A DNA stretch of 64,000 nt from Salinisphaera sp. (GTDB lineage Bacteria; Pseudomonadota; Gammaproteobacteria; Nevskiales; Salinisphaeraceae). The translations under genes were made by a program, and so were the position numbers. Positions 1-64,000 of the stretch are shown in pieces; within the stretch, counting starts at the first letter, position 1; each line of letters starts with the position of its first letter. A model generated the notes under the pieces. That model did no database searches. It saw only the letters and a program-made list of their open reading frames with translations, and had not been told where the DNA came from. The stretch lies in contig JAQIBT010000085.1 of the NCBI GenBank assembly GCA_027858915.1, positions 1 through 64,000 on the forward strand. The letters run 5' to 3'.

Positions 1-393
1 GTGATCTTTCTGGGCGGTACGCTTTCGATGGGCGGCATGGTCGGCTTCGTGACGGTATTCGGGATCACCTTGCGCAACTCCATCATGCTGATCGCCCATT
101 ACGAGTATCTGGTGCGCGAAGAGAACCTGCCATGGGGAAAGCAGGTCGCCACCCGCGGCGCTCAGGAGCGCCTGGCGCCGATCCTGATGACCGCGCTGGT
201 TACGGCGCTGGGCCTGTTGCCGCTGGCACTGGCCAGCAATGCGCCCGGCAACGCCATCGAAGGCCCCATGGCCATGGTCATATTAGGCGGCTTGGCCACA
301 TCGACCTTGTTGAACCTGCTGGTCATGCCGGCGTTAGCGCTGCGCTATGGGCGCTTTGCCGGAGTTCGGAAATATTACGGAACTTCATCGTGA
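1..393 (+). CDS. HME-RND heavy-metal efflux permease, C-terminal end (partial)
   Basis: Only the last 130 residues are present; the gene begins before the window. The visible part is the final transmembrane region of a heavy-metal RND inner-membrane pump (CusA/CzcA type): a glycine-rich helix (GMVGFVTVFGITLRNSIML), the loop RGAQERLAPILMTAL, and the last helix with NAIEGPMAMVILGG followed by TLLNLLVMPALALRYG. These are typical of the CusA/CzcA C-terminus. In the family this protein works with a periplasmic adaptor and an outer-membrane channel to export Cu(I)/Ag(I) or Zn/Co/Cd by proton antiport. The copper genes downstream favour copper or silver, but the substrate-deciding residues lie outside the window. 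Confidence 0.85.
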   Translation: MIFLGGTLSMGGMVGFVTVFGITLRNSIMLIAHYEYLVREENLPWGKQVATRGAQERLAPILMTALVTALGLLPLALASNAPGNAIEGPMAMVILGGLATSTLLNLLVMPALALRYGRFAGVRKYYGTSS

Positions 394-434
394 CAGCCTT
401 CAGTCATGCATTGCCGACATTGGAAGATAAGACG

Positions 435-592
435 TCACATCCGGATATCTGTTGGATCAGTCCACACAGGATAGGCTATGGGGCGCTGCGCGACGAAACG
501 CCGGACGGTCAAGGGCTTCTCGGCCAGATCCATGCCAACAACCGTGAGATCGCGGTCGGTGAGCCATTCTAAACCAGAGCAACTTCGTTTTC
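435..592 (-). pseudogene. TlpA/ResA-like thioredoxin C-terminal remnant
   Basis: Within the roughly 400-base gap between the RND gene and the methyltransferase, one minus-strand frame reads EWLTDRDLTVVGMDLAEKPL, then a stretch ending in IAYPVWTDPTDIRM and a stop. This resembles the second half of a TlpA-type redoxin (beta strand VVGM, a helix with RRF, then YPV). The CxxC half is absent and an in-frame stop lies just upstream, so it can only be a remnant. No other coding signal is visible in 394-790. The assignment rests on pattern only. Confidence 0.3.
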
Positions 593-790
593 ACGCCATT
601 AAACCGGCGCGAACAGCGCTGTGCGCCAAAAATATCGGTAGCAAAAACGCCGATTGGCTCGAGGTTGGTCGAAAATCGACCAGAACCCGATCGAGTCACC
701 TTCGACATTGGCTTAAAACTCGAATTAAACAATCGACGACGCTGGTTTATGCAACATGTCGGCTAGGATAAACGCGAGTGCTGGGCTTGG

Positions 791-1648
791 TTATTCGGCT
801 GCGGCTTTGGGCTTGGTGAACCGAAGTGTCATGTTGTCGCCCTCGCCGATAGCCTGGTACTTGGCACGGTTTTTATCGCCTTGGCGCAATGACGGCGGTA
901 GGTTCCACACAGGCATCTTGCGGCTGTCCCTGGGGTTGGCGTTGACCTCGGTGGCCGCCGTCAACTCGAAGCCCGCTTTTTGTGCCTCGTTAACCACATA
1001 GGCCTGCGGCAAGCGCCCCAGCTTGTAGCTCTCGGAAACCGGCATCCCGGGGTTGGAGCGGTGAGCGACGATGCCCAGCGTGCCGCCCGGCTTTAGGACT
1101 TGGTAAGCGTTGTGCAGAAAGCGCTGCAGGAGAGCGTCGGTAACTTCGCCGTGCACATTGGCGAAGATCAGATCGTGCAGGTTACGGAAGGTCAACACGC
1201 TATCCGCCGAGCCGGGGGCGCCCAGTGCCATGTAGTCCGGCGGCGCAAACGGTTCCAATTCGATATGGCCGTAGACCGCTGGATTCGACGCCAGCTTATG
1301 CTTGTATTTAGCCGCTACTTTGCGAAAGAAGGGGCTGTCGCTGATGCTGGGAAAGCTGGCTTCGATAAGTTGTCCTTGATCGTGCAGAAACGGGGCCAGA
1401 ATCTCGGTATACCAACCGCTGCCGGGGATCACTTCGATCACTCGCATATCCGGGCGCAGGCCAAAAAATTCCAGCGTTTGCAAAGGGTGCCGGTATTGGT
1501 CGCGTTGCTTGTGCGCCGCACTGCGTTGGGGGCCGGAAACAGCGGATTGGAGTTGGGTTCGCACCGTTGGCGGTGTGGCCGCAAATGCCGGCGACACCAG
1601 CAAAAGCAGTGTTAATAATGCTGAATAACGAAACAAGCGTTTAGACAT
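791..1648 (-). CDS. Exported predicted SAM-dependent methyltransferase (COG4798-like)
   Basis: About 285 residues with an N-terminal signal peptide (hydrophobic LLTLLLLVSPAFAATPP), then a Rossmann methyltransferase fold. Motif I is seen as VIEVIPGSGWYTEILAPFL around residues 70-90. The acidic strand region is followed by DSVLTFRNLHDLIF and a post-motif VLKPGGTLGIVAHRS. The family is small and its substrate unknown; members are usually annotated as predicted exported methyltransferases. The second ATG (1648) is preferred because AGGA directly abuts the first ATG at 1654 but stands six bases before the second. It stands alone between the metal genes and a cytochrome b gene on the same strand. 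Confidence 0.8.
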   Translation of the reverse strand: MSKRLFRYSALLTLLLLVSPAFAATPPTVRTQLQSAVSGPQRSAAHKQRDQYRHPLQTLEFFGLRPDMRVIEVIPGSGWYTEILAPFLHDQGQLIEASFPSISDSPFFRKVAAKYKHKLASNPAVYGHIELEPFAPPDYMALGAPGSADSVLTFRNLHDLIFANVHGEVTDALLQRFLHNAYQVLKPGGTLGIVAHRSNPGMPVSESYKLGRLPQAYVVNEAQKAGFELTAATEVNANPRDSRKMPVWNLPPSLRQGDKNRAKYQAIGEGDNMTLRFTKPKAAAE

Positions 1649-1819
1649 AGTCATTCCTACTTTGATGGGTATCCCGCGCTTGTGCCAAGACTGTGATTCT
1701 GACCACAGTAGTGGCTCTTTTGCGGATCATCGCTGTGCTTTCAGTAAAGTACCGGCGAGGAGAGTCTCCAGCTAGCGTCCGTCGGGTAGCGTCTGGGTGA
1801 ATTGCAGCACTGGTAGTCC

Positions 1820-2338
1820 CTATTCACCGGTCCGACGGGGATTAAAGATCAGTCTTATAACCTCGTGGCCGGCGAGCCAGTGGAGTAGAGCAATGCCTAC
1901 GTGGGCTAGCCAATAAACCCAGACGAACGCCGATATGAAGGCATGCAAATCCAATAATGTGATCATGGCCGGCCACTGAAAACCTTCGGGTCCCAAAAGG
2001 AAAAAAATAATAGAGCCGGTCACTGCCATCGCCGAAACGCACAACAGGCCCAGGCCGTGAATCAATCCGGCCAACCCCGGCTCTCCGTGATCGCGCAGCG
2101 GCAAACGGATCCGGCGCAAAACCATCAGGTCCTCGATTACATTCTGCCGCCCGCGTGCGCCCCAGGGGAATAATGCTCGCAGGCTGCCGCCATCGACGCT
2201 ATCGGCCACACTCCACAACCAGTGAAGTATCACAATGGCCGTAGCGATCAACCCGACCCATTCATGTATCTCGAGCAGGTTACCTTGCAGGCTGGTGATG
2301 ACCGCCGGAACGCCGGCTGACAACTTCCCACACAGCAC
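1820..2338 (-). CDS. Cytochrome b561/Ni-Fe-hydrogenase-type cytochrome b
   Basis: Around 172 residues with three clear membrane segments. Histidines suitable as haem ligands occur in LEIHEWVGLIATAIVILHWL, in GLIHGLGLL and in LLDLHAFISAFVWVYWLAHV. The pattern is that of the di-haem cytochrome b family that passes electrons between quinone and periplasmic partners. The usual first helix, with an R-x-F-H-W motif, is missing. The only in-frame starts are a GTG at 2338 and codons after a TAA at 2378-2380, so the N-terminus is short or eroded. It probably belongs to the same metal/redox island. Confidence 0.65.
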   Translation of the reverse strand: MLCGKLSAGVPAVITSLQGNLLEIHEWVGLIATAIVILHWLWSVADSVDGGSLRALFPWGARGRQNVIEDLMVLRRIRLPLRDHGEPGLAGLIHGLGLLCVSAMAVTGSIIFFLLGPEGFQWPAMITLLDLHAFISAFVWVYWLAHVGIALLHWLAGHEVIRLIFNPRRTGE

Positions 2339-2445
2339 TCTTGCATATATTGTCCAAGGGTACCAAGCGTCAGATTCTTACGTCTCACGGGCAGGCCCTA
2401 ACTGCGTGAAACATCCGGCAACCACAGACGAGGGGGAAATGCGCT

Positions 2446-2690
2446 ATGCCCCACATTGGTGAAACCGCACGGCAAACCGGACTTGCTGTCGATACCCTGC
2501 GGTACTACGTGCCGGCTGCGTACAAATTGTCCAAAACGTACTCGAACAACAGGCCGGTGTGAAAGGCTGTTCGGTATCGCTGGACCCGCAGCAGGCGCGT
2601 ATTGCCCACGACGCAGACCGCGTCTCGGCCCAGGCACTGGTCGAGGCCGTTCAGGACGCCGGCTATACGGCGACACTCGCCTCTGGTTAA
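2446..2690 (+). pseudogene. MerR regulator / HMA metallochaperone fusion scar
   Basis: A well-placed ribosome site (AGGGGG, nine bases upstream) precedes an ATG whose first 21 codons read MPHIGETARQTGLAVDTLRY, the start of a MerR helix-turn-helix. The MerR frame then stops shortly. From 2517, in another frame, the sequence reads CVQIVQNVLEQQAGVKGCSV and continues to DAGYTATLASG before TAA at 2688. That is the second half of a heavy-metal-associated domain starting at the second Cys of the CxxC. A deletion has therefore joined the 5' end of a merR gene to the 3' part of a metallochaperone gene. Neither product can work. Confidence 0.7.
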
Positions 2691-2693
2691 GAC

Positions 2694-3341
2694 ATGGAGC
2701 TGGCGCAAACGCTGGTTCTGGCCGCCGGGCTGGGCCTGCTGGGATTCGTGGAACCGTGCTCGGTGGGAAGCCACTTGGTATTTCTGAAATTTCTGGATCG
2801 GTTATCCGAGTCGCAACGCGCCTGGCAGACGCTGGTTTTCACTGCGGTACGCGCTGGGCTGATGGCTAGCCTCGGCGTGCTGGCAGCCCTGATCGGCGCG
2901 CGTTTTCTGGGACTCCAACATGAGCTCTGGGCCGTTCTGGGCAGCGTGTATATCGTGCTCGGGCTGGTCTATATCGGCGGCGGTGCGCGCTGGATGATTC
3001 GCCAGACCGATCGTTTGCTGCCTCGTATCTCCACTACCTCTGGCGGCGTCACGCTGGGGGCGGTATTCGGTTTGAATGTGCCGGCCTGTGCGGCGCCGTT
3101 GCTGGCCGTGTTGCTGGGCAGCGCGGCCGCCCAGGCGGCAGCGGGGGATGGCCTGTTTTATGGCGCCTCGGCGCTATTCGTCTTTGGCCTGGCGCTGTCC
3201 AGCCCACTGGTGCTTGCCGTGTTCACCCAGCGCGGACGTCGATTGTTGAACGCCATTGCCCGGTTGGCATCGCGGATGCCGCGCTGGACGGGCGTTGTGC
3301 TCGTCGGTCTGGGCCTGTGGTCGATCTGGGAAGCATTCTAA
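2694..3341 (+). CDS. CcdA/DsbD-like integral membrane protein
   Basis: 215 residues with about six membrane helices. The first contains LLGFVEPCSVGSHLVFLKFL, with a Pro-Cys as in CcdA/DsbD transmembrane domains, and the fourth contains FGLNVPACAAPLLAVLLG with the second Pro-x-Cys. In that family paired membrane cysteines carry electrons from cytoplasmic thioredoxin to the periplasm. Here the two Cys (about residues 22 and 127) are placed accordingly. Copper islands often carry such a gene beside an HMA protein and a P-type ATPase. The ATG lies four bases after the upstream stop, so it was part of the now broken merR-hma-ATPase operon. It looks intact itself. Confidence 0.7.
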   Translation: MELAQTLVLAAGLGLLGFVEPCSVGSHLVFLKFLDRLSESQRAWQTLVFTAVRAGLMASLGVLAALIGARFLGLQHELWAVLGSVYIVLGLVYIGGGARWMIRQTDRLLPRISTTSGGVTLGAVFGLNVPACAAPLLAVLLGSAAAQAAAGDGLFYGASALFVFGLALSSPLVLAVFTQRGRRLLNAIARLASRMPRWTGVVLVGLGLWSIWEAF

Positions 3342-3359
3342 AGGATCTTGGAGCCCACA

Positions 3360-5604
<2,245 letters not shown>

Positions 5605-5868
5605 CGATGGCCGAAGTGGTCTTTGATCGAATAAACCACCGGCTTGCCTGCTTGCGTGTCAGTCCTGGGCCGGCTCACCCGGCCGAGATGACGCGAACCG
5701 GCCACAGGCTGGGTCGTACGTGTCATTGCTGCGGTATGTCATCAAGACAAAAGGCCTTTTCAAATCGTAGTCTAAGCTGGGCTTATTTATTCGAAGCCGC
5801 GATCAAGATAATGCAGTGCCTGTGTTCCGACTCTTGAATTGCGCCCTGAAGCCTATTAGAGTCCTGTA

Positions 5869-6237
5869 ATGCGCGTATTTGTTATTGCCATACTTCTAAT
5901 GCAGGCACTGGCCGCCCAAGCCGGCGTGCCAGGCATGAGGCGCACGCATGCGCCGGTTCAGTCTCCCATGCATGATTCAGCGGTCGCTTCTGGCCAGCTA
6001 GCCATTGACCGCACGCCAGCAATTTCTGATGCCGCTCGACCGGGGTCAACGCCGCTCCATCATAACCACTGTTGTTGCGACGTTATCGGTCACTGCTCTG
6101 CGACTGCCGTCAGTTCCGATATGTCGATGCTTTCGCCTGGCTATGTAGCGGCGCGTATCGTAGGCCACCTGCCGCCTGCTACGACAGTTGGCTACATATT
6201 TACGCCTTACCGTCCTCCCCGCTTCGCCGTCGTATAG
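5869..6237 (+). CDS. CopL-like small exported Cys/His protein
   Basis: 122 residues with a short signal peptide (MRVFVIAILLMQALAAQAG). The middle is rich in metal ligands (HHNHCCCDVIGHC near residues 65-77) and the C-terminus ends in PYRPPRFAVV. This layout, directly ahead of copA, fits the CopL / DUF2946-like proteins that precede copAB in other proteobacteria and bind copper or regulate the operon. Sequence conservation in that group is weak, so this is a call from composition and context. It is the first gene of the probable copper operon (CopL-like, cytochrome remnant, copA, copB). Confidence 0.5.
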   Translation: MRVFVIAILLMQALAAQAGVPGMRRTHAPVQSPMHDSAVASGQLAIDRTPAISDAARPGSTPLHHNHCCCDVIGHCSATAVSSDMSMLSPGYVAARIVGHLPPATTVGYIFTPYRPPRFAVV

Positions 6238-6389
6238 CTGAATCCTCTCGACGCCAGGTGTGCGTCGCACTTTCAGTTTCAACGGCTTCCCGCAAGCGCT
6301 TCCCGAAAAGAGTTGGTTTCGACTCGGACCCGAGTCAATCGTCACGGCTCTGAACGCGCAGCGTGTCGCCGTGACGCGGAAACGAACTC

Positions 6390-6692
6390 ATGAAGACCCT
6401 CAAGACCGTGGTGGCGACGTTAGTCGTCAGCGCGCCGGTTGCCGGCGCTGCCCATTTCAGCAAGCTGTGCACCGGCTGTGACATACCGCCAGGCGGGCAG
6501 GTGCCTGAGGCCGCCGAAGGCATGGCTCCGCAGCCGTCCGATCTCGTCGAATCCGGCCCGGAAATGCTGCCACAGCAGATTTTCTGGGTGCTGCAACACG
6601 GCCATGGTCGCCGTGATGGCCACAGTGACGAACACGCCATGGATTCTTATCGTTACGATACGGCCATGCAGGCCGAAGAGGGCCATGCATGA
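6390..6692 (+). pseudogene. Decayed small c-type cytochrome upstream of copA
   Basis: 100 residues with a signal peptide. After it comes HFSKLCTGCDIPPGGQVPEA, then GMAPQPSDLVES and LPQQIFWVLQHG, a succession typical of single-haem cytochromes c of the cbb3/class I type. The haem motif should be CxxCH but reads CTGCD, so the axial His is lost. The part that should carry the distal Met (usually MTGMP) is missing or scrambled and replaced by a His/Asp-rich tail ending EEGHA. The last codons overlap the copA start as ATGA. It might still be translated and bind metal through its His-rich tail, but not as an ordinary cytochrome. Confidence 0.55.
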
Positions 6693-8599
6693 ACCATCGA
6701 TCCCCAGACACCCAGCGTCGCCGTATTCTGCAGGCCATGGCCGCCGGCGGCATGCTTGCCGGTCTTGACATGTTCCTGCCCGGCGTCTCATATGCCCAGG
6801 CGATGCGTACCGCCGGGGAAGCCGCTCGAGTCAAGGGCGGTACGGCGCGTTCGGTCACGCGCGATTTCCATATCCGCTCGGAACGCATTGCGATCGCGGC
6901 CGGCCACGCCACGGCCAACACGGTTGACCATGGTGTACCCGGCCCGCTGCTGGAACTCTGGCAGGGCCACAATGCACGCCTGCGCGTGCACAATCATCTG
7001 AGCAGCGACATCACTTCACTCCACTGGCACGGCATTCTGCTACCGTTCGAGCTGGACGGCGTGCCCGGCGTGTCCTTCCCGGGCGTAGCCGCGGGCGATA
7101 CCTTTCAGGCCTATTTTCCGGTGCGCCAGTCCGGCACCTACTGGTATCATAGCCACGCCGGTTTCCAGGAGCAGATCGGCCAGATCGGGCCGATCGTGAT
7201 CCACCCGTCAGAGCCCCAGTCCAATCCGGCCGATCGCGAATATGTCGTCGTGCTGACCGACTGGACGTTCGAGGCTCCGGCGCGGCTGTTCGCCAAGCTC
7301 AAGGAATCCAGCGACTACTACAATTTCAATCAGCGCACGCTGGTTGATCTGGTCGACGAGGTCGAAAAGCAAGGGCTGACGAAAACCCTTCAGACCCGCA
7401 TGGCATGGAACCAGATGCGCATGAGTCCGCGCGATATCGCCGATGTGACCGCTTCGACCTATACCTATCTGATGAACGGACAGCACCCGGCGGCTAACTG
7501 GACCGGGCTGTTCAAACCCGGCGAACGCATCAAACTGCGGGTAATCAACGCCTCGTCGATGACGTATTTCAACGTCCGTATTCCCGGTCTGCCAATGACC
7601 GTGGTCGCCGCCGACGGCCAGAACATCGATCCGGTCGACACCGACGAGTTTCAGATCGCGGTGGCCGAAACCTATGACGTGATCGTCAAACCGGATGCCG
7701 ACACCGCCTATACGATCATGGCCGAATCGATGGACCGGTCGGGTTATACCCGCGGCACGCTTGCGCCGAGGTCCGGAATGGCCGCCGCGGTGCCGGCCCT
7801 GCGTCCGCCGCCGACCCGCACCATGATCGATATGGGCATGCCAATGAAGAGCATGGCGATGGGCAACGATAAATCCGACCAGAGCATGGCGATGGCTGGT
7901 CGCCATTCGTCTGCATCCGACAGCGATAATAAAACGACGACGACAATGGGCGGCATGGCTGGCATGCCCGCCCACGGCATGCCCGGCCCCGGCAAGGCCG
8001 CTGGCGGTTCGAGCTCGGCCATGGCCGATATGGGCATGGACAATTCTGGCCCGGTGATCGCCCATCACGCCCCGAACAATTACGGCGTTGGCAATATCAA
8101 CGTCGCCGAGGCCGAACGGTATCGGCTGGCCGACCGCCCGACCGGGCTGGCCGATGTCGAGCATCGTGTACTGACCTACAGCCAGCTGCGCAATGTCGTG
8201 GTGCCGCCGGATACGCGCAAGCCGTCGAAGACTGTCGAAGTCCATCTCACCGGCAACATGGACCGCTATATGTGGTCGTTCAACGGCCGCGAGTATTCGC
8301 AGGCCAAGCCAATCGAGTTCCCCTACGGCGATCGCATTCGGTTGATTCTGGTCAACGACACCATGATGGAGCATCCGATTCATCTCCACGGCATGTTCAT
8401 GGAACTGGAAAACCATCAGGGTGACCACCGGCCTTACAAGCACACCATCAGCGTGTTGCCAGGTTCACGGGTATCGCTGTTGGTGACCGCAGACGAACCG
8501 GGCCGCTGGGCCTTCCACTGCCATCTGCTCTACCACATGGAAGCCGGCATGTTCCGTGTAGTGCGCGTCGCTCCGGCCTCGGAGATTGAGCATGCCTGA
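6689..8599 (+). CDS. copA: Copper resistance multicopper oxidase CopA
   Basis: 636 residues. A Tat signal with RRR at 10-12 exports the folded, copper-loaded enzyme to the periplasm. Cupredoxin copper ligands are complete: LHWHGILLPF (about 111-120), YWYHSHAGF (141-149), HPIHLHGMF and FHCHLLYHMEAGMFRVV near the C-terminus. Between the second and third cupredoxin domains lies a Met-rich insertion (about residues 355-450, many MxM, MGM and MAM motifs) typical of CopA/PcoA for binding Cu(I). It oxidises Cu(I) and sequesters copper. It overlaps the preceding gene by ATGA and copB by eight bases, so translation is coupled. Confidence 0.97.
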   Translation: MNHRSPDTQRRRILQAMAAGGMLAGLDMFLPGVSYAQAMRTAGEAARVKGGTARSVTRDFHIRSERIAIAAGHATANTVDHGVPGPLLELWQGHNARLRVHNHLSSDITSLHWHGILLPFELDGVPGVSFPGVAAGDTFQAYFPVRQSGTYWYHSHAGFQEQIGQIGPIVIHPSEPQSNPADREYVVVLTDWTFEAPARLFAKLKESSDYYNFNQRTLVDLVDEVEKQGLTKTLQTRMAWNQMRMSPRDIADVTASTYTYLMNGQHPAANWTGLFKPGERIKLRVINASSMTYFNVRIPGLPMTVVAADGQNIDPVDTDEFQIAVAETYDVIVKPDADTAYTIMAESMDRSGYTRGTLAPRSGMAAAVPALRPPPTRTMIDMGMPMKSMAMGNDKSDQSMAMAGRHSSASDSDNKTTTTMGGMAGMPAHGMPGPGKAAGGSSSAMADMGMDNSGPVIAHHAPNNYGVGNINVAEAERYRLADRPTGLADVEHRVLTYSQLRNVVVPPDTRKPSKTVEVHLTGNMDRYMWSFNGREYSQAKPIEFPYGDRIRLILVNDTMMEHPIHLHGMFMELENHQGDHRPYKHTISVLPGSRVSLLVTADEPGRWAFHCHLLYHMEAGMFRVVRVAPASEIEHA

Positions 8600-9401
8600 G
8601 CTGATGCAGCGAACAAGGATGGGGATTGCACTTGTGCTGGCCAGCGTCGCGTTGCCGGCAGCAGCTGCCAATCCGCCTGGCAAAGCGAATCCGAACAGTG
8701 TCGTACCAGGCGGAGCGGCAAACCCGTCCAGCGGCGCGCCGGCGAACTGGACTCCGCCGATTCACGATGACGCCATCCATCAATACACCAGCATCAACCG
8801 GCTGGAGTACGGCACCGGCAACGCTCCCAGTAGTTACCTTTGGGAAGGCCAGGGCTGGGTCGGCGGCGATATCAATCGCTTCTGGTGGAAGACCGAAGGC
8901 GAAGGCGCGAACGCGGGCGGCTCGCCGGACTCGACCTCGTTCGAAGCCGACTACGGACGCGCGATCACGCCGTTCTGGAACGCACTGATCGGGGGACGCT
9001 ACGACCTTTATCCCAGCAGTAATCGTGCGTTCGGCATGCTCAAGCTGCAGGGTCTGACCCCGCTGTATCTCGACACCGAACTCTCGGTGTACGTCAGCCA
9101 GGACGGCGTGCCCAGCTTCCGCGGCGAATTCCAATACGAGCCATTAATCAGCCAGCGACTGCGCCTGGCACCGCGAGCCGAAATCAATATCGGCGCGCGC
9201 GATGCCGGTTATGGCTTGGGTGGTGGCCTCCAGAACACTCAACTAGGCCTTCGCTTGAAATATCAGGTCCGGCGAGAGCTCGTGCCTTACATCGGCGTAC
9301 GTTGGGAACAAAAATACGGCGATACCGCCGACATTGCCCGAGCCGAAGGCCAGAACACTTCGTCGACCGCGTTCGTCGTCGGACTGAGCGCTTGGTATTA
9401 G
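8592..9401 (+). CDS. copB: Copper resistance outer-membrane protein CopB
   Basis: 269 residues from ATG 8592. A TTG two codons earlier is possible, but GGAG at 8581-8584 fits the ATG. A signal peptide (LVLASVALPAAAANPP) is followed by a beta-barrel of the CopB/PcoB family. Characteristic segments are NRLEYGTGN, LWEGQGWVGGDINRFWWKTEGE, TPFWNALIGGRYD and near the end VPYIGVRWEQKYGDTADIA, finishing in a terminal aromatic (AWY) as outer-membrane barrels do. The N-terminal Met/His-rich stretch seen in some homologues is short here. It lies directly after copA and partners it in periplasmic copper resistance. Confidence 0.95.
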   Translation: MPELMQRTRMGIALVLASVALPAAAANPPGKANPNSVVPGGAANPSSGAPANWTPPIHDDAIHQYTSINRLEYGTGNAPSSYLWEGQGWVGGDINRFWWKTEGEGANAGGSPDSTSFEADYGRAITPFWNALIGGRYDLYPSSNRAFGMLKLQGLTPLYLDTELSVYVSQDGVPSFRGEFQYEPLISQRLRLAPRAEINIGARDAGYGLGGGLQNTQLGLRLKYQVRRELVPYIGVRWEQKYGDTADIARAEGQNTSSTAFVVGLSAWY

Positions 9402-9532
9402 AACAACGAGAAACTGGACTTCAGGGATTGCGGTTTGGGTATTCGCTATTTCTGATAAATCTCATGCAACAGAGGTGCCCACTCTCGGATTTTTGAACCA
9501 GGTCTCGATTTTCTCTTTTTCAAGGTGTTTTC

Positions 9533-10189
9533 ATGGACGTATTAATCACCATTTCCTGGATATTCATCATTCTCGGTCTGCTCACCGGTCTGGCGATTCT
9601 CATTGACGTCATACGTCACCCACAGCCGATGTCGGTGATGAATGTCACTTGGCCAATCAACGGCCTGTACACCCCTGTTTTTGGCTGGTGGATATACAAG
9701 AAGCTGGGCCAGCCCGATGCCCTGGCCGGTGGCCATACCGACAAGCCCCAGTGGCAGAGCGTGGCAGTCTCGGTGACCCATTGCTCCGGTGGCTGTGTGC
9801 TGGGCGATTCGATTGCTGCCCCTATCGTGTCGGCTATTGGTTTTACCGTGTTCGGCATGCTGCTGCTCGGCCATTTCGTGGGCGAGTTCATCGCCGCCTA
9901 TATGTTTGGCATTCTGTTCCAGATTCTGCCGATCATGAGCATGGGCGAAAATAATCTGTTCAAGGCGCTGGTCGCTGCTATCAAGGCCGATACGCTGTCG
10001 CTGATCTCATTTGAGATCGGCATGTTTGGCTGGATCGCCTTCTCGTTTCTGGTCCTGATGCCACAAGAGCCGGATGTCGCCTCGCCGGTGTTCTGGTTCT
10101 TGATGCAAATTGCGATGATCATCGGCGTTCTCACCGCTTACCCGGCAAACTGGTATCTGGTGAAAGCCGGAATCAAGCACGGCATGTAA
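9533..10189 (+). CDS. DUF4396 integral membrane protein
   Basis: 218 residues with five to six membrane helices. The loop-helix THCSGGCVLGDSIAAPIV (residues about 83-100), with paired Cys around a double Gly, is the signature of the DUF4396 family, as is the N-terminal NVTWPINGLYTPVFGWWIY. The function is unknown. Such proteins are frequently found beside copper-resistance genes, which matches here. AAGGTG stands five bases before the ATG. The conserved CxxxC pair could bind metal; this is inference. Confidence 0.8.
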   Translation: MDVLITISWIFIILGLLTGLAILIDVIRHPQPMSVMNVTWPINGLYTPVFGWWIYKKLGQPDALAGGHTDKPQWQSVAVSVTHCSGGCVLGDSIAAPIVSAIGFTVFGMLLLGHFVGEFIAAYMFGILFQILPIMSMGENNLFKALVAAIKADTLSLISFEIGMFGWIAFSFLVLMPQEPDVASPVFWFLMQIAMIIGVLTAYPANWYLVKAGIKHGM

Positions 10190-10335
10190 TGCACACGGGA
10201 TGTAACGAACGTAGTGTGACTGCCCGTCTGGCGCCCGATGGTAGCCGATGGCTAGACGCTCGCGGTCCGCTACCGGCTACGGTTTCGCGTCAATTTCAGA
10301 TTCCTGAAACATCAAATCAAAACTGAAGGCCTGCC

Positions 10336-11286
10336 ATGTCAAAAATCACCCAAGCTGTCTATCGCTGGCTGGATTTCGATCTCCGGCCGCCGCGTGATAT
10401 CCCGGCCAACACCACTGCGCCGCAGAAAGTCACTTTCCACGCGCTACGTATTTTGTTTGGACTGATCTGGCTGTTCAATAGTTGGACGGCCTCGGCCAGT
10501 GCTAACAAGCATGACATTGCGCAGTTCATCGGCCTGCCCTTCGAATCGTGGCCCGTGCGAGTGATCGGCAACGGTGTTTTGCTGCTCGATTTGATCATTG
10601 CGATCGCACTGCTCTCGGGGCGCGGCATGCGCGCCGCACTCTGGCTGGGCGTGGTCTATTTGCTCATCATGTGGTTGGGTGTCTCGCATACCGGCGGTTT
10701 CAATACAGCAGTCGGGCAAACGGATCCGGGAATTGCACCGCCATACCTGATTATGCTGATCGTCACGTTCGCCTGTTGGCGCATCACCCAGCCCGCGACG
10801 CCCGGCAACGCGGCCGCTGACGAGCATGCACGGCTCTCGATCTATGCGATGCGACTGGCGTTTGGCTTTTTGTGGGCCTGGGATGCATTGTTCAAGTGGC
10901 ATCCCTACTATCTGACCCATCTGATGGGTTATCTGACCGCATCCCAGCAGGGTGAGCCGGCCTGGCTGGTCGCCTACACCCAAGTCTGGATCGATATCAT
11001 CAACTTGTTCGGACCCGTGCTGTTCGCGGTGCTGGCATCGTTGCTGGAAGCCATCCTGGCCTGGAGTCTGATTAGCGGGCGTTTCCTGCGCTTGTTCTTG
11101 CCGGTCGGGTTTGTCTATTCGCTGGTCATCTGGTCAACTGCCGAGGGCTTTGGCGGACCGTACACCGCCATGGGGCACACTGGCATGACTGGCAACATGC
11201 TCGGCAACGCGGTGATTTATGCGTTGATATTCGTAGGTTTCATGGCAGCTTATCGCTGGCCGAAACCGATCGAAGCGAGGGCGTAG
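10336..11286 (+). CDS. Membrane protein made of two DoxX-like modules
   Basis: 316 residues, about eight membrane helices. The two halves look like copies. The first runs from HALRILFGLIWLFNSW to VSHTGGFNTAVGQTDPGI; the second from YAMRLAFGFLWAWDALFKW to EGFGGPYTAMGHTGMTGN. Each has an R-x-x-F-G helix start and a GG-(F/P) loop before the last helix. This resembles a tandem DoxX/MauE-type quinone-linked membrane fold, though I cannot name a characterised homologue. GAAGG lies seven bases before the ATG. It follows the DUF4396 gene by 146 bases on the same strand and probably serves the copper island. Confidence 0.6.
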   Translation: MSKITQAVYRWLDFDLRPPRDIPANTTAPQKVTFHALRILFGLIWLFNSWTASASANKHDIAQFIGLPFESWPVRVIGNGVLLLDLIIAIALLSGRGMRAALWLGVVYLLIMWLGVSHTGGFNTAVGQTDPGIAPPYLIMLIVTFACWRITQPATPGNAAADEHARLSIYAMRLAFGFLWAWDALFKWHPYYLTHLMGYLTASQQGEPAWLVAYTQVWIDIINLFGPVLFAVLASLLEAILAWSLISGRFLRLFLPVGFVYSLVIWSTAEGFGGPYTAMGHTGMTGNMLGNAVIYALIFVGFMAAYRWPKPIEARA

Positions 11287-11737
11287 CGCCAAGCCGAGCA
11301 TTGCGTTTTGTGGGGCAGGTGCGTTGCCTGCTCAAGAAAACAAAGATGGTCAGGCGGTCGGATCAAGCTATCAGGTGCCAAACCCCTGCAATGCAACAGT
11401 GCCGTGCTCTTCGGGTTCACCCCGAACTCGCCACAGCTGACCCCCGTGGTTTGACTCGAATATGAGTTTTATTGATCGGAAGTGTGGTTAATCCGCTGTA
11501 CAGCCGTGGCCGTTACTATCAATTGAATACTGCGTTTGAGTCTGGCGCCATGCAAAACGGATTTGCAATCCTGCGGACATGGCAGGGTTGGGAATTCGGC
11601 TGCAATGAAAGGACAGTATCGTTGCAAAATACACAACATGCGTTTTGCGAGCATGATAAAGAACTGCGGCGCTTGGGTTGGTCGGAATGAGAATCGGTTT
11701 ATCTACGTTATATAGCTGGATTAAAGGAATTTACGTT
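11287..11737 (+). other. Intergenic region without a convincing gene
   Basis: 451 bases between the DoxX-like gene and the Met/His-rich protein. A 72-codon open frame (11472-11690) has no ribosome site and no family-like composition. The 3' end is relatively A+T-rich (TTACGTTATATAGC region near 11706) and may hold the promoter of the next gene. Nothing firm can be assigned. Confidence 0.5.
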
Positions 11738-12085
11738 ATGCGCTCGAGTAAAAATATGAGAATCAAGACGGCTTACGCGTTGCTATGTTCAGGTGCGCTT
11801 TTATTGGGTGGAACTCAAATGGCCGTCGCTAGTAGCGATGGTAACGGAAGCCACCAGGGCATGAACCCTGACAATCGAATGGGTATGTCGGTCGATAGTG
11901 GAAAGGTTTCGGGGGCGAAGGACACCGACAGAGACAACCGCATGTCGGCTGAACAAGGTGAATCCGATAGCGCCAAGCCGCACGCCCATAACAGTACGCA
12001 AGGCATGAGTCCCAACCAGCATGGCATGCAAATGTCTACCGACAGTGCAGCTATGTCCAAGGATCAAAGGAAATCGGAGAAGTAA
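11738..12085 (+). CDS. Met/His-rich exported protein, probable periplasmic copper binder
   Basis: 115 residues from ATG 11738, chosen because AAAGGA lies nine bases upstream and the product then begins with a proper signal peptide (YALLCSGALLLGGTQMAVASS). The mature part has almost no hydrophobic core. It is made of Met, His, Asn, Ser and Asp, with repeats such as HQGMNPDNRMGMS and QGMSPNQHGMQMS. Such Met-x-x-Met/His composition is common in periplasmic copper scavengers. No named family is recognised. A strong terminator follows at 12125, so it forms the end of a unit. Confidence 0.6.
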   Translation: MRSSKNMRIKTAYALLCSGALLLGGTQMAVASSDGNGSHQGMNPDNRMGMSVDSGKVSGAKDTDRDNRMSAEQGESDSAKPHAHNSTQGMSPNQHGMQMSTDSAAMSKDQRKSEK

Positions 12086-12124
12086 ACGAAACGACGGCAG
12101 GAAAATTGAATATATTGTAGTTGG

Positions 12125-12150
12125 AAGGGCAACGTGTGTTGCCCTTTTTT
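12125..12150 (+). terminator. Rho-independent terminator
   Basis: AAGGGCAAC, loop GTGT, GTTGCCCTT, then a run of T. It ends the Met/His-rich gene transcript. Confidence 0.85.
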
Positions 12151-12177
12151 GTTGTTGCTCCGAGCATGCCAAACTCT

Positions 12178-12459
12178 TGCAACGGCCTGTTGATTACGAC
12201 GAGCGAACTGAAATGCGTTGCGGCATCAACCCCAATCCCGATCGGCGCGTCGCGGTGCTGGGTATTCAAGGGTTGGCACCGTCCGGTTCGTAAGCGAAGA
12301 CGGCGATGTGACTTTCGCTATGAAATTCGACGCGAGTGTGCGCCTTGCATCGGTGTGCGATGGAAACAGAAATACGGTGGTACAGAGGATATCGCACAGG
12401 CCTAAGGAGAGGCGACCTCATCGACCGCCTTCGTGTCAGGCGTTCGCGCCTGGTTCTGA
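12178..12459 (+). pseudogene. Second copB, 3' remnant
   Basis: In one frame the sequence reads RYEIRRECAPCIGVRWKQKY, GGTEDIAQA, a TAA at 12403-12405, then GEATSSTAFVSGVRAWF and a stop. This lines up with the last 50 residues of the CopB encoded at 8.6-9.4 kb (KYQVRRELVPYIGVRWEQKY, and SSTAFVVGLSAWY at the end). About 40 codons before it there is a weaker match (SELKCVAASTPIPIG). Similarity is good but not near-identity, so it is an old paralogue or a second cop operon, not a recent duplication. Confidence 0.8.
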
Positions 12460-12968
12460 CTGGCGGCTGACTCGTACTGGTATCAAGGAGATGATGTAGG
12501 CAAGGCGCGCCGAAACCGCCGGCCTCGAGTACGCCGACCGGTAACCGCTGGGGTACGAAAACCGCACGCGGTGGCGCCCAGCCGCCGATAGAACCGGTAT
12601 TCTTTAGTCCTTTCGTCGTGTGCGCTGACACATCGAACGAGAGCGTAGCGGGTGGCCTGCCGCCTTTTCGGCTCAGACCAAATGACAGAAGAGACGGTGC
12701 ACCGATCATGACGGGGCTGATTGTCGAGCCTCGTTTTTCGTTGACAGCGTTTTAACGGTCTTATATACGTATGCAGTCGGGCACAATAGGAGATCGCCTT
12801 AAACTGCGGCAACGTGCTGTTGGCACAGGGTCTTGATCTACGCTGATGGCGACCGGGGCAGCGTTAGTAATGGGCCATCGTGGTTGTATCGAATAGGAAT
12901 TGCTCGACGATCGGGGATCGGACTTGACTCGTCCGGTGTGAACAATCTCAGGGAGAGGGACTTCGAAC
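12460..12968 (+). other. Degraded region between copB remnant and porin
   Basis: No intact gene is visible. On the minus strand around 12560-12660 a short stretch (DERTKEYRFYRRLGATA) resembles the end of a GNAT acetyltransferase (FYRRLGA), but the rest of the fold is not seen. The last 250 bases probably contain the porin promoter. CAGGGAGAGGG at 12949-12959 serves as ribosome site for the ATG at 12969. Confidence 0.35.
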
Positions 12969-14109
12969 ATGAAAACACCATCACGCAATACGTGGGTGGT
13001 CTGCGCTCTGATCGCTGCATCAGGGCCGATGATCGTCCAGTCGGCACAAGGCTGCCGAATTCAAGGTATCAGGCCAGGTCGACCGAGCGGTCGTGGGTGC
13101 CGACAACGGCAAACAAACCGACTACGGCTTCGTTGACAGCAACGGATCGGATACTCGATTTCGTTTCACTGGAGACCAGACCATGCCCAACGGGCTCAAG
13201 GTCGGATTTTCTTATGAGCTCGCGATTCTCAGCAATCTGTCAACGGATTTTGACATCAACAAATCGGGCGGAAGCAAGAATAATTATTTGAATACCCGTC
13301 TTGCCGATGTCTATCTGCAAGGTAACTTTGGCAAGCTGAGCTTTGGCAAGGGAGACGGCGCGGCGAACGGCACGTCGGAAGTCGATTTGTCCGGTACGCA
13401 ATATCTGGGTGGCGGTTCGGCCCACTACTACGCCAGCGGGATATCCTTTATTGGTCCGGGCAATCAAGTGCTGAAAAGTAATATCGGCAATGCTGCGTAC
13501 AATAACTTTGATGCCTTGAGCCGCACCAATCGCGTGCGCTATGACTCGCCTTCGTTCGGTGGCGTAGTGTTATCGGCGAGCCTGGACAACGGCCATGCCT
13601 ACGAAACGGCTGCCCGATACAGTACGAAATTTGCGGGCGGCACCAAATTCGAGGCAGCTGTTGACTGGTTGGATAGCGAAAGTCTTGGCGCGGAAATCAA
13701 TCCCAACGGTGTTCGGGTCACCAATAGTCGCTTTCAGGAGTATGGCGGCTCGGCGTCGCTGCTGTTGCCATCAGGGCTGAACTTCACCGGCATGTACAAG
13801 AAGCGTAATCGGATCGGCGGTAACAGCAAAGGTAATCAAGGCCAGAGTTTCTTTACCGGCGTCGGCTACATTCTGGGCCGTAATCATTTTCAGGTTGGCT
13901 GGGGCGGCACCCGCGACTATGCCAACAATAACAGCCGCGGCAATTCATATCAGGCTGCCTATGTATTCGACTGGACGAATAGCGTAGAGCTGTACGGCAG
14001 CTATCACCTGATCACGCTGGATCATGTCTACGATTCGCAAGCAGGAAGAGACGTGAACGCCAAAAACATCAACTATCTCTTTCTTGGTACTCGGATAAAA
14101 TTCCTCTAG
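12969..14109 (+). pseudogene. Outer-membrane porin with frameshift at the signal-peptide junction
   Basis: ATG 12969, preceded by GGGAGAGG, opens a signal peptide (WVVCALIAASGPMIVQSAQ). The mature porin is in the next frame (AEFKVSGQVDRAVVGADNGK and on for 340 residues). Reading GCA CAA GCT GCC GAA would be in frame; the extra G at 13050/13051 breaks it. The mature part is a typical 16-strand general porin: DTRFRFTGDQTM, a constriction-loop region with DLSGTQYLGGG, long YxxKF strands and a C-terminal FLGTRIKFL. Either the gene is dead or this is a one-base sequence error. Translation from an internal start would lack the export signal. Confidence 0.75.
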
Positions 14110-14312
14110 CCGTGATTGGGCCTTTCTGATGTGACCCGAGGGCGTGGTTTGGTAATTAGTCTCTAGCAAGCGTTTAGTGACCGGCGCATTCACGCTACGG
14201 ACGAATCACCGCCTTGCCCTCGGGGCATTAATTTTTAATTTTTAACACCAAGGAAGCCTGTTTGGGCGGTCGTGATGGCGCTTGACGCTCCCTGGCTTGA
14301 GCATCTTGTATT

Positions 14313-14801
14313 ATGCGAATAGAACGTAAAACGATCCGTTCGGCCGGCATCTGTGTGGGTTTGCTGGTGGCGGCCTTGTTGTCTGGGTGCGCAGGCGTGC
14401 TGGGCCCCGGAAATTCAGATTATAGTGATTTGCCGGGCTCGGGCGATCATATGGCGAAAGGGCCCGGTGTATTTCATGCCGGGCAAGACCAGAACTATGA
14501 AGGCGGATACCGTGTCTTCTCCACGAATCCGTCGAAGAAGGCGTTGGTTAATTCATCCACCCAGCGGCAAACGGGCTCGGAAGCCATGGCTACGAATAGC
14601 ACCGTACCGCAGGACAAGCCGGTTGGCTCGCTGACGCCGAGCAAGAAGGCGCAATTCCGCCAGTTCCAGGAGTATCAGCAATTCAAGCATTTCCAGCAGA
14701 TGCCTCACAATACGGCGGATTATCAGAAATTTCGTGATTGGCAGGAGTGGAAGCAATACGAACAGTGGAAAAATAGCGGCAGTAGTCCTCAGCAGCAGTG
14801 A
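14313..14801 (+). CDS. Small lipoprotein, Gln/Lys/aromatic-rich C-terminus
   Basis: 162 residues. Lipobox LLSGC at about residues 23-27 marks lipid attachment, followed by Ala-Gly. The middle is polar and disordered. The last 60 residues are a charged, Gln- and aromatic-rich segment (FRQFQEYQQFKHFQQ, later RDWQEWKQYEQWK) that should form an amphipathic helix. I recognise no family. The ribosome site is weak. It stands alone between the porin remnant and the exonuclease. Confidence 0.65.
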   Translation: MRIERKTIRSAGICVGLLVAALLSGCAGVLGPGNSDYSDLPGSGDHMAKGPGVFHAGQDQNYEGGYRVFSTNPSKKALVNSSTQRQTGSEAMATNSTVPQDKPVGSLTPSKKAQFRQFQEYQQFKHFQQMPHNTADYQKFRDWQEWKQYEQWKNSGSSPQQQ

Positions 14802-14938
14802 TTCGGACGGGCTCCTGGTCCTGGATCTAATCCGCCTTGCCGCTGCACTGAATCGTCGGTGCGCGCTGCCTGCAGTTCCACGGCACACTCTGCAGCGTGC
14901 GCAGTGCGCGCCTGAGCCAGGTGGCCTGATTGTTATCG

Positions 14939-15946
14939 ATGCCTGACCTCATTGCGTTGACCCGCGAAGGGCTCTATTGTTCGGTTGGCGATTTTCATAT
15001 CGATCCGTGGCGGCCCGTAGGCCGGGCGCTCATTACGCACGCGCATGCCGATCATGCGCGCGCTGGCCACGGCCACTACTGGGCGGTCGATCACGGCGCG
15101 TCCTTGCTGCGCAAACGCCTTGGCACACATATTCAGTTAACCGAGGTCGCTTACGGGCAAGCATTGACTTTCGGCAATGCCCAGGTGTCTTTTCACCCGG
15201 CCGGCCACGTGCTTGGATCGGCTCAGATCCGGGTAGAGGTCGACGGCGAGGTGTGGGTTGCCTCTGGCGACTACAAACGCGATGTGGATCCGACGTGCGC
15301 GAATTTTGAGGTCGTGCCTTGCGACACGTTCATAACCGAAGCGACGTTTGCACTGCCGGTTTATCGCTGGGCGTCGAGTGCGTCGATCGCCGCCGATGTG
15401 CTGCGCTGGTGGCAGGGCAACGCCGTGACAGGACGCACCAGCGTCCTGTTCTGCTATTCGCTGGGCAAGGCACAGCGGCTGTTGGCTGAACTTTCCAATC
15501 TTACGAGCGCGACCGCTTATCTGCATGGTGCGTTGGTGCCGTTGACCCAGATCTATCGAGAGGCCGGTATCGATATGCTGCCCACCGAGCCGGTCAGTGC
15601 GCCGGATAACCGGTATGATTTTTCCGGTGATCTGGTCATGGCGCCGCCGTCCGCGGCTGGGTCGCGATGGATGCGTCGGTTTCCGCACCACGAAACCGGT
15701 TTTGCTTCTGGCTGGATGCGTATCCGGGGTAATCGCCGCCGCCGAGGCTATGATCGCGGCTTTGTACTGTCGGATCACGCCGACTGGCCGGGGCTTATTG
15801 ATACCATCGAGGCCACGGGGGCGACGCGAGTACTGGCCACGCATGGCCGTTCAGACGTGCTGGTCCGCTATCTGCGTGATCGACGCATCAATGCGGCACC
15901 CCTGGCCACAGAATATGCAGACAGTGTGGAAACCGAGTCCGATTAG
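14939..15946 (+). CDS. Ligase-associated DNA exonuclease (metallo-beta-lactamase/beta-CASP-like)
   Basis: 335 residues from ATG 14939. The metal motif THAHADHARAGH (about residues 36-47), FHPAGHVLGSAQI, VASGDYKRD and near the C-terminus VLSDHADW and ATHGR give the metal ligands and fold of the family that is normally co-transcribed with an ATP-dependent DNA ligase (putative exonuclease, DNA-ligase associated). In that family it is thought to process DNA ends. No ligase or helicase partner is seen on either side here; the next gene is a patatin phospholipase. The 230 bases after it hold no recognisable ligase remnant. Confidence 0.88.
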   Translation: MPDLIALTREGLYCSVGDFHIDPWRPVGRALITHAHADHARAGHGHYWAVDHGASLLRKRLGTHIQLTEVAYGQALTFGNAQVSFHPAGHVLGSAQIRVEVDGEVWVASGDYKRDVDPTCANFEVVPCDTFITEATFALPVYRWASSASIAADVLRWWQGNAVTGRTSVLFCYSLGKAQRLLAELSNLTSATAYLHGALVPLTQIYREAGIDMLPTEPVSAPDNRYDFSGDLVMAPPSAAGSRWMRRFPHHETGFASGWMRIRGNRRRRGYDRGFVLSDHADWPGLIDTIEATGATRVLATHGRSDVLVRYLRDRRINAAPLATEYADSVETESD

Positions 15947-16179
15947 GCTGCAGGCTCGACCGCGACCGCAGTGCTTCATTTTCACGCCAGCGGGCCGATT
16001 CAGTGGCGAGGTGCGCGATTGGATGAATCGCCACGATGCCGGCTGGACGCGCTTACGGCCTGCGGGTTGGCCGGCCATCACTCTTGCCTGCCGTGCGGTG
16101 CTATGGCCTACCGGCTGTGGCCCGTTTTTCCGTGTTCGGGAATTGTATTCATGATGCCTTGTTCCGCTCGTCGTCTTCC

Positions 16180-17661
16180 ATGACAGAGAGCGACTCTCCG
16201 ATCGAACCACTCAACCGGGCTGGCGACGAACGCTCGCGTCTGGCACTGCAGCGCATGGAACGGGCGTTGGTGCGCGCCTGGCTAGCTGCCTCCGATCAAT
16301 TGCCGGACGCCGATTATCAGACCCTGCGCTATGCAATCGGCCTGGCGCGCCTGCATGAATTTGCGCCTGCTAATCAGCCTGACGCCGCCGACGTGCGTAT
16401 CGATCCGCAGACAGTATTGCCGCTGCGCGACTGGCTGCTGACTCATCTGCACGACCTCTTGCGCTCGCCGACTTCGGCGGTCGAGAAGCTGACTGCCTGC
16501 CGCGAGGCGATTCATCACTGTCGCGGTCTGGCGATCACAGTACGCCGGCAACTCCTGGATACCCATGTCGATGCGTTCGACGCCGAGGCGCTGGATCGCG
16601 AGGCAGGTCAACGTGCGCTCGTGGTGGTGGCCGGTGGTGGCGGTGGCGCCGGCTATGTGTATTCCGGCGCGTTTGCGCGGCTCGACGACGCGGGCCTGAT
16701 CCCTGATTACATCGTGGGAAATTCGATTGGGGCTATTCTCGGTTTGTTCCGCGCCCAGCGTCGCCATGGCGATCAACGAGAGTACATCGAATTCGCCAGC
16801 ACCTTGAAAAAACGCGACATATTCACGCCGTCGCGCCGCCGCCGCGAATTCTGCCTTGGCGGTCTGCTGCATCTGCACCTCAGAGCCCTGCATCGACGCA
16901 TGTCCGTGGGCCCGCTGCGTCGGCCGCTGCGGCTCGACGAGATGGAGATTCCGTTGGATATCGTGGTCGCCGGCCTGCGCCGGCGTCCGTATGAAAAACT
17001 CGGCGCCGACATGCGCGAGCCGAATCGCGGGCCGCAGCGGTTTCTGCCGATGCCGTTGCGGGTGGCCGCTCGCCTGACACGGCTGCTGCAGTTCTTTCGC
17101 AGCGACATGGTCGAGCCGATCGTGCTGGGACGCGATACCACCACGCGGGCCGTACATGCCGTCGATGCGGTGGGCTTTTCCGCAGCGGTGCCCACTATCC
17201 TGCAATATGAGCCGGGGCCGACCGCCGGTGTGACGCGTGAGATATTTGCCGAGCTGATGTATCGGCACGAACTGACAGCGATCGTCGATGGTGGTGTCGC
17301 CGACAACGTGCCCGCGCGTGCGGCCTGGCGTGGTATCGCCGCTGGTCGGGCGCGAACCCGCAATGCTTATTATCTGGCGTTCGATTGCTTTGTGCCGCGT
17401 TTGGACCCGAAGAATCTATGGCTCTGGCCCATCATGCAGACCGTGCAGATGCAGATGCGCGTCAATCGGGTCTATGCCGATACCATGGTCCGGTTCCATC
17501 GCACGCTCTCACCGATGAATATCGTGCCGCAGGCGGACGCCCTGCAAATGGCAATGGGTTGGGGCTATGAACAAATGGACACTCAACTGGCGGAGGTTCA
17601 AGAAATGATGCGCCCGGTTCGGCTCGACGGGGCAGCCGACGTCCCGGTTCGTCGGGCATGA
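16180..17661 (+). CDS. Patatin-like phospholipase
   Basis: 493 residues from ATG 16180. The patatin core starts near residue 150: oxyanion loop VVVAGGGGGAGYVYSGAFA, nucleophile motif GNSIGAILG (Ser about 186) and catalytic Asp in VDGGVADNVPARAA (about 370), giving the Ser-Asp dyad. The first 140 residues are helical and specific to this subgroup, related to DUF3336-like N-terminal extensions of bacterial and fungal patatins. No signal peptide, so cytoplasmic or membrane-attached. It should hydrolyse acyl esters of phospholipids or neutral lipids. The next gene, a voltage-sensor-like membrane protein, begins 16 bases after the stop, so the pair is probably co-transcribed. Confidence 0.88.
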   Translation: MTESDSPIEPLNRAGDERSRLALQRMERALVRAWLAASDQLPDADYQTLRYAIGLARLHEFAPANQPDAADVRIDPQTVLPLRDWLLTHLHDLLRSPTSAVEKLTACREAIHHCRGLAITVRRQLLDTHVDAFDAEALDREAGQRALVVVAGGGGGAGYVYSGAFARLDDAGLIPDYIVGNSIGAILGLFRAQRRHGDQREYIEFASTLKKRDIFTPSRRRREFCLGGLLHLHLRALHRRMSVGPLRRPLRLDEMEIPLDIVVAGLRRRPYEKLGADMREPNRGPQRFLPMPLRVAARLTRLLQFFRSDMVEPIVLGRDTTTRAVHAVDAVGFSAAVPTILQYEPGPTAGVTREIFAELMYRHELTAIVDGGVADNVPARAAWRGIAAGRARTRNAYYLAFDCFVPRLDPKNLWLWPIMQTVQMQMRVNRVYADTMVRFHRTLSPMNIVPQADALQMAMGWGYEQMDTQLAEVQEMMRPVRLDGAADVPVRRA

Positions 17662-17677
17662 ACTCGAGCCGCCCGGC

Positions 17678-18733
17678 ATGAATACGCAGCGTCGTCGTCC
17701 GCCGAGCCCGCTGGACGTGGTCAGCTCGGAGAAAACACTCTCCGAGCGGCTGTACCTGCTTTGGGATCTGTCGATTGTGGCGGTGGTTTCGGTCAACCTC
17801 ACCTTGATCGTGATTGATGCCCTGTATTCAGTCGGATTCGTCCAACAGATGCTCGCCGCCGCGTCACCGGCGGCTCACGACTGGTATGCCGGTGCCATCC
17901 ACCAGCATTTCATGCAGATCGATCTGGCATTCGTCGCGGTCCTGGTGGCCGACGTACTGGCCGGCTGGGCGCTGGCGATCGTTCAACGACGCTATTACCG
18001 CTGGTATTTCTATCCGTTTGTGCGCTGGTACGACGTGCTTGGCTGCGTGCCGATCGCGGCCTTCCGTTTTTTGCGCGTACTGCGTGTGATCTCCATCGTC
18101 ATGCGCCTGCAGCGGCTCGGCGTCATCGATATCCGGCACTGGTGGCTATGGCGCAATGCGGCGGTCTATTACGACATCGTGGTCGAGGAAATTTCCGATC
18201 ATGTGGTTATCAAGGTGCTTTCCGGCGCCCAGGACGAGCTCAAGAGTGGTGGCCAGCAGCTGTCGCGGCAGATCGTCGAGGAGGTCATCGCGCCGCGCCA
18301 GCAGCGTCTCACGCGGGCGGCCAGTGCGCAGATTGAAAACGCCGTGGTTTCGGCCTATCAGAGCAATCGCGATCAGATCCAGGCTTACGTCGCCAATATT
18401 GTGGGCCGGGCGGTTGATGAGAATATGGCACTGAAGAACGTCGAACGCGTACCCATGCTGGGGAGTTTTGTCAGCCGAGCGCTGGACGCGGCCATCCGGG
18501 ATACCGTCAATCACGTACTCGACGAAGCAGTGAACGGTCTGTCGTCCGAAGAATTCGATGAACTGTTAGCCAATATCGTCGAAAGCGCGATCCAGCGGCT
18601 GTTGTCCGAGGATATCGGCCAGGCTTCGGGCGAGGTCCGGGATGCCACCGTGGAAGTATTGGAACTGGTCAAGGAACAGGTGGCCGTACAGCGCTGGCGC
18701 GAGCATTTCGAGGAGTCGGCCCACCGAGGATGA
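17678..18733 (+). CDS. Voltage-sensor-like membrane protein without a pore domain
   Basis: 351 residues. Four hydrophobic segments fill residues about 28-150. The first is LSIVAVVSVNLTLIVIDAL. The second is acidic (QIDLAFVAVLVADVLAGWAL). The third starts FYPFVRWYDVLGCVPIAAF. The fourth is Arg-studded (RFLRVLRVISIVMRLQRLG), with arginines spaced by three like an S4 voltage sensor. No S5-P-S6 pore follows. Instead there are about 190 cytoplasmic, helical, charged residues (SGAQDELKSGGQQLSRQI and on). Similar genes exist as hypothetical membrane proteins. It is the second gene of a probable operon with the patatin. Function unknown; the fold call is from pattern only. Confidence 0.6.
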   Translation: MNTQRRRPPSPLDVVSSEKTLSERLYLLWDLSIVAVVSVNLTLIVIDALYSVGFVQQMLAAASPAAHDWYAGAIHQHFMQIDLAFVAVLVADVLAGWALAIVQRRYYRWYFYPFVRWYDVLGCVPIAAFRFLRVLRVISIVMRLQRLGVIDIRHWWLWRNAAVYYDIVVEEISDHVVIKVLSGAQDELKSGGQQLSRQIVEEVIAPRQQRLTRAASAQIENAVVSAYQSNRDQIQAYVANIVGRAVDENMALKNVERVPMLGSFVSRALDAAIRDTVNHVLDEAVNGLSSEEFDELLANIVESAIQRLLSEDIGQASGEVRDATVEVLELVKEQVAVQRWREHFEESAHRG

Positions 18734-18795
18734 ATTCAGATGCGTTAGCTTATCAAGTGGCTTAGGATTTCAACCTGGGGCAGACCAAAAGTGCA

Positions 18796-18825
18796 TTGAC
18801 ATCAAACCGCAATGTGTCGAACTTA
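18796..18825 (+). promoter_or_regulatory. Candidate promoter of the ugp operon
   Basis: TTGACA at 18796-18801 followed after 17-18 bases by a poor -10 (GAACTT/AACTTA). It sits 50 bases before the ugpB start. No clear Pho box is visible. Confidence 0.25.
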
Positions 18826-18872
18826 GGCTCGCGTTTGGCGATAGAATCACAAAGAATGACCGGGAGGCGCTT

Positions 18873-20204
18873 GTGGGATTTCTGACACGTTTTGGCAGGA
18901 CGTTTTGTCTGATGGCTCTGGCCGTATGGCTGACGACAGCGCAGGCGGGCGACGGCCCGATAAAGATCACCTGGTGGCATGCAATGGCCGGCGCCAACGC
19001 CAAAGAACTGAATCATCTGGTGGATGAGTTCAATCAGTCACAGTCGAAATATCAGATCGATGCGGTCTACAAGGGTGACTACACACAGACTCTGACCAGC
19101 GCGATCGCTGCCTTTCGTGCGCATCGCCAGCCGGACATCCTGCAGGTGTTCGAGGTCGGCACTGGCACCATGATCAACGCGAAGAACGCGATCGTACCGG
19201 TCTATAAGCTGATGGCCGATCACCATGTCGGCTTCGACCCGAACGGCTTCATCCCGGCGATCAAGGGCTACTACACCGATACCGACGGCCAGATGCTGTC
19301 TATGCCCTTCAACAGCTCGACGCCGGTGCTCTACTACAACCGCGACGAGTTCAAGAAGGCCGGGCTCGATCCGGACAAACCGCCGCAGACCTGGAAGGAA
19401 ATGGGCACAGACGCCAAGAAACTGCGTGACGCCGGAGTAAACTGCGGTTTCACCACGGGTTGGCAGTCCTGGATTCAGATCGAGAACTTTGCCGCCTGGC
19501 ATAATCTGCCACTGGCGACCGAGCAGGACGGCTTCGGCGGCACCGGTGCACGCTTGCTGATCAACAAGAAGCCGTTCGTCGAGCACATAGCGCAGGTGGC
19601 GCAGTGGTCGAAGAACCACGAATTCCGCTATGGCGGCCGCAAGGATAATCCGGCGTCTCTGTTCTACAGCGGCGAGTGTGCCATGCTGTTCGAATCCACC
19701 GGCCTGTATGGCAGCGTCAAGGCCAACGCGCAGAACTTCAAGTTTGGCGTTGGCCGGTTGCCGCTGGACACCCGAATTGCCAGGCATCCGCAGAACACCA
19801 TCATCGGTGGTGCCTCGCTGTGGGTGCTCAAGGGCAAGCCGGATAGCCACTACAAGGGCATTGCCGAATTCTTCAAATTTCTGTCGCAGCCCAGGCAACA
19901 GGCCGAGTGGAGTCGGGCGACCGGTTATCTGCCGGTGACCAACGCCGCCTACCAACGGCTCAAGAAGGCAGGATTCTATGCGGAGAATCCTGGTGCCGAG
20001 GTAGCAATCAAGGAGCTGACACTGCACAAGCCCACCGCCAACTCCAAGGGCCTGCGCATGGGCAATTACAGTCAGATTCGCGACATCATCAACGAAGAAC
20101 TGGAAGCCGTCTGGTCAGGCAAGAAGGATGCCCAGCAGGCGCTGGATGCAGCGGTCAAGCGTGGCAATAAGCAGCTGGAGAAATTCCAAGCGGCCCAGTC
20201 GTGA
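18873..20204 (+). CDS. ugpB: sn-Glycerol-3-phosphate ABC transporter, periplasmic binding protein UgpB
   Basis: 443 residues. The GTG at 18873 is chosen because GGGAGG ends five bases upstream and the product then opens with a clean signal peptide (MALAVWLTTAQAGDGP). Family-1 extracellular solute-binding fold: ITWWHAMAGANAKELNHLVD at the N-terminus, DILQVFEVGTGTM, SMPFNSSTPVLYYNRDEF, GGASLWVLKGK and QAEWSRATGYLPVTNAAY, all typical of UgpB. It captures glycerol-3-phosphate or glycerophosphodiesters and delivers them to UgpAE. It is the first gene of ugpB-A-E-C. Confidence 0.95.
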   Translation: MGFLTRFGRTFCLMALAVWLTTAQAGDGPIKITWWHAMAGANAKELNHLVDEFNQSQSKYQIDAVYKGDYTQTLTSAIAAFRAHRQPDILQVFEVGTGTMINAKNAIVPVYKLMADHHVGFDPNGFIPAIKGYYTDTDGQMLSMPFNSSTPVLYYNRDEFKKAGLDPDKPPQTWKEMGTDAKKLRDAGVNCGFTTGWQSWIQIENFAAWHNLPLATEQDGFGGTGARLLINKKPFVEHIAQVAQWSKNHEFRYGGRKDNPASLFYSGECAMLFESTGLYGSVKANAQNFKFGVGRLPLDTRIARHPQNTIIGGASLWVLKGKPDSHYKGIAEFFKFLSQPRQQAEWSRATGYLPVTNAAYQRLKKAGFYAENPGAEVAIKELTLHKPTANSKGLRMGNYSQIRDIINEELEAVWSGKKDAQQALDAAVKRGNKQLEKFQAAQS

Positions 20205-20260
20205 TCCGAAGCGCTTGCTGAAAGCTGCCTGATGAGCTCAAAGGGCTGGGGCGCGCCGCC

Positions 20261-21145
20261 TTGATCGAGCGGCGCGCGGTCTTTTCGCATCGTTGGCTGC
20301 CGATCGCGCTGGTCGCGCCGCAGCTGGCCGTCACTGCGGTATTCTTCTTGTGGCCGGCGTACGAAACGGTCGTGTCCGCGTTCTATGTGCAAGGAGCGTT
20401 CGGGGGCTCTGAGCATTTTGTGGGTCTCCACAATTTCACGGCGCTCTGGGACAACGCGTCCTATCTGCATTCGTTCGGAATCACGCTGATTTTCAGCGCC
20501 GCGACTACACTGCTGGCGCTGAGTGTGTCACTGCTGCTGGCGGTCAATGCCAATCGCGCCTTGCGCGGCGCAAAGGTTTACCAAGCGCTGCTGGCCTGGC
20601 CGTACGCGGTCGCTCCGGCGATCGCCGGCGTGCTCTGGCTGTTCATGCTCAATCCCAGCGTGGGACTGCTGGCACGAGCGTTGGACGGCCTGGGTGTACC
20701 TTGGGATTTTCGTGTAAACGGCACGCAGGCCATGGTACTCGTGGTGATGGCCTCGGCCTGGCGCCAGATCGCCTACAACTTTCTGTTCTTCCTGGCTGCA
20801 CTGCAGAGCGTGCCGTCGTCGCTGATCGAGGCGGCGGCCATCGATGGTGCCGGGCCGATCCGTCGTTTCTGGACAATCGTATTTCCCCTGTTGTCGCCGA
20901 CGACCTTTTTTCTTCTGGTGATCGACCTCGTCTATAGTTTCTTCGAGACCTTCGGTGTGATCGATACGGTTACCCAGGGCGGGCCAGCCAACGCGACCAA
21001 TATCCTGGTCTACCAAGTATTCGAGACCGGCTTCGTCGGTCTGGATCTGGGGGGCTCAGCAGCGCAGTCGGTGGTACTCATGTTGTTCATCATCGGCCTC
21101 ACCGTGCTGCAGTTCCGCTTCATCGAAGGCCGGGTGCGGTACTAG
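20261..21145 (+). CDS. ugpA: Glycerol-3-phosphate ABC transporter permease UgpA
   Basis: 294 residues, six membrane helices. The EAA loop that docks on the ATPase reads SSLIEAAAIDGAGPIRRFW (about residues 187-205). The N-terminal PQLAVTAVFFLWPAYETV and later FETFGVIDTVTQGGPANATN are typical for UgpA. The start is a TTG; no in-frame ATG is close, and the frame cannot be extended to the nearby ATG at 20232. It follows ugpB by 56 bases and its stop overlaps the ugpE start by one base. Confidence 0.93.
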   Translation: MIERRAVFSHRWLPIALVAPQLAVTAVFFLWPAYETVVSAFYVQGAFGGSEHFVGLHNFTALWDNASYLHSFGITLIFSAATTLLALSVSLLLAVNANRALRGAKVYQALLAWPYAVAPAIAGVLWLFMLNPSVGLLARALDGLGVPWDFRVNGTQAMVLVVMASAWRQIAYNFLFFLAALQSVPSSLIEAAAIDGAGPIRRFWTIVFPLLSPTTFFLLVIDLVYSFFETFGVIDTVTQGGPANATNILVYQVFETGFVGLDLGGSAAQSVVLMLFIIGLTVLQFRFIEGRVRY

Positions 21146-21987
21146 TGGTCGAACGTCGCGGCCTGTCGCGGGTGATCCCGCATATCGTGCTGCTGGCAGG
21201 GCTGCTGCTGGTCGGTTTTCCGATCGCCATCGCGTTGATTGCTTCCAGCCATACCGCAGCCGATCTGGTAGGCCATTTTCCGGCCACCTTCGGCTCGCAT
21301 CTGATCGACAACTATCGCCATGTGCTGCTGGCCGGCAGCACCAACAAAGGTGCGCCGGTGGCCACCATGCTGTGGAACAGCCTGGTGATGGCACTGGGCA
21401 TCAGCATCGGCAAGATCGTGATTTCGATCGCCTCGGCCTATGCCATCGTCTATTTCCGCTTTCCATTGCGCGGACTGTGCTTCTGGCTGATCTTCGTCAC
21501 CCTCATGCTGCCGGTACAGGTGCGTATTCTGCCGACTTATCAGGTGGTGGCAGATCTGCATATGCTCGACAGCTACAGCGGGCTGATCGTGCCGTTGATT
21601 GCCTCGGCGACTGCGACCTTCCTGTTCCGCCAGTTCTTCTTCACGCTGCCGGACGAACTGCTGGAGGCCGCACGCATCGACGGTGCCGGCCCACTGCGCT
21701 TCTTCTGGGACATGGTGCTACCGCTGTCGCGCACCACCATCGCCGCGCTGTTCGTGGTCGAGTTCATCTACGGCTGGAATCTGTATCTGTGGCCGTTGAT
21801 CGTGACCACGCGCGAGAACATGAGCACGATCGTCATGGGTATCCAGCACATGGTGGTGGTGGCCGATCAGACGCCGTCCTGGAACTGGATCATGGCGACC
21901 GCCGTGCTCGCGATCCTGCCGCCGCTGCTGGTCGTGATCTTCATGCAGCGCCAGTTCGTCAAGAGTTTCGTGGAACCGGAGAAGTAG
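21145..21987 (+). CDS. ugpE: Glycerol-3-phosphate ABC transporter permease UgpE
   Basis: 280 residues, six membrane helices. The GTG start overlaps the last base of the ugpA TAG. Family marks: long first loop FPATFGSHLIDNYRHVL, MLPVQVRILPTYQVVADL, EAA loop DELLEAARIDGAGPLRFFW and the C-terminal segment FIYGWNLYLWPLIVTT, followed by a short cytoplasmic tail ending FVEPEK. With UgpA it forms the membrane channel of the importer. Confidence 0.94.
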   Translation: MVERRGLSRVIPHIVLLAGLLLVGFPIAIALIASSHTAADLVGHFPATFGSHLIDNYRHVLLAGSTNKGAPVATMLWNSLVMALGISIGKIVISIASAYAIVYFRFPLRGLCFWLIFVTLMLPVQVRILPTYQVVADLHMLDSYSGLIVPLIASATATFLFRQFFFTLPDELLEAARIDGAGPLRFFWDMVLPLSRTTIAALFVVEFIYGWNLYLWPLIVTTRENMSTIVMGIQHMVVVADQTPSWNWIMATAVLAILPPLLVVIFMQRQFVKSFVEPEK

Positions 21988-21993
21988 TCACTG

Positions 21994-23088
<1,095 letters not shown>

Positions 23089-23124
23089 GACCATCGAGCC
23101 CGGTCAGAATCAGGTCAATCCATG

Positions 23125-24387
23125 TCAGGAGGCTGTCAACAACGACAACGGGACAATGTACACATGGCTGTCCTGGCTCGGTACCACCAGATCGTTGCCG
23201 ACCAGGATCGGACCGGCCGGCGCCAGTGGCTTGTCACCCAGCCTGCGTTCGGTGATCAGTTTTCCGGTCGTGGCGTTCACGACCAGTAGCCGGGCTTTCG
23301 TGGTGGTCGCATAGACCCGGCCGTGAGCGATGACCGGTGGCGCTTTGATGGGGCCGGTCTCGAGCTGCCATTGACGTTTTCCTGTGGTCAGTGAAAAAGC
23401 GCTCAGCGTATTGCTGGTCGGGCTGCCGACCACGACCTGATCGGCATGAATGACGGGCGCGCCGCTGCGATTGTTCTTCACCGGCCCGCCGATGCCCAGC
23501 GAGGCCTGCCACAGTCGCTGTCCGGTGCTGGCATTCAGGGCAAAAAGCCGATGTTCGAAACGGCCTTTGGTAGCGGTTGGGAATACACCGCTGGTGACCA
23601 CTATCTCCTGCTCTGCCGCATGGCCTACCGCCGGGGGCACATCGTCGACGCCGCCGATCATGTCGGGGAAATCGGCATGCCAGAGCGGCTGATTGTTCCC
23701 GGTATTGATGGCGAACAGGCGATACGGGTCGCCGCCGCCCACGAACAGACGCCCGCTGTCGTCTAGAGCGGGGGAGGACATGCTGACGAACGAACCCAGA
23801 CGAATCAGATCGCGCTGGTGACCGTCGGCCAGTGACAGCACGTGGATTGCACGGTCGCCGCCGGCGACATAGACCGAATCACCGACGATGACCGGCGTCG
23901 GCATGACTTCGCCAAGCGTTCGATATTGCCAGCGGATAGCGCCCGTGGCCGGATTGGTCGCCAGTACGCCGCCGGGGCCGGTACCACGCGCATAATTGGG
24001 AACGGCCGGATCCTCATCAGAGGTAAAGAATCGATTGCCGTAGCCGGTGACTGCCGTATGCCCCGACCAGATGGTCTCGGAATGTACCCAGTTGGGCGCG
24101 TGGATCTGCCATAGCGTCTTGCCTGTCGCCGGATCGATGCGTTGGATCTCGCCACTTTCGTTATTGCCGATCAGCAGATCGTGACCGATCACGGTGGGTG
24201 TGGCGCGCACCCCGTTGGGCGTGTCGAGCACGGTCACGCGGTCGTTCGGCACTTGCAGATCGCCGGCAACCACCGCATTGCGATCGGCACCGTGCCGGTA
24301 TTGCAGCCAGTCGGCGTGCGCACCGGTGCTGGTCAGCAGACTCAGCAGCAGGGCGCGAACCAGTATGCGAGAGGAACCGGTCAACAT
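23125..24387 (-). CDS. Exported PQQ-like beta-propeller protein
   Basis: 420 residues from ATG 24387 (a GTG one codon earlier is less likely). A signal peptide (LLLSLLTSTGAHADW) is followed by PQQ-type blades with the recurring pattern L-x-A-x-(N/D)-x-x-T-G-x-x-x-W, for example RIDPATGKTLWQIHAP, ATNPATGAIRWQY, FALNASTGQRLWQA and SLTTGKRQWQLET. The protein is probably periplasmic. The metal- and PQQ-binding residues of alcohol dehydrogenases are not evident, so it may be a scaffold or sensor and not a dehydrogenase. It points toward ugpC and is followed on its strand by no related gene. Confidence 0.8.
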   Translation of the reverse strand: MLTGSSRILVRALLLSLLTSTGAHADWLQYRHGADRNAVVAGDLQVPNDRVTVLDTPNGVRATPTVIGHDLLIGNNESGEIQRIDPATGKTLWQIHAPNWVHSETIWSGHTAVTGYGNRFFTSDEDPAVPNYARGTGPGGVLATNPATGAIRWQYRTLGEVMPTPVIVGDSVYVAGGDRAIHVLSLADGHQRDLIRLGSFVSMSSPALDDSGRLFVGGGDPYRLFAINTGNNQPLWHADFPDMIGGVDDVPPAVGHAAEQEIVVTSGVFPTATKGRFEHRLFALNASTGQRLWQASLGIGGPVKNNRSGAPVIHADQVVVGSPTSNTLSAFSLTTGKRQWQLETGPIKAPPVIAHGRVYATTTKARLLVVNATTGKLITERRLGDKPLAPAGPILVGNDLVVPSQDSHVYIVPLSLLTAS

Positions 24388-24473
24388 CACGGGAAAGCCA
24401 TAGTCGAACAGATGACAGGCCTAGACTACCAGCGCACAGGCGCGCCGCGCATATCCATATCGCACGGGGCCGC

Positions 24474-25058
24474 TCAGCCAGCGTTTTCGATCTCGACCAT
24501 CGGCCGGATACGGCGCAGGCGCTCCTGTGGATCGTTGGTGCCCAGCAGGTCGTTCTTGGTCGATGCGTCAAAGGGAAGCAACTCGGTGAGCCTCGCCGAC
24601 AGCCAGCTGGCTGAATCATAGTCGGCGCTGCGTTCTTCATAGGGCAGTCCGGTCTGCTCGATCAGGGCGGCCACTATCTGCTTGAGTGCAGCAAACTCGG
24701 TCGGACAAGGGCCGTCCGACTCTTCGTCGAGGAACGTCGCTTCGCCCCACCACAGGCCGTTGTCGCTCTGTCGGGTCTGGCCCACCTCGAATCGACGCCG
24801 GCCTTCGACCGTAATGCCCAGCTGGCCGTCGTCCAGACGATCGAAATCCACGATCTCGACCAGCGTGCCGACCGTATGTGGCGCCGAGAAACGCCCGTGT
24901 GCCGCCGGGCGGGCCGCACAGATCCCGAACCCGGTGCCGCTGCGCATGCAATGCGCCACCATGTCCAGATACCGCGGCTCGAACACGCGCAGCGGCATGA
25001 TGCCGCCGGGGAACACGACGGTCGACAAGGGAAACAGGGCGTATTCGGAATGATCCAT
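24474..25058 (-). CDS. Lon-type substrate-binding domain protein (LON_substr_bdg)
   Basis: 194 residues from ATG 25058; the product then opens with the family signature YALFPLSTVVFPGGIMPLRV followed by FEPRYLDMV. These are the hallmarks of the Lon N-terminal (PUA-like) domain, here as a stand-alone protein without the AAA or protease domains. Further marks: GICAARP, GTLVEIVDFDRLDDGQLGI and the C-terminal four-helix part. The family is widespread with no firm biochemical role. It is divergently oriented to the thioesterase gene at 25210. Confidence 0.88.
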   Translation of the reverse strand: MDHSEYALFPLSTVVFPGGIMPLRVFEPRYLDMVAHCMRSGTGFGICAARPAAHGRFSAPHTVGTLVEIVDFDRLDDGQLGITVEGRRRFEVGQTRQSDNGLWWGEATFLDEESDGPCPTEFAALKQIVAALIEQTGLPYEERSADYDSASWLSARLTELLPFDASTKNDLLGTNDPQERLRRIRPMVEIENAG

Positions 25059-25209
25059 AAGGTATGTGGTTGTGTAGTGGTCGATCGCTGGCCCCGCTGG
25101 CTGCACCGTTTAGCTCCGAGGTCTGTTTTAGTCTACGCAATCGAGGCCGGTCGCGTTGCCAGGCGAGATCCGAGTGACAGCAGGGCCTCGTCTGTCTATC
25201 GTATCGACA

Positions 25210-25668
25210 ATGCACGAGCCTTTAGACAAGACCGAACCCGCCACGCGCGCCAGGATCGCAGCAGCGTTCAATGGCGGCATCCCACATAATCAGGCCATCG
25301 GGTTGGAAGTCGTGGATGTCAGCGGCGACTGGGTGCATACCCGACTGGCTTATCGCGAGGCTTTTCTGGGTGATCCGGTGGCCAGGCTGTGGCACACGTC
25401 TGTCGGCACCACGGCTGCTGATTCTTCCTGTGGCCTCGCGGTTTTTCTGGCGCTGCCGACGCTGGAGGCCATTGCTACACTGGATCTGCGCATGGATTAT
25501 CTGCGCCCCGCCGTGGCCGGCAAGCCCCTGCAGGTGCGCGCGAGCTGTCATCACATCACACGCTATGTCGCGTTCGTGCGCGCCATGCTCTACCAGAACG
25601 ATATCGATCGGCCGACCGCCCACTGCACGGCGGTCTTCATGCGGACCGGCCGGCAGATGTTGCCATGA
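25210..25668 (+). CDS. PaaI-type hotdog thioesterase, first of a pair
   Basis: 152 residues from ATG 25210, preferred over an upstream in-frame start because the hotdog fold begins only after it. The central segment HTSVGTTAADSSCGLAVFLALPTLEA is the long hotdog helix. TLDLRMDYLRPAVAGKPLQV is the following strand with the usual Asp. The His-Gly-Gly motif of PaaI is changed to HTSVG, so activity or specificity may differ. It overlaps the next thioesterase by four bases (ATGA), suggesting a heterodimer or at least coupled translation. Confidence 0.8.
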   Translation: MHEPLDKTEPATRARIAAAFNGGIPHNQAIGLEVVDVSGDWVHTRLAYREAFLGDPVARLWHTSVGTTAADSSCGLAVFLALPTLEAIATLDLRMDYLRPAVAGKPLQVRASCHHITRYVAFVRAMLYQNDIDRPTAHCTAVFMRTGRQMLP

Positions 25669-26123
25669 GCGCGACACTGGAAGATATACATGCGGCCGTT
25701 GCGGCCGGTGACTATGCACGGCTGGTCGCGGCGATTCCCTACGCCGAGTTTCTGGGTCTGCGCGTGGAAATCGATGCCGCGGATGCCCGTGCCAGCGAGC
25801 GGATCTATGTCATGGCCTATCGCGACGAACTGGTGGGCAACGCACAGCTGCCGGCCTTGCACGGCGGCACGGTGGCCGGCCTGCTGGAAATGGCGATGCA
25901 GCTGGAAGTGCTGATCGCCGAATCCGAGCAGCGCCTGCCCTATCCGGTGGATTTCACGATCGATTACTGGCGCTCGGCCGGGCCAGCCGATTGTCGGGTG
26001 GCCTGCCGGTTGATCCGGTCGGGTCGGCATATTGCCCAGGTGCAGGCAGAATGCTGGCAGGCCGACCGCGAACGCCCGATCGCTTTTGCACGCGCGGATT
26101 TTCTGCTGCGTAGCCCGGATTAA
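25665..26123 (+). CDS. PaaI-type hotdog thioesterase, second of a pair
   Basis: 152 residues. The conserved ALHGGTVAGLLEMAMQLEV helix with the HGG motif lies at about residues 64-82, followed by PVDFTIDYWRSAGPADC. The protein should hydrolyse small or aromatic acyl-CoA thioesters. The start ATG overlaps the stop of the first thioesterase. The similar size and arrangement of the two proteins suggest an old tandem duplication in which this copy kept the standard motif. Confidence 0.85.
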   Translation: MSATLEDIHAAVAAGDYARLVAAIPYAEFLGLRVEIDAADARASERIYVMAYRDELVGNAQLPALHGGTVAGLLEMAMQLEVLIAESEQRLPYPVDFTIDYWRSAGPADCRVACRLIRSGRHIAQVQAECWQADRERPIAFARADFLLRSPD

Positions 26124-26215
26124 CGCCTTGGCCATGATGATGTCTGGCCGCAGAATGACTGCGGCCGGCACTCCGCGCCCTGGTAAATTTTTCAGAGGGG
26201 CGCAACGCGGCGTCG

Positions 26216-26247
26216 CATGAAACGGCAACACGCCCTAAACTGAGGCC
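26216..26247 (+). repeat. Dispersed intergenic repeat, copy A
   Basis: CATGAAACGGCAACACGCCC then TAAACTGAGGCC. It shares its core with the copies near 27944, 45841 and 58195 and lies 23 bases before the tesB start. Confidence 0.6.
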
Positions 26248-26269
26248 TTGCCCGAACCCGAATTCTTTC

Positions 26270-27157
26270 ATGCCTGAATCTGCTGAAGCCATTGTCGCCG
26301 ATCTGCTCGAACAGCTCGATCTGGAAGTGCTGGAACAACGTCTTTTCCGCGGCAGCTCACGCGATCTGGGCGGCAAGAGCGTCTTTGGCGGCCAGGTAGC
26401 GGGACAGGCATTGGTGGCGGCCACGCGTACGGTCGATACCTCGCAGCTTGCGCACTCGCTACACGGCTATTTTCTGCGGCCGGGCGATATGGCGGCACCG
26501 ATTGTGTACGAGGTCGACAATATCCGCGACGGCCGCAGCTTTGCGACCCGGCGCGTTCAGGCCATCCAGCACGGGCGGCCGATCTTTTCGATGCTGGCCT
26601 CGTTTCATATCGCGGAATCCGGCTATACGCATCAGGTCGCCATGCCCGACGTACCGGGCCCGGAAGGGCTGGCCAGCCACGATGAGCTGCGCCACGAATG
26701 GGTCGACGCGCTGAATCGGGTACCGGAATCGCTGCGCGAGGCCGTCGGGCGCAATATCGCCATCGACATGCGGCCGGTAAAACCCTGGAACCAGCTGGCT
26801 CCCGACAAGCGCGAGGCGGTTCAACACGTCTGGTTCAAGGCCAAGGCGCCGATCCCGGACGACCAGGCGCTGCACCGCGCCGTCTTGACCTATGCCAGCG
26901 ACTTCAATCTGCTGACCACGTCCCAGATGCCCCACGGCGTCTCGTTTTTCACCCGAGGCATGCAGATGGCGAGCATCGATCATGCGCTGTGGTTCCATCG
27001 CGACCTTAAAATCGACGACTGGTTGCTCTACTGCATGGACAGCCCGGGCGCTCAGGATTCGCGCGGCCTGTCGCGCGGCCTGATCTTTGCCCGCAACGGC
27101 GACCTGGTGGCCTCGGTGGCCCAGGAAGGGCTGATTCGTCAGCGTGAGCAGTCTTGA
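26270..27157 (+). CDS. tesB: Acyl-CoA thioesterase II
   Basis: 295 residues, the usual TesB length, made of two hotdog domains. Marks: RGSSRDLGGKSVFGGQVAGQ near residue 28, HSLHGYFLRPGDMAAPIVYE, SFATRRVQAIQHGRPIFSM and the second-domain catalytic neighbourhood TYASDFNLLTTSQMPHGV, then SIDHALWFHRD and SRGLIFARNGDLVASVAQEG. Asp, Thr/Ser and Gln of the known active site are present. It cleaves medium- and long-chain acyl-CoA in the cytoplasm. It is the third thioesterase in this 2-kb stretch. Confidence 0.96.
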   Translation: MPESAEAIVADLLEQLDLEVLEQRLFRGSSRDLGGKSVFGGQVAGQALVAATRTVDTSQLAHSLHGYFLRPGDMAAPIVYEVDNIRDGRSFATRRVQAIQHGRPIFSMLASFHIAESGYTHQVAMPDVPGPEGLASHDELRHEWVDALNRVPESLREAVGRNIAIDMRPVKPWNQLAPDKREAVQHVWFKAKAPIPDDQALHRAVLTYASDFNLLTTSQMPHGVSFFTRGMQMASIDHALWFHRDLKIDDWLLYCMDSPGAQDSRGLSRGLIFARNGDLVASVAQEGLIRQREQS

Positions 27158-27189
27158 ACAATGGATGTCGGAGGCGGCCGTGTTGCTGC

Positions 27190-27802
27190 TCAGGCGCCAC
27201 GTCGGAGGCTGCTCAGGATGCTCTGGATGATCACCGCGATCAGCAGCCCGTCGACCAGCCCGACCAGCGCGCCGAACACACAACCCAGGATCGAGATGCG
27301 CCCGCCGGACAGCGGATTGCCGCCGATCACGGCGGCCGCGATGGCGTCCGGCTCGAACAGCACGCCGATATAGTTCGGATCGGCGGCCCCGGTGCGCGCC
27401 GAGGCGAATACACCCGCTACGCCGGCGAGCAGCCCGCTCAGGCCATAGACCATCAGCAGGGCCAGGCCGGAAGATCAGCGGGTCGACGCGGAAGAAGGTC
27501 ACCATCGAGCCGTTGAACAGACCCACCAGTATGGCCGCGCCAATCGCAAGCGCAATCGCGCCGGGTTGGCCGCTAGCGATGCCTACGGCAATCATGGCAG
27601 ACGACAAGGCCATGACCGAGCCCACCGACAGATCGATGCCGCGCGTGCCGATCGCCAGGCTCTGACCCAGCGCGATCAGGATCAAGGGGGCGGCTTCGAA
27701 CAGCAGCTGTCGCAGCGCATAGATGTTGTCGAAGCCGGGTGTGACGATGAGATTGAAGATCACCAGCGCCGCAAACGCGATATAAACGCTGTTAGCCCGC
27801 AT
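27190..27802 (-). pseudogene. RbsC/YtfT-type sugar ABC permease remnant
   Basis: The N-terminal part (AAPLILIALGQSLAIGTRGI, DLSVGSVMALSSAMI, FFRVDPLIF) is the start of a ribose-type permease. It ends near 27470 where the frame changes. The other frame then gives LMVYGLSGLLAGVAGVFASA, DPNYIGVLFEPDAIAAAVIG, GNPLSGGRISILG and stops early. Roughly 100-120 residues between these parts are missing. So the gene suffered an internal deletion with frameshift and a damaged C-terminus. No binding protein or ATPase remains nearby. Confidence 0.85.
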
Positions 27803-27912
27803 CCATTGTCCGGTGCTCCGCCAGGTATTGCGCTGCGGCGCGTTGATGCTCTGCGTCGTGGCAGTGCTATCCGACTGACTGGTAGCTAATCAGCCAGCCT
27901 CGGCAAGACACA

Positions 27913-27964
27913 AGGGCCTGTTGCCGTTTCATACGCGGTGTCGTACGAAACGGCAACAGGCCCT
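27913..27964 (+). repeat. Long hairpin: two inverted copies of the dispersed repeat
   Basis: Arms of 23 bases (27913-27935 and 27942-27964), 22 of 23 paired, loop CGGTGT. The right arm is the repeat core GAAACGGCAACAGGCCC. It lies in the intergenic space 35 bases before the GlpQ-type gene. Confidence 0.85.
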
Positions 27965-27998
27965 ACACTAAAGCCACGGTTTATCATCAGTCGCGCTC

Positions 27999-28931
27999 AT
28001 GCCTGCCACCCCGCCGATTATCATTGCGCACCGCGGTGCTTGCGGTTATCTGCCGGAGCACACGCTGGCGGCCTATGCGGTCGCCTATGCCATGGGCGCC
28101 GATTTCCTGGAGCCGGACCTGATCGCAACGCGTGACGGTGAACTGATCTGTTGTCACGATATCCATCTGGATCGCACAACCGACGTGGCACAGTGCTTTC
28201 CTGATCGCGCACGATCCGATGGGCGATGGTACGCGGCCGACTTTACGCTTGCTGAAATTCGCACCCTCCAGGCCTGCGAGCGGTTTGGCGACGACGGCGC
28301 GCGGGTGTTTCCTGGCCGTTTCGCTGCCGGCGCAAGCGGCTTTGCCGTGCCTACCTTCGAGGAACTGCTGCGGCTTGTGGCTTCGCTGAATCGCCAGTCG
28401 GGACGGCGGGTCGGTGTCTATCCAGAAACCAAGGACCCGGCGTTTCACATCGATCAAGGCCTGGCGATCGAGCCGCCGTTGCTCGCGTTACTGGCCCGCT
28501 ATGGCTATCAGGGCCGTGCTGCACCTGTCTTCATCCAGAGCTTCTCCGTCGATAATCTACAGATGATGCGCTTCGAGATGGGCTGCACCCTGCCCATGAT
28601 CCAACTCATCGAGGCCGGAGAGGAGCACGATCATCGGGTCACTGATGCCGGCCTGGACGCGATCGCCCGCTATGCCGACGGCATCGGTCCAGACAAGCAA
28701 CGAATTACCGAAACCCAGGGCGCGTTGGTTGTAGGCGCCCATGCTCGCGGTCTGCAGGTCCACCCCTGGACCTTCCGAGCCGACGCACTCGGTCCGGGGT
28801 TTTCGTCGCTTGCCGACGAAATCCGCGCGTTCGCGGACCATGGCGTGGACGGAGTTTTTACCGACTTTGCGGACGCGGCTGTTGCCATTGTGCGGCCGGA
28901 CAGCCGACAGCCGTTGATATCATCCGGCTAG
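27999..28931 (+). CDS. glpQ: GlpQ-type glycerophosphodiester phosphodiesterase
   Basis: 310 residues, no signal peptide, so cytoplasmic despite the GlpQ-type catalytic domain. N-terminal IIIAHRGACGYLPEHTLAAY with the catalytic His-Arg, then DFLEPDLIATRDGELICCHD (metal Glu/Asp and second His), PTFEELLRLV, VYPETKDPAFH and near the C-terminus HPWTFRAD and DGVFTDFADAA. It hydrolyses glycerophosphodiesters to glycerol-3-phosphate and an alcohol, downstream of UgpABCE import. It lies 5 kb from ugpC and not in its operon. The last 12 bases overlap the convergent MOSC gene. Confidence 0.93.
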   Translation: MPATPPIIIAHRGACGYLPEHTLAAYAVAYAMGADFLEPDLIATRDGELICCHDIHLDRTTDVAQCFPDRARSDGRWYAADFTLAEIRTLQACERFGDDGARVFPGRFAAGASGFAVPTFEELLRLVASLNRQSGRRVGVYPETKDPAFHIDQGLAIEPPLLALLARYGYQGRAAPVFIQSFSVDNLQMMRFEMGCTLPMIQLIEAGEEHDHRVTDAGLDAIARYADGIGPDKQRITETQGALVVGAHARGLQVHPWTFRADALGPGFSSLADEIRAFADHGVDGVFTDFADAAVAIVRPDSRQPLISSG

Positions 28932-29579
28932 CCGAAGAGCAAGACGTTGCCTCCAGTCTTCCATGAGCCCCGGATATTCGGTCAGGAACGCCAGCTGCGC
29001 GCGCTGTTTCTCGTTGGGAGCAGGCGCATTGTGACAGGCCCAGAGGGCTGCAATAGAGATGCCGTGGTCGGCGGTTTCGATGCGTCTGATCTGATCCCCG
29101 GTTCGTGCGTAACCCGGCTCGATCACGCGATAGAGCCAGCCAGCACGTGCAGTGGCGATTAACTCGCCCGCGAGCGGCTTATAACCCAGATGCGCACCGA
29201 GCTTCCAGCAGGGCCGGCGCGGCTGCGTGATCTGAACCGTGGCCTCGCCAATAGCGAAAATATCGCCCACGTGCACGTCGTTCTCGGTGAGACCACGAGT
29301 CGAGATGTTCTCACCGAATGCGCCGGCCCTCAGCCCGGGTATGTCGATTTCTGTTCCGGACAGCGTCTGTGCCAGGAAGGCGTAGTGCTCCACCGGATAA
29401 TGAAGAAGCGCCCGGTTCAGCCCGCCGTGACACTGCTGATCGGCCTGCTCATCTCCTTCTACGCCGTGCTGGCCTACCCAGCGCGCATTATCGACTGCGC
29501 GTTTGGAAACCGCGCTTCTTCTTCCATCCATCAAGTTTTGCGTGCTGCCGACATAAAGCCCGTCGATTATTATTGTCAT
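28920..29579 (-). CDS. MOSC-domain protein, YiiM type
   Basis: 219 residues. The MOSC core is seen as DEQADQQCHGGLNRALLHYP, AGAFGENISTRGLTENDVHV and TQPRRPCWKLGAHLG, where the Cys (about residue 124) is the conserved sulfur/molybdenum-cofactor ligand. A YiiM-type C-terminal helical part follows. YiiM proteins use the molybdenum cofactor to reduce N-hydroxylated bases such as 6-hydroxylaminopurine. That would suit an organism also encoding the molybdenum enzyme XdhAB, but it is 30 kb away. It converges on the GlpQ gene with a 12-base overlap. Confidence 0.9.
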   Translation of the reverse strand: MTIIIDGLYVGSTQNLMDGRRSAVSKRAVDNARWVGQHGVEGDEQADQQCHGGLNRALLHYPVEHYAFLAQTLSGTEIDIPGLRAGAFGENISTRGLTENDVHVGDIFAIGEATVQITQPRRPCWKLGAHLGYKPLAGELIATARAGWLYRVIEPGYARTGDQIRRIETADHGISIAALWACHNAPAPNEKQRAQLAFLTEYPGLMEDWRQRLALRLAG

Positions 29580-29944
29580 TTTGCGTCCGGATAATTTTTT
29601 ATAGGCTAGCAGGCACGATTACTGATCGTCACAACATGCACCAACCCAGGTCTTTGATACGGCTTTGACTTGCCGACGGCGTGATTTTGGCATGCAATTA
29701 TTAAAATAATTCCAGTTATTCGAAAAAATGTTATAAGCGCATGAAAATTATTGATATTAAAGTTATTTATTGAACCTATGGTGAGCCTGGCCAAATGTTT
29801 TGAGCGCTTTGTATCCGCTGGCATCGATCGGTACGGTGCGGATAGACCTGCCGACAATCAAGATTGTCACCCGCCATTGAGAGCGGCATCCCGTCTTTTT
29901 CATGGCACACTGCGCGCCATTGTGTTCCTGGGCGCCCGTTGTCG
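29580..29944 (+). other. A+T-rich divergent intergenic region
   Basis: 365 bases between the divergent MOSC and MFS genes. The stretch 29690-29770 is strongly A+T-rich compared with the surroundings (for example TGCAATTATTAAAATAATTCC) and probably contains promoters for both. No small gene with a ribosome site is seen. Confidence 0.4.
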
Positions 29945-31114
29945 ATGTCTGCGCAGATTTCTGCCCGCAAGTTCGGTCTGGCCGGCGGCGTTTGTACGCT
30001 GCTGGGTATTGGTCTTGCCCGTTTTGCCTATACGCCGCTGATTCCAGCGCTGGTGGATGCCGGTTGGTTTTCCACCCATGCGGCCGACTATCTGGGCGCG
30101 ATGAACCTCCTCGGCTACCTGATAGGCGCTGCGTTGGCGCACCGAGCGACGCTTCGTTTTGGCACGCGAACCACCTTGATGATCTGTCTGATCATGACCG
30201 TCGCCAGTTTCTACGGCTGTGCGCTGGATTGGGGGGTGGCGTGGTACGGCTTCTGGCGGCTGATCTGTGGGGTCACTGGAGCGGCGTTGGTCGTGATCGG
30301 CGCGCCTGCCGCGTTGGCGCGAATTGCGCCGCATGAGCGAGCCGGCACCAGCGCGCTGGTGTTCAGCGGCATCGGCCTGGGCATCATGGCCAGCGGTACA
30401 CTCGTGCCGTGGCTGGTGCATCAGGGGATTGCGATCACCTGGCTGGCCATGGCCCTGCTGGCAAGCGCGATCGCGGCCTGGAGTTGGTTGGCCGTCTGGC
30501 GCCATCTGGCGCCGCTGCCCAATGTCAGAACCGGCCTGCGTGGGTCGGCAGGCTTGCCGGTTCTGGCGATCACGCTCGTGATCATTGCCTACGGTCTGGA
30601 TGCCGTGGGCTTCGTGCCGCATACGCTGTTCTGGGTCGATTATATTGCGCGCGAGCTTGGCCGCGGTATTCAACAGGGCAGCATTTACTGGATATTGTTT
30701 GGTGCGGGCGCGACGATCGGGCCGTTGGTCGGCGGCATGCTGGCGTCGCGAATGGGTTTTCGGGCCGCGCTCGCGCTGGTTCTGGGGATCAAGGCCTGTG
30801 CGGTGGCGCTGCCGTTGCTCGCATCGTCGCCGGCTGTGCTCGGCATCTCGTCGGTTGTTGTGGGCATGATGGTGCCGGCGGCGGTGACCCTGACTTCGGG
30901 CGCGATGGCGTCGCTGTCAACGCCTGCGCGCATGCAACAGCTGTGGGGCTGGGCCACCTTGTCGTTTGCGCTGGCGCAGGCCGTGGCTGCCTATGGTATG
31001 ACCTGGGGTTACCAGCAGATGGGCACTTATCTTCCGCTGTTTGGCATTTCGGCTGGGGCACTCGTCGTCGGCACAGTGGCGGCTCTGATCGCGAGCCTTA
31101 GCCGGGTCGACTGA
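29945..31114 (+). CDS. YbfB/YjiJ-type MFS transporter
   Basis: 389 residues from ATG 29945, twelve membrane helices. The family opening GLARFAYTPLIPALVDAGWF and LGAMNLLGYLIGAALAHR is characteristic, followed by VVIGAPAALARIAPHERAG and in the second half YGLDAVGFVPHTLFWVDYIAR. The substrate is unknown. A start further upstream is possible in frame but would add a non-family, polar extension. It is a single gene, convergent with the acyltransferase at 31156. Confidence 0.88.
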   Translation: MSAQISARKFGLAGGVCTLLGIGLARFAYTPLIPALVDAGWFSTHAADYLGAMNLLGYLIGAALAHRATLRFGTRTTLMICLIMTVASFYGCALDWGVAWYGFWRLICGVTGAALVVIGAPAALARIAPHERAGTSALVFSGIGLGIMASGTLVPWLVHQGIAITWLAMALLASAIAAWSWLAVWRHLAPLPNVRTGLRGSAGLPVLAITLVIIAYGLDAVGFVPHTLFWVDYIARELGRGIQQGSIYWILFGAGATIGPLVGGMLASRMGFRAALALVLGIKACAVALPLLASSPAVLGISSVVVGMMVPAAVTLTSGAMASLSTPARMQQLWGWATLSFALAQAVAAYGMTWGYQQMGTYLPLFGISAGALVVGTVAALIASLSRVD

Positions 31115-31155
31115 CCGCCCCGATCAAAGCGCTGGCGAATGCGTTTTAGGCACGA

Positions 31156-32559
31156 TCAGTCACCATCGGTGATCGAGCCCCGATTCGCACTCTGGACACA
31201 CGGTTCTGTATTCCCTTCCTCCAGTTCATCGAGGGCGTCGGCCAGGTATTGCAACAGGTTCTGCATGCTCGGCAACGTCTTGCGACAGGCGATCAGGCCG
31301 AATTCCAGCGAGTCTCGATAGCTTGTCAGGCTGATATTGAGCGCCTGGCCGTCCAGTACGATCGACACCGGATACATGCCCAGCATCTCGGCATCGCCGA
31401 AATAACGCGCCTCGCTCGGCCCCGGCACATTGGAGATCACCACGTTGAACGACTGGTATCGTGGCGCCAGACCCGTCAGCAGATTGAGTCCGGCGGGTGC
31501 GGACATGGCGGCTACCACGGCCATGATCTGCTCGGCCGATAGATGCCGATAGCGACGTTTCCAGTAGTCCACGGAGCGCTGAATAGCGGCCAGCCGATCG
31601 GCGGGGTCGGCCATATCCGTTGCCAGATTAGCGTAGATCACGCCTATTCGATTGCCGGCCTGTTCGTTGTCGGGGTCGTGCAGCGACAGCGGCAACATGG
31701 CGATCAGCGGCTCGCGCGGCAAGGCCTCCTGCTCGATCAGATAACGTCGCAGGGCACTCGAACACATGGCCAGTACGACGTCATTGATGGTGGCATCGAA
31801 CGCCTGGGCGGTGCGCCGGATCCTTGCGAGTGAGTAACTCTGAGCGGCAAAGCGGCGCGAACCGCTTACCCGTCGGTTCAGGATCGACTGCGGCGCCTGG
31901 GCCGGGCCAGTGAAATCCGGGTCGGAACCTGCATCGCGCCAGGCCTGGTAAAGCACCGTCGCCGCGACCGGCAGGGCCGAGGTGTGTTTCCAGCCCCGAC
32001 GGACAGCCTGCCAGCCAACGCCGAGCGGGGACGCTGCCTGTCGATCCCCGTGCTCGGGCAATTGCCAGGGCACGTGAAACGACTCGCTGTCCGCCGACAG
32101 GTTCAGAAAGCGGCGTATCACGCGCATGGCGCTCATCCCGTCCATGAGCGCGTGGTGAAACTTGGTATACACCGCAAATCGGTTGTCGGTGACGCCTTCG
32201 ATGACCGTCATTTCCCACATCGGCCGGGCACGATCAAGCAGGGCGCCGTGCTGCATCGAGACTAGCGCCAGCAGGTCGCGGATCGCGCCTGGCGCCGGCA
32301 ATGCTAGGTGGCGGACGTGATATTCCATATCGAACTGCTCGTCGGTCACCCAGAACGGCTGTCCAAAGCGGTATTTCAGACACTGATCGAATGGCGCCTG
32401 CACGGCATCAAGACGCCGCGCTCTCTCGACCAGCTGGCGTATGTAGTCGGGGCCGGCGTCGTCTGGCAGCGCGAACAGCTGCAACCCGCCCACATGCATC
32501 GGCTGATTGCGGCCTTCCAGACGTAGGAAAAGCTGATCGATCGGATTGACTAGGCGCAT
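31156..32559 (-). CDS. Wax ester synthase/diacylglycerol acyltransferase (WS/DGAT)
   Basis: 467 residues from ATG 32559. The catalytic HHxxxDG motif appears as KFHHALMDGMSAMRVI (about residues 135-150). Other marks: N-terminal LVNPIDQLFLRLEGRNQPMH, TINDVVLAMCSSALRRYL, GNRIGVIYANLATDMADPADR and VISNVPGPSEARYF, a conserved motif of the family. It esterifies fatty alcohols or diacylglycerol with acyl-CoA, making storage lipid at the inner membrane. With three thioesterases and a patatin nearby this points to active acyl-CoA and storage-lipid metabolism, but there is no shared operon. Confidence 0.93.
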   Translation of the reverse strand: MRLVNPIDQLFLRLEGRNQPMHVGGLQLFALPDDAGPDYIRQLVERARRLDAVQAPFDQCLKYRFGQPFWVTDEQFDMEYHVRHLALPAPGAIRDLLALVSMQHGALLDRARPMWEMTVIEGVTDNRFAVYTKFHHALMDGMSAMRVIRRFLNLSADSESFHVPWQLPEHGDRQAASPLGVGWQAVRRGWKHTSALPVAATVLYQAWRDAGSDPDFTGPAQAPQSILNRRVSGSRRFAAQSYSLARIRRTAQAFDATINDVVLAMCSSALRRYLIEQEALPREPLIAMLPLSLHDPDNEQAGNRIGVIYANLATDMADPADRLAAIQRSVDYWKRRYRHLSAEQIMAVVAAMSAPAGLNLLTGLAPRYQSFNVVISNVPGPSEARYFGDAEMLGMYPVSIVLDGQALNISLTSYRDSLEFGLIACRKTLPSMQNLLQYLADALDELEEGNTEPCVQSANRGSITDGD

Positions 32560-32616
32560 GAGCACGGCCGTGGCGACGCGGGTGGCGTAGTCCTCAGCTT
32601 AGCCCAGGACCTGTCA

Positions 32617-33009
32617 TCAGGACAGATCGATGGCGTGTGCCTTGAGGTCGGCCAGCGATAGCAGCTCCAGCGCCGCTTCGTGGGTGGCCGTGAGGGCAAT
32701 CTTCGGCGCGATTCCGGCCTCCAGCGCTTCTGCCCAGCGCCCAGCGCATAGGCACCAGCGATCTCCGGCAACCAGACCGGGAAAGCCAAACTCCGGCCTC
32801 GGCGTCGACAGATCGTTGCCCTGTTCGGCCGAGTAACGCAGAAACTCGTCGGTCACGACCGCACACACCACGTGACGACCCATGTCGGCGTTGCCGGTAT
32901 GGCAGAAACCGTCGCGATAGAAACCGGTGATCGGCGCGTTGCAACATCCAGCCAGCGGTTCACCCAGGACATTGAGTGCACCGCGTGGACTGGTAGTCAT
33001 TGGACTCAT
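32617..33009 (-). CDS. DUF2237 family protein
   Basis: 130 residues with the family hallmarks NVLGEPLAGCCNAPITGFYRD, DGFCHTGNADMGRHVVCAVV, DEFLRYSAEQGNDLSTP, FGFPGLVAGDRWCLCA and W. Conserved Cys are all kept. The function of the family is unknown. The ATGA overlap with the preceding DUF4174 gene shows coupled translation in a three-gene minus-strand unit. Confidence 0.93.
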   Translation of the reverse strand: MSPMTTSPRGALNVLGEPLAGCCNAPITGFYRDGFCHTGNADMGRHVVCAVVTDEFLRYSAEQGNDLSTPRPEFGFPGLVAGDRWCLCAGRWAEALEAGIAPKIALTATHEAALELLSLADLKAHAIDLS

Positions 33010-33419
33010 GGCTGCTGCATCTCGGTCTGGCGCATCGGCATCTGGTCGATCGCATTGAACAAAGCCTGCAGATCCAGGCCCCCCAGCTGGTTGGTCTTGA
33101 TACGGCCGTCCTTGCCGAGCAGCACCACCTCGAAGGCGTCGATGTCATGCAGTTTTTCAAGCTGGGCGCGGCTCGGCTTGTCCTTGATGTTTGACGCGAC
33201 ATCCCTGGGCCCGATCACAAACCAGGCGATATCGCGATCCTTGATGCCGCCGGCGCTGCTCTTGAGTGTGTCGAGACTGCTGCTGGCGCGCTTGGCACTA
33301 TGGGCAAACACCGCGATCACCCGATAGCTGCCTTGCAGTGCGGGCAGCGCGGCGGCGTCGCCGGAACAGCCGCTCAGAGAGGTCGCCGCCAGCAGTGATG
33401 CCAAGAGCAGATTACGCAT
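33006..33419 (-). CDS. DUF4174-like lipoprotein
   Basis: 137 residues from ATG 33419. Lipobox SLSGC at residues about 14-18. The rest resembles a thioredoxin-like DUF4174 domain (YRVIAVFAHSAKRASS, IAWFVIGPRDVASNIKD, FEVVLLGKDGRIKTNQLGGL) without a CxxC. Members are suggested to sit at the cell envelope; no activity is known. Its start overlaps the end of the dioxygenase gene and its stop overlaps the DUF2237 start. Confidence 0.8.
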   Translation of the reverse strand: MRNLLLASLLAATSLSGCSGDAAALPALQGSYRVIAVFAHSAKRASSSLDTLKSSAGGIKDRDIAWFVIGPRDVASNIKDKPSRAQLEKLHDIDAFEVVLLGKDGRIKTNQLGGLDLQALFNAIDQMPMRQTEMQQP

Positions 33420-34230
33420 CCGAGGGCGCCTTTCGCACATGAACCGCAGGCCGGCGGGCCGAGCGGGTGCCGGCTATCGGCGCGTTGTCGGCGCCAAAAT
33501 AGCTGGTCACCACGGATAGCTTGCGCTCGTCGGTGGTATTGGCACCGGCGGCATGAAAGGTGCCAGCGTCGAAGAACAGCACGTCGCCGGGAGCGAGTTT
33601 CGCATCCACGGCGCTGTCGATCAGGGGCTTGTTGTCCGGATGGTTCGGGAGCAGAAACTGGGCGTCGTCCAGAGCATCCTCAGAGAGCATCGCATGCTGC
33701 GAACCCGGCAATAGATGCATACAGCCGTTGGCCGTGTTTTCGTCCCCCAGCGCCAACCAGGCGTTGACCAGCCGGGGCGTCTGGAACGACCAGTAGCGCA
33801 GGTCGCGGTGCCAGGCCGTTGCGGTGGAAAAATACGGCTGCTTGGTCATGACACAGTTATGATGATTGAGCGTCAGCCAGACATCGAACGAGTCGAGCAA
33901 CTGCGCCGCGATAGCCGTCAGCCTCTTGTCCGCGGCCCACTCTGCGAGCAACGGGTCGCGATCATAGGCCTGCAACAGGCGGCGTGCAGTGTCTCCGCCC
34001 TCGGCTTGTCGACTGGCAGGCGCGCCCGGATAGGCGACGTCGGCCTCGTACTCAATCGGCTCCAAGCGTTTTTCTATGTGATCGAGCACCATGGAACGCA
34101 TGGCTGCGATGCGCTCGACGCTGGCCAGCTGGCGCATGATCAGAAAGCCGTCCTCGGCGAACACGGCGAGCTGGGCGGGCGTCAGGCCCGGTTGGAGAGT
34201 TGCGCCGATGGCGTCTTCAAGCCTGTTCAT
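33412..34230 (-). CDS. Phytanoyl-CoA dioxygenase (PhyH) family protein
   Basis: 272 residues, the first gene of the unit. Fe(II)/2-oxoglutarate dioxygenase fold: the iron facial triad begins in ATAWHRDLRYWSF (His-x-Asp, about residues 141-143) and is completed by the distal His in DAGTFHAAGANTTDERKLSV, whose Arg binds 2-oxoglutarate. The substrate cannot be read from sequence; the family ranges from phytanoyl-CoA to ectoine and secondary-metabolite precursors. The motif QTPRLVNAWLALGDENTANGC matches the family well. Confidence 0.9.
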   Translation of the reverse strand: MNRLEDAIGATLQPGLTPAQLAVFAEDGFLIMRQLASVERIAAMRSMVLDHIEKRLEPIEYEADVAYPGAPASRQAEGGDTARRLLQAYDRDPLLAEWAADKRLTAIAAQLLDSFDVWLTLNHHNCVMTKQPYFSTATAWHRDLRYWSFQTPRLVNAWLALGDENTANGCMHLLPGSQHAMLSEDALDDAQFLLPNHPDNKPLIDSAVDAKLAPGDVLFFDAGTFHAAGANTTDERKLSVVTSYFGADNAPIAGTRSARRPAVHVRKAPSDA

Positions 34231-34269
34231 ACGGTCATTGTAAACCTGGCCTTCGGCGTTGCCTAACCA

Positions 34270-34761
34270 TCACTGGGTCTTTGGCTCGGCGCCGACCGGT
34301 TTTTCCAGCAAGTTCTGATGCACGTGCTCAGCGCTTTGGCTGATGCGATGCCAGGTCTGGGTTTTCCCGAGCAGACTGAAGCCGATATAGCCTCGGGCGT
34401 CGAGCGTGTCCGGCCCGTCGAGCGTGGCTTTGGCCTTGTAGGTCTTGCCATTCGACGGATCGTATATGTGGCCGTCGCCGTAGCTGCCGTCGCCCTCGGC
34501 GTGCAGGCCCTTCAATATGACAACCCCCAGCAGGCGCCGGCCGCGCTTTGATTTGTCCGGGTTATTCGTATCCACGCGCGGCTTGCCACTGACCGAGCCG
34601 ACGACCTTGCCGTTGTAAACGCTGCCGTCCTTGTAAATCTGCAGATAGCCGCCGCTCTTGGTCCGCCAGACCCCGGTGATGTCGTCAGGCTGGTAACTGG
34701 CGGCGACAGCGGCCGAGGCAGCGACGGCCAGCAGGCCAGAAATCAGGATTTTGCGAATCAT
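34270..34761 (-). CDS. DUF2147 exported protein
   Basis: 163 residues from ATG 34761, with AAGGAGG six bases upstream and a signal peptide (LISGLLAVAASAAVAAS). The mature domain opens DDITGVWRTKSGGYLQIYKD, then GSVYNGKVVGS, LLGVVILKGL and DPSNGKTYKAKATL, the usual DUF2147 order. The lipocalin-like periplasmic family has no proven function. The C-terminus has an extra 20-residue polar tail. Confidence 0.9.
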   Translation of the reverse strand: MIRKILISGLLAVAASAAVAASYQPDDITGVWRTKSGGYLQIYKDGSVYNGKVVGSVSGKPRVDTNNPDKSKRGRRLLGVVILKGLHAEGDGSYGDGHIYDPSNGKTYKAKATLDGPDTLDARGYIGFSLLGKTQTWHRISQSAEHVHQNLLEKPVGAEPKTQ

Positions 34762-34887
34762 CGATGTCCTCCTTGGAACGCGCGGGTTATTGTTTCCACG
34801 CGACATGAATATCGGCAGCAGACGAGGAGTTCAGCAGGGGCCAAGGCCAGGTGCCAGGTGAAGCAGCAAAGCGCCCTGGTCGGGGGC

Positions 34888-34926
34888 AAAAAAAACCGGC
34901 GCGGCACGAAAGTGCCACGCCGGTTT
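34888..34926 (-). terminator. Strong Rho-independent terminator
   Basis: On the minus strand: AAACCGGCGTGGCAC, loop TTTC, GTGCCGCGCCGGTTT and T-run. One mismatch in a 15-base stem. It ends the pentapeptide lipoprotein gene. Confidence 0.85.
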
Positions 34927-34952
34927 CAAGCGTCGGGAAGACGCAACCCGGC

Positions 34953-35246
34953 TTATTTCGACATCGAATTGTTCTGCGACGCGCTGTTGTCTGACATCGA
35001 GTTATCCGACATGGAATTGTTCGACATACCGTTATCGGACATACCGTTGCCAGACATGCTGTTACTCGACATCGAGTTGTCGGCCATGCCGTTGCTGGAC
35101 ATGCTGTTATCCGACGCCGAGTTCGACGACATCGAGTTGTCGGAGGCGCTGTTGTCGCTCGCGGTGTTGTCTGCGCTCTTGTTGCCGCAGGCAGACAGGC
35201 CCAGGGCAAGCACGGCAGCGGCGGTGATAATCATCAATTTTTTCAT
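34953..35246 (-). CDS. Lipoprotein built of tandem pentapeptides
   Basis: 97 residues. Signal with lipobox LGLSAC (Cys at about 20), then nothing but a five-residue repeat of the form (M/A)-S-(D/S)-N-(S/G), about 14 copies (for example ASDNSMSSNSASDNSMSSNG). Asn is fixed at position four. The mature chain has no hydrophobic core and must be disordered, anchored in the membrane by lipid. An AAAGGG precedes the ATG and a strong terminator follows, so it is a real single-gene unit. I recognise no characterised family; similar small repeat lipoproteins occur as hypothetical proteins. Confidence 0.75.
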   Translation of the reverse strand: MKKLMIITAAAVLALGLSACGNKSADNTASDNSASDNSMSSNSASDNSMSSNGMADNSMSSNSMSGNGMSDNGMSNNSMSDNSMSDNSASQNNSMSK

Positions 35247-35289
35247 GAATCTACCCTTTATGAAGTAATCAGTGGATGGACAGTAGGTC

Positions 35290-35733
35290 TTATCCCTCGT
35301 GCATGTCTATCCGATCAACCACAGCCTGGGCCGACAGCGAAGGCGTCTGGCCGAACAGGCTGGCGTAGTGCATCTGCATCCAGCGCCCCAGCTCGTCGTT
35401 GCCAGTTTTGTTCAGCAGTATGGCCAGGGCTCGGATATCCTCGCCGCCGCCAGCGGCTGCCTGGCGTCTCAGCAGCGCCCGTTGAGAGCGCACAAACGCT
35501 GTGGCATCGGCATACCGGGGTACGTTCGGTCGAGTAATCGAGGCATTGCCGGTGGCTTTGCTGACGTAGGTCACACCGTGGCTGATGGCCACGGTGGCGC
35601 TGCCGGCCTGGCGCGTCGTGCTGGACAACGCGGTACAGCCGCTGGCCAATACAACCGTCAACGACAAAGCGAGTGTCGACCTGACCTTCTGATACAACGG
35701 ACTACCTGCCTCGGTCTGTGGTGATCGAATCAT
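35290..35733 (-). CDS. Small lipoprotein with conserved helical domain (DUF3015-like at most)
   Basis: 147 residues. After an unusually long polar N-terminus comes a signal with lipobox VLASGC (Cys about 33). The mature part has FVRSQRALLRRQAAAGGGEDIRALAILLNK with a Gly-Gly-Glu turn and a Leu-rich helix, loosely like DUF3015. A shorter start within the signal region is possible. It shares orientation with the pentapeptide lipoprotein 44 bases downstream. Confidence 0.6.
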   Translation of the reverse strand: MIRSPQTEAGSPLYQKVRSTLALSLTVVLASGCTALSSTTRQAGSATVAISHGVTYVSKATGNASITRPNVPRYADATAFVRSQRALLRRQAAAGGGEDIRALAILLNKTGNDELGRWMQMHYASLFGQTPSLSAQAVVDRIDMHEG

Positions 35734-35838
35734 TGTTCCTGGTCATAGACTAGCGCGTGGCGAGGAGATGTGCGAGCGGCGTTCGTTCAGCTGCGATCAA
35801 CCATGTATAGGCGCGATGCCGGACCGCGCCGGCCTCGG

Positions 35839-36576
35839 TCAGCGCGTGTCGATGGCCTGATACAGGGCGCGATACTGCGCTGCTGCCCGGCTCCGGGGCG
35901 CGAACAGGCGTACGGGCTGGCGATATACGCCCATCTGCTCTATGTGGGTGGCGTAATCCACGAATACCCCAGGCGCATCCGCCATCGAAGGCGGTGGCGT
36001 TGCCAGCAGATCGCGATGCAGCCGACGGCGACGGTCGGCCATGGAAAAGAACGGGCAGACCTGTGTTTGCCCCACTTTCTTGTTGTTGATGTGGGCCCGA
36101 ACCTCGTCCAGCGCTCGCAGCGACAGCGGCGTGGGAACTACTGGTACCAGCACTCGATCAGCGGCGCGCAGAATAGCAGTGGCCAGCGCGCCAATGCCCG
36201 GTGGACAATCCATGATTGTCAGGGAATAGGCTTCTGCGAACGGTGCGACCAGCTCTTGCAGCACCTTGCGTGGCTGTCTGGCCGCGTGGATCACCGCGTC
36301 CCAGTGTCGATAGCCGTGATTGCCCGGTAGCACCGACAAGCGGGGATACTCTGTGTTTTGGACCGCCCGGCCAAGTGGCGTCTTGCCAGCCAGAACTTTC
36401 GTGATCGACAGCTCGGGTTGAGTATCGACGCCCAGGTACCAGCTGGCTGCTGCCTGCGGGTCCAGATCCCACAGCAAGACGTGACGCCCGGCAAGCGCGG
36501 CTTCATAGGCAAGATTCACCGCCGCCGCTGTCTTGCCGACACCGCCTTTCAGGTTGTAAATCGCCCACGTTTCCAT
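35839..36576 (-). CDS. Orphan ParA-type ATPase
   Basis: 245 residues from ATG 36576, so the protein opens METWAIYNLKGGVGKTAAAV with the deviant Walker A KGGVGKT at about 10-16. Walker A' is in LLWDLDPQAAASWYLG and Walker B in TIMDCPPGIGALATA. No ParB or parS is visible, so it is probably a positioning or regulatory ATPase and not a chromosome partition protein. Its neighbour upstream is the exosortase-associated acyltransferase, but they do not overlap. Confidence 0.88.
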   Translation of the reverse strand: METWAIYNLKGGVGKTAAAVNLAYEAALAGRHVLLWDLDPQAAASWYLGVDTQPELSITKVLAGKTPLGRAVQNTEYPRLSVLPGNHGYRHWDAVIHAARQPRKVLQELVAPFAEAYSLTIMDCPPGIGALATAILRAADRVLVPVVPTPLSLRALDEVRAHINNKKVGQTQVCPFFSMADRRRRLHRDLLATPPPSMADAPGVFVDYATHIEQMGVYRQPVRLFAPRSRAAAQYRALYQAIDTR

Positions 36577-36708
36577 GCAGCGAAGCATAACCGGCCACCG
36601 TGAAAGTTACATGACCTATTTAATCGTCGGCAGATTTCAGGGCCTGAGGAATATTGTCCTCATCAGAAGACTGCCGGACTCAAGACCAATCTGATCGGCG
36701 TGATAATG

Positions 36709-36775
36709 GCGCGAAAAAACCGCTTTCTTCGTCAAATAGAGCTACTATTTTTCTCAAAAATCGGCTTTTTCGCGC
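36709..36775. repeat. Inverted repeat between the ParA and acyltransferase genes
   Basis: GCGCGAAAAAACCG (36709-36722) and CGGCTTTTTCGCGC (36762-36775) pair over 13 of 14 bases with a 39-base spacer. It lies downstream of the acyltransferase stop and upstream of parA on the minus strand, and could be a weak bidirectional terminator or a binding site. Confidence 0.5.
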
Positions 36776-36822
36776 TCATTCTCCCGCCTTGCTTGCGACG
36801 ATCGCTTCAGTCCGGCAGCGCC

Positions 36823-37626
36823 CTAGCCGTAACGAACCACCTTCTGCGGAATAACTACCGGTTGGTGCAGTTTAGGCCGTCTTTGCATACGAGATGCCGC
36901 GATGTCGTGCTTGACCAGTTCGCACAGATCAAACTCGGTGCCACTGACTCGGCGACGAATATCATCGACCGCGCCATAGCAGGGTTGCCGCCGCCCGTGA
37001 TATTCGATCACACCGCCAATCGGCGTGAAGCTGATCCCGAAGCGCGAGAGCAGGCGTAGCAGCGAGGGTTCCATGACGGCAAGCCAGTGCGTAATGCCGT
37101 GCAACTGGCTCAGGCGCATCAACGCCACGAACAGGCCGAACGTGACCAGTGGATACCGCCGCCCGTTGAAGCGCCAACCAGAGCCGGTCACGCTCTGGCT
37201 GATGCCAGCATCAGGCAGACTGCGCATGCGCTGCTGGCAGTCCTTGGATATGGCGAAGCGCGAAATTTCACCCGTGCTGGCGCGTGGCAAGACCTTGTCG
37301 GTAATGCCGTGGCTCAGCAACAGATCGGGATGCGATTGCTCCAGAGGAAAGTCAACGACGCTGTCGTCGGGTGTCGGCCGCACCAGCCGCACCGTTGCCA
37401 TGGTGGTGTCGGTATCCCGATGCCTGACGATGCCGTGCAGGGAATGATGATCGTACTCGTCCTGTTCTCTTCTATCGATGCACGTTTCGTGCTTTTCGAA
37501 TCCTTTTTCCAGACAGTAGACCTGGTAACGAAGCCTGAATGCTTCATCCAGGATTTCCTGTTCCGGATCAGTAACAACCTGTAGATGACGGTTGAAGAAA
37601 AACGAAAAATCTATCATTGGGCTCAT
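36823..37626 (-). CDS. PEP-CTERM/exosortase-system-associated acyltransferase
   Basis: 267 residues. The GNAT-like fold of the family shows DEAFRLRYQVYCLEKGFE near residue 30, then IVRHRDTDTTMATVRLVRP, ASTGEISRFAISKDCQQR and ITHWLAVMEPSLLRLLSRFG. This group co-occurs with exosortase A and PEP-CTERM proteins and is presumed to make an acylated product in the exopolysaccharide system, related to acyl-homoserine-lactone synthases. No exosortase gene is in the window; one PEP-CTERM protein is encoded 1 kb away on the other strand. Confidence 0.88.
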   Translation of the reverse strand: MSPMIDFSFFFNRHLQVVTDPEQEILDEAFRLRYQVYCLEKGFEKHETCIDRREQDEYDHHSLHGIVRHRDTDTTMATVRLVRPTPDDSVVDFPLEQSHPDLLLSHGITDKVLPRASTGEISRFAISKDCQQRMRSLPDAGISQSVTGSGWRFNGRRYPLVTFGLFVALMRLSQLHGITHWLAVMEPSLLRLLSRFGISFTPIGGVIEYHGRRQPCYGAVDDIRRRVSGTEFDLCELVKHDIAASRMQRRPKLHQPVVIPQKVVRYG

Positions 37627-38057
37627 CCGCTTGTTCGTGATTCACGAGTGCGGCCGCCACCACTGCGTATCTGCCTAAATGTCCCCGAAAACGACAACGG
37701 TCGTGCGACTTGGCACAGCCTTTTATATGTCGAATACAACAATCCTTGCTCAGATCGCTGTCGATCTGTCTGATTCCTCAACTTGCGTGAGAACCAGAAG
37801 TATCGGCTGCGCCCTTCCTCCGGACCGCGGCGAGTATAAACATCGTTCTGCCCTGATCGGCAAACCCTTTTTGCCTGATCGGCGATCGTCGTCTACGTAT
37901 TTTCCCTGTCTATCCTTTTCCCGAAAAGCGTTTTCAGCAATCTGAAAAGTCTTGGTGTCTGAATTTGATTGCATTGCGGCCAGCGTTTTTTCTGCGCCCA
38001 TGCGCGCCATTGGCGCATCCGTGGCAATCCACGATCGTCGCGCTAGGCCCTGCAACC

Positions 38058-38083
38058 AGGGCCTGTGGCCGTATGAAACAGCC
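38058..38083 (+). repeat. Dispersed intergenic repeat, divergent copy E
   Basis: AGGGCCTGTGGCCGTATGAA followed by ACAGCC. It resembles the left arm of the hairpin at 27913 with a few changes. It overlaps a small hairpin (38045-38064). Confidence 0.4.
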
Positions 38084-38142
38084 ACCCGTTCTGGCGCTAT
38101 ACCAAGGGTTGGGCGGCGAGATCCCGACGAGTCAGTCATTGG

Positions 38143-38163
38143 CGGGTGTCGGGTTTTCTTACG
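38143..38163 (+). promoter_or_regulatory. Repeated motif upstream of the PEP-CTERM gene, copy 1
   Basis: The core GGGTGTCGGGTTTTCTTACG differs from copy 2 at three of 20 positions. The TGT-N11-AC(A/G) spacing resembles activator half-sites of enhancer-binding proteins, but this is inference. Confidence 0.3.
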
Positions 38164-38455
38164 GGCTATCGGGCGGTGAGTCCGGGCGTTCCGCAGCGGG
38201 TCGTTGCCAAGGGCGTCGGCAGGCAGAGCTAGGGGAGCAGGCAATGCGAGCAAGCAAACTGCCGGCTCTGCGGCAACGGGTTCAGACAGATGGCCCATGA
38301 GATGCGACGCATCCCTTGCCGTGGAATACAGGGAGCCAGCTTCCGAGTGTCTGAACGTCGGCAGGACAGGCGTTGCCATGGGCACGTCGCGAACCCAAGC
38401 GATTTTTGTCCGGACGGCTTCAGGCCAAGCGAGCAATACGACGATGCTGCCAGAT

Positions 38456-38475
38456 GGGTGTCGGATTCTCTTACA
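38456..38475 (+). promoter_or_regulatory. Repeated motif upstream of the PEP-CTERM gene, copy 2
   Basis: GGGTGTCGGATTCTCTTACA, about 180 bases before the ATG of the PEP-CTERM gene and 311 bases after copy 1. A convincing sigma-54 promoter (GG-N10-GC) is not seen. Confidence 0.35.
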
Positions 38476-38654
38476 ACGCGAGGGTTTGCTTGCGCTTGGC
38501 AATCCGGGAGGCGTCTAAAATAATAAGTTTTTTATCAATAAAATCAGTTGATTAAAAATTTTATTGTCGCCGAAGCACAGTCTGGAACGAATGTTGAATG
38601 ATATCTCCCGTGACATTGAAACTGACAACTGCCTTGACCGGCTAGGGGATATAA

Positions 38655-39356
38655 ATGAAAAACCTGACAAGCAAATCTTTGATCGTTGGCGCTGGCATGC
38701 TGCTGGCGGCCAGCCCTGCGTTTGCCACCGTCGTCGAGAACATCAATTTCCCGGTCACCTCCGGGGAACATGGTTTAGCCGGCGACTTCAACGAAAACGT
38801 TGTGACCAATAAAGGCGACGTGTTGACCGGCGGCGGCAATATCTATTCCATCGATGGCCATACCGTCGGAAGCCTTTGTACGTCGGGGACTTGCACACTG
38901 AGTTATAAGTTCGGCGGCTATACGCTAGCAGCCGACGTCAACGGCACTAACGCCAACTTCAACGGCGGCTTCGTAGATTTCTACGCCAACGGTTCCAGCA
39001 CTCCCTTCCTGAATACAGTAGCTGCTCCCGAGCCGGGTTCTAGTTACACCCTGGAGGGTGCGCTCGGAGCGGGTGGCACCCAGAATACCGCCATTGGCCT
39101 GCTGAATGTTGTTGGTACGCCGTCTGCCGCTGCGTCGTCGGTTTTCGACACCAACAGCTACGCGAATGGCCTGGGCGGCCTTAGCGACCTTCGCTTCAAC
39201 ATCAGTGCTTCGCCGCAGGGCGATGGCTCGACGTTCTTCGGTTCGGCTGATGCGCATTATACCGCGGTGCCGGAGCCGAGTGAGTTGGCCATGCTGGGCC
39301 TTGGCCTGGTGCTGGTTGGCTTTGGTGCGACCTACCGTCGTCGCAACCGCGGCTGA
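38655..39356 (+). CDS. PEP-CTERM sorting-domain protein
   Basis: 233 residues. Signal peptide (IVGAGMLLAASPAFATVV), a Gly/Asn/Ser-rich beta-type mature part, and a complete C-terminal sorting signal: VPEPSELAMLGLGLVLVGFG then a basic tail ending RRRNRG. An exosortase cuts at the PEP motif and releases the protein to the surface or exopolysaccharide. The mature part shows no catalytic motif. AGGGGA stands five bases before the ATG. A UUCG hairpin and a strong terminator follow. The matching acyltransferase lies 1 kb away, but the exosortase itself is not in the window. Confidence 0.92.
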   Translation: MKNLTSKSLIVGAGMLLAASPAFATVVENINFPVTSGEHGLAGDFNENVVTNKGDVLTGGGNIYSIDGHTVGSLCTSGTCTLSYKFGGYTLAADVNGTNANFNGGFVDFYANGSSTPFLNTVAAPEPGSSYTLEGALGAGGTQNTAIGLLNVVGTPSAAASSVFDTNSYANGLGGLSDLRFNISASPQGDGSTFFGSADAHYTAVPEPSELAMLGLGLVLVGFGATYRRRNRG

Positions 39357-39369
39357 ATGACTGTGATCT

Positions 39370-39387
39370 GACTGCCTTCGGGCAGTC
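39370..39387 (+). other. UUCG-loop hairpin after the PEP-CTERM gene
   Basis: GACTGCC TTCG GGCAGTC, perfect seven-base stem with a stable tetraloop, four bases before the terminator; it probably protects the transcript's 3' end. Confidence 0.7.
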
Positions 39388-39390
39388 GAG

Positions 39391-39422
39391 AAAAAGCCGC
39401 CCAAACGGGGCGGCTTTTTTTT
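39391..39422 (+). terminator. Rho-independent terminator of the PEP-CTERM gene
   Basis: AAAAAGCCGCCC, loop AAACG, GGGCGGC and eight T. The A-run before the stem makes it usable from both sides, also for the convergent peptidase gene. Confidence 0.9.
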
Positions 39423-39485
39423 GGCTCGGAATAACAGTGCGGGCCAGAGCCGGATGATCTGATGGCTATGAAGCGACGACGGACT

Positions 39486-41615
39486 CTAAGCTTTCGAGCC
39501 GAGCTCTGCCAACAGGAAGGCAAAGATCAAGGCGGTCTCTTCGAGCGCGGCAAACCGCCCCGGCAGACCGCCATGTCCGGCGGCCATGTGGGTCTTGAGC
39601 AATAGCGGCCTATGGTCGGTCTTGCTGGCGCGCAGTCTGGCGACCCATTTTGCCGGCTCCCAATAAGTCACCCGGGGATCGGAAACGCCGGCAATCACCA
39701 GCATGGCCGGATAATTCTGGGCGGTGACGTTCTGATACGGACAGTAGCTGTGAATAGTCGCGAATGCCGCCGCGTCGGCCAGCGGATTACCCCACTCCGG
39801 CCATTCGGGCGGCGTCAACGGCAGGGTTTCGTCCATCATGGTGTTGAGCACGTCCACGAACGGCACGTCGGCAATCGCTGCCCCGAACAGCTCGGGCCGC
39901 TGGTTGACCACTGCACCCACCAGCATGCCGCCAGCGCTGCCGCCGTGTGCGGCTATACGCCCGGCAGCGGTGTACTGCTGGGCGATCAGGTACTCGGCGA
40001 CGGTGATGAAGTCCTTGAATGTATTGGGCTTGTTCTCGAGTTTTCCGTCGTTGTACCAGCGATAGCCGCGCTCTTGCCCGCCCCGGATATGGGCCACGGC
40101 ATAAATGAAGCCGCGGTCGATCAATGAGAAACGAGACGCCGAAAACGCTGCGGGCTCGGAGATTCCATAGGCGCCATAGCCGTGCAGGAAGCAGGGCGCG
40201 CTGCCGTCGATCGGCGTATCGATATGATGCAGCACGGTGACTGGAACCTGCTCACCGTCGTCGGTGGCGGCGGAAAACCGACGGACTACGTAGTCATCGG
40301 GATTGAAGCCACTGGGCACGGCGCGTTGCTTGCGCAGCGTGCGTCGGCGCTCGCTCATATCGTAGTCGTAGGTCTCGTCCGGCGTATCTGGCGCGCTGTA
40401 GAGAAAACGCAGCTGCGCGGTGTGGTATTCGTAGCCGGCCGACATCCCCAGGCTGTAGGCCTCGGCCTTGAAGGCGATCGGGTGGTCGCTGCCGTCGCGC
40501 TTGTCGGTAATGACGATTCGCGGCAGCGCATCGGCACGTTCCATACGGACGCGAAAATCTGCGAATTCGACATGATCGAGTATCAGACGCCCGGGAACGT
40601 GCGGCACGATATCCTGCCAGTGCGCGAAATCCGGTGTGGCGACCGGCGTGCGCACCAGTTTGAAATCCTCGGCCTCGTCGGCGTTGGTCAGCAACACGAA
40701 GTGATCGCCGTTGTCGTCGTCTACCGAATACTCGCGCCCGGGTCGGCGTTCGGCAATCAGCCGCGGTTCGGCCCACGGTGTGTCCGCCGGTATGAACCGG
40801 GTCTCGCTGGTGGCGTGGTCGTGGGCATGGATGAGAATGAACCGAGCGCTCTGGGTTTCACTCAGGCTGACGAAAAAGCCAGGGTCGGTTTCGGTATAGA
40901 CGAGGGCAGCGTCGGCGCTATCGGCCCCCAGCGGCAGCCGCCAGACCTGACAGGGGCGGTGGTTGTCGTCGAGCGTGGTGTAGAACAGCGTGGCGCTGTC
41001 GGCCGACCACAGCAGATTGCCCGTGGTGTTGGCGATAGGCGGCTGGATTTCTTCGCCGCTGGCGATATCGCGGACGTGGATCGTATAGGCCTCGGATCCC
41101 CGTTCGTCGAGCGAAAAGGCCAGTTTGGCGTGATCGGGACTGTGGTCGGCCGCGCCGAGCGAGAAATACGTTCGGCCTTCGGCTTCGGCGTCGCCGTCGA
41201 GCAGGATCTGTTCGCCGGCCAGCGGCTCGCCTGGTTCGGCGCTGCCGTCGGCATCGCGTGCCGCGCGACAGAAGATCGGATGCTGGCCGTCGTCGCGAAA
41301 CCGCAGGTAGTAGACATACTCGCCGTCTGGCGTTGGCACGCTGGCGTCACGCTCGGCCATGCGGGCACGCATTTCGGCGACGAGCTGCTGGCGCAACTCG
41401 GTCGATCCGGCCATCTGGCGATCGGTATAAGCGTTCTCGGCGTCGAGATAAGCACGGATCTCGGCGCTCAACTGATCTGGGTCGTGCATGGCCTCACGCC
41501 AGTTCGGATCGCGCAGCCAGGCGTAGTCGTCGTACAGCGTGACGCCGTGAATCTCGGTCTGCGTGGGTCTGCGCTCGGCGAGCGGTGGCGTGAGGGCGGG
41601 ATCGAACTCGGACAT
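39486..41615 (-). CDS. ptrB: Oligopeptidase B (S9 family)
   Basis: 709 residues, usual length. The N-terminal beta-propeller begins after DDYAWLRDPNW; the C-terminal alpha/beta-hydrolase domain carries the nucleophile in HGGSAGGMLVGAVVNQRPEL (Ser about 556), Asp in IAGVSDPRVTYWEPAKW and His in THMAAGHGGLPGR. RGGQERGYRWYNDGK is typical of the subfamily. It cleaves peptides after Arg/Lys in the cytoplasm. It is a single gene, convergent with the PEP-CTERM gene. Confidence 0.96.
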   Translation of the reverse strand: MSEFDPALTPPLAERRPTQTEIHGVTLYDDYAWLRDPNWREAMHDPDQLSAEIRAYLDAENAYTDRQMAGSTELRQQLVAEMRARMAERDASVPTPDGEYVYYLRFRDDGQHPIFCRAARDADGSAEPGEPLAGEQILLDGDAEAEGRTYFSLGAADHSPDHAKLAFSLDERGSEAYTIHVRDIASGEEIQPPIANTTGNLLWSADSATLFYTTLDDNHRPCQVWRLPLGADSADAALVYTETDPGFFVSLSETQSARFILIHAHDHATSETRFIPADTPWAEPRLIAERRPGREYSVDDDNGDHFVLLTNADEAEDFKLVRTPVATPDFAHWQDIVPHVPGRLILDHVEFADFRVRMERADALPRIVITDKRDGSDHPIAFKAEAYSLGMSAGYEYHTAQLRFLYSAPDTPDETYDYDMSERRRTLRKQRAVPSGFNPDDYVVRRFSAATDDGEQVPVTVLHHIDTPIDGSAPCFLHGYGAYGISEPAAFSASRFSLIDRGFIYAVAHIRGGQERGYRWYNDGKLENKPNTFKDFITVAEYLIAQQYTAAGRIAAHGGSAGGMLVGAVVNQRPELFGAAIADVPFVDVLNTMMDETLPLTPPEWPEWGNPLADAAAFATIHSYCPYQNVTAQNYPAMLVIAGVSDPRVTYWEPAKWVARLRASKTDHRPLLLKTHMAAGHGGLPGRFAALEETALIFAFLLAELGSKA

Positions 41616-41702
41616 GCACGGGCACTCGGCTAGTGGGAGATAGAAAGCGGTTTTTACAGCAGCACAGTCGCTGCGGGTGGCTGACGCGGATTCAAGCGCT
41701 CG

Positions 41703-43046
41703 TCAGGCAGAACCTATCTGCGGCGTGCGCTCGTGGGCGGCCAGTTGGCGACAGGCGCGCAGATACGCGTGGGTGATCGCTTGTCTGTCGCGCTGACTAG
41801 TCATTGCCTTCAAGGCCGCTTCCTGCAGGGCGCCGGCCTGATCGAGCATGAACTGTCGCTGTTCGACACGATGAATGAACTCGCCGGTTTCGCCGATACA
41901 TTGCAGCATATGCAGCGAGGCGTTGTAATCGGTAGCGAAATAAGCACGCAGCTGGTCGAAGATCGCGCTGCCCAGCGTCTGGAAGTCCAGATCGACCGCC
42001 CACAGGCGCAGTTGACCATGCTTGTCGAACCGATTCATTGACAGCGTCCGGCGCCTTGCCAGTCGATGCAGGGCCGCCGTCAGCCAGTCCAGACTGCTCA
42101 TGGCGGTATAGGGATCGTTGATTCCCGACGATAAGGCGCGAGCGGCGATCTCTACCAGTTCGTTGACCAGGAACAGCAGGTCCTGAGACTCGGTGCGCTG
42201 ACGACCCAGGGCATAGACATTACGCAGGCCCTTGGCGACCTCGTCGCTGACGCGCTCCGCTGGCCAGGCCCATAGAAGGACCTGTTCGCGACCGACAAAA
42301 TCGCCCGGTGCGCGTTCGATACGCAACACCAGATCGTGCCGTACCGCTTGATTCACGAGACTGGTATACAACAGGTTCTGGATATAGCCTTCGTTGTCTG
42401 CGCGTATGCCGACAGCGGTTTCGCTGAAGTCAGCCGGTAGCCAGGCAACGGGTTGGTTGTCTTTCTCCCGCGAGCGTTGATCGCATAGCTCGATAGCCTG
42501 GGCCAGATCGCAGCCCACATCGCCTACTACGTTCGAGACATGCAGCGATTCGGTGATGTGGTGAATGAAATAGATCAGCACCGCCAGGCTCGCGACTGCG
42601 AACAGTACGGCAACGAGTATGCCCAGATGCGGCACGAATGCACCGACCGTTTCGTGACTTGTACGGATCGTTCGCAGCAACAACAGACAGTAGACGAACG
42701 TCGATACAAAAGTGCCGAGCGTGATCTGATTGCCGGTATCGTTCATGAACTTGGTCAGCAGGCGCGGGCCGAGCGTGGATGTGGTATAAGCCAGCGCAGC
42801 GATGGTGATCGAGAACGTCACACCGGCGACACCGATCATCGACCCGGCAACCGTAGTGAGCAACCCGCGCGCACCTTCTGCCTGAACCTGGTAGACCAAG
42901 GGCACATTCTTGACCCATTGCTCGCCGATGGTGTTGTCGACCGTCGATAGCACGAGCGCCAGTACGGCCGATATCAGCGACATAACGGTTGGGATAAACC
43001 AGTAGCTGCCGCTCAGGTGGTTCCACAGTTTGACGAGTTGGGCCAT
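41703..43046 (-). CDS. DUF2254 membrane protein
   Basis: 447 residues from ATG 43046, where the product begins MAQLVKLWNHLSGSYWFIPT as in the family. Four N-terminal helices with ALAYTTSTLGPRLLTKFMND, then a soluble part with DYATH-like family motifs (IHHITESLHVS, SSGINDPYTAMSSLDWL). The function is unknown. It lies upstream-adjacent to the divergently oriented macro-domain remnant and prpE. Confidence 0.9.
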   Translation of the reverse strand: MAQLVKLWNHLSGSYWFIPTVMSLISAVLALVLSTVDNTIGEQWVKNVPLVYQVQAEGARGLLTTVAGSMIGVAGVTFSITIAALAYTTSTLGPRLLTKFMNDTGNQITLGTFVSTFVYCLLLLRTIRTSHETVGAFVPHLGILVAVLFAVASLAVLIYFIHHITESLHVSNVVGDVGCDLAQAIELCDQRSREKDNQPVAWLPADFSETAVGIRADNEGYIQNLLYTSLVNQAVRHDLVLRIERAPGDFVGREQVLLWAWPAERVSDEVAKGLRNVYALGRQRTESQDLLFLVNELVEIAARALSSGINDPYTAMSSLDWLTAALHRLARRRTLSMNRFDKHGQLRLWAVDLDFQTLGSAIFDQLRAYFATDYNASLHMLQCIGETGEFIHRVEQRQFMLDQAGALQEAALKAMTSQRDRQAITHAYLRACRQLAAHERTPQIGSA

Positions 43047-43120
43047 GCAAGCCGCCGGGCTTGGACCGGCGCTCGTATCGAGGGACAATGAGCCGACTCT
43101 AGCAGTATGGAGAGCCGCCC

Positions 43121-43330
43121 ATGCAGCGCGAAATCGATCATCTGATACTGGAATGCATCAAGGGCGACATCACCGACCAGCCCGATATCGCGGTGATCGT
43201 CAACGCGGCCAGTCAAACCATGGTCGACAGGCTCCTGAAGCCGACTGAGCGGCCCGGCGTAGCCCAAGGTCGCATGGGCTCGCGGCTCGGCGACTGGCAC
43301 ATTGACTCAAATAATGTGTCTGGAAGAGCC
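43121..43330 (+). pseudogene. Macro-domain (ADP-ribose deacylase) N-terminal fragment
   Basis: The frame opens at ATG 43121 with ILECIKGDITDQPDIAVIVNAAS, the first strand and the NAA(N) nucleotide-binding motif of the YmdB/macro family. Right after it the sequence loses similarity (QTMVDRLLKPTER) and the frame runs into prpE. The rest of the 170-residue domain is absent, so it is a truncated relic left beside the prpE start. Confidence 0.7.
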
Positions 43331-43332
43331 GC

Positions 43333-45282
43333 ATGGTTACGCAGTCAAGGGAAAGCGGCGGATACGCTCGGCAATTTGCGCATGCACGGGATGAACCGGC
43401 GGTCTTCTGGGCCGAACAGGCCGAACACATCCGGTGGACCCGCAAGCCGTCGATCATGCTCGACGATCGCGACGCCCCCATGTATCGGTGGTTCGCGGAC
43501 GGCGAGCTCAACACCTGCGACAACTGCCTGGACCGCCACGTCGAGGCGGGCCGCGGTGATCGTCTGGCGCTGATTCACGACAGCCCGGTCACCCAGAGCG
43601 TGAAGCGCTATACCTATCGCGAACTGCGCGACATGGTCGCCCGTTTTGCCGGCGTGATTCGAGCCCAGGGCGTGGCGGCCGGTGATCGGGTGATCATCTA
43701 TATGCCGATGATCCCGGAAGCCGTGGTCGCCATGCTGGCCTGTGCCCGTATTGGTGCCGTGCATTCGGTGGTGTTCGGCGGTTTCAGCGGTGCCGAACTG
43801 GCCAAGCGTATCGACGATGCCAAGCCGACCCTCGTGCTGTCGGCGTCCTGCGGGATCGAGCCGTCTCGGATCGTGGAATACAAGCCGCTGCTCAATCAGG
43901 CACTGGAGCTGGCCGAACACAAGGTCCCGCGCTGCGTCATCTTCCAGCGCCCCACGCGTCGCTGCGAGCTGTTACCTGGGCGCGACATCGATTGGCAGGC
44001 CGTGCTGGCAGAGGCCGAACCGGCCGATTGCGTGCCGGTGGCGGCTACCGATCCGCTGTATATTCTCTATACGTCAGGTACCACCGGACGCCCGAAGGGC
44101 GTGGTCCGCGACAACGGCGGCCATGCCGTCGCCATGCACTATTCGGCCGGCGCGGTCTACGGGCTGGAACCCGACGATGTGTTCTGGACTGCCTCCGACG
44201 TGGGCTGGGTGGTCGGCCATTCCTACTGCGTCTACGCCCCGCTGCTGCTGGGTTGCACGTCGGTGATCTACGAGGGCAAGCCGGTGGGTACGCCCGATGC
44301 CGGTGCCTTCTGGCGCGTGATCGCCGAGCACCGGGTCAACGTGTTCTTCACCGCGCCGACTGCATTTCGGGCCATCAAGAAAGTCGATCCAAAAGCGGAA
44401 ATGGCGGCTGGATACGATGTCTCCAGTCTGCGGGCGCTGTTTCTCGCCGGCGAACACTGTGATCCGGATACGGCTGCCTGGGCCGGCCACGAACTGGGCG
44501 TGCCGGTGGTCGATCATTGGTGGCAGACAGAAACGGCCTGGGCGATCACGGCCAACCCGCTCGGGATCGAGGATCTCACTTCACCTATTGGCTCGGCCGG
44601 GCGGCCGATGCCTGGCTTCGACGTCCGCGTGCTGGGCGCTGATGGGCACGAGGTTGATGACGGCGAGATGGGGGATATCTGTATCAACCTGCCGTTGCCG
44701 CCGGGCTGTCTGTCGACTCTCTGGCAGAACGACGCGGGTTTTTGCGATGCCTATCTGTCGGCGTTTCCGGGGTATTACCGCTCGGGCGATGCCGGCCATT
44801 TCGACAAGCAGCGCAATTTGTGGGTGATGGGTCGGATCGACGATATCATCAACGTCGCCGGCCATCGCCTGTCGACCGGCCTGATCGAGGAAGTGATTTC
44901 AGCGCATCCTGATGTCGCCGAGGCGGCGGTCGTCGGCGCGCGCGATCCCGACAAGGGCCAGCTGCCGGTCGCCATGGTCGTGCTCAAGAGCGGTGGCAAT
45001 CGCCGGCCTGGCGATGTGGCAGCCGAGATTGTTGCGCGCGTGCGCGAGGAAATCGGTCCGGTGGCGGCCTTTCGCAGCGTGGCCGTGGTCGACCGCCTGC
45101 CCAAGACCCGCTCCGGCAAGATCGTGCGCGCCACGCTGCGCGATATTGCCGACGGCGCGCCGTGGCAGGCGCCGGCTACCATCGACGATTCATCGATTCT
45201 CGACGATATCGAGCGCCAGCTGGAGGCCATCGGCTATGCCTGCAAGCGCGACATGGCGTCCAGCGACGCGGACATCAGATAA
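43333..45282 (+). CDS. prpE: Propionyl-CoA synthetase-type acyl-CoA synthetase
   Basis: 649 residues. AMP-forming synthetase marks: YILYTSGTTGRPKGVVRDNG (P-loop, about residues 248-267), DHWWQTETAW, YYRSGDAGHFDKQRNLWVMG and the catalytic Lys in TRSGKIVRATLRDI. The N-terminal NTCDNCLDRHVEAGRGDR and the N-terminal ACAS domain put it in the acetyl/propionyl-CoA synthetase branch; RDNGGHAVAMHYS is typical of PrpE. It activates propionate (perhaps acetate) with ATP and CoA. No prpBCD genes are near. Its 3' end overlaps the convergent GNAT gene by 49 bases. Confidence 0.9.
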   Translation: MVTQSRESGGYARQFAHARDEPAVFWAEQAEHIRWTRKPSIMLDDRDAPMYRWFADGELNTCDNCLDRHVEAGRGDRLALIHDSPVTQSVKRYTYRELRDMVARFAGVIRAQGVAAGDRVIIYMPMIPEAVVAMLACARIGAVHSVVFGGFSGAELAKRIDDAKPTLVLSASCGIEPSRIVEYKPLLNQALELAEHKVPRCVIFQRPTRRCELLPGRDIDWQAVLAEAEPADCVPVAATDPLYILYTSGTTGRPKGVVRDNGGHAVAMHYSAGAVYGLEPDDVFWTASDVGWVVGHSYCVYAPLLLGCTSVIYEGKPVGTPDAGAFWRVIAEHRVNVFFTAPTAFRAIKKVDPKAEMAAGYDVSSLRALFLAGEHCDPDTAAWAGHELGVPVVDHWWQTETAWAITANPLGIEDLTSPIGSAGRPMPGFDVRVLGADGHEVDDGEMGDICINLPLPPGCLSTLWQNDAGFCDAYLSAFPGYYRSGDAGHFDKQRNLWVMGRIDDIINVAGHRLSTGLIEEVISAHPDVAEAAVVGARDPDKGQLPVAMVVLKSGGNRRPGDVAAEIVARVREEIGPVAAFRSVAVVDRLPKTRSGKIVRATLRDIADGAPWQAPATIDDSSILDDIERQLEAIGYACKRDMASSDADIR

Positions 45283-45764
45283 TCGTCCATGACATAGCCG
45301 TGGCCGATGTCCTTGATATCAGCTCGTGCGATCACCAGGCCCATCCGCTGATAAGCGCCGATTGAGCCCGCGTTGTGGCGATTGACCCGCAGCCAGAGCT
45401 GTTCAGCGCCCAGCGATCGCGCCTGGTCACAAGCGTGCCAGAGCAACGCGCGCGCCACGCCGCGGCCACGTGCGTCGGCATGGACATAGAGCTTGTCGAG
45501 CCAGGCGTTGGCCGGGTCTGATGCGTCGGGCGACAGGCTGGCATAGCCGATGTCGATCGCCCCATCGACGGCCAGCGTGAACTGCGCGCCGGCGCGGTGG
45601 GCGTGGATCAGTGCCGCTACGCTGTAGCCGTCGGCGAGCATGTATTCCACCTGAGCGCTGCCGATGATCGGTAGGTAATGCTCGTGCCAGATCACATGCG
45701 CCAGCTCAGAGAGTCGAGCCAGTGCTGCCGCGTCGGCGGCGGCTTGTAGTCGAAAACTGCTCAT
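45234..45764 (-). CDS. GNAT family N-acetyltransferase
   Basis: 176 residues. Acetyl-CoA motif A is WLDKLYVHADARGRGVARAL (about residues 90-109), followed by LWLRVNRHNAGSIGAYQRMG, the family's C-terminal motif. The N-terminal half (VIWHEHYLPIIGSAQVEYML) matches a common bacterial subgroup. The substrate is unknown. It overlaps the prpE end by 49 bases in opposite orientation, and both readings have normal family sequence over the overlap. Confidence 0.88.
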   Translation of the reverse strand: MSSFRLQAAADAAALARLSELAHVIWHEHYLPIIGSAQVEYMLADGYSVAALIHAHRAGAQFTLAVDGAIDIGYASLSPDASDPANAWLDKLYVHADARGRGVARALLWHACDQARSLGAEQLWLRVNRHNAGSIGAYQRMGLVIARADIKDIGHGYVMDDYLMSASLDAMSRLQA

Positions 45765-45840
45765 CGGTTGTTTCCTCCGGCCAACCGCGCGCGTATGCGG
45801 TCGAATTCGCCGTGCTCGGAAGGCGTGTCGTTATGGGCGC

Positions 45841-45868
45841 CGCATAAAACGGCAACAGGCCCAAGACT
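45841..45868 (+). repeat. Dispersed intergenic repeat, copy C
   Basis: CGCATAAAACGGCAACAGGC then CCAAGACT. It lies 95 bases before the alpha/beta-hydrolase start and about 80 bases upstream of the GNAT start on the other strand. Confidence 0.55.
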
Positions 45869-45962
45869 CATACGGGTAGACTACATCGCCGTCCTCCGAT
45901 GCCGATACATCCAGTCTGCGTCGCTTATCGCAGGACGAATCAATCAGGTACGAGGATCAGGC

Positions 45963-46898
45963 ATGGCAGATTTTCTGGCGCCGGCGCTGGACGGCGCGGA
46001 CAGCGTGGATCGCGTGGAAGCCAACGGACTGGAATTGGTCTATGAGCAGTTCGGATGCGACAGCGATCCGGCGCTGCTGCTCATCATGGGCCTGGGTACC
46101 CAGTTGACGGGCTGGCCTGATGCGTTCTGCCGTGCGCTGGCCGATCACGGCCTGCGGGTGATTCGCTTCGATAACCGCGATGTCGGGCTGTCGACGAAAC
46201 TCCGCGAGCACACCGGCTACGACAAGGTTCACAAGGCATTCGTGAAATCGTTGCTGGGCCGCGACATCAATATCGCCTACCGCCTGGAGGACATGGTCGA
46301 CGACACGATTGGTCTCATGGATGCTTTGGGGATCGATCGGGCTCATCTGGTTGGCGCGTCCATGGGCGGCATGATCGCCCAGCTGGTGGCCGGGCTGCAT
46401 CCGCAGCGGGTCGCGACCCTGACCTCGATCATGTCGTCGTCCGGTGCGCGTCGACTGCCGCGCGGAAAGCTCAAGGTTCTGCTGCGGCTGGCCAGCGCGC
46501 CGAAGAACAGCGATCCGGAAACCGTGGTGGCTCATATGGCCAAGACCATGCGCATGATCGGGAGCCCGAACATCGGGCGTAGTCATGCAGGGTGGCAGGC
46601 CGAGCTGCTGCGCAACGTCAAGCGCAGCTATTATCCGGCTGGCACCGGCCGTCAGGTGCTGGCGGTCTTATCGGCAGGCTCGCGGGTGGAGCTGTTGAAG
46701 CAGATCGCACAGCCGGCGCTGGTGATTCACGGCGCGGCCGATCCATTGCTGCCGGTCAAGCACGGGCGCGACACGGCCAGTCATCTGCCCAACGCGCGCT
46801 ACGAGGAATTCGACGGCATGGGCCACGATCTGCCGCCGCCGTTGCTGGCCCGTATCGTACAGCTGATCCACGAATTGACCGACCAGGTGCCGATCTGA
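45963..46898 (+). CDS. Alpha/beta-hydrolase
   Basis: 311 residues from ATG 45963 (GAGGA seven to eleven bases upstream). The hydrolase core has LLLIMGLGTQLTGWPDAFC with the oxyanion region, nucleophile elbow HLVGASMGGMIAQLVAG (Ser about 131), acid in VIHGAADPLLPVKHG and His in FDGMGHDLPPPL. RFDNRDVGLSTKL is typical of a subgroup near aclacinomycin-methylesterase-like hydrolases. Cytoplasmic; substrate not readable. Confidence 0.9.
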   Translation: MADFLAPALDGADSVDRVEANGLELVYEQFGCDSDPALLLIMGLGTQLTGWPDAFCRALADHGLRVIRFDNRDVGLSTKLREHTGYDKVHKAFVKSLLGRDINIAYRLEDMVDDTIGLMDALGIDRAHLVGASMGGMIAQLVAGLHPQRVATLTSIMSSSGARRLPRGKLKVLLRLASAPKNSDPETVVAHMAKTMRMIGSPNIGRSHAGWQAELLRNVKRSYYPAGTGRQVLAVLSAGSRVELLKQIAQPALVIHGAADPLLPVKHGRDTASHLPNARYEEFDGMGHDLPPPLLARIVQLIHELTDQVPI

Positions 46899-47005
46899 GC
46901 GCACAGGCCATGCGCAAGATACAAGAGAATTAACCGCACCATCTGCGTCAATCGGCGGACCAACCGGCCCTGGCCTGTTTGCGGCATGCGCCAGCCATCG
47001 GGGGG

Positions 47006-47869
47006 TTACATCATCTGGCGCTGGCGCAATACTTCGGTGAGTGCAAAGCCCGCGATCAGCCAGAAGCCGCCAACCAGCAGGCCGGCCGCAATATCGCTGG
47101 CAAAATGCACCGACAGTACGGCCCGGCTGAAAGCGATCAGAGCAATCAGCACGCCTGTCCAATAACCCAGTTCGAAGCGCAGGCGTCGACTGGGCAGTTC
47201 GCGCGCGATGGCGTAGGCAATGAATCCATAGACCGCAATGGCGCCGGTCGCATGGCCGCTGGGAAAAGACGGCGTGGTAGCGCTGGCGAAGGTCAGGAAA
47301 TCCGGACGCGCACGATCGATGGCGTACTTGCCGATATAAGTCAGCGTCTGGGAACCGGCTACGGTCAACACCAGCCCCGGTATAAAGCGCGAGCGGCGAT
47401 CGGCCCACAGAAACGCGGCCGAAACCAGCGTGACGGCGATCAGGGTCTCGAGATTGGCCAGATGCGTGAATCCAGCAAAGAGATCCAGGAAGTGCGGATC
47501 GCGGAGCACCGACAGCGCAGAATTCACATGATGGTCGAAGCGCACAACCTCTTCTCGCTCGATCACGCCTTCTGCGAGATGCGTGCCTAGCGCTATCAGA
47601 TACGCGCCGAGAATCACGCACAACGTCAACGGCAGGCCGGTGAACTGGCTTGCGCTGACCCGCGCCTTGATGAAATCCGAGGTGCGCGGGAAACGCTGGG
47701 CAAAGCGCGCGGTAAACGTCTGCCGGCCCATCAAAATGCCGACGCCGCGAGAAAGCGGTGCGCCGCCGCGGCTCGCAAGTCGCCAGATCAGTTCGGCGAT
47801 CAGGCGCCCGAGCAAGATCAGGCAGACCAGACCGGCCGCGAGCCAGCCGAATGAGAAGGTGGTCTCCAT
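47006..47869 (-). CDS. PAP2-family membrane phosphatase
   Basis: 287 residues, six to seven membrane helices. The three phosphatase motifs are KYAIDRARPDF (about 188-198), TPSFPSGHATGAIAVYG and SRAVLSVHFASDIAAGLLVG, all with the catalytic residues. The N-terminal about 80 residues are an extra region before the PAP2 core. It would dephosphorylate phosphatidate or undecaprenyl pyrophosphate at the outer face of the inner membrane. It stands 89 bases downstream of queA on the same strand. Confidence 0.92.
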   Translation of the reverse strand: METTFSFGWLAAGLVCLILLGRLIAELIWRLASRGGAPLSRGVGILMGRQTFTARFAQRFPRTSDFIKARVSASQFTGLPLTLCVILGAYLIALGTHLAEGVIEREEVVRFDHHVNSALSVLRDPHFLDLFAGFTHLANLETLIAVTLVSAAFLWADRRSRFIPGLVLTVAGSQTLTYIGKYAIDRARPDFLTFASATTPSFPSGHATGAIAVYGFIAYAIARELPSRRLRFELGYWTGVLIALIAFSRAVLSVHFASDIAAGLLVGGFWLIAGFALTEVLRQRQMM

Positions 47870-47958
47870 GGCCCTAATACATACCAGAGTAACGGCAGTT
47901 CAGTATACGGACGAAGCGTTCGCATAACGTCTGACTGGAATTCAGACGGCGCGCACCG

Positions 47959-48978
47959 CTACAGAATGAACATGGCATCGCCGTAGCTCAGGAACCGGTA
48001 GCCGGCGGCGACTGCATGGGCATAGCCAGCGAGTACGGATTCGCGGCCGGCAAACGCACAGATCAGCATCAGCAGGCTGGACTGGGGCTCATGGAAATTA
48101 GTGACAATGCCATCGACGACGTAAAATTCGTCGCCGGGCTTGATGAACAGCCGGGTCTCGGCAGCGACCGGCGCCATGGCTCCATGGCCGGCGCGGGCTG
48201 CGGTTTCCAGGCTGCGTACTGCGGTGGTGCCGACCGCGATCACGCGTCCCCCGGCAGCCTGCGTCTCGGCGACCTGGTCGCAGAGTCGCTGGCTCACATG
48301 CACCCGTTCGGCATGCAATTGTTGCTCGCGAATATCGCCCTCGCGCAGCCGCTGGTACGTACCCGAGCCCACATGCAGCGTGACATAACCGACGTTGACG
48401 CCGACCGCGCTCAGCGCATCCAACAGCGCGCGGTCGAAGTGCAACCCGGCCGTCGGCGCGGCCACCGCGCCGTCGTGACGCGCCCACACCGTCTGATATC
48501 GCGACCGATCAGCCGTCTCGTCCGGTCGTCGGATATACGGCGGCAAGGGAATATGACCGTGGGCGTCCAACAGTGCATGAATCGCGCCGTGGTCCAGCGT
48601 CAGGGTATACAGCTCGCCTTCCCGAGTGCTCACTTGCAGTCGGAAATCGCCGACAAGAATCACCGTCCCCGGCTTCGGCGGCTTGTTAGCGCGGATTTTG
48701 GCGCTGATCCGCGAGCTGTCGAGAATACGCTCGAGCATTACCTCAACCGCGCCGCCGCTGCTCTTGTGGCCAAACATCCGCGCGGCCAGCACGCGCGTGT
48801 CGTTGAAGACCAGTAGATCATTCGGCCTGAGCAATGCAGGCAGATCGACGATCTGGCGATCGTCGAGCCCTCCGTGGCGTCGATCGAGCGTCAGCAGACG
48901 CGAGGCATGCCGGCTCGCCAGCGGCTGCTGCGCGATACGCTCCTCCGGCAGGATATAGTCAAAGTCTTGCTTGTCCAT
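47959..48978 (-). CDS. queA: tRNA preQ1 ribosyltransferase-isomerase QueA
   Basis: 339 residues, usual length. N-terminal MDKQDFDYILPEERIAQQPL, then RPNDLLVFNDTRVLAARMFG, AAPTAGLHFDRALLDAL, THVG-like TLHVGSGTYQRLREGDI and C-terminal GIVTNFHEPQSSLLMLICAF. It transfers ribose from SAM to preQ1 at the tRNA wobble position, giving epoxyqueuosine. The usual tgt-yajC-secDF followers are missing here; the next gene is PAP2. Confidence 0.97.
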   Translation of the reverse strand: MDKQDFDYILPEERIAQQPLASRHASRLLTLDRRHGGLDDRQIVDLPALLRPNDLLVFNDTRVLAARMFGHKSSGGAVEVMLERILDSSRISAKIRANKPPKPGTVILVGDFRLQVSTREGELYTLTLDHGAIHALLDAHGHIPLPPYIRRPDETADRSRYQTVWARHDGAVAAPTAGLHFDRALLDALSAVGVNVGYVTLHVGSGTYQRLREGDIREQQLHAERVHVSQRLCDQVAETQAAGGRVIAVGTTAVRSLETAARAGHGAMAPVAAETRLFIKPGDEFYVVDGIVTNFHEPQSSLLMLICAFAGRESVLAGYAHAVAAGYRFLSYGDAMFIL

Positions 48979-49322
48979 GTATCTAGAGCCGCAATGGGTA
49001 GATCGGGCCGGCCGGTGCCGGCGGCCGTGATTGTGGCCAGCAGGCGCTTCGGCCGCAAGACATAGCAGATAGCGGTATCGTGCCGGCCAATTGCGCGTTC
49101 GGGCGCAGAATCGGGCGTGAGCAGCCGATATGGCGATGCGCCGTGTTAATTTTTACCGATGTGGCGGATGGATCGGCGAGGTTATCGGCAGCTGCAGGAT
49201 GCGGCGTCTTAAAATATTGTTAAATAACAAATTATCCGTATTCGCCTCGCGGCGAAATGGCCCAGAAATACGCTTTGCATCAGGCTGTTGGCACTATTTC
49301 AATGGCTGAAACGCGGTGTGTG
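48979..49322 (+). other. Intergenic region upstream of cspA
   Basis: About 340 bases without a gene between the divergent queA and cspA. It contains an A+T-rich inverted repeat (ATTGTTA/TAACAAAT around 49217-49232) and grows A+T-rich toward cspA. The repeat may belong to the queA or cspA promoter region. Confidence 0.4.
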
Positions 49323-49374
49323 TTCGTGCTTTGGCGTTGTAAGCGGTATACTGCCCATGCAGTAGAAACTGCAT
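49323..49374 (+). promoter_or_regulatory. Candidate cspA promoter and 5'-leader hairpin
   Basis: TATACT at 49347-49352 makes a fair -10 with a weak -35 (TTCGTG) 18 bases upstream. Directly after it the leader folds ATGCAGT AGAA ACTGCAT (49357-49374). The RNA leader of about 45 bases is much shorter than the E. coli cspA leader. Confidence 0.4.
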
Positions 49375-49405
49375 CAATCAACACGGTTATAACCGAGAGT
49401 AAAGC

Positions 49406-49612
49406 ATGGCAAAAGGTACAGTGAAGTGGTTCAGTTCGGAGAAAGGCTTCGGCTTTATCGCTCCTGAAGACGGCAGCAAAGATCTCTTCGTCCATCATTC
49501 CGAAATCAAGATGGGCGGCGGTTTCGCCACGCTCAACGACGGTCAGGCCGTCGAGTTTGAAGTCGGCGAAGGCAAGAAAGGCCCCTGCGCCAACAACGTA
49601 ATCCCGCTTTAA
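49406..49612 (+). CDS. cspA: Cold-shock protein, CspA family
   Basis: 68 residues. RNA-binding motifs RNP1 ([11 protein letters not shown]) and RNP2 (DLFVHHSEI) are complete, in an OB-fold of standard length ([15 protein letters not shown] and on). The C-terminus NNVIPL replaces the common NV(T/K)PL. It binds single-stranded RNA as an RNA chaperone. A terminator follows at 49667. Confidence 0.97.
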
Positions 49613-49666
49613 GGCGGAAAGAATTTTGTCGGACGGGTCAGCAATGGCCTGTTCGCTGAGATCGCG

Positions 49667-49701
49667 AAAGCCGGATCGGGCAACCGATCCGGCTTTTGTT
49701 T
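49667..49701 (+). terminator. Rho-independent terminator of cspA
   Basis: AAAGCCGGATCGG, loop GCAA, CCGATCCGGCTTT, then TGTTT. Perfect 13-base stem. Confidence 0.85.
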
Positions 49702-49773
49702 GTCTGTGATATGGGCCAGCGCGTGAGAGCTTGCTAAAGTTGAGCATGTCATTCATGTCAACTGGGGTGAGCC

Positions 49774-49938
49774 ATGAGCACAATCTGGATTGTTATCATC
49801 GTCGCCGTCGTCGTGCTGATTATCGCCGTGCTCTTCTTCTGGTATCAGAACCTCCGGGCCAGAGAGTCGTTTCGTCATATCGACTACAGCAAGCTGAAGG
49901 ATCTGGATAAGGACGGTTGGGACGACGATGATCGTTGA
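49774..49938 (+). CDS. 54-residue single-span membrane protein
   Basis: A short gene with GGGGTGA three bases before the ATG. The product starts MSTIWIVIIVAVVVLIIAVL, one hydrophobic span, then FFWYQNLRARESFRHIDYSK and an acidic end (WDDDDR). The short N-terminus and the Arg-rich flank after the span predict that the C-terminal tail is cytoplasmic. I recognise no named family. It sits between cspA and the convergent hslO gene and has its own signals. Confidence 0.65.
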   Translation: MSTIWIVIIVAVVVLIIAVLFFWYQNLRARESFRHIDYSKLKDLDKDGWDDDDR

Positions 49939-49956
49939 CCGCGGATGCCACAGGCC

Positions 49957-50850
49957 CTAGTGCACGGTGGGCGGCGACGCGTCCGGATCCGCTATCAGCG
50001 CTTCCACGTCTGCCGGCGTGAACACGTAGAACGTGTTGCAGAAGTGACACTGCGTCTCGATCTGGCCCTGTTCGGCGAGCACGCTGCGCAGTTCCTCGGG
50101 CCCAAGTTGGTGCAGCGCCCTGCCGAATCGCTCGCGCGAGCAGGTGCAGGCGAACATCACGGGGGCCGGCTCGAACAGACGCGCCTGCTCTTCGTGGAAC
50201 AGCCGGTACAGCACGCTTTTCGCGTCCAGCTTGGTGAGTTCGGCGCCGGTGATGGTATCCGCCAGGTGGTTGATCCGTTCCCAGGCGTTGGGGTCCTTCG
50301 GATTGGCTTCCTGTGGAAGCTTCTGGATCAACAGGCCCGCGGCACGCTGTGCGTCGGAGGCCAGCCACAGCCGCGTCGGTAATTGCTCGGAGCGCTCGAA
50401 GTAGTCCTCAAGGCAGCCTGCAATCGTCGGCTTGTCGAGCGCCACAATGCCTTGATAGCGCTGGCCCCCATGCGGTTCGAGCGTGATCATGACGCGACCT
50501 TCCCCCGTCAGGGACACCAGTGACAGATCGTCAAGCGCTGCCAAGGCCTCGTCGTCATAGCGCGCAATGCCCCGCAGCCTTTGTGATTTCTCACCGATAC
50601 CCGGGTTCGACTCGGCCATGAGCAACGACAGTGGACCCTGACCGCGCAGCTCGATGCTGAGCGTGCCGTGCAGCTTGATCGTTGCGGTCAGCAGTGCGCA
50701 AGCCGCCAGCAGTTCACCCAGCAGTCGCTGGATAGGTTCGGGGTAGTCGTGTCGTACCAGCACGTCCTGATAGGTCGTTTCGAGCTGAGCTATCTCGCCG
50801 CGTACCTGGGTATCGTCGAAAAGAAATCGTTGCAGTCGGTCTTTGGACAT
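49957..50850 (-). CDS. hslO: Hsp33 redox-regulated chaperone
   Basis: 297 residues from ATG 50850, chosen because AGGAAG stands properly before it; another in-frame ATG lies six codons upstream. The zinc centre is complete: CTCSRERF (about residues 235-242) and CHFCNTFY near residue 270. The core has [18 protein letters not shown] and LLIQKLP, typical Hsp33. Oxidation releases zinc and unfolds the linker, activating holdase function. Confidence 0.96.
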
Positions 50851-50904
50851 CGGCTTCCTGGCAGGCATGCGGTTATGGCGGATTATCTATGCATCGCGGA
50901 CGCG

Positions 50905-51762
50905 CTATTCAACACGGCCGGGTTCCGGAGTGCCACTCCGGTGACAGTATTCGACGCTATAGTCCCAGAGCCATTGGGCGTTTTCCATATCGCTTGCCGC
51001 CGTTGCAGTGGGCGCGACCTTGCGTTTGATGAAGTATTCGCCCGATCGTGCTCGGGCGTCGTCGGCACTCGCCAGCCAGATGCCCGTGTCCGCGCCTTGT
51101 TCGGGCGTAATCAATACGCGATTGATCATTGGCTGAAGGAGTCTGGGCGCCTCGGCCCAGATGCCCGTGGCGACTGCGCCCGGATGGAAGCAATTGGCGG
51201 TGACCGCTGTGTCTGCCAGCCGGCGTGCCAGTTCGCGGGTGAACAGGATATTGGCAAGCTTGGCCTGAGCATACGCCTGCACAGCCAACCTATGGCCGCG
51301 CGGATTCTTGAACGTCTTTTCCCGAATACGGCCAAAGCGATGGACCATGGATGCGGTAACGATAATACGGCCGGCGTCGGCGGTCTTGACCGCGTCCAGC
51401 AATCGTTGCGTCAGCCGAAAATGCCCGAAATGCATGATGCCGATCATGGCCTCCAGCCCGTTGTCCAGCGAGCGCGTGGGCTGGGTATAGAGCCCGGCAT
51501 TGAGGATCAGCACATCGATGATCGGCATGCGGCCAAGCAGCTCCTGGGCAAAACGATCGATATCGTCGACGCGCGCCAGATCCAGCGCCATAGCTTCGAT
51601 GTGCGCGCCTGGGTGTGCTGCCTGAATATCGGCGGCGACGGCCTGCGAGCGGGCCAGATCGCGCGAGGCGATCACCACATGATCGCCCTGGGCTGCCAGC
51701 GTCTGCGCCATCACCTTGCCGATGCCACTGTTGCCGCCGGTGATCAGAATGTTTCTTGCCAT
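50905..51762 (-). CDS. Short-chain dehydrogenase/reductase
   Basis: 285 residues from ATG 51762 with GAGGAG upstream. The NAD(P) loop is ILITGGNSGIGKVMAQTLAA at residues 4-23, NAG appears in LILNAGLYTQPT, the Ser in IIVTASMVHRFGRI and Tyr-x-x-x-Lys in AVQAYAQAKLANILF, followed by CFHPGAVATGIW. These mark the classical SDR family near retinol-dehydrogenase/WWOX-like members. The substrate is unknown. Divergently oriented to the MATE gene. Confidence 0.9.
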   Translation of the reverse strand: MARNILITGGNSGIGKVMAQTLAAQGDHVVIASRDLARSQAVAADIQAAHPGAHIEAMALDLARVDDIDRFAQELLGRMPIIDVLILNAGLYTQPTRSLDNGLEAMIGIMHFGHFRLTQRLLDAVKTADAGRIIVTASMVHRFGRIREKTFKNPRGHRLAVQAYAQAKLANILFTRELARRLADTAVTANCFHPGAVATGIWAEAPRLLQPMINRVLITPEQGADTGIWLASADDARARSGEYFIKRKVAPTATAASDMENAQWLWDYSVEYCHRSGTPEPGRVE

Positions 51763-51996
51763 GCGCCGTGCTCCTCGACATACGTCGGATGGGTGATCCA
51801 CATCAAATCTTCTAGCGGATATCTTTAAATTCTATCTGTCGCAGGATGCAGCCTGCGCCTGACCGGCCATCGTACTCAAGTATCAAGCGGCCAGAGACAG
51901 CCAGGCGCTCTGCACTGTGGCGTGTGAGTGCGTTGTCTATTCACGCGTTCGGGACGGTAGTGGGACAATCCGTGGCTTTAACTACCGCTGCCCGAT

Positions 51997-53328
51997 ATGA
52001 CGGACAACGCCAGCCAGAACGACGCGGATGCGAATCCATCGCCCGTCAATCTTCGCCGTATCCTCTCGCTGGCGGTTCCAGCGCTTGGCGTGCTCGCCGC
52101 CGAGCCGCTGTATGTCTTGATCGACACGGCGGTGGTTGGGCATCTGGGCGCATTGCCGTTGGCCGGTCTGGCGCTTGGCGGGACGCTGCTGACCGTGATG
52201 ACCAGTCAGCTGACGTTTCTCTCCTATGGCACCACGGCCCGTGCAGCGCGCCTGTACGGCGCGAATCGTCGTGACGAAGCAATCGCCGAGGGTGGGCAGG
52301 CCACCTGGCTGGCGATCTTCGTCGGCCTTGTCGTTTTCGTGCTCGGTGAAGCCTTTGTCTACAAGCTGACTTTTCTTCTGGCCGGCGATGTGCGGTTGGC
52401 CACGACCGCTGCGCTCTGGCTGCGGATTGCGCTGCTTGGGGCGCCGGCGATCCTGATCACGCTGGCCGGTAACGGCTGGATGCGGGGCGTGCAGGATACG
52501 ATGCGGCCGCTACGCTATGTGCTGGCCGGCAATGTGTTATCAGCGATTGCCTGCCCGCTGCTGGTCTATCCGCTGGGTTTCGGGCTGGAAGGTTCGGCGA
52601 TCGCCAACGTGCTGTGTCAATACCTGGCGGCGATGCTGTTTCTGCGGGCCGTGCTGGCGGAAAACGCCATGATGCGACCGGACTGGCGGGTGATGCGCGC
52701 ACAGATGGTGCTCGGACGCGATCTGATTTTGCGCAGCCTGTCTTTTCAGATTTGTTTTCTGTCGGCTGCGGCGGTCGCGGCGCGCAGCTCCGCCGCGGCC
52801 GTGGGCGCGCATCAGATCGTCTATCAGCTGTGGGTTTTACTCTCGCTGGTGCTGGATTCGCTGGCGATAGCGGCCCAGGCCTTGATCGGGGCCGAGCTGG
52901 GCGCCGGTCGTATCGAGCGTGCCAGGCGGGTGGCATGGCAGATCACCGGCTACTCGTTCGCGCTGGGTAGCGTGCTGTGCGGCGTGTTCGCCTTGTTGTC
53001 GAATACCTTGCCCCGCCTGTTCACCGGCGACGCCGCAGTATTGGCCCAGATCCCGCACGCCTGGTGGCTGTTCGTGATCCAGCAGCCGATAGCGGGCATC
53101 GTGTTTGCGCTGGACGGGGTGTTGTTGGGCGCCGGAGACACCGCGTTTCTGCGCACTACCACGTTGGGCAGTGCGCTGGGTGGTTTTCTGCCGTTGATCT
53201 GGTTGTCGTGGTGGTTCGGCTGGGGGCTCACCGGTATCTGGAGTGGACTGACCGTATTCCTGCTTGCCCGCATGGTCGCTGTTCTATGGCGCACGTGGTC
53301 CGGTCGCTGGGCGGTGGCAGGCGCCTGA
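51997..53328 (+). CDS. MATE-family efflux transporter (DinF-like)
   Basis: 443 residues, twelve helices. The N-half opens ILSLAVPALGVLAAEPLYVL and DTAVVGHLGALPLAGLALGG (conserved D-x-x-x-V-G-x-L). The second half shows ARSSAAAVGAHQIVYQLWVL and SLAIAAQALIGAELGAGR, typical of the DinF branch. It exports cationic compounds using Na+ or H+. Its substrate is unknown. Confidence 0.92.
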   Translation: MTDNASQNDADANPSPVNLRRILSLAVPALGVLAAEPLYVLIDTAVVGHLGALPLAGLALGGTLLTVMTSQLTFLSYGTTARAARLYGANRRDEAIAEGGQATWLAIFVGLVVFVLGEAFVYKLTFLLAGDVRLATTAALWLRIALLGAPAILITLAGNGWMRGVQDTMRPLRYVLAGNVLSAIACPLLVYPLGFGLEGSAIANVLCQYLAAMLFLRAVLAENAMMRPDWRVMRAQMVLGRDLILRSLSFQICFLSAAAVAARSSAAAVGAHQIVYQLWVLLSLVLDSLAIAAQALIGAELGAGRIERARRVAWQITGYSFALGSVLCGVFALLSNTLPRLFTGDAAVLAQIPHAWWLFVIQQPIAGIVFALDGVLLGAGDTAFLRTTTLGSALGGFLPLIWLSWWFGWGLTGIWSGLTVFLLARMVAVLWRTWSGRWAVAGA

Positions 53329-53724
53329 CAGCGCCGCCGTCGCGAGTATGGCGATGCGCAACTGTCCCGATCTGCCAGGACGCTGATCTCATGAAGAGCA
53401 CAGCAGTGCGCCGGAGTTCGGCGTCCGCGAGTTGCAGGCCGCCGATTCACGATAGCCAGAATAATCCTTTAGTGGAAGACACGGCAGGTGGTGCGCTCCG
53501 TGATCAGACCGTTGCCGCGTACCGGAGGTCGGCTGAGAGATCAGCCGCTGCATTGGGGAAGACGTTCTATCACGGGGCAAAAGTGTCGACACTTGATCCG
53601 GTGGCTGTGTTCAGCGTGCCATATCACTCAATCGGCCACGAGAAAAGCCGTAACCGATAGCTGACGAGTTGTTAGGCCTCGCTGTTGCGCCCTATCAATC
53701 GATCTTGTAGCGTCAGTGACAACG
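53329..53724 (+). other. Intergenic region between MATE and guaD genes
   Basis: About 400 bases without a recognisable gene. The open frames here are short and have no ribosome site. The region ends in the operator-like palindromes at 53725-53750 that belong to guaD. Confidence 0.4.
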
Positions 53725-53750
53725 ATATTGTCAACAAATTGTCGACAATT
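53725..53750 (+). promoter_or_regulatory. Tandem operator-like palindromes upstream of guaD
   Basis: Two TTGTCRACAA-type sites lie 11 bases apart, centre to centre: ATATTGTCAACAAAT and the perfect 14-base palindrome AATTGTCGACAATT (53737-53750). That is one helical turn. The same sequence recurs between gntR and xdhA, so the local GntR-type regulator is the obvious candidate ligand. Confidence 0.65.
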
Positions 53751-53816
53751 GCAATGCAACAGTGCTGTCAGTCCAGGTAAGGCAATAGCCCTGCAGACGA
53801 TTTAGGAGATCGAAAA

Positions 53817-55205
53817 ATGACCTACTCATCCGGCGCCCACGCGATTCGTGGCTGTATCGCGCATTGTCTGCATGACCCGGGCGAGGGCGACGATCCGAAT
53901 GCTCTGGAGGTCTATGAAGACGGTCTCATGATCATCGAGCGCGGGCATGTAGTGCGCGTGGGACCGGCCGAGGATCTGTTGCCTACGCTGGGCGATAACA
54001 TCCCGGTGGAAGATCAGAGCGGCCGTCTGATCGTGCCGGGTTTCATCGATACTCATATCCATTACGCACAGACCGACATGATCGCCAGCTACGGCGAGCA
54101 GCTGCTCACCTGGCTCGAGCGCTATACCTTCCCCACCGAAGGCCGGTTCGCCGATCGTGCAGTGGCCGACGAGACGGCTGCTTTCTTTGTCGAGGAGTTG
54201 TTGCGTAACGGCACCACGTCGGCGCTGGTATTGGGCACCGTGCATCCGGAATCGGTCGATGCGGTATTCGAACAGGCCCAGGCACGCGGCCTGCGCATGG
54301 CGGCCGGCAAGGTGCTGATGGATCGCAACGCGCCGGATTACCTGCTGGATACGCCGGATACCGGTTATCGCGAGTCGCTTGAACTGATCGAGCGCTGGCA
54401 CGGCGTGGATCGGCTCAGTTACGCGATCACGCCACGTTTTGCACCGTCGTCCAGCGACGCCCAGCTGGCCCGCGCCGGTGAGTTGGCACGCCGTTATCCC
54501 GACACTTATATTCATAGTCATCTGGCAGAGAATCGCGACGAAGTGGCCTGGGTTGCAGAACTGTTTCCGTGGAGCCGCAGTTATCTCGACGTCTATGACC
54601 ATTTTGGTCTGCTGCGCGAGCGCAGTGTTTATGGCCACAGTATCTATCTCGACGCGGCGGATCGTCGCCGAATGGCCGAGACCGGCGCGGTGGCCGTATT
54701 CTGCCCGACCTCGAATCTGTTTCTGGGTAGCGGCCTGTTCGACTACGAGCAGACTCGCCGCGACGGCGTCATGACGTCGCTGGCTACGGATGTCGGTGGC
54801 GGCACCAGTTTCAGCATGCTCCGCACGGCGGCCGAGGCCTACAAGGTCTCGCAACTGACTGGCAGCGCGCTATCGTCGGCGCGCATGCTCTATCTGGCGA
54901 CACTGGCCGGGGCCGAAGCGCTGGATGTGGCCGATCGCGTGGGCAGTTTCCGGGAAGGGCGCGAGGCAGACTTCGTCGTGCTCGATCCACAGGCGACGCC
55001 CTTGATGGCCCGCCGTAATGCTCGCGCCGAGAGTGCTGCCGACACACTGTTCGCGCTGTTCATCCTGGGGGATGATCGCAGCGTGCACTCCACCTGGGTA
55101 CAGGGCGTATGCCAACATCAGCGCAACAACATGGGTCAGCACCGCAGCGCAGGCGCTGTGGTCGATGGCGACCGGCGGCAGAATCTTTCGGCGACCTGCT
55201 GCTAG
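53817..55205 (+). CDS. guaD: Guanine deaminase
   Basis: 462 residues. Amidohydrolase motifs: metal site VPGFIDTHIHYAQTDMIASY (about 73-92), HSHLAENRDEVAW, second His in YGHSIYLDAADRR, Asp in SLATDVGGGTSFSM and PTSNLFLGSGLFDYE, typical of guanine deaminases. It turns guanine into xanthine, the substrate of XdhAB. After the usual end near VHSTWVQG there are about 30 extra, low-complexity residues (CQHQRNNMGQHRS and on, ending in two Cys), suggesting a frameshifted or read-through tail. GGAG stands upstream of the ATG. Confidence 0.95.
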   Translation: MTYSSGAHAIRGCIAHCLHDPGEGDDPNALEVYEDGLMIIERGHVVRVGPAEDLLPTLGDNIPVEDQSGRLIVPGFIDTHIHYAQTDMIASYGEQLLTWLERYTFPTEGRFADRAVADETAAFFVEELLRNGTTSALVLGTVHPESVDAVFEQAQARGLRMAAGKVLMDRNAPDYLLDTPDTGYRESLELIERWHGVDRLSYAITPRFAPSSSDAQLARAGELARRYPDTYIHSHLAENRDEVAWVAELFPWSRSYLDVYDHFGLLRERSVYGHSIYLDAADRRRMAETGAVAVFCPTSNLFLGSGLFDYEQTRRDGVMTSLATDVGGGTSFSMLRTAAEAYKVSQLTGSALSSARMLYLATLAGAEALDVADRVGSFREGREADFVVLDPQATPLMARRNARAESAADTLFALFILGDDRSVHSTWVQGVCQHQRNNMGQHRSAGAVVDGDRRQNLSATCC

Positions 55206-55486
55206 CCGTGTCCTACGACGCCGCGTTGCGATCTGAAAGCACGCTATCCGGCGTTGCCATAGGGGTGTTCATGTGGCGCTGGTTCATTCTGCTGGACATC
55301 GGCATGCGTCATGCATGGAAATGTCGATACGTTTTATTCGAACACAAGACAACGATCATACGATGCTCTTGCGGCATATAACTGCATGTTGTCGTGTTGG
55401 GCGGGTTGACGACAGCGGCCGGGCAGGGAAGCCCCCCACGGAGGCCGACCTATGCAGACTAATAATATCGATCAGAGGAGACAGCC

Positions 55487-56851
55487 ATGGCTGACAGTAC
55501 GAGCGAGCTGAATGCTAAAACACGAGGCGGCAATGGCGACGCCGTCGCCCGTTTTTTTGAGTTCGAACAGGAAGGCACCAACTATCGCCGGGAAATCATT
55601 GGCGGTATGACCACGTTTCTGGCCATGGCCTACATCATGTTCGTCAATCCGACGATATTGAGTGCGGCCGGGATGGATGCCAACGCGTTGTTCACCGCCA
55701 CCGCGCTATCGGCGATCGTCGGCTGTCTGCTGATGGCGTTCGTGGCCCGGTATCCGGTAGCGATCGCGCCCAGCATGGGGCTGAATGCCTTCTTCGCCTA
55801 CTCGGTCGTGCTCGGCATGGGCGTGTCCTGGCAGACCGCACTGGTGGGCGTGCTGATTTCCGGCATCCTGTTCGTGCTGATCACGGTGCTCAAGCTGCGC
55901 GAGATGATCCTGGATGCGATCCCGAAGGATCTGAAGATGGCATCGGCCTGTGGTATCGGCTTGTTCATTGCCTTCATCGGATTCAAGGATTCCGGCATGG
56001 TGGTCGCCAACAAGGCCACGCTTGTTACCTTGGGTAATCTGACCACGCCAGGCACGCTGTTGACTATTTTCGGACTCGTGGCGTCGGTCGTGTTCATGCA
56101 GCGGCGGCTGCCCGGGGCGATCTTCTTCGGCATGATTCTGACTTCGATCGCGGGCATCGTGACCGGATACATCCCCACGCCGGACCATATCGTCAGTGCC
56201 ATCCCCAGCGTGGCCCCGCTGTTCGGTGTGGCTATTACACATCTGTTTTCCGACCCCGGCGATGTCTTCACGCTGAATCTGCTGGTGGTTGTGCTGACCT
56301 TCCTGTTCGTCGAGTTCTTCGACACCGCCGGCACCCTGATGGCAGTAGCCAGCAAGGCCGGCCTGATCGAGGGCAACAAGATCAAGCGTGCCGGCCCGGC
56401 GCTGCTGGCCGATTCCTCCTCGATCGTGGCGGCGGCCATCATAGGCACATCGCCGACCACGTCGTTCATTGAATCCACCGCCGGCGTGGCCTCGGGTGCG
56501 CGCACCGGCTTCGCCTCGGTGATCACTGCACTGTTCTTCGTACTCGCGCTGTTCTTTTCGCCTCTGCTGCATGTGGTGACGGCCAACGTAACCGCACCGG
56601 CGCTGATCATCGTGGGCGTGCTGATGGTGTCATCGCTCGACGAGATTCAGTGGAAACGCTTCGAAATCGCGGTGCCGGCGTTCCTGATGATGATCGCGAT
56701 GCCCTTGACCTACAGCATCGCCAACGGCATCGCGCTGGGGCTGGCGCTGTATCCGTTGACGATGACGGTCGCAGGGCGCGGTCGTGAGCTGCATCCGATT
56801 CTGTATATCCAGGCCGTCGTCTTCGTGCTGTATTTCGCGTTTCTGACCTGA
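55487..56851 (+). CDS. NCS2 purine permease, AzgA type
   Basis: 454 residues, about thirteen helices. N-terminal TNYRREIIGGMTTFLAMAYI, then SMGLNAFFAYSVVLGMGVSW, GLFIAFIGFKDSGMVV, DTAGTLMAVASKAGLI and GTSPTTSFIESTAGVASGAR are the AzgA-branch motifs. These proton symporters take up adenine, guanine or hypoxanthine. GAGGAG is placed seven bases before the ATG. It lies between guanine and adenine deaminase genes, which fits import of their substrates. Adenine versus guanine preference cannot be read here. Confidence 0.94.
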   Translation: MADSTSELNAKTRGGNGDAVARFFEFEQEGTNYRREIIGGMTTFLAMAYIMFVNPTILSAAGMDANALFTATALSAIVGCLLMAFVARYPVAIAPSMGLNAFFAYSVVLGMGVSWQTALVGVLISGILFVLITVLKLREMILDAIPKDLKMASACGIGLFIAFIGFKDSGMVVANKATLVTLGNLTTPGTLLTIFGLVASVVFMQRRLPGAIFFGMILTSIAGIVTGYIPTPDHIVSAIPSVAPLFGVAITHLFSDPGDVFTLNLLVVVLTFLFVEFFDTAGTLMAVASKAGLIEGNKIKRAGPALLADSSSIVAAAIIGTSPTTSFIESTAGVASGARTGFASVITALFFVLALFFSPLLHVVTANVTAPALIIVGVLMVSSLDEIQWKRFEIAVPAFLMMIAMPLTYSIANGIALGLALYPLTMTVAGRGRELHPILYIQAVVFVLYFAFLT

Positions 56852-57127
56852 TCGGCTGTTGGACGAGAGATTCAAGAACAGGGATTTATCCGCCAATGAA
56901 GGCGAATGACAAAAAATCTTTATCCGCAGATGACGCAGATTCAAGACAAGAACGCTTGATGTTCGGTGAGTGCGGATGATGCGTTCGGGCCTTGCATGCG
57001 TTCGCAGCGGTCGCTGCGAACGCCGTTTCGGCGTAATCTGCGGATCAATGCCGTTTGTATTATTGGCGTTCAGCAGCTTGCTGCGTTCGCGCTGATTCGC
57101 GGACAAAACGTCTGCCGGAATTGGCTC
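56852..57127. other. Hairpin-rich spacer between permease and adenine deaminase
   Basis: About 270 bases with no gene. It holds a perfect hairpin at 56998-57023, a small ACGCCG/CGGCGT hairpin right behind it (57020-57034) and repeated ATCCGCAGAT / ATCTGCGGAT arms near 56923 and 57036. This may work as a bidirectional terminator for the convergent genes or be a repeat element. Confidence 0.5.
56998..57023. repeat. Perfect hairpin, 12-base arms
   Basis: GCGTTCGCAGCG, loop GT, CGCTGCGAACGC. No T-run follows, so not a standard terminator. Confidence 0.85.
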
Positions 57128-58120
57128 TCAGCAATGATCGATAGCGTCGAGAATTTCGGCGCGCCGCGCGTCCGTCACAAACGCCGCGTTGACGGCGTTT
57201 CGGGCCAGTCCGCGGAAAATATTCTCGTCCCAGCCGAACGCCTCATGACAGGCCAGGAAGTTGTTCTGCATGCCGCCGCCGAAGTAGGCAGGGTCGTCGG
57301 AGTTCAGCGAGACGTTCAGCCCGGCGTCGAGCATGGCCGGCAGCGGATGATCGACGAGCCGGTCCACGACTTTCAGATAGACGTTGGACAGCGGGCAGAC
57401 CGTTAGCGGCATCTGGCTCTCGCGCAGGTGCGCGACCAGATCGGGATCCTCGAGACAGCGCACGCCGTGATCGATGCGACAGGCATCCAACGCATCGAGC
57501 GCGCCGCGGATATAGGCTGCCGGGCCTTCTTCGCCGGCGTGGGCCACGCGCCGGATACCCAGCGCCCGCGCGCGCTCGAACACGGCCGTGAATTTCTCCG
57601 GCGGATTGTTCTGTTCGGCGCTGTCCAGGCCGACGGCGGCGATGACGTCGTGCCACGGACGCGCTTGCTCCAGGACTTCAGCGGCTTCGGCAGCCTCGCG
57701 ATCGCGCAGAAAGCTCATGATCAGGGCGCTCGTCATGCCAATGGTTTGCTCGGCTTGCTGCATGGCACGGGTCAGGCCGTCGAAGGGCGTGGCCAGATCG
57801 AGGCCGCGTGTCAAATGGGCCTGCGGATCGAACGAAATATCGGCGTGTACCACGCCATCAGCGTGCGCGCGCTGGAAATAGGCCATCGCCAGCTCGAAGA
57901 AATCGTTCTCGGTATGGAGGACGTTCATGCCCTGGTAGTAGAGGTCGAGAAACGATTGCAGATCGTCGAACTTGTAGGCAGCGCGTACGGCGCCGACATC
58001 GACAAAAGGCAGCTGAACGCCGTTGCGTGCGGCCAGCTCGAACATCTGCTCGGGTTCCAGCGTGCCCTCGATGTGCAGATGCAGTTCGGCCTTCGGAAGT
58101 TGGCGAAGCCAGTCTTTCAT
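57128..58120 (-). CDS. Adenine deaminase (adenosine-deaminase fold)
   Basis: 330 residues. Zinc and catalytic residues: KAELHLHIEGTLEPEQMFEL at 10-29, VAHAGEEGPAAYI (catalytic Glu near 200), RIDHGVRCLED and SLNSDDPAYFGGGMQ. HIEGTLEP together with FDPQAHLTRGL and TVCPLSN match the type that deaminates adenine rather than adenosine (the characterised Pseudomonas/yeast Aah1 branch). It gives hypoxanthine, next substrate of xanthine dehydrogenase. It is read opposite to guaD and the permease, and shares orientation with gntR. Confidence 0.88.
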   Translation of the reverse strand: MKDWLRQLPKAELHLHIEGTLEPEQMFELAARNGVQLPFVDVGAVRAAYKFDDLQSFLDLYYQGMNVLHTENDFFELAMAYFQRAHADGVVHADISFDPQAHLTRGLDLATPFDGLTRAMQQAEQTIGMTSALIMSFLRDREAAEAAEVLEQARPWHDVIAAVGLDSAEQNNPPEKFTAVFERARALGIRRVAHAGEEGPAAYIRGALDALDACRIDHGVRCLEDPDLVAHLRESQMPLTVCPLSNVYLKVVDRLVDHPLPAMLDAGLNVSLNSDDPAYFGGGMQNNFLACHEAFGWDENIFRGLARNAVNAAFVTDARRAEILDAIDHC

Positions 58121-58194
58121 GTGGGTATTCCAATCGGAGGGGGCTATTTGCGCTCGCTGTCAGGTCTTCTGTTGAGTAGCGCCAGGGCGCGGGG

Positions 58195-58222
58195 CAAGCT
58201 GAAACTGCAACAGGCCCGAGTG
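58195..58222 (+). repeat. Dispersed intergenic repeat, divergent copy D
   Basis: GCAAGCTGAAACTGCAACAG followed by GCCCGAGT. The core differs by one base (CTG for CGG) from the others. It lies between the adenine deaminase and gntR genes. Confidence 0.4.
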
Positions 58223-58238
58223 TTATTGCCGAACTGCG

Positions 58239-58946
58239 TTAGCTATTCAGAATAGAGGACAGATCCACCTCGGCGTCGTTACGCGCATGCGTCAGACGTT
58301 GTTCGAGATAGTCAAGATGCTCGCAGGCACGTTGTGCTGCGCGTTCGCCGTCGCCGTCGAAAATGGCATCGGCGATGCCACGATGATCTTCGGCGCGATA
58401 ACAGGCCGCCATGCCGGGGACTTTGTACAGCGCCACCGTGATCGAGGTACGCAGGATCAACTCCTGCAGGATCTGGGCCAGCACTTGGTTGGGGCAGGCG
58501 TCGGCCAGCCGCTCGTGAAAATGCAACGACAGATGGATTCGGTCGTCGTGGTGGCCTTCGTCGTGGGTCTGGTGCTCGGCCGCCACCATGCTTTCGATCT
58601 CTGCGCGCGCGCTGGCGCTGAGTTGCCCGGCCGTCTTGCGCATCACTTGCGCTTCCACATGACGCCGTGCGTCGAATAACTGTGCGGTTTCTTCGCGCGT
58701 CGGATGCGCGACTACGGCACTCTGATTGCGACGCATGAGAATGATGTGATCGCCGCTCAGGCGCACCAGCGCACGGCGCACGACCGAACGATTGACGCCG
58801 TATATCTCGCTCAAGGTGAGCTCCGGAAGCCGGGCACCAGAGGGCAGTTTCTGGGTTAGCACAGCGTGACGAATTGAATCGTAGATCTGGTTTTCTGTCT
58901 GCGTTGTGCGCTTTGTTTTACTGGCTCTAGAGGTTGTTTGCGCCAT
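58239..58946 (-). CDS. GntR-family regulator (FCD type)
   Basis: 235 residues from ATG 58946; a GTG seven codons upstream is possible. The winged helix spans about 18-85 (NQIYDSIRHAVLTQKLPSGA, SEIYGVNRSVVRRALVRLSG with the recognition helix). The C-terminal all-helical FCD domain has FHERLADACPNQVLAQILQE with His ligands likely for a metal or a purine-like effector. Divergent to xdhA and next to purine genes, it probably represses or activates the purine island through the TTGTCRACAA sites. Confidence 0.88.
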   Translation of the reverse strand: MAQTTSRASKTKRTTQTENQIYDSIRHAVLTQKLPSGARLPELTLSEIYGVNRSVVRRALVRLSGDHIILMRRNQSAVVAHPTREETAQLFDARRHVEAQVMRKTAGQLSASARAEIESMVAAEHQTHDEGHHDDRIHLSLHFHERLADACPNQVLAQILQELILRTSITVALYKVPGMAACYRAEDHRGIADAIFDGDGERAAQRACEHLDYLEQRLTHARNDAEVDLSSILNS

Positions 58947-59050
58947 GGGCTTATCCGATCGGCTCACGTGGAGTAGGGGCTGTGTGCCGCCACTTTAATA
59001 ACGTTTTTCACTGACGTCATCTATCGGGTGTCGACTTTTGCATGGAAAAA

Positions 59051-59062
59051 TGTTGACAATAT
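59051..59062 (+). promoter_or_regulatory. Operator-like site near gntR
   Basis: TGTTGACAATAT, which read on the other strand contains ATTGTCAACA, identical to the first site upstream of guaD. Confidence 0.5.
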
Positions 59063-59204
59063 TATAACTATATTGGTAACACTTGTGAAGGCGGGTCACT
59101 GTGCGTGTCTACAGGCATGCAAGCCACCGCCGCCAAAAACAGCAGGGTGAAGGCGATAGCTTCCCATGCGTACAGCCCGTGACTCGAGAGTCGAAATCGG
59201 CCAC

Positions 59205-59218
59205 GACTGTCGACAATA
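59205..59218 (+). promoter_or_regulatory. Operator-like site upstream of xdhA
   Basis: GACTGTCGACAATA, sharing TGTCGACAAT with the perfect palindrome of guaD, 31 bases before the xdhA start. Confidence 0.5.
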
Positions 59219-59248
59219 ATAGATAACGACAACATGGGAGGAGAGGCG

Positions 59249-60712
59249 ATGACACAGGCGGTGAGATTTCTTCTGGGCGATCAGCCGATCGAGTTGCACG
59301 ATGTTGACCCGACCCAGACGGTCCTGCAGTGGCTGCGCAACGACGCAGGCCGGCGCGGCTCCAAGGAAGGCTGTGCCGAAGGCGACTGCGGAGCCTGCAC
59401 CGTGGTGCTCGGACGGGTCGATGACAACGACCGCATGGTCTACCGCGCAGTCAATGCCTGCATTCTGTTCATGCCCACGCTCGACGGCTGCCAGTTGCTC
59501 ACGGTCGAGCACCTCAAGACCGCCGACGGCCGCTTGCACCCAGCGCAACAGGCGATGGTGGATTGCCATGGCTCGCAATGTGGCTTTTGTACACCGGGTT
59601 TCGTGATGTCGTTGTTCGCGCTCTATCTGAGTGAGGACCGGCCTTCGCGCCAGCGTATCAACGACGTGCTGGCCGGCAATCTATGCCGCTGTACCGGCTA
59701 TCATCCGATCGTCAACGCGGCCAGCTTGATGTACGACTACGACTGGCAGGATCCGACGCTTGCGAAGGCGAGCGAAACCGTTGCCTGCTTGGTCTCGATG
59801 CGCCGCAGCGACACGTTGGCGCTGACCCATGGCGCTCGGCGTTATTTCGCCCCGGTCGATATCGCAGGCCTTGCCACCGCCATGGCCGACTACCCGGAGG
59901 CAACCCTGCTCGCCGGCGGGACCGATGTCGGGCTCTGGGTGACCAAGCGCCATATGACTCTTGACACAGTGATCTATGTGGGCGACGTGGCTGAGTTGCA
60001 CGGCATCAAGGAGACCGATGGGGCCATCGAGATCGGCGCGGCGGTGACTCACAGCGACGCGATAGGCGTATTGGCGCGTCATTTCCCGGACTTCGGCGAA
60101 TTGCTGCGCCGCTTTGCATCGACGCTGATCCGTAATTCGAGCACGGTCGGCGGCAATATCGCCAACGGCTCACCAATCGGTGATTCCATGCCGGTGCTGA
60201 TCGCACTCGGTGCGCGTTTGACCCTGCGCGGGCCGGACGGCGCGCGTGAGATGCCGATCGAGGATTACTACATCGATTACGGCAAGCAGGATCGGCGCCC
60301 CGGCGAATTTGTCGAGCGTATCCGGGTGCCGGTGCTCGCGACCGACGAGCATTTTCGTTGCTACAAGATTTCCAAGCGTTTCGACCAGGATATTTCTGCG
60401 GTGTGCGCGGCATTCAAGATACGCGTCGAGGATGGCCGGGTCGCGGCTATTCGCACCGGTTTCGGCGGCGTGGCGGCGACCCCCAAGCGTGCCGTCAGCA
60501 CCGAGGCGGCGCTCCAGGGACAGCCCTGGAATGAAGCCACCGCGACTGCCGCCGAAGCGGTGCTGGCCAAGGAGTTCAGCCCGCTGACCGACATGCGTGC
60601 CAGCGAACAGTACCGCCGGCTGGTGACCAGCCGGCTGTTGCGCAAGTTCTATATCGAGACCACGCAACCCGAGGCCAGAACCCGGGTGCTGGAAGACGAG
60701 ACAGAGGCATGA
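59249..60712 (+). CDS. xdhA: Xanthine dehydrogenase small subunit XdhA
   Basis: 487 residues from ATG 59249 (GGAGGAGAGG just before; the ATG at 59234 contains this ribosome site). Two [2Fe-2S] centres: CAEGDCGACTVVLGR (first cluster, about 42-56) and CGFCTPGF with NLCRCTGYHPI (second, about 112-150). The FAD domain follows (AGGTDVGLWVTKRH, then NSSTVGGNIANGSPIGDSMP). It passes electrons from the Mo centre of XdhB to NAD+. Overlaps xdhB by ATGA. Confidence 0.96.
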   Translation: MTQAVRFLLGDQPIELHDVDPTQTVLQWLRNDAGRRGSKEGCAEGDCGACTVVLGRVDDNDRMVYRAVNACILFMPTLDGCQLLTVEHLKTADGRLHPAQQAMVDCHGSQCGFCTPGFVMSLFALYLSEDRPSRQRINDVLAGNLCRCTGYHPIVNAASLMYDYDWQDPTLAKASETVACLVSMRRSDTLALTHGARRYFAPVDIAGLATAMADYPEATLLAGGTDVGLWVTKRHMTLDTVIYVGDVAELHGIKETDGAIEIGAAVTHSDAIGVLARHFPDFGELLRRFASTLIRNSSTVGGNIANGSPIGDSMPVLIALGARLTLRGPDGAREMPIEDYYIDYGKQDRRPGEFVERIRVPVLATDEHFRCYKISKRFDQDISAVCAAFKIRVEDGRVAAIRTGFGGVAATPKRAVSTEAALQGQPWNEATATAAEAVLAKEFSPLTDMRASEQYRRLVTSRLLRKFYIETTQPEARTRVLEDETEA

Positions 60713-63231
60713 ACGAACCCACACCGAAATCCAACCCCAGTGTTCGTGTCGCCAAACCCCACGACAGTGCTCGCAGGCACGTCAGCGGCGAGGCGCGCTA
60801 CGGCGACGATATCCCCGAGCCGCGCGGCATTCTGCATGTCTATGCGCGCCCGGCCGAGCGCGCGCATGCCCGCGTCACAAAGATGAATCTGGACGCCGTA
60901 CGCAGCGCGCCCAACGTGGCGGCGGTGATGTCGGCGGCGGATCTGGACCAGACCACCAATGATATCGGACCGGTTTTTCCCGGTGACAAGGTGTTTGCCG
61001 ACAAGCAAGTCATGTTCCACGGTCAGGCATTGTTTGCAGTAGCCGCCGACAGCATCGAAAATGCTCGTCGTGCGGCCATGCGAGCAGATATCGGCTACGA
61101 GGATCTGCCGGCGATCCTCACCATCGAGGAAGCGCTCGAGCACAACGCCAAAGTCGCGCCTACCAGGCACTCGCCGCGCGGTGACTCGGGCGCCGCATCT
61201 CCGGTGGCCGCCGACAACATCGAAGGTGCCCGTAGTGCCGCCATGCGCGCCGATATTGGCTACGAGGATCTGCCGGCCATCTTCAACGTGGACGCGCTCG
61301 AGGATAGCGCTGTGGTCGTGCCTTCCAAGCGCTGGCAGCGCGGCGATTCAGCGGCTGCCATTGCCGCATCGCCGCATCGCCTGTCGGGACGTACGAAGAT
61401 GGGCGGCCAGGAGCATTTCTATCTCGAAGGCCAGGTCGCCATGGCTATTCCGCAGGAAGACGGCGACATGCTGGTGCACAGTTCTACCCAGCATCCCTCC
61501 GAGGTGCAGCATCTGGTCGCCAAGGTGCTGGGCGTGCCGGACCACGCCGTAACGGTCGAGAACCGGCGCATGGGCGGCGCTTTCGGTGGCAAGGAGACCC
61601 AGGGCGCCCAGTTTGCCGTGATCGCGGCCCTGCTGGCCCGCCAGACCGGGCGCGCGGTCAAGTTCCGGCCCGACCGCGACGACGACATGATCATGACCGG
61701 CAAGCGCCATCCGTTCCTGATCGACTATGACGTCGGCTTCGACGACACCGGGCGCATCAGCGGCATCGAGGTCATGCAGGCGGTGGACTGCGGCTATTCG
61801 CCGGATCTGTCACATTCGATCGCCGATCGCGGCATGTATCACGCCGATAACGCGTATTTTCTGGAAAACGTGACCATCACCTCGCATCGCTGTCGTACCA
61901 ACAAGGTATCGAATACCGCCTTCCGTGGTTTCGGCGGCCCACAGGGCATGGTCGGCATGGAACACGTGATCGAGGAGATTGCCCGTCATCTGGGCCGCGA
62001 TCCACTGGAGATCCGTAAGCGCAATCTCTACGGCGTAACCGAGCGCAACGTCACGCCCTACGGCATGACCGTCGAGGACAATGTGCTGCATGACCTTCTG
62101 CCCGAGCTCGAGGCGAGTTCCGACTATGCCCGGCGACGTGAGGCAATCCGTGCCTGGAACGCCGACAGCCCGTGGCTGAAGAAAGGCATGGCCCTGACTC
62201 CGGTCAAGTTTGGTATCTCGTTCACCGCCAAGCATCTCAACCAGGCCGGCGCGCTGGTACTGGTCTATCAGGACGGTAGCGTGCAGCTCAACCACGGCGG
62301 CACCGAGATGGGCCAGGGCCTGCATACCAAGGTCGCCCAGGTGGTCGCCGAGGTGTTCGGTATCGATCTCGACCGGGTGCGCATCACTGCCACCAATACC
62401 GGCAAGGTGCCCAATACATCGGCCACCGCGGCCTCAGCTGGCTCCGATCTCAACGGCGCGGCAGCCTACAACGCGGCCAACAAGATCCTCGACCGCCTGC
62501 TGCCGCTTATCCGCGATCATTTCGACGTGGCATCGCAAGACAAGATCGAGTTCCGCGACAATGCCGTGTTCGCCGGCGAACGACGGCTGGCGGGCTTCGC
62601 CGAAGTCGTGAAGCTGGCCTACATGAATCGGATCCAGCTATCGGCCGCCGGCTTCTATGCCACGCCCAAGCTTGAGGTCAACGCTGACGGCACCGGCCGG
62701 CCGTTCTACTACTTCGCCTATGGAGCAGCCTGTACAGAAGTGCTGATCGATACGCTGACCGGCGAATACCGCATGACCCGGGTGGATATCCTCCACGATG
62801 TCGGCCGTTCACTGAACCCGGCCATCGACATGGGCCAGATCGAAGGCGGCTTCATTCAAGGCGCTGGCTGGCTGACCACCGAGGAACTGTGTTGGGACGA
62901 CGCCGGGCGGATCCAGACCCATGCGCCGTCTACCTACAAGATTCCCGTGTGCAGCGACGTGCCCGAACAGTTCAACGTCAAGATCTATGAGCGCGGCGAG
63001 AACATCGAGCAAGCCGTTTATCGCTCCAAGGCCGTGGGTGAGCCGCCGTTGATGCTCAGCCTGTCGGTGTTGCACGCGATCAAGGACGCGCTGGCCGCGG
63101 TCAACGGCTATCGCTATGCCGCGCCGTTGCATGCCCCGGCCACGCCAGAAGCGGTGTTGCTCGCGATCGAGGCGATGCGCGCCCCGGCGCCCCAGCCGCG
63201 CCAGCGGCGCGTCGCCGAAGAGGCCGAATAA
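60709..63231 (+). CDS. xdhB: Xanthine dehydrogenase large subunit XdhB with internal duplication
   Basis: 840 residues, about 60 longer than usual. The Mo-cofactor domain is complete: MGGAFGGKETQGAQFAVIAA, TAFRGFGGPQGMVGMEHV (substrate Arg), GTEMGQGLHTKVAQVVAEVF, NTSATAASAGSDLNGAAAYN and the catalytic Glu in KAVGEPPLMLSLSVL. The extra length is an in-frame 55-codon tandem duplication in the N-terminal part (AADSIENARRAAMRADIGYE and AADNIEGARSAAMRADIGYE). It oxidises hypoxanthine and xanthine to urate. It starts on the last bases of xdhA. Confidence 0.96.
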   Translation: MNEPTPKSNPSVRVAKPHDSARRHVSGEARYGDDIPEPRGILHVYARPAERAHARVTKMNLDAVRSAPNVAAVMSAADLDQTTNDIGPVFPGDKVFADKQVMFHGQALFAVAADSIENARRAAMRADIGYEDLPAILTIEEALEHNAKVAPTRHSPRGDSGAASPVAADNIEGARSAAMRADIGYEDLPAIFNVDALEDSAVVVPSKRWQRGDSAAAIAASPHRLSGRTKMGGQEHFYLEGQVAMAIPQEDGDMLVHSSTQHPSEVQHLVAKVLGVPDHAVTVENRRMGGAFGGKETQGAQFAVIAALLARQTGRAVKFRPDRDDDMIMTGKRHPFLIDYDVGFDDTGRISGIEVMQAVDCGYSPDLSHSIADRGMYHADNAYFLENVTITSHRCRTNKVSNTAFRGFGGPQGMVGMEHVIEEIARHLGRDPLEIRKRNLYGVTERNVTPYGMTVEDNVLHDLLPELEASSDYARRREAIRAWNADSPWLKKGMALTPVKFGISFTAKHLNQAGALVLVYQDGSVQLNHGGTEMGQGLHTKVAQVVAEVFGIDLDRVRITATNTGKVPNTSATAASAGSDLNGAAAYNAANKILDRLLPLIRDHFDVASQDKIEFRDNAVFAGERRLAGFAEVVKLAYMNRIQLSAAGFYATPKLEVNADGTGRPFYYFAYGAACTEVLIDTLTGEYRMTRVDILHDVGRSLNPAIDMGQIEGGFIQGAGWLTTEELCWDDAGRIQTHAPSTYKIPVCSDVPEQFNVKIYERGENIEQAVYRSKAVGEPPLMLSLSVLHAIKDALAAVNGYRYAAPLHAPATPEAVLLAIEAMRAPAPQPRQRRVAEEAE
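61039..61368 (+). repeat. 165-base in-frame tandem duplication within xdhB
   Basis: Copy 1 starts at 61039 (GTAGCCGCCGAC), copy 2 at 61204 (GTGGCCGCCGAC); 55 codons each. The first 30 codons of the copies agree closely (DIGYEDLPAI in both), the rest is more diverged (EALEHNAKVAP versus DALEDSAVVVP). Confidence 0.85.
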
Positions 63232-63290
63232 ATGATGGCGGCGAGCGCACAGGCGCGCGGACTTGAGCCTTCGGGTGCGGGACGCCGGCA

Positions 63291-64000
63291 GTGACCGTGC
63301 TGGCTTTCTGGCGCGCAGTGGACGAGCGTCTGGCGACCGGTGAGCCGGTCTTCGTGGTGCTGGTGGTGGCCAACACCCGCGGCTCGCCCGGCACGCTTGG
63401 CGCCCGCGCGCTGGTCGATGCGCGCGGCGACATGCAAGGCACGATCGGCGGCGGCATCATGGAGGCCAATGTGCTGGCCCAGGCCCACGAAGCCTTGGCG
63501 CAGAGCGCGTATCCGCCGCGTATCCAGCGCCTCGTGCATCGACGGACCGGCGATGCCGACGCCTCTGGGCTGATCTGTGCCGGCGAGCAGACCAATCTGT
63601 CGGCGGTGCTGGTTGGCGCGCAGGACGCCGACAGCGTCGCGCACTTCGTCGCCGCCCTCGAGCGCGAAGACGAGTCGGCGGCCACGCTCGTCATCGACGC
63701 CGACGGCCTGCGCGTCAGTGACGCAGCACCGGATTTCGCCCAGCCGTCGCTGCGCCTGACTAACGCGCAAGGCAGCTGGCAATACGCCGAGGAGAACATC
63801 AGTCGCCGTCGGCTGGCCATCGTCGGCGCCGGCCACTGTGGCCGGGCGCTGGCGCGCCTAGCCGCGAACGTCGGCTACCGGGTCGATGTCTTCGATACCC
63901 GCGCCGATGTGATGGCCGACGGCGACTGGCCGCCCGATGTGCGCTGCCAGTCGCCGGGCGACTACGCCGAGTTGGCCATGGGTCTCGGGTACGCAGGCCT
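63291..64000 (+). CDS. xdhC: XdhC-type molybdenum-cofactor accessory protein (partial)
   Basis: The frame is open to the window end, about 236 codons. GTG 63291 begins TVLAFWRAVDERLATGEP, then VVANTRGSPGTLGARALVDA, GTIGGGIMEANVLAQAHE (the XdhC/CoxI N-terminal domain) and, after a spacer, the C-terminal Rossmann part LAIVGAGHCGRALARLAANV. In the family it binds the Mo cofactor and supports sulfuration and insertion into XdhB. It follows xdhB by 59 bases. The distal part of the Rossmann domain lies beyond the window. Confidence 0.92.
   Translation, partial: MTVLAFWRAVDERLATGEPVFVVLVVANTRGSPGTLGARALVDARGDMQGTIGGGIMEANVLAQAHEALAQSAYPPRIQRLVHRRTGDADASGLICAGEQTNLSAVLVGAQDADSVAHFVAALEREDESAATLVIDADGLRVSDAAPDFAQPSLRLTNAQGSWQYAEENISRRRLAIVGAGHCGRALARLAANVGYRVDVFDTRADVMADGDWPPDVRCQSPGDYAELAMGLGYAG

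Follow-up and report, generated by a model that had tools for sequence, protein, structure and literature searches.

Pore-less voltage-sensor domains (VSDs) are known from eukaryotes (PMC13095418; PMC3440755; PMC5938591), and so are proteins that respond to voltage but are not channels, namely the voltage-sensing phosphatases (VSPs), Hv1 and TMEM266. Kumanovics et al., 2002 (as cited in PMC3982104) proposed that the VSD originated before it became coupled to pores. Here we analyse a window of 64,000 nucleotides from Salinisphaera sp., whose closest public genomes are likewise Salinisphaera, and which encodes a 351-residue protein (17678–18733, + strand) that shares features with several described systems. 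Like the VSPs (Ci-VSP, TPTE), it combines S1–S4 without a pore with a cytoplasmic part; whereas VSPs carry their enzyme in the same chain, its tail is all-helical without an enzyme match, and the lipase beside it is a separate gene, found there in one genus. It shares with Hv1 and TMEM266 a stand-alone VSD whose S4 bears three arginines, followed by a helical tail, but appears to have Asn40 where the mid-S1 Asp is expected, and has a much longer conserved tail and a bacterial origin. Its S1–S3 are homologous to those of bacterial Nav and Kv channels (NavAb type, PF00520), with which it also shares the spacing of the S4 arginines, but it is without S5, pore loop and S6. No description of a bacterial family of pore-less VSDs was found in the literature searched, although subscription papers may hold one. 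A widespread family with strict gating charges and a conserved output domain would let bacteria convert membrane potential directly into a signal, and this one is concealed by misannotations such as “preprotein translocase subunit SecA”.

The AF2 model of the protein (mean pLDDT 79, pTM 0.49, from a 57-sequence alignment) has four membrane helices followed by helices alone up to residue 350. S1 spans residues 21–51 (17738–17830; this and all following features of the patatin–sensor locus lie on the + strand) and contains the nearly invariant D30, N40 and D47; S2 spans residues 78–103 (17909–17986) and carries D82-(7)-Leu89-(3)-D92. S3 is placed at residues 108–126 (17999–18055; AF2 helix 111–121), with the pattern W-Y-D119-x-L-G-C-x-P, on the basis of AF2, conservation and the alignment with bacterial channels, and S4 at residues 127–146 (18056–18115), with R130, R133, R136, R143 and R146, from AF2 and conservation. 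The remainder, residues 151–351 (18128–18730), is assigned to a cytoplasmic all-helical domain by AF2, hydrophobicity and conservation. An S5–pore loop–S6 unit is absent from the chain, as judged from the hydrophobicity of 80 family members and the AF2 model of the window protein, because the segments after S4 are too little hydrophobic to cross the membrane: the Kyte–Doolittle-19 maximum after S4 is 0.95 in the window protein, against 2.3–2.4 for S1 and S2, and at most 1.07 among the 80 members, window protein included. The initial annotation had described an S1–S4-like domain with arginines at every third residue of S4, acidic residues in helices two and three, and a cytoplasmic helical domain in place of a pore; the modelled topology and the lack of a hydrophobic segment after S4 agree with that description, and the charge pattern is invariant or nearly so among the homologues.

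R130, R133 and R136 of S4 (R-x-x-R-x-x-R) are invariant in 99 of 99 homologues, and R143 is kept in 97. The acidic positions are similarly constrained, with Asp at position 82 of S2 in 96/99 and Asp or Glu at position 92 of S2 (D92 in the window copy) and position 119 of S3 (D119 in the window copy) in 99/99. At position 89 of S2, the aromatic of the charge-transfer centre, Phe or Tyr is found in 94 homologues and Phe in 91 of the 99; the window copy deviates here, with Leu instead of Phe (17942–17944). The 7/3 spacing of acid, aromatic and acid in S2 is that of Kv channels. Within the window, RxxRxxR in a hydrophobic context occurs in the S4 of this protein alone among 283 open segments of at least 100 aa.

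Profile comparisons place the family next to the voltage-gated channels. Pfam Ion_trans (PF00520) matches 54 of 57 relatives (best 2.6e-5), with no match on the window protein itself, and shorter pore-less relatives match it at up to 1.5e-10, though only over ~114 positions at the start of the 241-position profile. With hhalign, the family aligns with bacterial Nav/Kv channels (26 Ion_trans loci of the same class, most with a Nav or Kv filter motif) at a probability of 95.9 and E 5.6e-9, over S1–S3 only; since this alignment stops at S3, the assignment of S4 depends on its pattern, spacing and conservation. The initial annotation had proposed comparing a structure prediction with voltage-sensor folds, and the outcome was divided: the predicted four membrane helices stood, and VSD channels did head the PDB matches, but weakly. 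Foldseek and VIA placed NavAb, NavCt and CavAb on top (missing Hv1 or VSP entries were not counted as evidence), but the best Foldseek match, NavAb, had E 2.4, and the VIA Z of 7.8 is no higher than values obtained by chance with helical models. The fold claim therefore depends on sequence and topology, and on that basis the protein is confirmed as a voltage-sensor-like membrane protein without an ion pore.

The cytoplasmic domain has conserved sites of its own. E170 and D174 are invariant, and E171, Q185, P206 and R207 nearly so, among the 99 homologues. Pfam and PDB searches with this domain gave no convincing match, and no enzyme family scored above its Pfam cut-off in residues 151–351; weak Pfam matches to TPR_DNAAF5, PGDH_C, DUF445 and GlutR_dimer were judged to be chance for a helical sequence.

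Upstream lies a gene for a patatin-like phospholipase of 493 aa (16180–17661), with PF01734 matching at residues 150–383 (E 1.9e-20). Its sequence has all the expected features—the GxSxG nucleophile, DG[GA] and a glycine-rich oxyanion loop—with the predicted catalytic Ser182 (GNSIG, 16723–16725) and Asp370 (DGG, 17287–17289) in invariant columns, and GGGGGAG, GNS(I/M)G and DGG are kept in 13/13 Salinisphaera copies; it is a predicted phospholipase with intact catalytic residues. The active-site block is that of PlpD-type patatins (5fqu), but the match to these is marginal (E 0.06–0.1) and the window patatin has its own N-terminal helical region. This conserved stretch of ~140 aa (16180–16620) is without a Pfam match and is also kept in the orthologues that other families of the order carry. 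For the patatin, AF2 gave a poor model (pLDDT 52, 11 sequences), which was set aside. As initially annotated, the sensor gene follows the patatin gene after exactly 16 bases (17662–17677); in most other Salinisphaera the two overlap by 4 bp (stop/start). A scan found no promoter-like site between them, and the two genes are probably co-transcribed in Salinisphaera. A terminator-like hairpin upstream of the patatin gene (16100–16121), found by consensus scan only, may separate the pair from the preceding gene.

Each of the 13 sensor-bearing Salinisphaera genomes has patatin directly 5′ of the sensor, and one further genome of the genus, 81% complete, is without both genes. At 70 loci outside Salinisphaera, examined with as much as 5 kb of flanking sequence, neither this patatin nor a patatin-like motif pair was found near the sensor (0/70), and the linkage is also absent at the sensor loci examined in more distant lineages. 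The gene upstream of the sensor varies by lineage: a 4HBT thioesterase at 35 loci, patatin at 10, an RF-1-domain protein at 6 and a small coiled-coil protein at 6, with PduO in Pseudomonas, a PF01553 acyltransferase in Acinetobacter and, at two sister-genus loci within the family, msrA. Seen from the patatin, orthologues of full or nearly full length (about 340–466 bits) are present in 20 further genomes of the order; none at full length was found in the three sister-genus genomes. At 10 of these orthologue loci, read over ~5 kb to either side except on a short contig that offered less, the sensor gene was never alongside (0/10). Among 47 genomes of the order outside the genus that both the sensor and the patatin search covered, 8 have both genes, 19 the sensor only, 3 the patatin only and 17 neither, which gives no convincing association, with the proviso that near-threshold sensor matches may be missed; in the 8 with both, the genes lie on separate contigs or far apart. 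An obligate patatin–sensor pair is rejected on the strength of this context. The coupling to patatin put forward in the initial annotation thus stands as an operon-like layout fixed over Salinisphaera, and fails as recurrent linkage outside that genus.

Because the linkage is confined to Salinisphaera, the sensor is best seen as an independent, older module that acquired its patatin neighbour once; most simply, the pairing arose when patatin became the neighbour of the older gene, and loss of the pairing elsewhere in place of a single origin is conceivable. Taken together, the data make it probable that the protein is a stand-alone voltage sensor with a putative cytoplasmic helical output domain and not a dedicated patatin subunit, and that its family is ancient, separate and moves between operons in Gammaproteobacteria; this judgement applies to those points jointly. 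We infer a voltage response, an output and a partner as follows: S1–S4 would form the VSD, with the S4 arginines facing a Kv-type charge-transfer centre, and S4 would run on into the cytoplasmic helical output domain in place of a pore, so that a change in membrane potential would shift S4 and with it the juxtamembrane helix bearing the invariant E170 and D174, which would act through the helical tail on a cytosolic partner. The Leu of the window copy in the charge-transfer centre, the weak Foldseek and VIA matches and the end of the hhalign alignment at S3 count against this explanation. The VSD fold might instead have been retained for osmotic, lipid or membrane-tension sensing, or for anchoring, with no voltage-driven movement. 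Many members come from halophiles, and sequence alone cannot reveal the voltage sensitivity of a fold, but strict S4 arginines with S2 and S3 counter-charges are the requirements of a working voltage sensor, and we regard such a role as unlikely. A bacterial proton channel resembling Hv1, in which protons would pass through the VSD itself and the helical tail would serve for dimerisation, appears distinctly improbable. Such a channel would account for the shared plan, with four helices, no pore and a helical tail in the cytoplasm, and for the three arginines of S4, and the S1 acids D30 and D47 are nearly invariant. Hv1, however, requires an Asp in mid-S1 (Asp112 in human Hv1; PMC5938591), and the apparent mid-S1 polar position here is Asn40 in 97/99 homologues; in our own judgement the tail of ~200 residues, with its conserved sites, also far exceeds the need for a short coiled coil.

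The remaining alternative to a stand-alone sensor is a two-protein voltage-controlled lipase, whose sensor tail would bind the patatin and release or activate it on depolarisation. The pair fixed in every sensor-bearing Salinisphaera genome, mostly with the 4-bp overlap, the lack of a promoter-like site between the genes and the intact catalytic residues all speak for it. Against it stand the sensor loci without patatin, the patatin orthologues without sensor and the genomes in which both genes are present and non-adjacent. Further genes around the pair are likewise kept within Salinisphaera, so adjacency by itself is a weak argument, and the sensor packs equally tightly behind unrelated partners such as PduO. 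Nor is the tail unusually constrained beside patatin: the ratio of tail to VSD identity is 1.02 in patatin-linked copies, against 0.99 for Salinicola and 0.97 for a second group lacking the linkage, and an initial signal of a specialised cytoplasmic domain in the linked copies was gone on comparison within other genera. We therefore hold the lipase mechanism to be rather unlikely, and give no better prospects to its broader form, in which Salinisphaera would have recruited the sensor for its patatin as a membrane-potential-gated phospholipase while the family serves as a portable voltage-sensing module often touching acyl-lipid enzymes. In three separate lineages the gene directly 5′ of the sensor does encode such an enzyme (patatin, acyl-CoA thioesterase or acyltransferase), a possible lead that was spotted post hoc. 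A functional link of sensor and patatin specific to Salinisphaera is possible.

For a role in phage defence, also raised in the initial annotation, neither the two proteins nor the tested neighbours gave any signal. PADLOC gave no match on the patatin, and among ten neighbouring genes the only defence-related matches were those of an ABC-transporter ATPase, judged generic. Anti-phage patatin systems (CBASS CapV and others) differ in having cyclase or defence genes nearby, which were not seen among these neighbours. A Csm2 match of the helical tail (0.0017) was marginal and judged to be chance for a helical sequence. Matches of the sensor in phage and plasmid records proved to be Acinetobacter stretches of chromosomal type and a Halomonas megaplasmid, not mobile defence. 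The records named “Acinetobacter phage MD-2021a” (L129, CAKLQH020000030.1) carry minCDE, ftsK, rep and dut besides the sensor gene and are probably bacterial contigs.

Besides Salinisphaera and other members of its family, the long form of the sensor is widespread in Halomonadaceae, Salinicola, Pseudomonas, Acinetobacter and others, with 350 confirmed loci in the genome contigs searched; a sample of 398 genomes from the phylum contained it in 20, all of them Gammaproteobacteria. Members are annotated as “hypothetical” or, wrongly, as “SecA”: the Acinetobacter baumannii homologue (L127:5950–6996; L129:7950–8996) bears the latter name and lies directly 3′ of a PF01553 acyltransferase (YihG-like) and 5′ of minCDE. 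Other families of the order have short VSD proteins (~250–330 aa; loci L020–L030) that are likewise pore-less, with S4 arginines and a helical tail; they share ~30% identity with the sensor across stretches of the VSD and the beginning of the tail, and are likely a sister subfamily. In many Halomonadaceae (35 loci, within L054–L117) the sensor gene lies 3′ of an acyl-CoA-thioesterase-like (4HBT) gene that often has a short-chain fatty acid transporter gene before it, and this thioesterase neighbourhood outnumbers the patatin one. A record named Endozoicomonas sp. G2_2 (L055, NZ_JAGHQU010000005.1) holds a typical Salinisphaera patatin–sensor locus, and its name is probably wrong. Elsewhere in the window, a frame near 12.2–12.4 kb (12120–12500) contains a fragment, GVRWKQKYGGTEDIAQA, that resembles the C-terminus, GVRWEQKYGDTADIARA, of the protein encoded at 8586–9401 and is perhaps the remnant of a duplicated copy.
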